Shown here: piece by piece, positions 1 to 38,489 of the stretch
Layout: each line of letters starts with the position of its first letter
Position numbering within the stretch: position 1 is the stretch's first letter
NCBI GenBank assembly: GCA_029934085.1
Contig: JAOZMY010000012.1
Span: forward strand, 1-38,489
Reading direction: 5' to 3'
Origin: a bacterium
Lineage (GTDB): Bacteria > Desulfobacterota > S145-22
Length of the DNA: 38,489 nt
The notes under the pieces: model-generated
Seen by the model: the letters and a program-made list of their open reading frames with translations, nothing else
What the model was told of the DNA's origin: nothing
The model's database searches: none
Program-made: the position numbers and the translations under genes

Positions 1-92
1 AAAATCAAACAAACATGATATTTTATTCACAATGTTTGCGTTTAACTTATATTTTATTTTTCTTTATGTATTTCCCTTTTTCGCATGAAAAT

Positions 93-306
93 ATCCTGTC
101 AATCCTGTTCATCCCGTCAAAAATCTGTTTTTATCCGTATAAATCCGTGTCCTCTCTCGTTTTTCTGGCCCCGGTTGAATCCCCTTGCGGGGTGCCCTTC
201 GGGATAATTCAACGGGTAAGTTTGCTTGGTTTAAAATCTGTGTTCATCTGCGTGAATCTGCGGATTATAAGAGAATCCTGTCGATCCTGTTCATCCTGTC
301 AAAAAA
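93..306. repeat. Dispersed intergenic repeat, two copies
   Basis: The motif ATCCTGTC(A/G)ATCCTGTTCATC occurs at about 93-114 and again at 275-298, each time followed by a CGTCAAAAA or TGTCAAAAA run. Between them lie variants of a second word, ATCTGTxTTxATCxGxxTxAATCxG (about 123-148 and 236-262). Degenerate words of this kind are common intergenic repeats in deltaproteobacterial and other genomes. The 98- and 119-codon ORFs in the track here are read-through of the repeats and are not credible genes. The function is unknown. Confidence 0.6.
171..216. other. Three-way-junction-like structured element
   Basis: A perfect 7-bp outer stem (GTTGAAT 174-180 with ATTCAAC 207-213) encloses two small hairpins, CCCC-TTGC-GGGG (181-192) and CCC-TTC-GGG (195-203), with almost no linker. 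This could fold as a compact three-way junction in RNA or as a cruciform in DNA. It sits between the two repeat copies. A related but less complete string (GGTTGA..CCCCTTGC..GGGTG) occurs near 6585-6607. It has no tRNA features. Confidence 0.4.
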
Positions 307-353
307 TTTAATTTTACTACGTAATTCACGGATCCAAGCCGTCGTAAGAACAA

Positions 354-382
354 AAAAAGAGGGGAGAAACTCCCCTCTTTTT
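354..382 (-). terminator. Rho-independent terminator of the AOR gene
   Basis: An uninterrupted 13-bp stem (AAAAAGAGGGGAG / CTCCCCTCTTTTT) closes a three-base AAA loop and lies just beyond the stop codon of the minus-strand AOR gene. On the minus strand it is followed by a T run, as expected of an intrinsic terminator. The A/T runs on both sides mean that it could also work in the other direction. Confidence 0.9.
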
Positions 383-404
383 CTTGTTCGATATGGACTC
401 CGGA

Positions 405-2198
405 CTACAAGCCCAGCTCCTTCTTCTTTTCCTCGGTGGGGACACCGTTTTCGTCCCAGCCGCGGACCTTGTAGTATTCCGGCAGCAGTTCGCCCAGCTT
501 GTGCACGGTGCCCTTGTTGGGGCCATCCGGCATGGGCTCCTTGAGGAGGCGTTCCGGTAGGGTGTCGTCGTCTTTGCTGAATCCCTCACGCAGATTGAAG
601 AGCCGCTCCAGGTTCCAGATCCGCTCACCGATCTTCAGGACTTCGTTTCCATCAATGTCCCACCCAGTGGCAGCCGCTGCCAAGGCCCCATACTCATCCG
701 CGCCCAGGGCGAAAGAAGAGAAGAGGCAAAGGCCGCTCGCGTCGATGAAGGCGGTCAAATCCTGGAAGGTTTTGACCCAGGTTGGTTTCCCTTCGAGCGC
801 CTGAGGATCAATCTTCTCAGGTGCACCCAGGATCTCGGGGGAGATCATGTATCCGCGGACGTGGCAACCGCCCCGGTTGGAGGTAGCGTATTCAAGACCA
901 TGTCCCTGCGCCCCACGGGGGTCGTAGGCAGGCAGTTCCTGTTTCTTGACCGACATGGAGAGTTCGGGGTGTCCGTAGGCAGACGCCAAACGGTAAGAAC
1001 CCTCGGCCAGCTTGTCACCAAATCCCTCGCGGAGCCCCATCTTTCGGGTATATTCCACAATGGCCTCGGCGCTGCCGAATTTCAATTCGGGTCCGTCAAG
1101 GTCTTCCTTGGGAAGGTATCCCCGTTCATAGAGCTCCATGGCCGCCGCGATGGTGGCTCCGGCGGAAATTCCGTCCAGACCCAGCTCGTTGCAGAGGTAG
1201 TTGGCCTCGACGATGGCCTTCAAATCGTCCACACCACAGTCGGCACCAAAGGACCAGGCCACTTCGTACTCGGGGCCTTCCCCTTCCCGGCCGTTGATCT
1301 TGGTGGCGCGCCCGCAGCCGATGGGGCATGCGAAGCAGTGGGTGTTTTTCGTCAGGTATGTATCCGCCAAGGTCTCACCACTGATCTTGGAGGCCCCTTC
1401 GAAAACACCTGTCTGGAAGTTCCTGGTGGGGAAAAGTCCGTTTTCGTTGATGACGTTAACGAGCACGGCAGTTCCGTAGGCAGGCAGCCCCTGACTCGTG
1501 GTCGGATTCTCGCGGATCTTGCCAATAGTCATTTTCTGGGCCTCGCGGAACTTGTCGGCGTCGGCCAGTTCGACCTTCCCGGTTCCCCGGACAACCACCG
1601 CCTTGAGGTTTTTGGATCCCATGACGGCCCCAACCCCGGTCCTTCCCGCGGCCCGGTTTTTGTCATTAATAATACACGAGATCAAAGAGAGTTTCTCTCC
1701 CGCCGGTCCGATACAGGCAACCTTCGCTTTGCTATCCCCGATCTTCTCCATCAGGATATCGGTAGTCTCGTGGGTGTTCTTTCCCCACAGGTCAGAGGCG
1801 TCTCTAATTTCAACCTCATCGTCTTTGATCCAGACGTAGACGGGTTTTTCCGCCTTTCCCTCGAAAATGATGAGGTCATATCCGGCGGTTTTGAATTCCT
1901 TGCCGAAAAAACCTCCGGAATTGGACGAGGCAATGGCCCCGTTCAACGGGCCTTTGGTGATGACCATGTATCGCCCGCCCGTAGGGGCCGACGTTCCCGT
2001 CAACGGACCCGCAGCGAAAATCAGCTTATTCTCCGGGCTGAGGGGATCCGTTCCCGCGGGAAGTTCGTCATAGAGAATCTTCGTCGCGATCCCCCTCCCA
2101 CCGAGAAAGTTCCTCGCCAGGGACTCATCGAGGGACTCTTTCGAGATCTCTCCCGAGCTTAGATTAATCCGCAAAATCGTACCGTTCAATGCCTTCAT
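405..2198 (-). CDS. Aldehyde:ferredoxin oxidoreductase (AOR family), stand-alone
   Basis: This 597-residue protein has the length and layout of tungsten/molybdenum-pterin AORs, which oxidise aldehydes to carboxylates with ferredoxin as electron acceptor in the cytoplasm. The N-terminal pterin-binding domain carries the family strings [13 protein letters not shown] and [16 protein letters not shown]. The [4Fe-4S] ligands appear as CFACPIGC (Cys near 287, 290, 294) and the distal DASGLC (Cys near 491). The start is well placed: GGGAGGCACAAT precedes the ATG. It is a single-gene unit with its own terminator and no ferredoxin partner next to it, unlike the second AOR at 25145. The substrate cannot be read from the sequence. 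Confidence 0.9.
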
Positions 2199-2285
2199 AT
2201 TGTGCCTCCCTTTTTGTTGGTTGGAAATTACTTTTTGCCTCTATCTTAATCTTTCCAGACACCCATTCATAACTTATTGTTTATT

Positions 2286-2314
2286 AACATATAAAAATAT
2301 ACCACATTGCGCAA
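2286..2314 (-). promoter_or_regulatory. Candidate sigma70-type promoter of the AOR gene
   Basis: On the minus strand TTGCGC and TATGTT are separated by 17 bases, about 90 bases upstream of the AOR start in an AT-rich spacer. The -35 box lies inside the palindrome ATTGCGCAAT (2306-2315), which could be an operator. The -10 match is only partial. Confidence 0.35.
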
Positions 2315-2463
2315 TTTTTTCAACATGAATCTTGAAAGGGGACAATAAAACTCCCTCCAAATATGCCAATACCGCAAAAGGGCGGGGCGCAACGGCATCT
2401 ATACGATTCTTTGAAAATGTATGTTATCATCTCAGGCCAAGAATCCTCACCAAGGGAGTGTCC

Positions 2464-5400
2464 ATGAAACGTCTTCATTTCCTTTTCGTGTTGATGGCTT
2501 GCCTGATTTTCGTTTCAACCCAGGGCCATACCGCCCCTCCGGTCCCGTCTCCGCTCGTTCCTTGGGAATCCTGGGTCCTTTACGGACATGAGAATCGTGT
2601 CTGTCCCACCCCCTACAACAACGCGGACACCCATCAGTGTCTTTGGCCTTCCCGCCTGAAGTTAGAAGTTTTCCCTTCGGAAGGGCGCTTCTCTCAGCAA
2701 TGGCTTGTCTTCAAACCATCCCTCGTTCCCCTTCCCGGCTCCCCGACCCTTTGGCCCCAAGAGGTCAAAGAAGGGGCTAAAATCCTGTCTGTCATCGAGA
2801 AGAATGGCCGGCCCGTCGTTCAGCTTCCCCCCGGCGAACACATCATCACCGGCCGGTTCCTCTGGCGCAAGATTCCAGAAATGATCCCGGTTCCTCCGGC
2901 TTGCGGCCTTGTCACCCTCACCGTCGCGGGGAAAGAGGTTCGACCGGTCGTGGACGAGTCTGGACGGCTTTGGCTTCAGAAGAAACCGAAGGCCCTGACA
3001 TTCGAGGATAAACTGGATGTGGAGGCCTTCCGGCTCGTGGAAGACACGATTCCCATGAAGATTACAACCCTCCTGAAGTTGAATGTTTCCGGCCATCCCC
3101 GTGAGATTACCCTTAAGGGGGCGCTCCTGGAAGGCGCCGTGCCGCTCGAGATCACAAGCCCTCTTCCCGCACGTCTCGACGCCAACGGCCGACTGCAGAT
3201 CCAAGCGCGGCCCGGCCAGTGGAATCTCCGCGTCGCCGCTTATCTGAAAGGTCACGTCCGCTCCATCCGTCCTGTCCCCTTCATCGGTTCCCGGGAGGTC
3301 TGGTGTTTCAAGCCCCAAAGCGACATTCGTATGGTCAAGATCAAGGGAGTCCCCGCCATCGACCCAAGGCAGACGGGCCTCCCTCCTGAATGGAAGCGCT
3401 ATACCGCTTATCTCGTCACCCCCGATTCCCAGGTCATCCTGGAGGAGCTTCGCCGGGGCGATCCCCATCCCGCTCCCGACCAACTGAATTTACGGCGCAC
3501 CCTGTGGCTCGATTTCGACGGCGGGGGATTCACGATTCAGGACCATATCACCGGCACCGTCCGCCAGTCCTGGCGTCTCGACATGAATCACCCCATCCGC
3601 CTGGGGCACGTTTCCATCGATGGGAAGGATCAGCTCATCACCCGTTTCGGGAAGAACGAAGGGGTGGAGCTCCGAAAAGGAGCCCTCAATATGACTGCGG
3701 AATCACGCCTCAAGGGTCATTCCGGTCCCATCCCCGCCGTGGGTTGGAACCACGACTTCCGGAGCGTGGGAGGGGTTCTGAATCTTCCCCCCGGGTGGCG
3801 ACTTTTGACCATGTCCGGGCCGGATAGCGTGACGGGAACCTGGTTCGAAAAATGGACACTCCTCGATCTGTTTCTCGTCCTCATCATCACCATGATTGTG
3901 GGGAGACTTTTCGGGATCAAGTGGGCACTTCTCGCCTTTGTGACCCTTGTGCTTACTTATCATGAGAAGGGAGCCCCGCAAATCATCTGGCTGAATGTCC
4001 TGATCCCCGTCGCCCTCCTTCAGTTCCTCCCGGAGGGATGGGTAAAAGGACTCGTAAGGCTCTGGCGTCTCGGCGCCGTGGTGGCCCTGATCGTTCTCTC
4101 TCTCCCCTTTATGATCCACCAGGTTCGGATTGGCATCTATCCCCAGCTCGAGCGTGTCTCCACCCGGCATGATACCATAGCCCTCCAGCGGATCCCTATG
4201 GGCGCGAAACGGGAACAGATTTTCGTGAAAAAGCGCGCCTCAGATCGAACATTCTCCTCCAAAGGCAAGCTCTACAGCTATTCCCGAAGCAACAAGATCC
4301 AGAGGAAAGGGCTCCTTCTCAGTAAGGAGAAACAAAAGGCGGTCCTCGCCTTCGATCCCAACGCCCGAATCCAGACGGGTCCCGGTGTTCCCTCGTGGAG
4401 ATGGCGGCAAATCCCCCTCAAATGGAACGGCCCAGTGGACAAAACTCAGACCCTCCGTCTCTGGCTTCTTTCTCCAAGGGTTAATCTGTTTCTGTCTCTT
4501 CTCCGGGTTTTCTTCCTCGGCTGGCTAATCTACCTCTGCGCGGGTCTCGGGAATATCCGAAAGGACCACTCCGTAAAAGGTCTCTGGATCGCAGGTCTCG
4601 TAATTATGTTTTTCGTCTCCCCCTTCATTTCTGCCGTTCCATCAAACGCCTCTAATTTCCCGCCCGACTCCATGCTGAAAGAACTCCAGAAACGGCTCCT
4701 GAAACCTCCCGACTGCCTTCCCCATTGTGCCGTTATCCCCAAAATGGACCTGAAAATTACCCCGGACGATCTTCGGATTCTTCTGGAGATTCACGCGGCG
4801 GTCGACACGTCCGTCCCCCTTCCCGGGAATCTCCGTATCTGGCAGCCCATACAAATCCTCCTCGACGAGAAACCGGCGAAAGGACTGTTCCGCGATACGT
4901 CCGGACATCTGTGGCTCTACTGTCCTTCCGGCATCCACCGGGTCCTCATCACGGGTTCCGTTTCCGGTCTTCGGTCCTTCCACCTTCCCTTTCCGCTTCC
5001 ACCCCGGATGACAAGTGTCTCAGCGGAAGGTTGGCGAATCCAAGGAATCAACGAGGACGGACAGCTCTTGTCTACCCTTCGTTTCAACCGCGAGGGAAGC
5101 GGTGAGTCCACAAACCGGCGGATGCTTCCTCGATCCGAGATTCCTCCGTTCTTTCACGTTACCCGCACCTTGTCGCTTGGCCTACAATGGGGGATTCGAA
5201 CCACCGTCGAGCGGCTGACGCCTATCGGGACTCCCTATGTTCTCCAAGTTCCCCTGGTGAAGGGGGAATCGGTTACCACGGAAGGGTTCGACGTGCGAGA
5301 CGGCAAGATTACCCTCTCCTTTAAAGCCAATACACGGGTCCTGAGCTGGCGCTCCCGACTTGAACGGTCGAAAGACCTTACCTTGAAGGCCCCGAAAGAG

Positions 5401-6537
5401 ATTCCTTGGACGGAGACGTGGATCCTGGACGCGAGCCCAATCTGGCACTGTGAGCTCTCGGGTATCCCGGTGGTTCACCACCAAGACAGGAGGGGCTACT
5501 GGCAGCCCACCTGGAAACCCTGGCCGGGTGAAACGGTATCCATCCGGGTGACTCGTCCCAAGGCCGTTGCCGGTGAGATTTTAACCATTCATCGGGTCAA
5601 GGTTCAGTTGGACAAGGGAAAACGGTTCCATCGCATCCACCTCTCTTTCGACGCAAAGGCAAGTCAGGGGCAACAACACACCGTCAAACTTCCCCCCGGC
5701 GCGAAACTCCTGAAAGTCGCCATCGACGGAAAATCCCAGCCCATCCAGTTGCGGAAAGGAACTCTCACCCTCCCCCTGCATCCCGGCAGGCAGAACCTCC
5801 AGATTACCTGGCTGCAACCGGCATCCGCCACGCCGATCACCCGACTACCCAAGATCGACATCGGTCACAACGCCGTCAATGCCTCGATTGTCTACAAGAT
5901 CCCCTCCAAGCACTGGGTTCTTTGGGCACATGGCCCAACTCTCGGCCCTGCTGTCCTATTCTGGAGCTACGTGTTGGTGATTCTGTTGATTGCCGTGGGT
6001 CTCGGAAAGATCCCATGGACCCCGTTAAAGACCCGCCATTGGATCCTCCTCGGTCTGGGCCTGACGCAGGTTCATCCCCTCGTTTCCCTGATCATCGTGG
6101 GCTGGTTCATCGCCCTGGGCATACGGGAAAAGGAACCCCCCATAGACGGAGCCTTCCGTTTCGACGTCACCCAGTTGATTCTGATCGGGTGGACTATCGC
6201 GGCCATGATCGGACTCTATCTGGCCATTACGAAAGGTCTCCTGGGCATCCCGGACATGCAGATTTCAGGGAACGGATCCACTCACGGCTGGCTCCGATGG
6301 TTCCAGGATCGGGCCACTCCCATCCTGCCTCAACCCTGGGTCCTCTCCGTCCCGCTGTTGGTCTTTAGGGGACTGATGCTCTTATGGGCCCTGTGGCTGG
6401 CCTACAGCCTGCTCCGATGGCTCCGATGGGGATGGCAGTGCTTCAATCAGGGAGGTGCCTGGAAAAAACTGCGACTACGGACGGACCGGAAGCTCAAGGT
6501 GAAAAAGACGGAACCATCTCCGGGGAAGGGAGACTAA
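2464..6537 (+). CDS. Large secreted/membrane protein of unknown function (1357 aa)
   Basis: The ORF track begins at a TTG at 2332. The likely start is the ATG at 2464, which has an AGGGAG ribosome site and opens a clear signal peptide (MKRLHFLFVLMACLIFVSTQGHTA). After a large extracytoplasmic part rich in beta-type sequence, a cluster of hydrophobic segments lies near 3860-4120, two more near 4480-4640, then a second extracytoplasmic part, and finally several membrane segments from about 5930 to 6450. The two soluble halves look like a loose internal duplication (both open with a CP or LPHC Cys-containing stretch). I do not recognise a catalytic domain. It may be an envelope scaffold or sensor. 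It precedes the sigma/anti-sigma operon, but the 158-bp gap leaves co-transcription open. Confidence 0.8.
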   Translation: MKRLHFLFVLMACLIFVSTQGHTAPPVPSPLVPWESWVLYGHENRVCPTPYNNADTHQCLWPSRLKLEVFPSEGRFSQQWLVFKPSLVPLPGSPTLWPQEVKEGAKILSVIEKNGRPVVQLPPGEHIITGRFLWRKIPEMIPVPPACGLVTLTVAGKEVRPVVDESGRLWLQKKPKALTFEDKLDVEAFRLVEDTIPMKITTLLKLNVSGHPREITLKGALLEGAVPLEITSPLPARLDANGRLQIQARPGQWNLRVAAYLKGHVRSIRPVPFIGSREVWCFKPQSDIRMVKIKGVPAIDPRQTGLPPEWKRYTAYLVTPDSQVILEELRRGDPHPAPDQLNLRRTLWLDFDGGGFTIQDHITGTVRQSWRLDMNHPIRLGHVSIDGKDQLITRFGKNEGVELRKGALNMTAESRLKGHSGPIPAVGWNHDFRSVGGVLNLPPGWRLLTMSGPDSVTGTWFEKWTLLDLFLVLIITMIVGRLFGIKWALLAFVTLVLTYHEKGAPQIIWLNVLIPVALLQFLPEGWVKGLVRLWRLGAVVALIVLSLPFMIHQVRIGIYPQLERVSTRHDTIALQRIPMGAKREQIFVKKRASDRTFSSKGKLYSYSRSNKIQRKGLLLSKEKQKAVLAFDPNARIQTGPGVPSWRWRQIPLKWNGPVDKTQTLRLWLLSPRVNLFLSLLRVFFLGWLIYLCAGLGNIRKDHSVKGLWIAGLVIMFFVSPFISAVPSNASNFPPDSMLKELQKRLLKPPDCLPHCAVIPKMDLKITPDDLRILLEIHAAVDTSVPLPGNLRIWQPIQILLDEKPAKGLFRDTSGHLWLYCPSGIHRVLITGSVSGLRSFHLPFPLPPRMTSVSAEGWRIQGINEDGQLLSTLRFNREGSGESTNRRMLPRSEIPPFFHVTRTLSLGLQWGIRTTVERLTPIGTPYVLQVPLVKGESVTTEGFDVRDGKITLSFKANTRVLSWRSRLERSKDLTLKAPKEIPWTETWILDASPIWHCELSGIPVVHHQDRRGYWQPTWKPWPGETVSIRVTRPKAVAGEILTIHRVKVQLDKGKRFHRIHLSFDAKASQGQQHTVKLPPGAKLLKVAIDGKSQPIQLRKGTLTLPLHPGRQNLQITWLQPASATPITRLPKIDIGHNAVNASIVYKIPSKHWVLWAHGPTLGPAVLFWSYVLVILLIAVGLGKIPWTPLKTRHWILLGLGLTQVHPLVSLIIVGWFIALGIREKEPPIDGAFRFDVTQLILIGWTIAAMIGLYLAITKGLLGIPDMQISGNGSTHGWLRWFQDRATPILPQPWVLSVPLLVFRGLMLLWALWLAYSLLRWLRWGWQCFNQGGAWKKLRLRTDRKLKVKKTEPSPGKGD

Positions 6538-6666
6538 GGTCATATCTGATCCCTCTCGATCCCCCACTCTGCCACTTCCCTCCTGGTTGAGCACCCCTTG
6601 CCGGGTGGTTCGGCCGATTTCTCCTTGCATCCCCATCGAAAAACAACTAAAATTCCAGGCGACATC

Positions 6667-6696
6667 ATGAATAAACAGAAACAAGTATTCGTCTAA
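6667..6696 (+). CDS. Possible 9-codon leader ORF before the ECF sigma gene
   Basis: ATG at 6667 opens a nine-residue peptide (MNKQKQVFV) whose TAA shares its last A with the ATG of the sigma gene (TAATG). The sigma gene has no convincing ribosome site of its own, so re-initiation from this mini-ORF is a plausible translation route. It could also be chance. Confidence 0.3.
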   Translation: MNKQKQVFV

Positions 6697-7292
6697 TGTT
6701 TAAAAGTAATAAAAAGGCAGTGAAATTAGACTACGCCGTCAGCGATAATAACGTGTCAGAATTCAGGAAGGTTGTCGAAAACTACCGCAAAAGAGTTTAT
6801 CAGACGGCTTATGGCATTGTCCAGAATGTCGATGATGCAAAAGATATTACACAGGAGGTTTTTCTGAAGGTTTTCAAGAAGATGGACACGTTCAAGGGGG
6901 AGGCAAGCCTATCGACCTGGATTTATAGAATTACCGTGAACACAAGCATCGATATGTTAAGAAAACGCAAAACGCGGTCTTCCGTCATGCTCCAGGAAGG
7001 CCTGAATTACGATGAACAAATATTGGATAACCCGGGTCCTTCTCAACCTCATAATTCTTCCCCCTTCGAAAAAACCTATCAAGGTGAGATCAGAAAAAAA
7101 ATCAAAGAGGCCTTCATGAAGCTCTCCCCGGAACACCGTTCCACCCTCGTCCTCCGCGAAATCGAAGGCCTCTCTTACCAGGAAATCGCGGACACGATGG
7201 AATGTTCGCCGGGAACGGTTATGTCACGCCTCCATTACGCAAGGAAGAAGATGCAAAAACTCCTCGCCCCTTTGAGGGAGGAAACACCATGA
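6696..7292 (+). CDS. ECF-type RNA polymerase sigma factor (RpoE-like)
   Basis: This 198-residue protein has the sigma-70 region 2 pattern (YRKRVYQTAYGIVQNVDDAKDITQEVFLKVF.. STWIYRITVNTSIDMLRKRK, about residues 30-90) and a region 4 helix-turn-helix (LSPEHRSTLVLREIEGLSYQEIADTM.. GTVMSRLHYARKKM, about 140-190), with no region 1 or 3, as in group 4 sigma factors. Its stop overlaps the next gene by four bases (ATGA), which is classic coupling to its anti-sigma factor. It probably directs an envelope-stress or extracytoplasmic regulon. The start has a weak ribosome site and may depend on the upstream mini-ORF. Confidence 0.93.
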   Translation: MFKSNKKAVKLDYAVSDNNVSEFRKVVENYRKRVYQTAYGIVQNVDDAKDITQEVFLKVFKKMDTFKGEASLSTWIYRITVNTSIDMLRKRKTRSSVMLQEGLNYDEQILDNPGPSQPHNSSPFEKTYQGEIRKKIKEAFMKLSPEHRSTLVLREIEGLSYQEIADTMECSPGTVMSRLHYARKKMQKLLAPLREETP

Positions 7293-7810
7293 GACGCTGT
7301 AGAAAGATACAGAAGGATATGGACCGCTATCTCGACCGGGAGCTAACCCCGGAAAAGGTTCGCCCCTTCGAAGACCATCTTCGGTCGTGTCAAAGATGCC
7401 GGCAAGTTTTGGAGCAAAAACGAGAGCAGCGGCGGCAACGTATTCTTGGGCTTATTCCGGAAGACGTTCCCATCACAACGGAAGAGATCCTCGCGGCTGT
7501 CCAGGGGAAACCCTTGACGGAGCCCGTTCTTGAAAGCCCGGAAGAAAGTCAAGTAGCCCCCATTTCCCATTGGTGGGATACCCTAAGGAGATTTGCCTTT
7601 CGACCTGCGCCCGCCATCGCCCTGGCCTTTTGCATTATCGCCTTGGGACTTAGCTTCTTCCTCCCCTTTGGCTCCAAGAAAAACCGCGAACCGGGAATCG
7701 TTATCGAACAGATCGAGTCGTCTGGCACGGTCATGATCTTCCAACCGGAACAAACGGACACAACAGTAATCTGGATCGTCCCCCAGGATGAAAAAAAGGA
7801 GGCAACTTGA
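7289..7810 (+). CDS. Zinc-binding membrane anti-sigma factor
   Basis: The start at 7289 overlaps the sigma stop (ATGA) and has GAGGGAGG upstream; the longer ORF in the track is an artefact. The 173-residue product has an N-terminal ZAS/zf-HC2 domain with His30-x3-Cys34-x2-Cys37 plus Cys4, then a single membrane segment (AIALAFCIIALGLSFFL, about residues 110-126) and a short extracytoplasmic tail. This is the usual build of an anti-sigma factor that holds its ECF sigma at the membrane until an envelope signal releases it. Confidence 0.9.
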   Translation: MRRCRKIQKDMDRYLDRELTPEKVRPFEDHLRSCQRCRQVLEQKREQRRQRILGLIPEDVPITTEEILAAVQGKPLTEPVLESPEESQVAPISHWWDTLRRFAFRPAPAIALAFCIIALGLSFFLPFGSKKNREPGIVIEQIESSGTVMIFQPEQTDTTVIWIVPQDEKKEAT

Positions 7811-7811
7811 G

Positions 7812-8273
7812 ATGAAGTTTTCTATCATACCCAAACACGCTTTATTCCTTCTTCTCTGCCTGGTTATGATAACCCTCCTCATCCCCCCATCAGGAGAGGC
7901 GGCCTCTGTCGATTTAGAGTGGCGCATTATCGCCGCGAGCCACCAAAAGGGGAGCGTCGACCCGAGGCTCAAGGACATCTATCGCAACTTGGGCGCGATT
8001 TTCAACTACAACTCATACAAACTGGTCAATATGAACCGGGTCCATCTCAGTCCAAACCAATCGGTCTCCATCCCTCTGTCAAACGTGAAGACCTGTATCA
8101 TCAAACTCACCCAAGCCACCCCAAAGTGGGCCCATATCCAAATTCAGATCACGAAGAAAGGGCAAACGATTTTTGGAACGAACGCCCGCCTCATGAATGG
8201 ACGGATGCTCCTCTTGGGCGGCCCCTCAAGCAAGGGCAAGGCCTTGATCTTCTCTCTCAGGAGTTTCTGGTAA
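7812..8273 (+). CDS. Secreted protein of the sigma/anti-sigma operon
   Basis: The start is one base after the anti-sigma stop, with AGGAGG at the right distance. The 153-residue product begins with a signal peptide (LFLLLCLVMITLLIPPSGEAA) and then a compact beta-rich domain (IYRNLGAIFNYNSYKLVNMNRVHL.. SVSIPL). I do not know a catalytic family for it. Its place as third gene suggests an envelope component or signal input for the ECF switch. It ends seven bases from the convergent NAPRT gene, with no terminator visible between them. Confidence 0.8.
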   Translation: MKFSIIPKHALFLLLCLVMITLLIPPSGEAASVDLEWRIIAASHQKGSVDPRLKDIYRNLGAIFNYNSYKLVNMNRVHLSPNQSVSIPLSNVKTCIIKLTQATPKWAHIQIQITKKGQTIFGTNARLMNGRMLLLGGPSSKGKALIFSLRSFW

Positions 8274-8279
8274 AGGGTT

Positions 8280-9479
8280 TCAGAGCGAAAAATGCTCTAA
8301 TTGCGAGAGGACATATTCCCGAATCTTGCTGGGATGGGGCACCGGGGCTTCTATCTTTCCCTGAACGATGACCGGGCGTAGGAGTGGCTCAAGCGTGCCC
8401 CCGCATTCACATGTCATCTCCTCGATCCCACGATTCTGAAATATAACCTGATCCTTAAGGCATCGCGAGCACCGATAGAGCTGCTTGCTCCCCGACATCT
8501 TGCCCTTTTTCGCGAAGGGCTTTCCCTCGATCTCGATGATATCCATGGAAAAATCGACCACGGGGGCATTGCTGATGGCGGTGCCTACCCCGTAGGCGTC
8601 CACATAGGGATTGAGCTGCTGGATCTTATACTCATCCATCCCACCGCTCACGAAGATCTTCACGTGGGAAAATCCACGGATGTCCAGCTCCCATCTGATC
8701 TCTTCGATCATGCGAGGGAAATTCCCCCGTCGGGACGAGGGGGTATCCAGGCGGATGGCATACAATTTTTCTCTCAAGGCCTCCGCGAGATGGATGGCCT
8801 CGAACTTTTCATCGTTGAAGGTGTCGATGAGAACGACGCGCCCCACGTTGGGGTCCACGATCTCATCAAAGGCCTGCGCTGCCCTGACCGTATCTCCGAA
8901 AAGAAGGATCAGGGCGTGAGGCATGGTTCCCGTGGGAACGATTCCCAACATCTCCGCGCCCTTGACGGCGGAGATACCATCACACCCCCCGATATACGCG
9001 CTCCGGTCCACCATGGGAGTCAGGGCTGGATGCACCCTTCTCGCCCCAAAACTCAACACGGAGCGGCTTCCGGCGGCCTTTTTACACCGTGCGGCCTTGG
9101 TCGCCACGCCTGATGACTGACACATCAATCCCAGAATAGCCGTCTCGAGAAGACAGAAATCCTGGTAGTTTCCCTCGATTTCCATGACCGGTTCATAGGA
9201 ACGGAACACCGTTCCCTCAGGCACGGCCCGAACCGTCAGGGGGAGTCCTTCAACAAGTGATAGGATCTCCTCCAGGCCGGAAAAGACCGCCCAGGGCCAG
9301 TCGTCATGGAAGCCCTTGGCGATGAACTCGGCTTTGACGTGCCGATTCAACCCTTTTTTCTCGATGATTTCGTGTGTTCTTACGAAATAGATATCCGTCG
9401 TCTTTCCATCACGGATTTCCTGCGGCGTGGCGATGTGAAACCGAGGTGTTCCCTCTTCGCTATCTGATTTCATTTGCAT
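8280..9479 (-). CDS. Nicotinate phosphoribosyltransferase
   Basis: This 399-residue protein matches the short NAPRT type that makes nicotinate mononucleotide from nicotinate and PRPP in NAD salvage. Family strings include FGARRVHPALTPMVDRSAYIGGCDG, GTMPHALILLFGD and the phosphate-binding FVSGGMDEYKI..DAYGVGTAIS. The C-terminus adds a zinc-ribbon-like tail (CSRCLKDQ.. CECGG). It is the last gene of a minus-strand operon with the NAD(P)HX repair enzyme, so the unit is biased to nicotinamide cofactor metabolism. The ATG at 9479 overlaps the preceding gene; the ATG two codons later at 9473 is equally possible. Confidence 0.92.
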   Translation of the reverse strand: MQMKSDSEEGTPRFHIATPQEIRDGKTTDIYFVRTHEIIEKKGLNRHVKAEFIAKGFHDDWPWAVFSGLEEILSLVEGLPLTVRAVPEGTVFRSYEPVMEIEGNYQDFCLLETAILGLMCQSSGVATKAARCKKAAGSRSVLSFGARRVHPALTPMVDRSAYIGGCDGISAVKGAEMLGIVPTGTMPHALILLFGDTVRAAQAFDEIVDPNVGRVVLIDTFNDEKFEAIHLAEALREKLYAIRLDTPSSRRGNFPRMIEEIRWELDIRGFSHVKIFVSGGMDEYKIQQLNPYVDAYGVGTAISNAPVVDFSMDIIEIEGKPFAKKGKMSGSKQLYRCSRCLKDQVIFQNRGIEEMTCECGGTLEPLLRPVIVQGKIEAPVPHPSKIREYVLSQLEHFSL

Positions 9480-9664
9480 TCCCTGATTCCAATTTTTCTA
9501 AGGACAACCATCATGGGGCAAAAATTGGTAAAGGCTGACTGGAGTAGATTCAATCCCACGAATCCTGTGAAATAGAACCAGTAGTGGCTATGCGTAAATC
9601 CAAGGATCACCGAACCTAAAACCGCAATTCCTCCTATTAACCTCAACCAACGTTCAATGTGCAT
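9470..9664 (-). CDS. Small DUF2892-type membrane protein (64 aa)
   Basis: The track starts this ORF too far upstream. The ATG at 9664 follows GAGGGGG and gives a 64-residue protein with an N-terminal amphipathic patch (MHIERWLRLIGG) and two hydrophobic segments (IAVLGSVILGF and YWFYFTGFVGLNLLQSAF), then FCPMMVVLRKIGI. This is the pattern of DUF2892/YgaP-like inner membrane proteins, where the conserved N-F-C-P motif ends the second helix. It overlaps the NAPRT start, so the two are probably translated together. Confidence 0.8.
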   Translation of the reverse strand: MHIERWLRLIGGIAVLGSVILGFTHSHYWFYFTGFVGLNLLQSAFTNFCPMMVVLRKIGIRECK

Positions 9665-9741
9665 TGTTTTACCCCCTCTCTTTTCTTCTACTATAATCAC
9701 CCAGTCGACACATGGCAAGCCTGGAAGAGCCCATCTCGTGA

Positions 9742-10749
9742 TCAATCAATCCAAATAACGGCGTTTCCCTGGATCTTTCCTTCCTTGACCCTTGTCATAA
9801 CCTCCGGAAGGTCGTCGAATCCGAAGGTCTCGAACTTGGATTTTATCTTCTCTCTCTGAGCAATCTCCAAAAACGCCTCCCCGTCTTCCCGCGAAATGTT
9901 CGCCAGGCTAATGATGGAACGTTCCATCCAGATATGATTGTAGTCTTTGATCGTGATGGGTGTCATGGTTACGGGGGAAAGGACCAACCGCCCCCCCCAT
10001 TCCAGGTTCGACAAAACCCCCTCCACCAGATCACCGGCGGGCGGGAAAATGATGGCCGCGTCGAGCTTTTCCGGGAGTGTCTTCGAGTAATCCCCCACCC
10101 AATCCGCTCCCATCTCCCGGGCTGCCCGCTGATTCTTCTCACTGCGAGTCACCACGAAAACCTTGACGCCCTTGGCATGGGCAACCTGGAGCACGTAAGA
10201 GGCCGTGGGGCCGTAGCCGAAGAGGCCAAGGGTCTCCCCCTCCGCCACCTCCGTGAGGCGGTAGGTTCGGTACCCGGCAATCCCTGGACACATCATAGGC
10301 GCCAGAGCTTCGAAAGAGAGCTTATCTCCCAAGGCGAAGGCAAAATCCTCGTGGATGGTGGTGTATTCCGCGAATCCCCCATTCACATCCCACCCTGTGA
10401 ATTTGGCCTCTTTGCAGAGGTTCTCCCGGCCTGACCGACAGAACTTACAGACTCCACAGGCCGAGTGGAGCCATGCCACACCCGCCCGGACCCCCGGTTT
10501 GAAGCGCGAGACTCCCTCACCAACCTTGTCTATGATTCCGACGATTTCATGGCCGAGAACGAGCGGGGACTTTTTCAGGGGAAGATCCCCTTCCGCGATA
10601 TGGATATCCGTTCGGCATACCCCGCATGTAATGACCTTAATCCTAATCTCCCCGGCACCCGGCTCTGGGATCTCCAGGTTAACCTTCTCAAGAGGTTTCA
10701 TCCCGATGGGGGCCTGGTGCTTCAGGACCCACGCCTTCATCAGACCCAT
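9742..10749 (-). CDS. Zinc-dependent alcohol dehydrogenase (MDR family)
   Basis: This 335-residue medium-chain dehydrogenase keeps the catalytic zinc set (GVCRTDIH and GHEIVG) and the four-Cys structural zinc loop (CGVCKFCRSGRENLC). A nucleotide-binding region follows (ETLGLFGYGPTASYVLQVAHAKGVKVFVVTRSE). It resembles AdhP/AdhA-type enzymes that interconvert alcohols and aldehydes with NAD(P)H. Its start lies one base after the stop of the upstream gene. An alternative ATG at 10740 (MKAWVL) fits many homologues. The physiological substrate is unknown. Confidence 0.88.
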   Translation of the reverse strand: MGLMKAWVLKHQAPIGMKPLEKVNLEIPEPGAGEIRIKVITCGVCRTDIHIAEGDLPLKKSPLVLGHEIVGIIDKVGEGVSRFKPGVRAGVAWLHSACGVCKFCRSGRENLCKEAKFTGWDVNGGFAEYTTIHEDFAFALGDKLSFEALAPMMCPGIAGYRTYRLTEVAEGETLGLFGYGPTASYVLQVAHAKGVKVFVVTRSEKNQRAAREMGADWVGDYSKTLPEKLDAAIIFPPAGDLVEGVLSNLEWGGRLVLSPVTMTPITIKDYNHIWMERSIISLANISREDGEAFLEIAQREKIKSKFETFGFDDLPEVMTRVKEGKIQGNAVIWID

Positions 10750-10750
10750 G

Positions 10751-12328
10751 TCACACCACCCTTATCTTGTCATAAAACGTTTGCCGAAACTCTTCATAAT
10801 GCTCCCGATACGTCCGAACCGCATCCGGCACCATCTCCATGATATCCTCCGCCGTCATTCCGTCCTCCCCGATCGTATCGGCCGCCAGATCTCCCGCAAG
10901 GCCGTGGAGGAAGACCCCCACCTTGACCGCTTCCTCGAGGGCGAAACCCCGGCAGGCCATGGCGGCGATGGTTCCCGTCAAGACGTCCCCGGAACCGGCC
11001 GTGGCCATGCCCGGGTTCCCGGAAAGGTTGATCCAGATCCGCCCGCCAGGCGAACCGATGAGGGAATGGGCCCCTTTCAGGACAATAACGGCCTTTAGAG
11101 CCTTGGCCGTTTCTCGAAGGATCTCGATTCTGTTTCCCTGAACCTCGGCCACGCCCTTTCCCGTCAACCGGGCCATTTCTCCGGGATGGGGAGTGAGGAT
11201 CGTGGGCGCCTTCCGTTGTTTCAGAACCTCCGGCTCTTTTGCTACCGCCGTGATCCCGTCCCCGTCCAGGAGTAACGGGACGGGTATCTCCTTTGCGAGC
11301 TCCCGCACGAGTTCCTGGGTCTGCTCGTTCAAGGAAAGACCGGGGCCCATGACGACCATGTCCATCTGTGGACAGAGAGACCTCAACCCCTCCATGTTTT
11401 TCATGGAGACGCTTCCCGTATCGGTCTCCCATAACGGGTAGAGAACCAGCTCGCGCGAGCGGCTCCCCAAGTAGGGTGCCACCCCTTTGGGTGCGGCCAG
11501 GTAGGACAATCCCCCGCCCGCCTTGAGGAACGAGAGGGCGGAAAACTGGGGAGCCCCCAGGTAGGCTTGCGCCCCCGCGATGAACAGAACTTTTCCAAAA
11601 CTTCCCTTGTGGGCCTCGGGGTCCCGCGGAGGAATTGAAGCGGGAATTCCCGTTTCAACGCGAACCTCATCATTCTCATAGATATCGGGAGGGAAAGAGA
11701 TATGGGTGACGTAAAGTTTTCCCCCGTGTTCGAAGCCGGGATAGAGGAGATTTCCCCGTTTCGGCAACCCGAAGGTGGCCGTGGCATCGGCTCGAACAGC
11801 AGTCCCCATAATCTCACCCGTATCACCATTGATTCCGGAAGGGATGTCCACGCTGAAAACGGTTTTTCCGGAGCGATTAATGGCCTGAACCACATCTTTG
11901 TAGAGGCCTTCGACTGGCCGCGACAGACCCGTCCCCAGCATGGCATCGATGACGGCGTCGCAATGAGCGAGGGCGTAGGCGGCCTGATCCATCTTGGTAA
12001 GCCGCTTCATGGGGAGGGAAAGCCCCTTGACGATCTCATAATTTTTCCTGGCCGATCCCTTGTACTTTTCAGGGTCTCCCAGGAGAAATACGTTGACCTT
12101 CGCCCCGTTCGAGTGAAGCTTGCGCGTCACTACCAGACCGTCTCCCCCGTTGTTTCCAAGCCCGCAAAAGACTGTGAACCTCTTACCTATCAATGAAGGG
12201 AACACCTCGAGGATCATAAAGTAGACTGCGTGACCAGCGTTCTCCATGAGGAGATCCTCAAAAATCCCGTAGCGCTCAATCGCCTGGCGATCCATTGCGC
12301 GCATCTGCGCCACACTGCTAACCTTCAT
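10751..12328 (-). CDS. nnr: Bifunctional NAD(P)H-hydrate epimerase / ADP-dependent dehydratase
   Basis: This 525-residue protein has the usual two-domain build. The N-terminal YjeF_N epimerase (about 1-215) shows GLGNNGGDGLVVTRKL and a metal site region (FSVDIPSGINGDTGE). The C-terminal ribokinase-like dehydratase (about 225-510) shows DGDGITAV, TPHPGEMARL and NPGMATAGSGDVLTG. Together they repair hydrated NADH and NADPH. The ATG at 12328 has GGAGGGATAAG upstream and is the first gene of the operon that continues into the dehydrogenase and NAPRT. Confidence 0.95.
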   Translation of the reverse strand: MKVSSVAQMRAMDRQAIERYGIFEDLLMENAGHAVYFMILEVFPSLIGKRFTVFCGLGNNGGDGLVVTRKLHSNGAKVNVFLLGDPEKYKGSARKNYEIVKGLSLPMKRLTKMDQAAYALAHCDAVIDAMLGTGLSRPVEGLYKDVVQAINRSGKTVFSVDIPSGINGDTGEIMGTAVRADATATFGLPKRGNLLYPGFEHGGKLYVTHISFPPDIYENDEVRVETGIPASIPPRDPEAHKGSFGKVLFIAGAQAYLGAPQFSALSFLKAGGGLSYLAAPKGVAPYLGSRSRELVLYPLWETDTGSVSMKNMEGLRSLCPQMDMVVMGPGLSLNEQTQELVRELAKEIPVPLLLDGDGITAVAKEPEVLKQRKAPTILTPHPGEMARLTGKGVAEVQGNRIEILRETAKALKAVIVLKGAHSLIGSPGGRIWINLSGNPGMATAGSGDVLTGTIAAMACRGFALEEAVKVGVFLHGLAGDLAADTIGEDGMTAEDIMEMVPDAVRTYREHYEEFRQTFYDKIRVV

Positions 12329-12409
12329 CTTATCCCTCCGTCAAAAAACTAATTCATCATAACCCACTGGAAAAACGGTGTAAATATTCTACCTATTCCA
12401 CCTAACGCT

Positions 12410-13354
12410 TTATGGCTTATCCTTTCTTTCACCCCTGGGGTTCGCGTTTACTCTGTGATGCCGTTTGTGCCCCTCTCTACGTTGCCAGCGTCGGTGGACC
12501 CAAAACCACTGAGTCGGATCCTTGCGAATTTCCTCTTCCAGAAAATGGTGAAATCGTTGCGTATTCACGACAATGTCGTGTTTCAAATCTCCGGTCCGGG
12601 TGATCTCAAAGGCAGGATGCGCCGTGATGTGATGAACATCGCCCTCGCGACGATGGGAAACCGGAATCACCGCCGCCCCGGTCTTGAGAGCAAAAAAGGC
12701 GGGGGTTTGCAGCGTCGGCGCGGGATGCCCAAAGAAATCGATCATCACCGCGTCACGCATGCGAGCCCTTTGGTCTGCCAGAATCCCCACCATCTTGTTT
12801 TCCCTAAGAAGGCGCAACAGGGCCTTCGCCGCCCCGACACTCGAAACGATCTCCACCCCGAAATATTCCCGGATCCCACTGATCCAACGATCCAAATAGG
12901 GATTTCGCAGCGGTTTTCCCACCGCGTAGAGGGGCTGTTTCAGAAGAAGCGGCAATGTCACCATCACCTCCCAGTTTCCCAGGTGCGCCAGGAAAAAGAT
13001 GATTCCCTTCCCCCGTTCCAAGGCCTCCATCACTGGTTTTTTCCCATGAAACTTGACGGTTTTGGCCAGGGTGTTGCGTCGAATCTTGGGAATCCGGCAG
13101 AAGACGACAAAGTTTTTAGCGAGATTAACAAAGTTTTGCCGGGCGATGGCCCGCCGCTCTTTTTCCGTATAGGTGTCTCCAAAGGCGAGCTTCAGGTTGT
13201 TGAGGGCGATCCTACGATGTTTGAAATCCAGCAGGTAGGCAAGATTCCCTAAAAAGACCCCAATCCCCCTTGCCACCCTCTCAGGGAGGATCTGGAAAAA
13301 TACCGAAATCGATTTGGCGATGAGATAAACAAGATAGTTGATAACTTTCTTCAA
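12410..13354 (-). CDS. Lipid A-type (LpxL/HtrB) lysophospholipid acyltransferase
   Basis: This 314-residue protein has an N-terminal hydrophobic anchor (VINYLVYLIAKSISVFFQIL), the H-x4-E catalytic motif HLGNWEV (His near 122), LADQRARMRDAVMIDFFGHPAPTLQTPAFFAL and the C-terminal QWFWVHRRWQRR, all typical of late acyltransferases of lipid A assembly at the inner membrane. Its ATG overlaps the stop of the Trm112-like gene by four bases. With the GmhB-type phosphatase it forms an LPS-related operon, which supports a Gram-negative host. Confidence 0.9.
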   Translation of the reverse strand: MKKVINYLVYLIAKSISVFFQILPERVARGIGVFLGNLAYLLDFKHRRIALNNLKLAFGDTYTEKERRAIARQNFVNLAKNFVVFCRIPKIRRNTLAKTVKFHGKKPVMEALERGKGIIFFLAHLGNWEVMVTLPLLLKQPLYAVGKPLRNPYLDRWISGIREYFGVEIVSSVGAAKALLRLLRENKMVGILADQRARMRDAVMIDFFGHPAPTLQTPAFFALKTGAAVIPVSHRREGDVHHITAHPAFEITRTGDLKHDIVVNTQRFHHFLEEEIRKDPTQWFWVHRRWQRREGHKRHHRVNANPRGERKDKP

Positions 13355-13542
13355 GCTTTGGAATCCCCAGTATCAGTAAGCGGAATCGCCTCATCGATCA
13401 ACATGATAGGAATGTCATCCTCAATCCGGTACATCAACTGACAAGCCTCACAAATCAATCCATCCCCACTTTCATTCAGATGGATCTCCCCCTTGCACTT
13501 TGGACATACCAAAATTTCCAACAATTCCTCAGATATCGCCAT
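13351..13542 (-). CDS. Trm112/YcaR-like small zinc protein (63 aa)
   Basis: The 63-residue product shows ILVCPKCKGEIHL (Cys13, Cys16), then CEACQLMYRIEDDIPIML, the standard pattern of the bacterial Trm112-like family. In bacteria these proteins often sit beside LPS genes, as here between the heptose phosphatase and the acyltransferase. Their molecular role there is not settled; eukaryotic Trm112 activates methyltransferases. It overlaps the next gene by ATGA and starts three bases after the previous stop. Confidence 0.88.
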   Translation of the reverse strand: MAISEELLEILVCPKCKGEIHLNESGDGLICEACQLMYRIEDDIPIMLIDEAIPLTDTGDSKA

Positions 13543-13545
13543 GGT

Positions 13546-14124
13546 TTACTCCTTTTTCTCCGCAACGATGCGCCGTGCGGCGTCTTTTAAATCTTTTGCA
13601 ACAAAAACGGGAGAATATCGCCATGTATGCCGGCGATAAAGCCATTCTCCCTTTCCATATCCCGTCTCAACCAAAACAGGACGCACACCGGCACGTCCCG
13701 CCGTCTCCATGTCAATACCCCGATCCCCTATCAAGTAGGAAGACTTAAGATCGATAGAAAAATCACACGACGCCCTTTCCAGCATACCCGGCGCCGGCTT
13801 ACGGTTGGGGCACCGACAACGATAGGCCTCGATGACCGCCTGTTCGTGATGGGGGCAATAATAGACCCCATCCAGCTTTGCTCCTCCCCTCGCAAGGACT
13901 TCCTCCATCCGTCGATGAAGTGCCATCACCAATTCCTCTGGGAAAACACCCAATCCTACTCCGGGCTGGTTCGTCACGACGAGACATAAGAACCCTGCTC
14001 CCTTTAAAATTTTGATCCCTTCCACAACACCCGGAAGAATTCGAAATCGCGTTTCGTGGTTGACAAATCCAACCTCTTCATTGATCACTCCATCACGATC
14101 GAGAAAAACTGCGGGACGCAGCAT
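13546..14124 (-). CDS. gmhB: D-glycero-D-manno-heptose 1,7-bisphosphate 7-phosphatase
   Basis: This 192-residue HAD-IIIA phosphatase carries FLDRDGVINEE (Asp9 nucleophile, Asp11), the GmhB zinc loop CPHHEQAVIEAYRCRCPNRKPAPGM and the metal motif YLIGDRGIDMETA. It would remove the C7 phosphate during ADP-heptose synthesis for the LPS inner core. It is the first gene of a three-gene LPS-related operon. A histidinol phosphatase-like role is possible but is less supported by the context. Confidence 0.88.
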   Translation of the reverse strand: MLRPAVFLDRDGVINEEVGFVNHETRFRILPGVVEGIKILKGAGFLCLVVTNQPGVGLGVFPEELVMALHRRMEEVLARGGAKLDGVYYCPHHEQAVIEAYRCRCPNRKPAPGMLERASCDFSIDLKSSYLIGDRGIDMETAGRAGVRPVLVETGYGKGEWLYRRHTWRYSPVFVAKDLKDAARRIVAEKKE

Positions 14125-14227
14125 GTTATCTCATTCCCACTATTTTGTTCTTTTCCATAGCGTCTCTCGTCCGTTAATCGAAAGGTTATTTAACACATAG
14201 AGAAAATTTCAGGAAGGACTTGTTTTT

Positions 14228-15184
14228 TCACGAATGAACGGCCTTCTCAATCTGCGGAGATTGCCGGAATCTGCTAAACGATCCATCTTTTTTCTCCACG
14301 TCCAGAAGGTCCAGGAAGGCCTTGGCTGCGTAGGAAAAGTGTGCCTTTCTTCGGAACACGATATCAATGCTTAACTTCGGGTTTCCCTCCTTGATAGGAA
14401 TCACGATAAGCCTGTTTTCCCGGATATCGTCCGAAACAGCAGCCCTGATGAAAAAAGAAAGTCCATATCCTTGGATCACGAGGTCTTTGATAAAGGCCAG
14501 GCTCCCCGACTCGATTCTAACGGAGGGAGTAACGTTGTAGGCATTACAGAAATCCGTAATCACATAACGGATGCTCGATCCCATCTCCCTGAATATGAGG
14601 GGATATTCGGGAAGCTGACGGATAGAGATACCCTTGACGCTCTTCTCGATCTCGGGATAGGTGGGGGATGACACCAGACAAAGCTCCTGCTCCATTAACG
14701 GCATCCATCTGATGCCATTCGGATAAGGTAAACGGCCCAGAATCCCCAACTCGTTCTGTCCGTCCGAAACCGTCCGAAGGATATCCACCGAGCTCCCCTC
14801 GTAAAGGATAATCCGAATCTCCGGATAAAACTTCTGGTAACTGGCGATCAGATCCGGCATGAAATGGTGGGCGAAGGTCGCCGTGGTTCCGATTCTCAGG
14901 GTCCCGTATTTGAGGTGTTTCAGGTCGTTGAGCGTCTGAACCATCTGAGAGGTCAGCCCGAAGATTTTTTCCGCATATTCGTAGAGGATCTCCCCCGCGT
15001 CTGTCAGAACCAGTTGCCGGCCAACCTTGTCGAAGAGTCGGATTCCATAGAATTTCTCCAAGGACTTGATCTGAAGGCTCACGGCGGGTTGTGTCACATT
15101 CAGCAACTGGGCTGCCGTTGTAAAATTGCGATATTTCGCGGCGAGATAAAAGACTTTCAACTGGTTGAGATTAAAACGAATCAT
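14228..15184 (-). CDS. LysR-family transcriptional regulator
   Basis: The 318-residue product starts with a winged helix-turn-helix (NQLKVFYLAAKYRNFTTAAQLLNVTQPAVSLQIKSLEKFYGIRLFDKVGRQLVLTDAG) and continues with a two-lobe effector-binding domain (GTLRIGTTATFAHHFMPDLI). It is divergent from the ligase gene at 15396 and is the only regulator next to the aromatic block, so it is the natural candidate to act at the shared dyad elements near 17083 and 20218. The inducer is unknown; an aromatic acid or its CoA ester would be typical. Confidence 0.92.
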   Translation of the reverse strand: MIRFNLNQLKVFYLAAKYRNFTTAAQLLNVTQPAVSLQIKSLEKFYGIRLFDKVGRQLVLTDAGEILYEYAEKIFGLTSQMVQTLNDLKHLKYGTLRIGTTATFAHHFMPDLIASYQKFYPEIRIILYEGSSVDILRTVSDGQNELGILGRLPYPNGIRWMPLMEQELCLVSSPTYPEIEKSVKGISIRQLPEYPLIFREMGSSIRYVITDFCNAYNVTPSVRIESGSLAFIKDLVIQGYGLSFFIRAAVSDDIRENRLIVIPIKEGNPKLSIDIVFRRKAHFSYAAKAFLDLLDVEKKDGSFSRFRQSPQIEKAVHS

Positions 15185-15239
15185 CCGGTCAACCTACTTT
15201 GCCCTTGCAAAAACACTCATTTCATCATAAATTTAATTT

Positions 15240-15268
15240 ATTATACTATAAGTTTTTTTGTATTGCAA
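15240..15268 (-). promoter_or_regulatory. Candidate promoter of the LysR gene
   Basis: On the minus strand TTGCAA and TATAAT are separated by 17 bases, about 55 bases upstream of the LysR ATG. The palindrome TTATACTATAA overlaps the -10 region and could allow autoregulation. Confidence 0.6.
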
Positions 15269-15294
15269 CGCAAGACGTCTTTCCCCGCAAGTTC

Positions 15295-15335
15295 TTGACT
15301 TACTCTATGCACAAGAAGTATCCTGAGGTATAGAG
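15295..15335 (+). promoter_or_regulatory. Candidate promoter of the first aromatic ligase gene
   Basis: TTGACT (15295-15300) and TATCCT (15319-15324) are separated by 18 bases, about 70 bases upstream of the ATG at 15396. An inverted pair CTCTAT (15303-15308) and ATAGAG (15330-15335) brackets the -10 box and may be an operator. Confidence 0.45.
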
Positions 15336-15395
15336 AATGACCTGAAACAAAGGGCAGGCAATCATTCTACCCTTCAATTTTAAAGTGGAGTTGTC

Positions 15396-16736
15396 ATGGA
15401 ATCCTCACAAATCTACTGGAATCCCTTTCTCGAAGCCCTTCCGCGGGAGCACCTCGAGTCCCTGCAACTGAAAAAGTTCCGGCGGATTTTCAAATGGGCC
15501 TACGATCACTCGAAATTCCACCGCCGTCTCTACGACGAGGCAGGAATCACCCCCGAAGATATCCGAAACTTCGAGGACATCCGTCATGTCCCCAAGGTAG
15601 AAAAGTCGATGATGCGGGATATCCAGCTCAAGGATCCCTTCCCTTACGGGGACGCCCTCTGCGTGCCGCTGGAGGAGGTCACGGAGTTCCGCCAGACGAG
15701 CGGCACCACGGGACAGCCCGTCTATCAGCCCGACACCTGGCAGGACTGGGAGTGGTGGGCGGAGGCATGGTCTTACATCCTCTACGCCCAGGGGTACCGA
15801 AAGACCGACCGGGTCTTCATTCCCTTCGGCTACAATATCTTCGTCGCCTTCTGGGCAGGTCACTACGCTTGCGAAAAGATCGGCTCCGAGGTCGTCCCCG
15901 GCGGCGTGCTGAACACGGAGGCAAGGATTTTAAAGATGCAGGAGCTTCGAGCCACCGCCTTCATGGCGACTCCTACTTATGTCCTTGGCATGGCGGACAC
16001 GGCCAAGCGGAAACTGGGGATCGATCCGGCTAAAGATCTCCATGTCCAAAGAATCACCTGCGCCGGAGAACCCGGAGCCAGCATTCCCACCACGAAGCGG
16101 CGGATGGAAGAAGCGTGGGGCGCCAAGGTCTACGATCATATCGGGGCCACGGAGATCGGGGCCTGGAGCTACGAGTGCCTGGAACAGCCCGGAGGGCTCC
16201 ACGTCAACGAGGCCCTCTTCCTCGTGGAGATTGAAGACATCGAGACGGGAGAGATCATCACCGAACCGGAACGCCCTGGGAAGATGGTCATCACCGCCTT
16301 CGATCGGATTGCTCAGCCATGTGTCCGTTTCGATTCCAAAGACGTCATCCAGTGGGCAAAGGATCCCTGTGACTGCGGCCGAACCTTTCGGCTCATCAAA
16401 GGCGGTGTCATCGGTCGGGCCGACGACATCACCAAGGTCAAAGGTGTCCTGCTCGCACCCACGGCCATCGAAGAGGTGGTTCGGGGCATCCCGGAACTGG
16501 GAAATGACTACGAGGTTATTGTCTCCAAACGGGGAGACGTGGATGAAATCACGCTCAAGATCGAAATCCTCGAGGAGGCACGTAGCCGGAAAGACGAGGT
16601 CCTCGCCAAACTGAAGGATCAGCTTCGTTTGAAGACGAATCTCGGTTACAAAATCGAAGTTCATCCCTATGGGAGCCTGCCGAGATATGAAGTCAAGGCA
16701 AATCGGTTCAAAGACATGAGAAAGAAGGGACATTAA
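15396..16736 (+). CDS. Phenylacetate-CoA ligase family enzyme
   Basis: This 446-residue member of the ANL superfamily has the short PaaK-type length. The phosphate-binding loop is QTSGTTGQPVYQP (near residue 100), followed by TCAGEPGASIPTTKRRMEEAWGAKVYDHIGATEIGAWSYEC and the C-terminal GRADDITKVKGVLLAPTAIEEVVRGIPELGNDYEV. It should activate an aromatic acid to its CoA thioester with ATP. It opens the plus-strand aromatic block opposite the LysR gene. Whether phenylacetate, benzoate or a hydroxybenzoate is used cannot be decided from the sequence. Confidence 0.9.
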   Translation: MESSQIYWNPFLEALPREHLESLQLKKFRRIFKWAYDHSKFHRRLYDEAGITPEDIRNFEDIRHVPKVEKSMMRDIQLKDPFPYGDALCVPLEEVTEFRQTSGTTGQPVYQPDTWQDWEWWAEAWSYILYAQGYRKTDRVFIPFGYNIFVAFWAGHYACEKIGSEVVPGGVLNTEARILKMQELRATAFMATPTYVLGMADTAKRKLGIDPAKDLHVQRITCAGEPGASIPTTKRRMEEAWGAKVYDHIGATEIGAWSYECLEQPGGLHVNEALFLVEIEDIETGEIITEPERPGKMVITAFDRIAQPCVRFDSKDVIQWAKDPCDCGRTFRLIKGGVIGRADDITKVKGVLLAPTAIEEVVRGIPELGNDYEVIVSKRGDVDEITLKIEILEEARSRKDEVLAKLKDQLRLKTNLGYKIEVHPYGSLPRYEVKANRFKDMRKKGH

Positions 16737-16737
16737 G

Positions 16738-16926
16738 ATGGCTGGTAACATAAAGAAACAACTCGAAGAGATCCATGAACAGATTGAAAAGATTTCGAAA
16801 GCGGCCGAACGCCTGAAGGAGATCTCTGGAGGCATTCAGGCCATCGACCGAAACGTTGCTCGGATCCAGGCCAGCACGAAGATGTTAGAGATCAATGTCT
16901 CCGACCTTTTGAAGATCCTTTCTTGA
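16738..16926 (+). CDS. Small coiled-coil protein (62 aa) paired with the ligase
   Basis: It starts one base after the ligase stop. The 62-residue sequence (KKQLEEIHEQIEKISKAAERLKEISGGIQAIDRNVARIQASTKMLEINVSDLL) is a heptad-like amphipathic helix over nearly its full length, with no Cys and no membrane segment. The tight spacing suggests a partner or oligomerisation subunit of the ligase. I do not recognise a named family. Confidence 0.7.
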   Translation: MAGNIKKQLEEIHEQIEKISKAAERLKEISGGIQAIDRNVARIQASTKMLEINVSDLLKILS

Positions 16927-17251
16927 TTTTCCACTCCGTGTTGAATCATAAAGGATCACCTCCCGCGGTTGCTACTCCATGATTCACAGGAACCTCCACT
17001 TTTAAGTCGTGGCTTTTCACCTTGCCTTTCATTTTTATAAACATTGTTTGAATTCAGGGCTTATTACATACCCAGCTCTACTATTAGATTTTCTAATGTT
17101 AGTATAAATTTATTTATGTTGCGACTTCACAGACGTCATTGTAAAGTCTATAAACCAAAAAGAATCCCTTTGGACTAAATATATAGAGGAAGGAGGTGAA
17201 TTTTCATCTAAAAAACGGGATTTTAAAACAACCTTTATGAAGGAGGTTATT
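16927..17251. other. Non-coding leader region before the PpsA-like gene
   Basis: No gene is visible here. The region holds an 8-bp inverted repeat (TGAATCAT 16942-16949 / ATGATTCA 16979-16986), a weak CCACTTTTAAGT-cGTGG hairpin near 17000, the regulatory module described separately, and a leader of about 100 bases. Within the leader, AAGGAGGTG near 17190 is a perfect ribosome site with no ATG, GTG or TTG at the right distance. A second one (AAGGAGGTTATT) serves the real start at 17252. Confidence 0.6.
17083..17147 (+). promoter_or_regulatory. LysR-type dyad plus promoter of the PpsA-like operon
   Basis: ATTAGA-TTT-TCTAAT (17083-17097) is a perfect 6-3-6 palindrome that fits the T-N11-A LysR box. 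The conserved string ATAAATTTATTTA follows, then -35 TTGCGA (17119-17124) and -10 TAAAGT (17142-17147) with a 17-base spacer. The 42 bases from the dyad to the -35 box match the module at 20218-20259 at 33 positions without a gap. Confidence 0.7.
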
Positions 17252-19087
17252 ATGGCAGGAAAATTCCCCAACCCCCACGAGATTGAAACTATTCCCGGTA
17301 CTGAAGGCTGGGAGCGCATGTATCCCTACTTTTATAGATGGACCACAAAGGATAAAGAACGGGAAGAATATGAAAACAACATGTTCTGGTTCTATGACGG
17401 GCTCCACTACCCGGAACCCATGTATCCCTTCGATATCATCTGGGATGAGGCATGGTTTCTCGCCCTCTCACAAAACAACACCCGGGTCTTCATCGTTCCC
17501 CCCGCTTTAGGGGTCGATCACCGACTCATCAACGGATACATCTATATCTCCCCGGTGCCCGTCCCGGATCCCAACGAGATTCCGAAACGCGCCGAGATCT
17601 TCATGAAACGGGCGGGTTATTATTACCAGCACTGGGACGAACTCTATGAAAAATGGAAAACCAAGATGGTGGACGTCATCCGCCAACTGGAGGCCATCGA
17701 ATTCAAAGAGCTTCCCGAAATGGAAGACGAGTCCCTCGTTTTCGACGGGGTGGGAAAGACCAGTGGGTACGAGCTCCTGAAAAAATACGATGAACTCATC
17801 GATCTGGGTATCCTCACGTGGCAGTACCATTTCGAGTTTCTGAATCTGGGATACGCCGCCTACGTAGTCTTCCTCGATTTCTGCCAGAAAACCTTCCCCG
17901 GCATTTCTCTCCAGCGGGTCACCCAGATGGTATCCGGAATCGACGTCATCATGTACCGTCCCGACGACGAACTGAAAAAACTTGCCAAACTCGCCGTGGA
18001 ACTGGGCGTGGACGGGGAAGTCCTGGCCAGCACGGATGTCGATGCCTTGCTGGAATCCCTTAAACAATCGGAAAATGGCAAGAAATGGGTGGATGCATTT
18101 GAAGAGGCACGGGATCCCTGGTTCTACATCTCTTCCGGAACGGGATGGTATCACCATGACCGCTGCTGGAACGACAATTTGAACGTGCCCATCGACTCCA
18201 TCAAGATTTATATCGAGAAGGTAAAGAAAGGTGAGAACCTGGATCGCCCCCTGGATAAGATCCGCGAGGAACGCGACCGGATCACGGAAGAGTATCGCGG
18301 CCTTCTGGAGACCGATGAAGACCGCCAGCAGTTCGACATGCTCCTCGGTACCTCCCGGACCGTGTTCCCCTATGTGGAAAATCATCTCTTCTACGTGGAA
18401 CACTGGTTCCACTCCATTTTCTGGAACAGGATGCGTCAGGTCGGGGCTTTGCTGAAAAATCACAACTTCATCGGGGATGTGGAAGACATCTGGTATCTCA
18501 GCCGGCACGAGATCAAACAGGCCCTTTGGGACATCGTGACGGCATGGGCAACCGGCACCAAGCCCTACGGCCCTCTCTACTGGCCGGAAGAGGTCGAGTG
18601 GCGGAAAGGCGTGCTCCAGAAGTTCCGTGAATGGACACCCCCGCCTGCCGTTGGAACCGCGCCCGAGAAGATTGAAGAGCCCTTCACCATCGTCCTTTGG
18701 GGAATCACCAACGATACCATGGAATCCTGGGCGAAGGCGAAAGAGGTCGAAAACCTCACCGACCTCACCGAACTTCAAGGTTTCGCCGGGTCTTCAGGTA
18801 AGGTTGAGGGACTCGCGCGGGTCTGCCGCAGCGTGGATGAAATCAATGAGATCCAAGACGGCGAGATCCTTGTATGCCCCACCACATCACCATCATGGGC
18901 ACCCGCCTTCTCCAAGATCCAGGCAGCCGTCACCGATGTCGGCGGGATCATGTGTCACGCCGCCATCGTCTGCCGTGAATACGGCATGCCGGCGGTCGTG
19001 GGAACGGGTGTCGCCACCTCGGCCATCAAGACGGGAGACAAGATCATCGTCGATGGAAACACGGGCAAAATCGAAATTCTGCGCTGA
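17252..19087 (+). CDS. Phenylphosphate synthase-like subunit with phosphohistidine domain
   Basis: The ATG at 17252, seven bases after AGGAGG, is preferred to the upstream ATG in the track. The 611-residue product (about 70 kDa) ends in a PEP-utilising mobile domain (GEILVCPTTSPSWAPAFSKIQAAVTDVGGIMCHAAIVCREYGMPAVVGTG) with the phosphorylated His at 569. The long N-terminal part (WYHHDRCWNDNLNVPIDS) is typical of the 70-kDa subunit of phenylphosphate synthase, which in Thauera works with a 40-kDa ATP-grasp subunit to make phenylphosphate from phenol and ATP. The size split and gene order fit that enzyme. A synthase for another phenolic or enol substrate remains possible. Confidence 0.8.
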   Translation: MAGKFPNPHEIETIPGTEGWERMYPYFYRWTTKDKEREEYENNMFWFYDGLHYPEPMYPFDIIWDEAWFLALSQNNTRVFIVPPALGVDHRLINGYIYISPVPVPDPNEIPKRAEIFMKRAGYYYQHWDELYEKWKTKMVDVIRQLEAIEFKELPEMEDESLVFDGVGKTSGYELLKKYDELIDLGILTWQYHFEFLNLGYAAYVVFLDFCQKTFPGISLQRVTQMVSGIDVIMYRPDDELKKLAKLAVELGVDGEVLASTDVDALLESLKQSENGKKWVDAFEEARDPWFYISSGTGWYHHDRCWNDNLNVPIDSIKIYIEKVKKGENLDRPLDKIREERDRITEEYRGLLETDEDRQQFDMLLGTSRTVFPYVENHLFYVEHWFHSIFWNRMRQVGALLKNHNFIGDVEDIWYLSRHEIKQALWDIVTAWATGTKPYGPLYWPEEVEWRKGVLQKFREWTPPPAVGTAPEKIEEPFTIVLWGITNDTMESWAKAKEVENLTDLTELQGFAGSSGKVEGLARVCRSVDEINEIQDGEILVCPTTSPSWAPAFSKIQAAVTDVGGIMCHAAIVCREYGMPAVVGTGVATSAIKTGDKIIVDGNTGKIEILR

Positions 19088-19104
19088 TCGGAGGAACTTC
19101 AGCT

Positions 19105-20193
19105 ATGTTTCGAAAGTCTCCGTACATCCTCTGGTTTGAGGAAAGTGGAAGAAAAACGTTCGAACTCGTGGGGGGCAAGGGTGCCAGCCTTGGGGAGATG
19201 ACCAGTGCTGGCATCCGGGTCCCCCCCGGATTTTCCGTAACTACCCAAGCCTACACCGACTTTCTGGATACATTGAAGATCAGAAAGGCCATCTTCACCC
19301 GGCTCAAGGATGTGGATCTCAAGAAGTCCGGAAGCCTGGAAACCATTGGCAAGGAGGTTCGGGAGATCATCCTTGCCCAGGAAATCCCCGAAAAGATCAT
19401 GGAAGCCATCCGAACCGCCTACCGGCAACTGGTGGAAAAAACCGGAGTAAAAGACCTTCCTGTCGCTGTCCGCTCCAGCGCCACGGCGGAGGATCTCCCC
19501 GATGCCAGTTTCGCGGGTCAGCAGGACACTTACCTCTGGGTTACCGGGGAAGAGAGTGTGGTGAAACACACGAAAGATTGCTGGGCCAGTCTTTTTTCGG
19601 ATCGCGCCATCGCCTACCGTCTCAATCACGGCTTCACCCACGAACGGGAAAAGATCTCCGTCGTCGTGCAAAAGATGGTCCACGCCAAATGCGCGGGCGT
19701 CATGTTCACCTTGAACCCCATCAATGGGGACCGCTCCAAGATCTCCATCAATTCAAGCTGGGGACTGGGAGAAACCGTCGTCAGCGGCACCGTTACCCCG
19801 GACGAATTTTTAGTGGACAAAGTAACGTTCGATATCCTGAAACGTATTATCTCACCCAAAGAATTGGAACATCGCGTTAATATCGAAGAAAACCGGGTCG
19901 ATATCGGCCCCGTCCCGGATGATCGCAAAAACGAGCCATCCATTACGGATGATGAACTCTTAGAACTTTGCCGCATAGGGAAACAGATCGAAAAATTCTA
20001 CGGCTCCCCCTCGGATATCGAGTGGGCCGTTGATGCCGACCTTCCCTTTCCGGAGAGCGTCGTAATTCTTCAGGCGCGCCCGGAAACGGTTTGGAGTCAA
20101 AAGCGAAAGAAAGAGCAGAAGAAGAAAGAAGTAAAGACTTCGGACCCTGTCAGCCTGATTGCTGGCATGTGGGGTGCTCCATCTAAAAAATAA
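19105..20193 (+). CDS. Phenylphosphate synthase-like ATP-grasp subunit (PEP synthase N-terminus)
   Basis: This 362-residue protein (about 40 kDa) corresponds to the N-terminal ATP-binding half of PEP synthase: FELVGGKGASLGEMTSAGIRVPPGFSVTT, AVRSSATAEDLPDASFAGQQDTYL, VQKMVHAKCAGVMFTLNP and SPSDIEWAVDADLPFPESVVILQARPETVW. It lacks the phosphohistidine and PEP domains, which are supplied by the preceding gene 17 bases upstream. GGAGG precedes the ATG. It should transfer the pyrophosphoryl group from ATP to the His of its partner. The lysine-rich C-terminal tail (KRKKEQKKKEVK) is unusual for the family. Confidence 0.85.
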   Translation: MFRKSPYILWFEESGRKTFELVGGKGASLGEMTSAGIRVPPGFSVTTQAYTDFLDTLKIRKAIFTRLKDVDLKKSGSLETIGKEVREIILAQEIPEKIMEAIRTAYRQLVEKTGVKDLPVAVRSSATAEDLPDASFAGQQDTYLWVTGEESVVKHTKDCWASLFSDRAIAYRLNHGFTHEREKISVVVQKMVHAKCAGVMFTLNPINGDRSKISINSSWGLGETVVSGTVTPDEFLVDKVTFDILKRIISPKELEHRVNIEENRVDIGPVPDDRKNEPSITDDELLELCRIGKQIEKFYGSPSDIEWAVDADLPFPESVVILQARPETVWSQKRKKEQKKKEVKTSDPVSLIAGMWGAPSKK

Positions 20194-20217
20194 GGAAATT
20201 AAGACTGTTACAGCACC

Positions 20218-20282
20218 ATTAGTTTTTCTTATGATTAGATAAATTTATTTAGCTTGCAAACATTTCGCTTAACCCATAAAAT
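20218..20282 (+). promoter_or_regulatory. LysR-type element plus promoter of the UbiD operon
   Basis: This is a second copy of the 42-base module: ATTAGTTTTTCTTAT (imperfect dyad), then ATAAATTTATTTA, then -35 TTGCAA (20254-20259), a 17-base spacer and -10 TAAAAT (20277-20282). The dyad-to-promoter distance is the same as at 17083. The predicted leader is about 50 bases and ends in AAAGGAGGAAGAACTGT before the ATG at 20337. Confidence 0.7.
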
Positions 20283-20336
20283 CTATCTACAGAAAAGAAG
20301 TCAGGTACGAAAACGCAAAAAAGGAGGAAGAACTGT

Positions 20337-21752
20337 ATGAAAGACATGAGAGACTTTATCGAGAAATGCGAAGAAGAAGGGGTCCTGAAGAGAATTACCG
20401 CGGAAGTGGACTGGAATCTGGAACTCTCTCATATCGCAACCTTGAACGAACAAAAACGGGGACCGGTCCTACTTTTCGAGAACGTAAAAGGTTACGACAT
20501 TCCCGTGGTTACCAGTGCCTTCACAACCCCCAAGAAACTGGCCATCGGTCTCGGGATGCCCACGGACAAGACCATGTCCCAGATGGCCAAGGAATGGATG
20601 CAGCTCACTACCAAACAGCTGATCCCACCAAAGACCGTTTCCGACGGTCCCGTCATGGAAATGGTCGTGGAAGGGGATGACGTAAATCTCTTCGATTTCC
20701 CAGCCCCCCAGTTCTACCCGATGGACGGGGGACGTTTCATCGGAACGGCCCATTACATCATCACCAAGGACCCGGATACCGGATGGGTCAACCTGGGAAC
20801 CTATCGTTCCCAGATCCTGGACGACAAGACCATCGGAATTCAGATCATCAAGGGGAAACACGCCGATTTCATGCTGCAGAAATACAAGAAGATGGGCAAA
20901 CCCATGCCGGCCGCGTCGGTCATCGGCTGCGATCCCATCATGTTCCTCGTCTCCAGCACCCTGGTTTCCGCCGAGACCAGCGAATACGACATCGTGGGCG
21001 CCCTCCGTGGCGAGCCGGTGGAAGTCATCGAGAGTGATCTAACGGGTCTGCCCATTCCGGCCCACGCCGAGATCGTCCTGGAAGGCTTCATCGATCCGGA
21101 AAACTTCCGCGAGGAAGGTCCCTTCGGGGAATACACCGGCTACTACTCCGGCAAGGCGGGCGAAGAGCTTCCCAAGCCCTGCATGGAGGTCAAACGGATT
21201 CTTAGGAGAAAGAAACCCATCTTCTGGGCCACCTCCGTGGGAAAACCCGTGAACGACACACACATGATCCAGTCCCTGAACCGGACGGCAACCCTCTGGA
21301 CCGACCTGGAGACCATGCGGGTTCCCGGCATCCAGTCCGTTTACATCCCGCCCGAGTCCACGGGGCGTTTCTGGGCCATCGTCTCCGTGAAACAGATGTA
21401 TCCGGGACATTCCATGCACGTGGGCACGGCGGTCATCTCCACCACCACCGGTCACTACGGCCTCAAAGGCGTTATCGTGGTGGAAGAGGACATCCCCGCC
21501 GACGACATGACCAAGGTCTGGTGGGCGCTGAGCACCCGTTACGACCCGCGGCGCAGCACCCAGATCATCAACCGGGGACGTTCCACCCCATTGGATCCGG
21601 CCCTACCCATCGACGCGCGTGAGATCGTCTCCCGCATCATCATGGACGCCTGTATCCCCTTCGAATGGAAGAAAAAACCGATTGAGATCATGCTGGATGA
21701 AGACACGGTAAAGAAGGTAGAAGCCCGCTGGAGTGAGCTGGGACTCGATTAA
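20337..21752 (+). CDS. UbiD-family prenyl-FMN decarboxylase/carboxylase
   Basis: This 471-residue UbiD-family protein shows LPIPAHAEIVLEGFIDPENFREEGPFGEYTGYYSGKAGEELPKPCMEVKRI, which includes the catalytic Glu region, and full family length. These enzymes use prenylated FMN to add or remove CO2 on aromatic rings. Next to PpsA/PpsB-like genes it is best read as the phenylphosphate carboxylase (PpcA/B-like) that would make 4-hydroxybenzoate. Thauera uses two UbiD paralogues in this step and only one is present here. It has its own promoter. Decarboxylation of a hydroxybenzoate is the alternative direction. Confidence 0.88.
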   Translation: MKDMRDFIEKCEEEGVLKRITAEVDWNLELSHIATLNEQKRGPVLLFENVKGYDIPVVTSAFTTPKKLAIGLGMPTDKTMSQMAKEWMQLTTKQLIPPKTVSDGPVMEMVVEGDDVNLFDFPAPQFYPMDGGRFIGTAHYIITKDPDTGWVNLGTYRSQILDDKTIGIQIIKGKHADFMLQKYKKMGKPMPAASVIGCDPIMFLVSSTLVSAETSEYDIVGALRGEPVEVIESDLTGLPIPAHAEIVLEGFIDPENFREEGPFGEYTGYYSGKAGEELPKPCMEVKRILRRKKPIFWATSVGKPVNDTHMIQSLNRTATLWTDLETMRVPGIQSVYIPPESTGRFWAIVSVKQMYPGHSMHVGTAVISTTTGHYGLKGVIVVEEDIPADDMTKVWWALSTRYDPRRSTQIINRGRSTPLDPALPIDAREIVSRIIMDACIPFEWKKKPIEIMLDEDTVKKVEARWSELGLD

Positions 21753-21759
21753 GCAAAAA

Positions 21760-21832
21760 GGCCAAAGGTGAAAGGTGAAGGGACATAGGGAAATTAATTC
21801 TCAATCCTTTCACCTTTTGCCCACTATTTTTT
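21760..21832. repeat. Imperfect inverted repeat after the UbiD gene
   Basis: CCAAAGGTGAAAGG and CCTTTCACCTTTTG form an imperfect stem of about 12 bp around a loop of roughly 30 bases, followed by a T-rich stretch (CTATTTTTTCG). It may act as a weak terminator or a 3-prime stabiliser between ubiD and the next ligase. The GGTGAAAGGTGAAGG word is also typical of low-complexity intergenic repeats. Confidence 0.4.
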
Positions 21833-21885
21833 CGTCGTTGGTGCAATCTTAATTTTACTTAAAGAAAAAGGAGGGGTACGCACAA

Positions 21886-23541
21886 ATGAGAGTTATACGA
21901 TATACCGATGAAATGATTAATGAATTTTCTATGAATGGCTTCTGGACGGATGAAACCTTCTACGATTTCTGGAAACGTAACGCGGAGACATGGCCCGATC
22001 AGGAAGCCCTGGTCGATTCCCACTACCGTATCACCTGGAAGGAAGCCGTGGAACTGGTGGACGCCATCGCGGGGCAGTGGATCGACATGGGATTCGAGAA
22101 GGACACCCGCATCATCATCCAGTCTCCCAACAGCGTTTATGGTTTCCTCGCCCGGATAGCCAGTGAACGGGCTGGCTTGATCGCTCTGACAGTCTATCCC
22201 TATCTCCGACACAAGGAACTGGAATTTATGGCTGAGAAGACCGATGCACAGGCCGTGGTTTTCCCGAGCCTCTACCGGAAGTTCAATTACCTCGAGATGT
22301 TCCGCGAGATTCAGCAGAAACAGCCGTCCATTAAACACTTCTTCCTCCTGGACGAAGAGGTTCCCTCTGGCGCGGGTGAGAATTGCGTCTCCCTCGTCCA
22401 GTTGGCCCAGGAAGGCCTCAAAAAGTCTTATTCAGAGGAGATGTTCCAGGAGCGCCGGTTCAAACCTAAGGAAGACGTGGGGCTCTTAACCAGCACCACG
22501 GGAACCACGGGGCTTCCCAAATTAGTGGAGTGGCCCATCGCCTCGCGTCTCTGCACCTCCAAGGCCCGGATCGATCTCTGGGATCTCACCAACGAAGACA
22601 TCACCGTGGCGGTTGCCCCCCACGCGGGTGGTGCGGCCGGAACGCTGACCTATTTCGCCGCTCCGCTGGCTGGCGCGAAGGTCGTCTTGATGGAGGAGTT
22701 CTCCGCAGAGAGTGCCTTAGAGTTGATTCAGAATGAAAAGGCCACGGCTATCGGCGTGGTGCCCACCCACCTCGTCCGGATGCTCGAGGCGGATGAAACC
22801 AAGTATGATCTCAGCTCTCTCCGCTTCATCCGTTCCGCGGGCGGATATCTCTCCCCACAGGTGGCAGAAGAGGTCGAAGAACGGTTCAAAGCGGTCATCA
22901 CCAGTGACTTGGGAACCCAGGACGTGGGTTCCGTCTCGGGATGCCGCGTGGATGACCCTGTCGAGCTGCGGCGCCGCACCGTGGGCCGGCCCCTTCCCGG
23001 AAACCAGGTAGTCCTCAAAGACGAGAACGGCAATCCCGTTCCCGAGGGAGAACCGGGGATCCTCTGGTTCCGCGGCCCCCACGCCCCGGCCGGCTACTAC
23101 CGCGACCCCGAAATGACCGCAACGGTCTTCCAGGAAAACGGCTGGACTACGACGGGCGACATCGTCAAGTTCGACCGCGGCTGTATGTGGATCCTCGGCC
23201 GGCAGAAGGATATGATCATCCGCGGCGGCCAGAATATCTACCCGGCGGAGATCGAGGGTCTGCTCAACGAACATCCCAAGGTCGCCAACGTGGCCATCGT
23301 GGGCATGCCGGACAAGGAATTCGGCGAACGCGCCTGCGCGTATGTCGTCTGCAAACAGGGCGAGGTCCTCACTTTCGACGAGATGGTGGCCTTTCTCCTG
23401 GAGAAGAAGATCGCCAAGTACAAACTGCCGGAACGCCTTGAAATCATGGATCAACTTCCCACTGTCGGGGACTCCGGCAAGGTCAACAAGAAGGCCCTGA
23501 AGAAAGATATCGAGGAAAAACTGGCGAGTGAGGGGAAATGA
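21886..23541 (+). CDS. Aryl-acid AMP ligase / acyl-CoA ligase
   Basis: This 551-residue ANL enzyme resembles 2,3-dihydroxybenzoate-AMP ligase and cyclohexanecarboxylate-CoA ligase types. It carries the P-loop STTGTTGLPK (near residue 205), the adenylate motif TTGDIVKFDRG, the hinge GRQKDMIIRGGQNIYPAEIE and the catalytic Lys in GDSGKVNKKALK near the C-terminus. AAGGAGG precedes the start. Directly after the UbiD gene, it is the likely 4-hydroxybenzoate (or related acid) activating enzyme of the pathway. Its stop overlaps the region of the next start, implying coupling. Confidence 0.88.
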   Translation: MRVIRYTDEMINEFSMNGFWTDETFYDFWKRNAETWPDQEALVDSHYRITWKEAVELVDAIAGQWIDMGFEKDTRIIIQSPNSVYGFLARIASERAGLIALTVYPYLRHKELEFMAEKTDAQAVVFPSLYRKFNYLEMFREIQQKQPSIKHFFLLDEEVPSGAGENCVSLVQLAQEGLKKSYSEEMFQERRFKPKEDVGLLTSTTGTTGLPKLVEWPIASRLCTSKARIDLWDLTNEDITVAVAPHAGGAAGTLTYFAAPLAGAKVVLMEEFSAESALELIQNEKATAIGVVPTHLVRMLEADETKYDLSSLRFIRSAGGYLSPQVAEEVEERFKAVITSDLGTQDVGSVSGCRVDDPVELRRRTVGRPLPGNQVVLKDENGNPVPEGEPGILWFRGPHAPAGYYRDPEMTATVFQENGWTTTGDIVKFDRGCMWILGRQKDMIIRGGQNIYPAEIEGLLNEHPKVANVAIVGMPDKEFGERACAYVVCKQGEVLTFDEMVAFLLEKKIAKYKLPERLEIMDQLPTVGDSGKVNKKALKKDIEEKLASEGK

Positions 23542-23542
23542 T

Positions 23543-24775
23543 ATGCCCTTACCTTCCATCCTGTTAATTTCTACCCTCGATACCAAGGCGCAGGAAACCC
23601 TGTACCTGAAAGATAGGATCAAAGCACTCGGTGCCCGGCCCGTCCTCATGGATCTCTCCATGGGGACCCCGGATGCCGGAGTTCCGCCCGCCGACATTCC
23701 CTCCTCTGAGGTGGCAAAGGCAGGGGGTAGCACTATCGAGGAGATTCGAAGCTCCCGGGAACGGGCGAAAATCACCGCCACCATGATTGAGGGGGCGAAA
23801 AACCTCGCGAAGGAACGTTTTGAGTCTGGGGAGATCCAGGGCGTGATCGGCCTGGGAGGATCCACCGGCTCCCTCATGGCCACGGAGGTCATGCGGGCGT
23901 TACCTTATGGTGTCGCCAAGCTGATGGTCTCTTCCACCGCCGCACTACCGGGACTGTCCACCCGTTACATCGGCAAAGGAGACATCGCCCTCTTCCATAC
24001 GGTCATCGAGATCTCCGGCCTGAGTAATCTATTGAAGCAGGCCTTGGACCGGGCCGCGCAGGCCATTTGCGCCATGGCGGAGGTTCCCTTACCGGAGACC
24101 CAGCGGGCCAAGGGACAGATCGCCGTCGCCCTGACCATGTTGGGTCCCTGTGAACACTGCGCCAGCGCCGTCCGAAAAAAGCTGGAAGAAAAGGGATGCC
24201 AGGTGATCGGGTTCTCCGCCGCCGGCATCTCGGACGCGGCCATGGAAGACATGGTGCGTCAGGGACTTTTTGACGCCGTTATCGACCTGGCACCGGGGGG
24301 CGTGGGTGAGGCGCTCTGGAAGGGAATGCGCGCCTCCGGACCCCACCGAATGGAGGCTGCCGGGGACATGGGAATCCCCCAAATCATCGCACCATGTAGC
24401 GTTAATTTCATGACCCCCAGGAAGTCCCAGTATAAACCGGACTACTATGAACGGCGCAAGGTGGATCTGGATAAACACCGCACCTGGATCCGCATCTCCC
24501 CGGAGGAGATGGAGGCGGTAGCCGAGGCCTTCGTGGACAAACTCAACCGGGCCAAGGGCCCCGTTCGCGTCGTCATTCCCCAAAAGGGATGGTCCGCCGT
24601 GGACCGGGAAGGAAGCCCAGCCTACGATCCTAACGAAGACACCATCTTCACGAATGTTTTGAAAAAAAACCTGAAAGAGGATATCATCGTCCGCGAAGTG
24701 GACGCGAATTTGGAAGACCCAGAATTCGCTGAGGCAATTGTGGAGGCGTTTTGGGAGATCATTGAAAAACAGTGA
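23543..24775 (+). CDS. UPF0261 / Tm-1-like ATP-binding domain protein
   Basis: The ATG at 23543 follows GAGGGGAAATGAT; the track uses a GTG at 23528 inside the previous gene. The 410-residue protein has the UPF0261 pattern: ILLISTLDTKAQETLYLKDRIKALG at the start, GVIGLGGSTGSLMATEVMRALPYGVAKLMVSSTAALPG, and VNFMTPRKSQYKPDYYERRKVDLDKHRTWIRISPEEM with VVIPQKGWSAVDREGSPAYDPNED near the end. The family includes the N-terminal domain of the plant antiviral protein Tm-1 and has no settled bacterial role. Its tight insertion in an aromatic operon suggests a metabolic or substrate-handling function. Confidence 0.85.
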   Translation: MPLPSILLISTLDTKAQETLYLKDRIKALGARPVLMDLSMGTPDAGVPPADIPSSEVAKAGGSTIEEIRSSRERAKITATMIEGAKNLAKERFESGEIQGVIGLGGSTGSLMATEVMRALPYGVAKLMVSSTAALPGLSTRYIGKGDIALFHTVIEISGLSNLLKQALDRAAQAICAMAEVPLPETQRAKGQIAVALTMLGPCEHCASAVRKKLEEKGCQVIGFSAAGISDAAMEDMVRQGLFDAVIDLAPGGVGEALWKGMRASGPHRMEAAGDMGIPQIIAPCSVNFMTPRKSQYKPDYYERRKVDLDKHRTWIRISPEEMEAVAEAFVDKLNRAKGPVRVVIPQKGWSAVDREGSPAYDPNEDTIFTNVLKKNLKEDIIVREVDANLEDPEFAEAIVEAFWEIIEKQ

Positions 24776-24860
24776 AAAGTAAAAAGTGAAATGTGAAAAG
24801 TTTTAGGTTTTAAGTTATTAAGTTTTTAAGCTTATTCTATTTGAGCCTGGAGCTTCGAGC
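24776..24860. repeat. Low-complexity intergenic repeat (copy A)
   Basis: The spacer holds GTGAAAAGTAAAAAGTGAAATGTGAAAAG followed by AGTTTTAGGTTTTAAGTTATTAAGTTTTTAAGC. The second half recurs before ubiX (copy B, about 28841-28874). Such AT-rich words are dispersed repeats rather than genes. Confidence 0.5.
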
Positions 24861-24891
24861 TTTTTCAATACCTACTAAAAGGGAGGCACAC

Positions 24892-25143
24892 ATGTCAGAA
24901 ACAAAGGAAAAAGACACCGCCAAAAAGGTCGTCAAGGGGCGCACGTCCGGGCAGTTTCGTTGTCTCAACTGCTTCAAACGGCTTACCCCACCTCCGGGGG
25001 CAAAGACGTTCACATGCCCCAACTGCGGATTTGCCTGGCGTATCTACTGGTTTAGTCCCGGCGAACCCCGTATTCGGGGTCCCGTCTGGGAGGTAAATGA
25101 GGCTCAAACGCGGAAAATCATGGCAGAAAAAGGAGGAAAATAG
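24892..25143 (+). CDS. Zinc-ribbon protein resembling VdcD/EdcD-type decarboxylase subunit D
   Basis: The ATG at 24892 has GGGAGGCACAC before it and gives 83 residues. Two Cys pairs (CLNC and CPNC) form a zinc ribbon followed by FAWRIYWFSPGEPRI.. VWEVNEAQTRKI. The order C-x2-C, C-x2-C, W-R, a Pro-rich link and a final T-Q/T-R-K-I-like helix recalls the small D subunit that accompanies UbiX (B) and UbiD (C) in bacterial hydroxyarylic-acid decarboxylases. That likeness is from memory and at motif level. The Shine-Dalgarno of the next gene lies inside its last codons, so it is coupled to the AOR gene. Confidence 0.6.
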   Translation: MSETKEKDTAKKVVKGRTSGQFRCLNCFKRLTPPPGAKTFTCPNCGFAWRIYWFSPGEPRIRGPVWEVNEAQTRKIMAEKGGK

Positions 25144-25144
25144 G

Positions 25145-27052
25145 ATGGCCTTAAGCAAAAAAATCGCCTATATCGACCTGACCAATCGTCGGGTCCGCAC
25201 CGCCCCCATCCCCCTGGAGATGCGGAATCTATACCTGGGTGGCCGGGGGCTGGATATGTATCTCTTATACAACCATGTCAAACCAGGTGCCGATCCCCTC
25301 GGCCCTGACAACGTGGCCCTCGTAAGTGCGGGGCTCTTGACGGGAACCCTCGCCTCGGCCTCCGCCCGGGTGCATGTGGCGGGAAAATCCCCCCTGACAG
25401 GGTTCGTGGGGTCCGCCAATATGGGTGGCTTTTTCGGTCCCGAAATGCGGATGGCCGGGTTCGATCACCTGGTCATCACCGGCAAGGCCGATGGCCCCGT
25501 CTACCTCTGGCTCCACGATGGGGAGATCGAGATTCGAGATGCCTCCCATCTGTGGGGGCATGATGCTCAGCAAACGCAGGTCATGGTCCGCAAGGAGTTG
25601 GGAGACGACGATATCCAGGTCATGACCATCGGTGTGGCCGGTGAAAACCTCGTCCGCTTCGCCTGCGTGATGACCTCTCTGAAGAACGCGGCGGGGCGAA
25701 CCGGCATGGGTGCCCTCTGGGGGTCCAAAAACCTCAAAGCCATCGCCGCCCGAGGGCGAATGGACATCAAGATCGCCTTCCCGGAAGAGGCCCTCGAATA
25801 CAACAAAGAGATTATCACGCAAGTCACTTCAGCCAAGGTCTCCAAGACCATGCAGAAGCTGGGCACCTTGTTCATCTGGGGCACCACCAACTCCACGGGA
25901 CTTGTCCGGACGAGAAATTTTCAGTCCAACCAGATCCCCTACGCCGACGACATCGAACCGGAATCGATCGAGGAAGAGATGATCGGAACAGCGGGATGTT
26001 TCGGCTGCCAGGTTCACTGCCGCGGCCGTTATTTCATCAAGAAAGGCCCCTATACCGGTGCCTACGTGGAGGGCCCGGAATACACCTCACTCGGCGCGTT
26101 CGGAGCCGAGGTGGGCTGCACCACCAAGCAAACCGTCCTGGTAGGGAACCATCTTGTCAACATGTACGGCCTCGACACACTGGAAACCGGCAGTATGATC
26201 TCATGGGCCATGGAACTGTTTGAAAAGGGCATTATCACAACCAAGGACACGGACGGGCTCGAGCTCCGGTTCGGCAACGACGAGGCTGTCATTGAGGCCG
26301 TGCACCAGATCGCCCAGCGTCGTGGCATTGGAGATATCCTGGCGGAAGGCCCCCTCAAGGCGGCCGAGAAGATCGGAGGGGATGCCATCAAGTATCTCAT
26401 CCATGTGAAAGGGATGAGCAACCTTCATTCCGACGAGCGCCCCACGCCGGCCCTGGCCTTGAACATCGCCACGGCTTCCCGAGGGGCGGATCACCTCCGG
26501 AGCCGTCCGGCCATCGACCTCTATCATCTTCCTGAGAAGGTATTGCGGAAGATTTTTGGGAACCCCGTCCCCTATGACGGCCCTCTCACCTCAGATTACC
26601 GTGACTACGAAGGAAAACCCTGGGAAGTTATCTGGCAGGAGATGTGCTACGGAACGGTGGACTGTCTCGGTATCTGCAAGTATCACACCGTCTTTTTGGG
26701 GCCCAATATGCCCAACTTCACTGAGTGGCCCAAGCTCATATACCTGAACACGGGCCTCGAGTTTACCTCCAGGGACCTTTGGGACATCGCTGACCGGGCT
26801 TACACTCTGGAGCGGCTCTTCAACCTGCGTGAAGGCCTCACGCGAGAGATGGACTGGCTTCCCGACCGATATTTCGACGAGAAAACCGACCGTGGTCTTC
26901 CCGTCGTCCGGGGTAAATCGATCGACCGGGAAAAGTTTAAGAAGATGATTGAAGAATATTACAAGCTTCACGAGTGGGACGAAAAAGGCCGACCGACGAA
27001 GAAAAAACTCAAGGCCCTCGGCCTGGAAAACGAACCCTCGCATAAACTATAA
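25145..27052 (+). CDS. Aldehyde:ferredoxin oxidoreductase (AOR family), operon copy
   Basis: The ATG at 25145 follows AAGGAGGAAAATAGG, one base after the zinc-ribbon stop; the longer ORF in the track is not needed. The 635-residue protein has AGLLTGTLASASARVHVAGKSPLTGFVGSANMGGFFGPEMRMAGFD in the pterin domain, Fe-S ligands GCFGCQVHC (Cys285, 288, 292) and DCLGIC (Cys511). With the poly-ferredoxin that follows it resembles AorB/AorA of aromatic degraders. BamB of class II benzoyl-CoA reductase is in the same superfamily, but I see no BamB-specific sequence. An aromatic aldehyde or acid substrate is inferred from context. Confidence 0.88.
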   Translation: MALSKKIAYIDLTNRRVRTAPIPLEMRNLYLGGRGLDMYLLYNHVKPGADPLGPDNVALVSAGLLTGTLASASARVHVAGKSPLTGFVGSANMGGFFGPEMRMAGFDHLVITGKADGPVYLWLHDGEIEIRDASHLWGHDAQQTQVMVRKELGDDDIQVMTIGVAGENLVRFACVMTSLKNAAGRTGMGALWGSKNLKAIAARGRMDIKIAFPEEALEYNKEIITQVTSAKVSKTMQKLGTLFIWGTTNSTGLVRTRNFQSNQIPYADDIEPESIEEEMIGTAGCFGCQVHCRGRYFIKKGPYTGAYVEGPEYTSLGAFGAEVGCTTKQTVLVGNHLVNMYGLDTLETGSMISWAMELFEKGIITTKDTDGLELRFGNDEAVIEAVHQIAQRRGIGDILAEGPLKAAEKIGGDAIKYLIHVKGMSNLHSDERPTPALALNIATASRGADHLRSRPAIDLYHLPEKVLRKIFGNPVPYDGPLTSDYRDYEGKPWEVIWQEMCYGTVDCLGICKYHTVFLGPNMPNFTEWPKLIYLNTGLEFTSRDLWDIADRAYTLERLFNLREGLTREMDWLPDRYFDEKTDRGLPVVRGKSIDREKFKKMIEEYYKLHEWDEKGRPTKKKLKALGLENEPSHKL

Positions 27053-27072
27053 ATGAAGGATGGGAGGCAAAA

Positions 27073-27573
27073 ATGTCAAAAATCCTGGTAATAGATCCTG
27101 AAAAATGCACCGGTTGCCGGCTGTGCGAACAAGTCTGCTCCGTGAAACATGAACGAGTCGTGAACCCCTATCGAGCCCGGATCAAGGTGGTGAAATGGGA
27201 GATGGAGGGAAAGATCCTCCCCGTCGTCTGCCAGCAATGCGAGGATGCCCCCTGCGCGGCGGCGTGCCCCGTTCACGCCATTGCCCGGAATCCGGAGACC
27301 GGCGCGTTGGAGGTCAACTACGACCTCTGCATCGGCTGCCGCACCTGCGTGAACGTCTGCCCGTTCGGCGCCATGGGCTTCGACTGGGTTACCGAACGGG
27401 TCATCAAATGTGACCTCTGCGGTGGGGATCCCCAGTGCGCACGGTTCTGCGAGACAGGCGCCATTCTCTATGTGGACAAGTCTGAGCTCAGCAGCATCAA
27501 GCAGCGGAAAGGTGCAGACTCCCTCATGGAACTCATGACGAAGGTTTCCGCTGCTGTGGCGGGAACGGGTTAA
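27073..27573 (+). CDS. Poly-[4Fe-4S] electron-transfer subunit (AorA/DmsB-like)
   Basis: The 166-residue product has four cysteine clusters: CTGCRLCEQVC, CQQCEDAPCAAAC, CIGCRTCVNVC and CDLCGGDPQCARFC, sixteen Cys in total and enough for four [4Fe-4S] centres. This is the HycB/DmsB-like ferredoxin type. It lies 20 bases after the AOR gene with GGGAGG upstream and should pass electrons between the AOR and a soluble carrier. Confidence 0.9.
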   Translation: MSKILVIDPEKCTGCRLCEQVCSVKHERVVNPYRARIKVVKWEMEGKILPVVCQQCEDAPCAAACPVHAIARNPETGALEVNYDLCIGCRTCVNVCPFGAMGFDWVTERVIKCDLCGGDPQCARFCETGAILYVDKSELSSIKQRKGADSLMELMTKVSAAVAGTG

Positions 27574-27593
27574 CGACGCGCGGAATTCCACTC

Positions 27594-28271
27594 ATGAGCG
27601 AACAAGAACGACCACGACCCTACGCCGGCGTCATCTTCGATCTGGAAGGAACTCTCGTGGACTTCCAGTGGAAGATTGGAGAGGCCGTCGCGAAAGCCAA
27701 AAAGGAAATTGAGGGGTGGGGATGGACGTCCCCGCTCCTTGGTATTTCCGACTACGCCGAACTCTACAACGAAGGAATCCATCGCGCTCCCGACGAATCG
27801 GAGGAAAAACGCTTCCTCGAGGTGGTGGATCGCATCTATGACGAATACGACAAGGACGCCTTGACCCGCTGGAACGCCCAGCCCAGCGCCGACGCACTTC
27901 TCAAGGCCCTGAAAGAGACTGGAACGCCGGTAGCCCTCTGTTCCAACGTGGGCCGCAAGGCAATGGACGGCATCCTGCTGCTTATGGGATGGAGTCGTTC
28001 CTTCAAAGTTACCCTCTCCCGAGATGAGGTCCGGTTTCTCAAACCCGAACCGGAAGGACTGAGCAAGACCATCAAGCTGTTACACCTGTCTCCCTCTGAC
28101 GTCCTCTTCATTGGCGACAGCCGCACCGACATCCGGACGGCGAAGAAGGTGGGATGTGCCGTGGCCGTGGCGGCGCAGGGGGAAAATACCCGAAGGGAGA
28201 TGGAGCCCCTCGAACCGAATCACCTGCTGGCATCCCTGGAACCGCTGATGGAGATTCTAAAACTAAAATGA
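27594..28271 (+). CDS. HAD-superfamily hydrolase, DLEGT motif
   Basis: This 225-residue protein of subfamily IA type has GVIFDLEGTLVDFQW (Asp16, but Glu18 where Asp is usual), a helical cap, CSNVGRK as motif II, the Lys region RFLKPEPEGLSKTI and VLFIGDSRTDIRTAKKVGC as motif IV. In Thauera the delta subunit of phenylphosphate carboxylase is a HAD-like phosphatase, so this gene is a candidate for that role. A general phosphoglycolate-type phosphatase is the alternative. It follows the Fe-S gene by 20 bases with a weak ribosome site. Confidence 0.8.
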   Translation: MSEQERPRPYAGVIFDLEGTLVDFQWKIGEAVAKAKKEIEGWGWTSPLLGISDYAELYNEGIHRAPDESEEKRFLEVVDRIYDEYDKDALTRWNAQPSADALLKALKETGTPVALCSNVGRKAMDGILLLMGWSRSFKVTLSRDEVRFLKPEPEGLSKTIKLLHLSPSDVLFIGDSRTDIRTAKKVGCAVAVAAQGENTRREMEPLEPNHLLASLEPLMEILKLK

Positions 28272-28337
28272 AAACAGGCGTGATAATAGGCTATAGGTGA
28301 GAGGAAATGAACGTGAGGGATTTCTCAAAATCTTTTT

Positions 28338-28440
28338 GTCTCACGCCAAGGCGCAAAGACGCAAATAATTATATTCCAGTTTCACATCACGCGTCACGGA
28401 TTATTGATCACAAAAACTCAGTCCTCAGTTCTCAGTCCTC
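28338..28440. repeat. Intergenic repeat words and CTCAGTY tandem
   Basis: GTCTCACGCCAAGGCGCAAAGACGCAAA (28338-28365) is a widely dispersed intergenic word in bacterial genomes. At 28417-28440 the seven-base unit CTCAGT(C/T) is repeated 3.4 times just before the next start codon. The spacer has no gene. Confidence 0.5.
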
Positions 28441-28450
28441 GATTTGATCT

Positions 28451-28843
28451 ATGGAATGGACAGTTAAAACCACCGGTGACTATCCCATTGAGGCAGCTGT
28501 GCGCGTCTTAGGCGACGACCTTCTCATCGCCGTATGGGGCGGCACGCACCCCCATATCGGGGCCGTCGGTATCGCCCACCCCCGCCCAAGTTTGAAGGAC
28601 CCGGAACAGATCAGCGCAACCGCGTCCATCTACACCGTCATCGGCCATAAGGAAGACGCCGTGGTCCAGAAGATGGCCACGGAAATTGCTGCTGCCCTCA
28701 ACCGGATGATTGTGGTCACCGCCGGCATCCACTGGGATGACCTCACTCCCGAGGCCATCGGAAAAATTGTTGAGGGATGCGAAACCCTCACGTGGAAGAT
28801 CATTGAAGAAGCGAAAGGAAAAATAGGAACAAAATCAAGTTAG
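28451..28843 (+). CDS. LpdD-like protein (prenyl-FMN decarboxylase accessory)
   Basis: The 130-residue product (YPIEAAVRVLGDDLLIAVWGGTHPHIGAVGIAHPRPSLKDPEQISATASIYTVIGHKEDAVVQKMATEIAAALNRMIVVTAGIHWDDLTPEAI) matches my recollection of the family annotated as prenylated-flavin chaperone LpdD-like, named after gallate decarboxylase subunit D. Hallmarks are HIGAV, RPSLKDP, GHKED and VVTAGIHWD. It lies immediately before ubiX, as expected for UbiD maturation. No good ribosome site is seen, because the start abuts a repeat. The family call is by eye. Confidence 0.65.
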   Translation: MEWTVKTTGDYPIEAAVRVLGDDLLIAVWGGTHPHIGAVGIAHPRPSLKDPEQISATASIYTVIGHKEDAVVQKMATEIAAALNRMIVVTAGIHWDDLTPEAIGKIVEGCETLTWKIIEEAKGKIGTKSS

Positions 28844-28888
28844 TTTTAGGTGTTACATTATTAAGTTTTAAGCCACTTAAAACTTCTT
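28841..28888. repeat. Low-complexity intergenic repeat (copy B)
   Basis: AGTTTTAGGTGTTACATTATTAAGTTTTAAGC matches copy A near 24802 apart from short gaps, and is followed by its partial inverse CCACTTAAAACTTC. It sits just upstream of ubiX. Confidence 0.45.
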
Positions 28889-28912
28889 TTGCTTACACAA
28901 AAGGATAGAATC

Positions 28913-29479
28913 ATGGACAGACTTGTCGTCGGCATATCAGGAGCGAGCGGTGTCATCTACGGTGTCCGCTTTCTGGAAATCGCCTCCAAGCTACCCTTGG
29001 AAATCCATCTGATCATCTCCAACGCTGCGAAGAAAAACCTGGAGATCGAAACGGAATATACAGCCCGTGACCTGGAAGCGATGGCGCATACAGTCTATGA
29101 CCCCGGAGACTTGGGAGCCCCCGTCAGCAGTGGCTCCTTTCTCACCCTCGGCATGGTCATCATCCCCTGTTCTATTAAAACCCTCTCGGGCGTCGCCAAT
29201 TCCTTTAATGACACCCTGCTGATCCGAGCCGCCGACGTCAGCCTGAAAGAACGGCGCAAGACCGTCCTCGTGGTTCGGGAAACCCCGCTTCACCTGGGGC
29301 ACTTGAAACTGATGGAGAGGGTCACGGAATCGGGCGCCGTCATCTTCCCGCCCATTCCCGCCTTCTATCACAAGCCCAAAAAGATAGAAGATATCATCGA
29401 CCACAGTGTTGGCAAGGTGCTCGACCAGTTCGGCATCGAACACCACCTCTTCAAACGTTGGGGCGAAACGGAGAAATAA
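28913..29479 (+). CDS. ubiX: UbiX-type flavin prenyltransferase
   Basis: The ATG at 28913 follows AAAAGGATAGAATC. The 188-residue protein starts with VGISGASGVIYGVRFLEIASKL and contains APVSSGSFLTLGMVIIPCSIKTLSGVANSFNDTLLIRAADVSLKERRKTVLVVRETPLH, the UbiX fold and prenyl/FMN site. It joins dimethylallyl phosphate to FMN to make the cofactor used by UbiD enzymes, so it directly serves the UbiD gene at 20337. Its stop is one base from the next start. Confidence 0.93.
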   Translation: MDRLVVGISGASGVIYGVRFLEIASKLPLEIHLIISNAAKKNLEIETEYTARDLEAMAHTVYDPGDLGAPVSSGSFLTLGMVIIPCSIKTLSGVANSFNDTLLIRAADVSLKERRKTVLVVRETPLHLGHLKLMERVTESGAVIFPPIPAFYHKPKKIEDIIDHSVGKVLDQFGIEHHLFKRWGETEK

Positions 29480-29480
29480 C

Positions 29481-30101
29481 ATGGATTTCGACATCCTCTG
29501 GCAAACCTGCAAGCCCTACCTTGAAAAGGGCCGCCCCATCGATCTGGCCCACACGCGGATCAGCACCGATTTCGCCTGGCGCCTCCTGAGGGAAGGTATT
29601 AAAGGAGACGAAGACATCGTCATCCCCGCCATCATGCTCCACGACATCGGATACTCACAGATCGACGACAAAGACGTCTACATGAAAACCACATTCCCCG
29701 ACAAGGCCAATGCCCAATATGACATCCACGTCAAGGAGCTGCATCTGACGGAAGGCGCAAAGCTGGCGGAGAAGATTTTGAAAGAACTGAATTATCCGGC
29801 GCGATTGATTCCCCCCATTGTGGAAATCGTTCGGACCCATGAAGACCTCCAAGGCAACAAGCCGGATCAGAGTAACATGAACCGGGTCATTGTCAGCGAC
29901 GCGGATAAACTCTACCGCTACACCGCCTACAACATCACCAGCGGTATGACAATGCACCACAGAAAAAGCGAGGAAACCTTCCGCTTCATGTTCAAAAACA
30001 TTGACACCTGGCTCTGCCTGGAGATCTCAAAGCGCATTGCCATCGAAGAATTACGAAAACTTCCCTACGACTTCGGGCAAATAAACAAAGAATTATTCTA
30101 A
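29481..30101 (+). CDS. HD-domain phosphohydrolase-like protein
   Basis: The 206-residue product shows the HD signature: LAHTRISTDFAWRLL (His24), then IVIPAIMLHDIGYSQID (His54-Asp55), then a conserved EGAKLAEKIL.. VEIVRTHEDLQGN and VSDADKLYRYTAYN. These residues bind divalent metal in phosphohydrolases acting on nucleotides or phosphomonoesters. The substrate is not known. It starts one base after ubiX, which suggests a linked role. Confidence 0.85.
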   Translation: MDFDILWQTCKPYLEKGRPIDLAHTRISTDFAWRLLREGIKGDEDIVIPAIMLHDIGYSQIDDKDVYMKTTFPDKANAQYDIHVKELHLTEGAKLAEKILKELNYPARLIPPIVEIVRTHEDLQGNKPDQSNMNRVIVSDADKLYRYTAYNITSGMTMHHRKSEETFRFMFKNIDTWLCLEISKRIAIEELRKLPYDFGQINKELF

Positions 30102-30126
30102 TGAGTTAGTAGTTCGAGGCGAGGTA

Positions 30127-30639
30127 ATGGCACTCTTCACCATCGGCCACTCGAACGATTCCCTGGAGCATTTCCTCGAACTGATCCAGAAAAACGGCAT
30201 CGACACGGTCGTTGATGTGCGGCGGATTCCCTATAGCCGTTACGCCAAACAGTTCAACAAAAAGGCCCTTGCGGAATTCCTGAAACACCATGGAATCCAC
30301 TATATCTTCATGGGCGACAGCCTGGGGGGCAAGATCACCGATCCCCAATATCTGACCAAAGACGGACACATCGACTACGCCAAGGTAATGAAAAGCGGAA
30401 GGTTTCTGGAAGGGATCTCCCGTCTCGAGGGCGGTATCAGAAAAGGTTTCACCATCGCCCTTTTATGCGCGGAGAAAGACCCCCTGAAATGCCACAGGTT
30501 TCATCTCATTTCTCGCTTCCTCGCCCCAAAGGGCTACGAAATTCTCCACATCGTGGGCGACAAAATACTCAAGCACGAAGAATTGGAGAGAAAAATCGAC
30601 GGTCTTTTCTCCCACTCCGGCATCAAAAATTCTCCGTAA
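30127..30639 (+). CDS. DUF488-family protein
   Basis: The 170-residue product begins LFTIGHSNDSLEHFLELIQKNGIDTVVDVRRIPYSRYAKQFNKKAL and ends with LLCAEKDPLKCHRFHLISRFL, the two hallmark stretches of DUF488. Its function is not established. The CAEKDP-x2-CHR motif has conserved Cys/His that might bind metal or be catalytic. The gene is 25 bases after the HD gene and may be the last of the aromatic transcript or simply adjacent. Confidence 0.85.
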   Translation: MALFTIGHSNDSLEHFLELIQKNGIDTVVDVRRIPYSRYAKQFNKKALAEFLKHHGIHYIFMGDSLGGKITDPQYLTKDGHIDYAKVMKSGRFLEGISRLEGGIRKGFTIALLCAEKDPLKCHRFHLISRFLAPKGYEILHIVGDKILKHEELERKIDGLFSHSGIKNSP

Positions 30640-31295
30640 AATATGAAAACACAGAACGAAACAAGTTCAAAGGTTCTGGGTTCGTAGTTCTTTCACGCAG
30701 GACGCGGACAATGCAGAGAGGTTCCTGCCGCTATGTTTGACAAGGTCCTTCCGCTAAAAGAGGTTGCTTGTTAAAGCAAGTATCAGGAACAATTAATTTC
30801 TTAAACCCTGAGGGATTAACGTATCCTATCGAATTAACCCATACACCTTTTAGATAATAGAGTCCATTTCATACCATATTACCCCCAAAAAGTATTGAGG
30901 TGAAAATAGTTCCAGAAACAAAGAACTGGTTCACATTAAGCCCTTTTTTCTAATCATTTTTAGGGGTTATTACCTTTTCCACAAAACTTGTGGATAAATT
31001 GTAGATAGGTTGGTGAGAAGCATCTCTATCTCCCTTATATCCTTAGGAAAAAACCATTTTGCACACAAGTTGTGCGCAAAATGGCCATATAATTACAATA
31101 GGTTACAAGACACAAGCAAGATCCGACGGTTTTTAATCCTTCTCTGTCTTCAAACAGGGGATATACCCTTCAATCATGTGGATAAGGTGTGGATAGTTGA
31201 GGATTTTGACCAAATAGTCCCGAACGGTTCCCTAACGCCTCCGAAACATCGTGTCGTTTTGGAGTTAAGCGTAAAAAACCTAAATTTGTTTCACC
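30640..31295. other. AT-rich non-coding region with DnaA-box-like sites
   Basis: No convincing gene is present; the 97-codon ORF at 31010 has no ribosome site or family likeness. Two exact TGTGGATAA words (30989-30997, 31177-31185) equal the DnaA box TTATCCACA on the minus strand. TGTGGATAG (31188-31196) and TTTTCCACA (30975-30983) differ from it by one base. TTTTCCACA and the first box also form a small hairpin (TCCACAA-AAC-TTGTGGA). A 31-bp palindrome lies between the box groups. The region could be a replication-related locus or only an old non-coding remnant. Confidence 0.45.
31054..31084. other. 31-bp near-perfect palindrome
   Basis: CCATTTTGCACACAA-G-TTGTGCGCAAAATGG pairs at 14 of 15 positions around a single central base. 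No T run follows on either side, so a terminator is unlikely. It is more like a dimeric protein-binding site or a cruciform-forming element. Confidence 0.65.
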
Positions 31296-31436
31296 CTACT
31301 TAAATAAAAATGGGTCCCATTCTATTGTCCACGTCTTGGGTTCGACCGTAACCCTATGAGAGGTGGCACAACTGACAAAACCAACAAATATCAAAATCAC
31401 AAAGACAAATAAAATTTTCCTGACTTTTATTTTCAT
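31296..31436 (-). CDS. Small putative lipoprotein (46 aa), absent from the ORF track
   Basis: On the minus strand ATG at 31436, preceded by GGTGAGAATTG, opens a 46-residue peptide: a basic start (MKIKVRKI), a hydrophobic stretch (LFVFVILIFVGFVS), a Cys at 23 in a lipobox-like context (GFVSC) and a short tail (ATSHRVTVEPKTWTIEWDPFLFK) before TAG. This is the build of a small secreted lipoprotein. The lipobox is imperfect (Phe at -3). I do not recognise the family. Confidence 0.5.
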   Translation of the reverse strand: MKIKVRKILFVFVILIFVGFVSCATSHRVTVEPKTWTIEWDPFLFK

Positions 31437-31686
31437 CAATTCTCACCAAAAATTTTCTATTTTATTGTTAATAGGCTGGTTTTTAACACGAACCTCCGTA
31501 TATTGTCAATTTTGAACTGTTGGATTCCCCGGATTAGATGAAGCAACCAAAAGGTATTAATTCCTTTCCCCAGAATTGTTTTGATGACTCCTCGAACATC
31601 ATTGACAATCCATTGATATCATATACGATCTATAAAGTATTGATACCTTGAACCAACCTCTCTGGGCTTTGTGAGGAGGAAAACAA

Positions 31687-32199
31687 ATCAACCACATAAG
31701 GAAACTCTATCTTTTCGTAGCCCTCTGCTTTCTTGCTAAAGTATTCTTTTATCCACTGGACGCCACGGCGATGGTGAGGCCGGACCGGGTCGTCGTCAAG
31801 AAATCCGAGCGTAAACTGTATCTCATGAGAAACGGCAAGATCATAAAATCTTATTCCATTGTTCTTGGCGCTCATCCAGAAGGTCACAAATTGCAAAAAG
31901 GGGACGAAAGAACACCCGAAGGGTGCTATATCCTGGACCACAAAAATGCCCACAGCTCTTACTACAAATCAATTCATATCTCTTATCCTAATCGAGCGGA
32001 TAGGGAACGGGCAAGAAAAGCTCATGTAAACCCTGGTGGTGCGATCATGATCCACGGGCAAAAAAACGGCTTAGAGTGGCTTTCTTTTATCTCCCAATAT
32101 TTCGACTGGACCGACGGCTGTATTGCGCTCACCAACAAGGATATGGATGAGATCTGGAATGCAGTCAAGGTGGGAACAACTATCGAGATCCTTCCCTGA
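31687..32199 (+). CDS. L,D-transpeptidase (YkuD) with apparent ATC start
   Basis: The ORF track begins at an ATG (31771) inside the mature domain. Reading upstream in frame adds a convincing signal peptide (NHIRKLYLFVALCFLAKVFFYPLDATA). The only well-placed ribosome site, GAGGAGGA (31673-31680), is six bases before an ATC codon at 31687; an ATA at 31696 is the other non-AUG option. The YkuD domain shows KSERKLYLMRNGKIIKSYSIVLG, RTPEGCYILD, IMIHGQKNG and the active-site WTDGCIALTN (Cys145). It would cross-link peptidoglycan or attach proteins in the periplasm. Confidence 0.85.
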   Translation: MNHIRKLYLFVALCFLAKVFFYPLDATAMVRPDRVVVKKSERKLYLMRNGKIIKSYSIVLGAHPEGHKLQKGDERTPEGCYILDHKNAHSSYYKSIHISYPNRADRERARKAHVNPGGAIMIHGQKNGLEWLSFISQYFDWTDGCIALTNKDMDEIWNAVKVGTTIEILP

Positions 32200-32253
32200 G
32201 TCTGAGGAAAATCCCGATGATTCCAAACAAATAGCTTTTTAACTTATTATTCC

Positions 32254-33570
32254 CTATCTCATCTTTAACACCGTCACCGTTTCGATGTGAAAGGTCTGGG
32301 GGAACATGTCGACGGGCGTGACCGACGTAACATTATACCCGGCGGTAGTAAGGATTTTCAGATCCCGTGCCAGGGTCATGGGATCACAGGAGACATAAAC
32401 AATGATTTCGGGTGATTCGTTTAACTTGGCCAGAATTTCGGCTGCTGTCCTCGCCCCGATTCTTGGTGGGTCCAGCACGAGTACGTCAAAGGATGTACCG
32501 CCACTTTTCAAATGTCCGGCAAGATAGTCGGCCGCATCGGCACAAATGAACTCCGCCGGATCGATACCGTTTGCCACGGCATTTCTTCTTGCCGTTTCGA
32601 TGGAGTCAAAGCTATCATCTACTCCTGTAACTTGCCATCCACGCGCCGCCATGGGTAGGGAGAAATTCCCCATGCCGCAGTAGAGATCGAGAATTCTCAG
32701 TGGCCGTTCAGTAGCGACCTCCTCCACTGTGTCCAAGACGAGGGCTGTGAGGCTTCGGTTCTGCGCCAGGTTGGCCTGGAAAAATCCCCCAGGCGGCACG
32801 GTAAGGCGCAGGGACGTCTCTTCCTCGGGGAGGATGGACACGGCACCGTCTCCGGCAATCGGTTCGGGCTTGGGGCTTTCCGGCGTCTCCAGCCAGAGGG
32901 AAAATCCTTGGCGCTCAGCGAGAGGCCCCGCTTCCCTCAGTGTCTTTTCAATCTTTTCTACCATTCGCCGCGAAGCGGAACGCAATCTAAAAATAGCCCT
33001 TGCCGCACCTACGTCTCCCGTTTCCAAAAGAAGTTCGCCCTTACCTTCCGTCATATAAGTTGCCGCCATCTCACTTTGAATAACTTCCAAGAGCTCATTC
33101 AAACGCGGGATGAGCAAGGGGCAACGAGAAACCGGAACGATCCGGTGGCTTCCCGCCCAGCGAAACCCCAAACCTTCCACTCCCCAGGTCAAGCGCGCTC
33201 GGCTGCGATAGTGATACGAATTCGGCGAAGGAAGAATATTGTGTATTCGCTCATTGGGAATACCGACTTTGGATGTGAGGATTTCTCCAACGATCTTTCT
33301 CTTCCACCAAAGCTGTCCCTCATAAGTCACATGCTGCCACTGGCATCCCCCGCAGCGTCCGAATGCGGGACAGGGCGGGTCTACCCTGTCTGGAGACGGG
33401 GTCATAACCCCCACAAGCCGTCCACGGATGTAGCGTTTCTTCTCTTGGAGGGGTTCCCAGGAAACAACGTCCCCCGGCACGGTCAACGGCACGAACACGG
33501 CCTTTCCATCGTAATACCCCAAACCGTCTCCCCGATAGACCAGTTTTTCTATTCTCAGGTCTTTTCGCAT
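32254..33570 (-). CDS. 23S rRNA (uracil-C5)-methyltransferase, RlmD/TrmA family
   Basis: The ATG at 33570 has GGAGACCGGG just upstream and is preferred to the ATG at 33582. The protein has an N-terminal TRAM-like domain (EKLVYRGDGLGYYDGKAVFVPLTVPGDVV), [4Fe-4S] ligands CPAFGRCGGCQW with a later Cys in VSRCPLL, the SAM loop ILDLYCGMGNFSLPMA, LDPPRIGA and the catalytic Cys in IVYVSCDPMTLARDL. Such enzymes make m5U in 23S rRNA. Which uridine is modified cannot be told from the sequence. Confidence 0.92.
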   Translation of the reverse strand: MRKDLRIEKLVYRGDGLGYYDGKAVFVPLTVPGDVVSWEPLQEKKRYIRGRLVGVMTPSPDRVDPPCPAFGRCGGCQWQHVTYEGQLWWKRKIVGEILTSKVGIPNERIHNILPSPNSYHYRSRARLTWGVEGLGFRWAGSHRIVPVSRCPLLIPRLNELLEVIQSEMAATYMTEGKGELLLETGDVGAARAIFRLRSASRRMVEKIEKTLREAGPLAERQGFSLWLETPESPKPEPIAGDGAVSILPEEETSLRLTVPPGGFFQANLAQNRSLTALVLDTVEEVATERPLRILDLYCGMGNFSLPMAARGWQVTGVDDSFDSIETARRNAVANGIDPAEFICADAADYLAGHLKSGGTSFDVLVLDPPRIGARTAAEILAKLNESPEIIVYVSCDPMTLARDLKILTTAGYNVTSVTPVDMFPQTFHIETVTVLKMR

Positions 33571-33722
33571 CCCGGTCTCCATGGCCGTTACATGGTATCA
33601 CAAAAAGGGTATCAGCGGATCCCCGGAGGTTTCCTTGACCTGGGTATTCCCATTTGATAAACATAGAAAAGTTGAATAGAAATTCGATCCTTTAAAGACT
33701 TTATTGAAAAAGGGAGTTTCAT

Positions 33723-34307
33723 ATGGTTCGCCGCTGCATCTTAGGATTGTTTCTCGTCTTCATCGTGGGATGTTCCACGATCCAGGTCTCAAACGACTAC
33801 AACCCGGATTATGATTTCAGAAAGTTGCATTCCTTTGTGATCCTATACAACAAATCAGGAGAATCCCTTGCCAAGGAACGGATTGTCAAGGCCCTGACCG
33901 AGGGCTTCGAAGCAAAGGGATACAGGGCCGCCCCGAAGGACAAGGCGGATTTCTATGTCGTATTCCACACCAATGTCACAAACAAAAGACAAATCGTCAC
34001 GGATTATAAGACGATTGGGGTGCCCTATTCCGGATATGGGTACTACGGCTACCGCCATCCCTACCGTTACAGCAGCGGCACAGCGGTAGTCCCTGTTTAC
34101 CGGGAGGTTAACTATAAGGAAGGAAAGATCGTGGTTGATGCCCTCGATTCCAAGACGAAAAAGATCTTCTGGCGCGGCACCGCCACGGATCGTCTCAAGT
34201 CTCTCAAGACCCCCGAAGAACGGTGGGAATACATCAAGGGAGTGGTCGCGAAGCTGTTGGAATCCTTCCCCGCGAAAAACAAACCGCCCGCCAAGAATCA
34301 AAAATGA
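33723..34307 (+). CDS. DUF4136-type lipoprotein
   Basis: The 194-residue product begins with a lipoprotein signal (RRCILGLFLVFIVGC, Cys17) followed by STIQVSNDYNPDYDFRKLHSFVI, KADFYVVFHTNVTNKRQI, a Gly/Tyr-rich stretch (YSGYGYYGYRHPYRYSSG), and GKIVVDALDSKTKKIFWRGTATDRL. This is the DUF4136 pattern, an envelope lipoprotein family of unknown role. GGGAG lies upstream of the ATG. The gene is monocistronic as far as can be seen. Confidence 0.85.
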   Translation: MVRRCILGLFLVFIVGCSTIQVSNDYNPDYDFRKLHSFVILYNKSGESLAKERIVKALTEGFEAKGYRAAPKDKADFYVVFHTNVTNKRQIVTDYKTIGVPYSGYGYYGYRHPYRYSSGTAVVPVYREVNYKEGKIVVDALDSKTKKIFWRGTATDRLKSLKTPEERWEYIKGVVAKLLESFPAKNKPPAKNQK

Positions 34308-34317
34308 TTTTGGGGGG

Positions 34318-34482
34318 TTACACCCCTTCTAAGTCAATGATAAACCGTCCCTGGTCAATCCCCGCGATCTCAGAAATGATGTCACATTTGACCTTGAGCA
34401 TGTAGATGACCGACTTGTCTTCGATTTCTCCCCTCAGCGCCTCAAAATTCCCTGTTCCTTTTACGACAATCAAATCGACTTC
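34318..34482 (-). pseudogene. C-terminal relic of a DUF89 (damage-control phosphatase) protein
   Basis: The minus-strand reading ..VEVDLIVVKGTGNFEALRGEIEDKSVIYMLKVKCDIISEIAGIDQGRFIIDLEGV ends at a proper stop and carries the C-terminal hallmarks of DUF89 proteins (D-L-I-V-x-K-G-x-G-N-x-E and L-K-V-K-C). Upstream of the VDLIVVKG string the similarity stops abruptly where the opposite-strand LysR relic begins. About 50 residues remain of a domain of some 280. The gene is dead. Confidence 0.65.
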
Positions 34483-34797
34483 AACGGTGAAAACTTCATC
34501 CTTCCCGGCACGGGCTCGGGAACGCGCATGAACATCCTGAGAATCTTCGACCGAGAGAACATCTCCCCCAACATCATCGCCGAGGTGGACAACCCCCAAA
34601 CCATCAAAAGGCTCGTCATGGAGAACAAGGGCATCTCGCTCATGTTTCCGCCCCTCATTGAGGAAGAGCTGAAGAAGGGCCTTATCGTGAAGCTACCCAT
34701 CAAGGGGAAAATCGTGATCGATGTGGAGCTTGCCTATAACGCCAAGCCCCCTATTCCTCCCCACGTCAAGGCCTTTATCGAAATCTCAAAACCATAA
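34480..34797 (+). pseudogene. C-terminal relic of a LysR-family regulator
   Basis: In frame with the 34528 ATG but extending upstream of it, the plus strand reads FNGENFILPGTGSGTRMNILRIFDRENISPNIIAEVDNPQTIKRLVMENKGISLMFPPLIEEELKKGLIVKLPIKGKIVIDVELAYNAKPPIPPHVKAFIEI. This is the second half of a LysR effector-binding domain, ending at a natural stop. The DNA-binding half is missing, and no start or promoter is visible. Confidence 0.65.
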
Positions 34798-34828
34798 TCG
34801 AGTCACACACTGTTTCAGAAACCGGAGT

Positions 34829-36388
34829 TCAGCAGCGCATCCCCCTGAGTTTCTGACCCAACCTCGCCCTTTCAACATCATACCCCATTTCAACCCAGTC
34901 GCACAAAAGCGGGCGCGTCTCCCTCGGATCAATAATGTCCTCCACATCGAAGGCCTCCGCAGAACGGAAGGGTGAACTGTAATCCCTGTATTTCTCCTCT
35001 AATTCGTGAAGCAGCGCCCCAGGATCCTCCGCCGCGTCGATTTCCGCGTGATGGGCAACATACACGCCACCCTCCACAACGATGTTTCCCCAGTTGGCCG
35101 AGGGCCAGAAATAACGCCAGTTCAGCCCGCTGTAGTCTTCCTGACTGCCTCCCGCCACGCCATAGGCCTTCCTGACGTAGACGGCCGCGTATGGAACCGT
35201 TGCCTGATACACAGAGAAAATCGCCCTGACCCCCTTGCGAATCGTCCCGTGCATCTCCGCCTCTTTCCCGATACGGAAACCAGGCTGATCAACAAAGTTC
35301 ACGATGGGGAGATGAAAGGTATCACACATATCGACGAATCGCTGGAATTTTTCCGCGACATCCCATCCGAAAGAACCGGCCCAAAATCTCGAATCGTTTG
35401 CCAGAACCCCCACGGGGTATCCATGGAGCCGTGCCAGGCCGGTTATCTGGGCCCTCGCGTAGTTTCGGCCTATCTCAAAGAAGGAATCCTTATCAAACAC
35501 AAGCTCCAAGATACGTCTCATGTCATAGGTTTTCTTCGGGTCGCGTGGAATGGCAGACAAAAGCTCCTCTTCACGACGTGAGGGCCCGTCTCTATCTTGA
35601 TATTTCCTCTCCGGCAGTTCCCAGACATTTTTGGGCATGTAGTCCAAAAATCTCTTGATCTGACGAAAGGCATCTTCCTCGTCTTCGGCTTCATTGTCCA
35701 CGACGCCACTATGACGCGTGTGGATCCTGTACCCTCCCAATTCCTCTTTCGTCACCCCCCTGCCATAGGCCTTTTCCACGAGTGCAGGCCCCCCAATGAA
35801 AACCTGGGCCTTTTCCTTCACCATAATGGAAAAATGGGAAGAAACCATCAACAGTCCGCCCAAACCAGCCGTGGGCCCCAAGGCAACAGAGACGATCGGA
35901 ACCATGGACATAAGGTCCACGATATCCTTCATGGCATGTTCCGGGAGGGTCGGAAATTTCACGTATCCAAACTTCAGGATTTCCTTGATCGTTCCCCCCG
36001 CTCCATCCAACAGTCTAACCATCGGAAGCCTCAATTCACGAGACATCTTCAAGGCATACGCAAGCTTCGCCTTAAACATATCACCCACGGAGGCGCCCTT
36101 GATGGTAAAGTCATCCGCGATCAAGACAAGCCTTCTCCCATCCACCTTTCCCAAACCGATCAAGAGGGGACAGGGAGTAAGGTCCTTAAGTTCCTTGCCC
36201 TCATAGGTGGTTTCACTAGCCAAAAGGCCCCGTTCCAAAAAGGACCCGGAATCCAACAAGGCCTCGATTCTTTCCCTCGCGGTGAGCTTTCCACGGTCAT
36301 GCTGTTTCTTTACATTCTCTTTGCCTCCCATCTCATAGACCATGGATTTTCTTTTTTGAAGCTCATCAACCATGTCCTTCCAGCTCAC
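34829..36388 (-). CDS. Acyl-CoA carboxyltransferase (beta-subunit type), divergent copy
   Basis: The 519-residue protein follows the carboxyltransferase plan: KQHDRGKLTARERIEALLDSGSFLERG, LDGAGGTIKEILKFGYVKFPTLPEHAM, GPTAGLGGLLMVSSHFSIM, and the second crotonase-like half with VGVLANDSRFWAGSFGWDVAEKFQRFVDMCDTFHLPIVNFVDQPGFRIG. It departs from the norm at GGARM (here GGTIK) and AWPTAEIGFM (here FWPSANWGNIVVEGG). It would move a carboxyl group between biotin and an acyl-CoA, or act in decarboxylation. It is 71 bases after its paralogue. No biotin carboxylase or carrier gene is in view. Confidence 0.85.
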   Translation of the reverse strand: MSWKDMVDELQKRKSMVYEMGGKENVKKQHDRGKLTARERIEALLDSGSFLERGLLASETTYEGKELKDLTPCPLLIGLGKVDGRRLVLIADDFTIKGASVGDMFKAKLAYALKMSRELRLPMVRLLDGAGGTIKEILKFGYVKFPTLPEHAMKDIVDLMSMVPIVSVALGPTAGLGGLLMVSSHFSIMVKEKAQVFIGGPALVEKAYGRGVTKEELGGYRIHTRHSGVVDNEAEDEEDAFRQIKRFLDYMPKNVWELPERKYQDRDGPSRREEELLSAIPRDPKKTYDMRRILELVFDKDSFFEIGRNYARAQITGLARLHGYPVGVLANDSRFWAGSFGWDVAEKFQRFVDMCDTFHLPIVNFVDQPGFRIGKEAEMHGTIRKGVRAIFSVYQATVPYAAVYVRKAYGVAGGSQEDYSGLNWRYFWPSANWGNIVVEGGVYVAHHAEIDAAEDPGALLHELEEKYRDYSSPFRSAEAFDVEDIIDPRETRPLLCDWVEMGYDVERARLGQKLRGMRC

Positions 36389-36459
36389 GCCTCCACCCCC
36401 TCGTGAATTAAAATCTCACCCCTGGCAACGTCTGTTTCGACACGCATCAAGATAAATAA

Positions 36460-38007
36460 CTAAAACTTCGTCGGCCAATTCGCCAAATAGTGTTTGCTCA
36501 TGCCCTTACTTTCCGAATCACGAATGATTTGAAGAACCTTGATAAGATAATCCCTCGTCTCCCTTGGATCGATAATATCCTGAAGGCAATAGGCACCCGC
36601 GGCAGGATAAGGGGAATTGTCTCCCCTCATTTTATCCATCATCTTTTGACGCTCCTCTTCGGGCAAATTGCCATAGACCACGTCAACCGCAATCGACGGA
36701 TCCATAAACCCGATCTCCGCCGTAGGCCACGCAACGATAAAGTCCGGACCGCCACCTATCCCGCACATATTGATCGTCGCCTGGCCATAGGTCTTACGCA
36801 CGATAACGGCAATCTTAGGAACGGTGACCTGGAACAGGCATTGAAGTGCATTGACAACCTTGGCCCCTACTTTCTTCGCCTCCGCGTCTTTTCCCACCAT
36901 GTGCCCCGGCGTATCGTGAAAAAATACAAGAGGGATGTTATATGAGTCACACAGACAAAGAAAACCCATCAGTTTGTCCAGCGCGTCCGTATTGGTAGCC
37001 CCCATATTCACGATCGGGTTATTCGCCACAATTCCAACCACTTCTCCATTGATCCTGGCCAGGCCCGTGATAAGCATCCCGCCGAATTCCGGTTTCAACT
37101 CGAAACACTCCCCTCCATCAACGATACACTCGATGATATGGTGCATATCGTAGGCGCGTTTCCTGCTTTCCGGAAGCACCTCAAGGATACGTGACATCCT
37201 TTGTTCCGATCCCGGAGGCACGGCCTCTCTGGGCGGCAACTCATTTTGGTTATTCGGCATATAGCTGAGAAACTTCCGAATGATCTGAAAGCTCGCCTCC
37301 TCGTCCTCGGCGACCATGTCGGTCACGCCCGTAATCTTAGAGTGAACCTCCCATCCCCCCATTTCCTCACCGCTGTAGGCCTGGCCTATGGCCTTTTTCA
37401 AGGCGCGAGGTCCCGACACGGAGATAACGCTTCCCTTTACCTGCACGACAAAGTCCGCCAGGTTTGCCTGGAAATCGGCAACGCCGTAGCACCTTCCAAA
37501 GGCGGCAAAAACAAACGGCTGGGACCTGAAATGGGTATACTCCGGTCTCAAACCATCGGGGACATATCCCGTCAGGTCGCAAATCTCTTTCGACCCCTGG
37601 CAGTCCGGCATCCGCGCCCCTCCGGCCTCACCAAGAAAGATAAGGGGAACCTTCATCCTTTCTTTGACCTGGCTCTTAAAATGAAGGAGCTTTTTAAGAT
37701 TTACCTTTGCGTTCGTAGAGGCAAGCACGGTAAAATCATTGGCGATTACGGCCACCCGTCTCCCGTCCATCAATCCGTATCCGCAGATCAGCCCATCCGC
37801 CGGTGTCTTTTCCTCCATCCCCGGAAAATCCGAATGGGCAAAAAGTCCAACTTCCATGAACGAACCTCGGTCCAAGAGCTTATCAATACGCTCCCGTGCC
37901 GTGAGCCATCCCCTTTCATGCTGCTTCCTTACCTTCTCAGGCCCTCCCATTTGCAGAAACTGCTTCCGTTTCTCCTCCAACTCCTTAAGTAAATCCTTAA
38001 CCCCCAT
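36460..38007 (-). CDS. Acyl-CoA carboxyltransferase (MmdA/PccB-like)
   Basis: I prefer the ATG at 38007 (MGVKDLLKELEEKRKQFLQMGG), which aligns with the start of the paralogue and has AAAGGGTGG upstream; the track uses 38037. Conserved stretches are KQHERGWLTARERIDKLLDRGSF, FLGEAGGARMPDCQG, GEEMGGWEVHSKITGVTDMVAEDEE, IVANNPIVNMGATNTDALDKLMGFLCLCDSYNIPLVFFHDTPGHMVG and DFIVAWPTAEIGFMDP, close to the propionyl/methylmalonyl-CoA consensus. It probably forms a heteromer or an operon pair with the following gene, in propionate, glutaryl or short-chain acyl-CoA metabolism. Confidence 0.9.
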   Translation of the reverse strand: MGVKDLLKELEEKRKQFLQMGGPEKVRKQHERGWLTARERIDKLLDRGSFMEVGLFAHSDFPGMEEKTPADGLICGYGLMDGRRVAVIANDFTVLASTNAKVNLKKLLHFKSQVKERMKVPLIFLGEAGGARMPDCQGSKEICDLTGYVPDGLRPEYTHFRSQPFVFAAFGRCYGVADFQANLADFVVQVKGSVISVSGPRALKKAIGQAYSGEEMGGWEVHSKITGVTDMVAEDEEASFQIIRKFLSYMPNNQNELPPREAVPPGSEQRMSRILEVLPESRKRAYDMHHIIECIVDGGECFELKPEFGGMLITGLARINGEVVGIVANNPIVNMGATNTDALDKLMGFLCLCDSYNIPLVFFHDTPGHMVGKDAEAKKVGAKVVNALQCLFQVTVPKIAVIVRKTYGQATINMCGIGGGPDFIVAWPTAEIGFMDPSIAVDVVYGNLPEEERQKMMDKMRGDNSPYPAAGAYCLQDIIDPRETRDYLIKVLQIIRDSESKGMSKHYLANWPTKF

Positions 38008-38108
38008 GAAACCACCCTTTCCCCATTTTAGATCCATTCTCTCTTTACACAGGTAGCACTCAAAAGTGCCATCGTCCGGTTCCCACTCTAAAGACCGTAG
38101 AGGATGCC

Positions 38109-38153
38109 CATGCCCTCCTCCTATGTCACACTACCCAATAAGAGGAGGGCATG
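38109..38153 (-). terminator. 12-bp hairpin between the ABC and carboxyltransferase genes
   Basis: CATGCCCTCCTC (38109-38120) pairs perfectly with GAGGAGGGCATG (38142-38153) around a 21-base loop. It starts about 23 bases after the stop of the substrate-binding protein gene. Without a clean T run it may be a processing or stabilising hairpin rather than a full terminator. Confidence 0.5.
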
Positions 38154-38175
38154 TCAAAGAAATTTTGGGGATTTC

Positions 38176-38489
38176 CTATTTCCTGACCCTCAATTTCGGC
38201 AATCCCCAAGGGGTTACCGCCTCGTATCTATTGGTCTTGGGGTTCGCTTTTACAACCCGCATCGCGGTCAACGGGCAATGATCCGTATGGGAGTAGGAAA
38301 TCTTACCCGACAGACCACCCGTTTCAAAGTCCTTCAGTGATTCTACAACCTTCAGGAATTTGTCTCTCGTGAGGTCGCTTCCGCATCTCTTCATCGCCTC
38401 GGTCATCACCATCGCCACCACGTGAGAGATGATGTAGTAACGGGAAGGAAGGGAATTCTTCGGATTCTTCTTCAACCATAGAGACATGA
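38176..38489 (-). CDS. ABC transporter substrate-binding protein (branched-chain amino acid type), 3-prime end only
   Basis: The gene runs off the window. The last 104 residues or so are visible: PSRYYIISHVVAMVMTEAMKRCGSDLTRDKFLKVVESLKDFETGGLSGKISYSHTDHCPLTAMRVVKANPKTNRYEAVTPW. The AMKRxGxDLTRDKFLxxLE and GxSGxIxYxxxDHxP pattern is typical of the C-terminal lobe of Peripla_BP_6 (LivJ-like) receptors. In aromatic degraders such receptors often bind aromatic acids. The internal ATG at 38487 is not the true start. Confidence 0.8.
   Translation of the reverse strand, partial: MSLWLKKNPKNSLPSRYYIISHVVAMVMTEAMKRCGSDLTRDKFLKVVESLKDFETGGLSGKISYSHTDHCPLTAMRVVKANPKTNRYEAVTPWGLPKLRVRK

Follow-up and report, generated by a model that had tools for sequence, protein, structure and literature searches.

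Which enzyme does each of two small proteins serve when both are encoded in the neighbourhood of a single UbiD? This question is raised by a contig of 38,489 nucleotides (JAOZMY010000012.1, assembly GCA_029934085.1; hereafter the window) from a bacterium of the Desulfobacterota lineage S145-22. An 83-aa zinc-ribbon protein (24892..25143, + strand) and a 130-aa protein (28451..28843, + strand) are found here in a cluster that contains a UbiD of the phenylphosphate carboxylase type. The original prediction likened the former to the VdcD/EdcD subunit of hydroxyarylic acid decarboxylases and the latter to LpdD of gallate decarboxylase, thus giving one UbiD two D-subunit-like partners, with separate roles perhaps in cofactor loading or complex assembly, and allowed that one of the two might instead serve the aldehyde:ferredoxin oxidoreductase (AOR) encoded alongside. 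We find that the cluster is made up of two modules, UbiD/UbiX/LpdD and zinc-ribbon/AOR/Fe-S, in one operon-like run.

Organisation of the cluster

All genes of the cluster lie on the + strand. The run opens with two phenylphosphate-synthase-type subunits, namely a 616-aa large subunit that is PEP-synthase C-terminal-like (17237..19087), presumably of this type given the gene pair and after PpsA of Thauera, and a 362-aa ATP-binding subunit with a PPDK_N profile match (19105..20193). These are succeeded by the UbiD (20337..21752) and, both assigned by profile, an AMP-binding acyl/aryl-CoA ligase of 551 aa (21886..23541) and a UPF0261 protein of 415 aa (23528..24775). The gene for the zinc-ribbon protein (hereafter ZNR) has an ATG start, and its stop falls one base before the conserved start (MALSKK...) of the 635-aa tungsten AOR (25145..27052). 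Downstream are a 166-aa Fe-S protein (27073..27573), a HAD phosphatase of 225 aa (27594..28271), the 130-aa protein, also with an ATG start, and the flavin prenyltransferase UbiX (28913..29479), whose ATG lies inside a TTG ORF at 28889 and whose stop is overlapped by the last gene, encoding an HD-domain protein (29466..30101). Scans of the window for promoters and terminators gave no signal above that of shuffled sequence, and we therefore call the gene run operon-like only. Both small proteins are conserved among relatives in a homologue survey, so that neither is a chance ORF.

The UbiD scored 638 bits against TIGR02724 (phenylphosphate carboxylase beta) in a profile search, where the cutoff is 469, and retains the N-x4-R (NLGTYR) and EGPFGE motifs in alignment with characterised members. 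The small proteins do therefore adjoin a phenylphosphate-type UbiD, as had been proposed. With its Pps-type synthase, beta-type UbiD and phosphatase gene, the cluster resembles PpcABCD of Thauera aromatica, a phenylphosphate carboxylase, and the reduced gene sets found in Geobacter and Desulfatiglans. However, it differs from these in having one UbiD, in carrying LpdD and UbiX within the cluster and in the type of its HAD protein, which may be a counterpart of the phosphatase subunit of phenylphosphate carboxylase. Geobacter and D. anilini have been reported to lack the gamma subunit (PMC7500099). The NCBIfam matches of the two small proteins at E<=10 included no phenylphosphate carboxylase gamma subunit, a negative that counts only if NCBIfam contains a model of it.

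The 130-aa protein is a member of the LpdD family

The likeness of the 130-aa protein to LpdD was borne out by profile, sequence and fold. It matched Pfam PF21758 over the whole domain (7.2e-35, 119.6 bits against a cutoff of 27) and, by sequence, the solved LpdD chains in the PDB (about 2.4e-9). A model predicted with 13 relatives had a mean pLDDT of 94, and the six best PDB matches in a fold search were all LpdD (E 2e-9 to 4e-8, TM 0.75-0.84). The next matches were the proteasome assembly chaperones PAC3/PAC4 and Pba3/4, a likeness that has previously been reported for LpdD itself (PMC10865409).

LpdD has been described experimentally as a chaperone of prFMNH2, which binds only the reduced form of prFMN and helps to activate apo-UbiD; its residues H35, H61 and D63 ligate Mn, and the H35A substitution abolishes prFMNH2 binding (PMC10865409). 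In the 130-aa protein this metal site corresponds to H35, H66 and E68, the third ligand being Glu instead of Asp. Among its relatives H35 is found in 41/42 rows and H61 in 42/42, whilst at the position of D63 there is Glu in 36 rows and Asp in 6 (from a 44-row alignment, gaps being only partly excluded from the 42-row counts). The 130-aa protein thus has in common with LpdD of Lactiplantibacillus plantarum (PDB 8PO5, 8PZO, 8PZH and 8P4W; PMC10865409) the fold, the PF21758 domain, the H35/H61 metal ligands and a gene adjoining ubiX. It differs in sequence (~27% identity) and in the Glu at the Asp63 position. Moreover, its lineage is one of anaerobes and its gene belongs to a cluster of the phenylphosphate type, whereas that of L. 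plantarum goes with the gallate decarboxylase.

LpdD has been stated in the literature to occur only rarely beside UbiD. We detected PF21758 in 81/395 genomes of Desulfobacterota and LpdD within 15 kb of 21/67 beta-type UbiDs, which had been collected independently of LpdD; on these counts the published rarity seems overstated for Desulfobacterota. UbiX was the next or next-but-one gene after LpdD in 21 of the 38 loci examined and was not immediately downstream in the other 17, and the order Pps-UbiD-ligase-UPF0261-LpdD-UbiX recurs in several loci. Elsewhere in the phylum there is a real case of two D-type partners: in one genome (G276, locus L144) the genes for an LpdD-like protein, UbiD and VdcD are consecutive, and in the first of these proteins Arg stands in place of H35.

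The zinc-ribbon protein is linked to a tungsten oxidoreductase

ZNR and VdcD/EdcD/BsdD are alike in being small, in having two knuckles of two Cys each and in a W-R that follows the second knuckle. The four Cys of ZNR (C24, C27, C42 and C45) are invariant and form two CXXC knuckles, a pattern common to many zinc ribbons and not specific to VdcD. Beyond this pattern we could detect no homology. ZNR had no match at E<=10 to NF041205, the profile of this decarboxylase subunit, whilst the VdcD-type BsdD of B. subtilis, used as a positive control, was recovered at 8.9e-32. Alignment of 22 ZNR relatives to three VdcDs with hhalign gave a probability of 3.4%. In the VdcCD structure, R12, R36 and E39 of VdcD touch D173, E31 and R133 of VdcC (PMC8379154). 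ZNR keeps R at the R36 position, but has an invariant Trp (W53) at that of E39, and the window UbiD aligns Asn, Gln and Asp at the positions of VdcC E31, R133 and D173. The Pro-rich tail of VdcD is absent from ZNR. True VdcD itself was found in only 2/395 genomes of Desulfobacterota. We therefore rejected ZNR as a VdcD/EdcD subunit: it misses the profile, its docking residues are largely gone and its genomic partner is the AOR, not UbiD. The placing of ZNR outside the VdcD family by profile search, and in a separate family linked to AORs, is the outcome that the original prediction itself had named as refuting it. With it falls the proposal of two D-subunits on one UbiD, and a cofactor-loading role for ZNR was dropped for lack of a link to UbiD.

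The invariant residues of ZNR are R-C-x2/4-C-x2-R ... C-x2-C ... R-x2-W and a GPVW tail, preceded in nearly all relatives by K/R-I/V-R/K. A fold search with the ZNR model gave nothing significant (best E 0.29), and matches to RBR RING2 and LysW were too weak to be trusted. Strong-scoring relatives were present in 50/395 genomes of Desulfobacterota. Of 40 loci, 35 have an AOR of one clade encoded immediately after ZNR and on its strand; an Fe-S protein follows in most, and UbiD lies in the same stretch in 3/40. A scan of named genomes from Desulfobacterota, Chloroflexota (Dehalococcoidia) and Aminicenantes, drawing on close relatives and partly on the same genomes as the 40-locus set, placed an AOR next to ZNR in 77/79 usable loci, the other two stopping at a contig edge; a UbiD was near 2/79. 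Neither these counts nor the others given here are phylogenetically independent. The two genes are mostly 1-4 nt apart or overlap by 14 nt. In three genomes (L066, L072 and L073) ZNR is located after or away from the AOR. Among the 395 genomes ZNR occurs in 50, the AOR clade in 47 and both in 45, against an expected 5.9. The genome to which the window belongs has 10 AFOR_N matches and a single ZNR, and the link is therefore to one AOR clade and not to AORs generally. ZNR represents an uncatalogued family that is encoded directly upstream of one tungsten AOR clade in near-obligate linkage, and the suggestion that one of the small proteins serves the AOR was the right reading for this one.

The AOR carries a CX2CX3C motif and its closest solved relative is the AOR of P. 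furiosus (1aor, 373 bits). BamB scored 231 bits, and we therefore rejected a BamB-type benzoyl-CoA reductase. Since the Fe-S partner contains 16 Cys, the pair fits, by sequence, a Class II tungsten-containing oxidoreductase, in which the AOR (WorL) and a small subunit with four [4Fe-4S] clusters (WorS) are encoded in tandem (PMC13328260). The window differs in the extra zinc-ribbon gene directly upstream. Zinc goes unmentioned in the main text of that classification (PMC13328260).

Relation between the two modules

ZNR is within 15 kb of 4/67 of the beta-type UbiDs for which the LpdD count was made. The two modules adjoin in the family of the window and in a genome of another family (G231). 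In named genomes, genes for LpdD, UbiX or UPF0261/ligase lie within ~6 kb of ZNR at several loci: L158, L159 (in the direct order LpdD-UbiX-ZNR-AOR-FeS), L180/L182 and L215. Moreover, genomes with ZNR have a beta-type UbiD more commonly than expected (30 observed, 8.2 expected; by family 14 and 3.9, the family total of 107 being taken from the highest family label), an excess that the relatedness of the genomes inflates. The co-localisation in several lineages suggests a shared pathway, and we take the genome-level co-occurrence to reflect a shared aromatic pathway and not a physical partnership of ZNR and UbiD, although ZNR may still be functionally connected with UbiD in trans.

We consider it very probable that each small protein serves the enzyme of its own module, LpdD the UbiD and ZNR the AOR. 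UbiX would make prFMNH2, and the LpdD of the window (28451..28843), judged by its family, would bind this and pass it to the phenylphosphate-carboxylase-type UbiD, thereby aiding cofactor incorporation and UbiD maturation under anaerobic conditions. ZNR (24892..25143) would be a dedicated accessory of the AOR. Within a zinc-ribbon/WorL/WorS enzyme it would most likely be a small third subunit, or else help in assembly, and it would probably touch the AOR through the invariant GPVW tail. The AOR may oxidise an aromatic aldehyde, or reduce an acid, on the same route, for example where aldehyde oxidation meets the 4-hydroxybenzoate branch.

Several other explanations were weighed. If ZNR were a diverged VdcD/EdcD subunit that holds the active-site loop of the window UbiD, this UbiD would have two D-type partners. 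The Cys pattern and W-R, the position of ZNR in the same operon-like run as UbiD and the genome co-occurrence of ZNR with beta-type UbiD are all compatible with this. It is nevertheless most improbable, given the missed profile, the profile-profile result, the exchange of E39 for W53, the N/Q/D at the partner positions of UbiD, the missing Pro-rich tail and a family of which nearly all members adjoin an AOR without UbiD. Hardly more credible is the idea that ZNR binds nucleic acid and so regulates the AOR operon. The best, weak similarity of ZNR is indeed to small archaeal zinc-ribbon RNA-binding proteins (E 2.8e-4 over 27 residues; PRK14890, 0.0016). However, the match is confined to the generic Cys knuckles and does not extend to the GPVW tail, for which reason we rejected this identity; the fold search lends it nothing, and separate LysR or IclR-like genes are found near such clusters.

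The AOR module could also have come to lie beside the phenylphosphate cluster by chance, the two being metabolically unconnected, and UbiD, UbiX and LpdD are absent near most ZNR-AOR loci. We regard this as unlikely in view of the recurrence of LpdD, UbiX or UPF0261 beside ZNR-AOR (L158, L159, L180/L182, L215 and G231) and the genome-level enrichment. A maturation factor of the AOR, acting in tungstopterin insertion or Fe-S assembly and not staying as a subunit, deserves more weight and is a real, if lesser, possibility. ZNR is short and adjoins the AOR gene, in three genomes it stands after or away from it, and MoaD/ThiS-like genes of the WorX kind, proposed to act in pterin biosynthesis (PMC13328260), lie near ZNR in L165 and L215. 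One copy of ZNR per AOR and the close coupling of the genes are just as well explained by a subunit, and we infer, as our preference, a subunit over an assembly factor. In its most specific form, that ZNR is a third component ('WorZ') of the tungsten oxidoreductase clade of Desulfobacterota, Chloroflexota and Aminicenantes, for assembly or for electron/substrate docking, and that this enzyme shares an anaerobic aromatic pathway with an LpdD-assisted phenylphosphate-type carboxylase, we give the proposal an even chance.

Implications

The two look-alike annotations of small helper proteins are hereby separated, which matters for the rebuilding of anaerobic carboxylases. Given its presence in 81/395 genomes and its repeated occurrence in phenol-type clusters, LpdD is a good candidate for co-expression where phenol-type UbiDs resist activation. 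With ZNR, a widespread clade of tungsten AORs gains a partner that had not been catalogued, and enzymes of this clade may fail in heterologous hosts unless ZNR is supplied.

In the survey of LpdD family members (PF21758), Methanosarcina acetivorans also gave a protein match over the cutoff. In one surveyed genome, G276, the genes for an LpdD-like protein, UbiD and a true VdcD lie consecutively (locus L144, contig C1, 8361-10627), and this LpdD-like protein carries an arginine at the position of metal ligand H35. Replacement of H35 by alanine in LpdD abolishes prFMNH2 binding (PMC10865409). A second LpdD of the same genome (L124) retains H35, and its gene adjoins UbiX.

Within the window, a 28-nt AT-rich repeat occurs in the gap 5′ of the zinc ribbon gene (24799-24834) and again between LpdD and UbiX (28842-28869), the two copies being 89% identical. 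UPF0261 (23528-24775), a Tm-1-like protein of unknown function, is a recurrent neighbour of LpdD and the ligase where several families carry phenylphosphate-type clusters (loci L107, L108, L116, L120, L121, L127, L128, L135 and L143).

The source genome has about ten AFOR_N matches, and a second AOR of 597 aa, different from the zinc-ribbon-linked enzyme, lies on the minus strand at the window edge (405-2198). Near the zinc ribbon and AOR of two loci we recognised by eye MoaD/ThiS-like genes (L165, 5694-5981; L215, 2-250), in agreement with the WorX idea for tungsten oxidoreductases (PMC13328260). LutB-like and LutA/HdrB-like proteins, likewise identified by eye from their sequences, adjoin the zinc ribbon-AOR-Fe-S trio in L040 (7610-9641) and L165 (8664-10770). 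The occurrence of such neighbours in Desulfobacterota and Dehalococcoidia alike suggests an electron-transfer partner common to the trio's loci in both groups.
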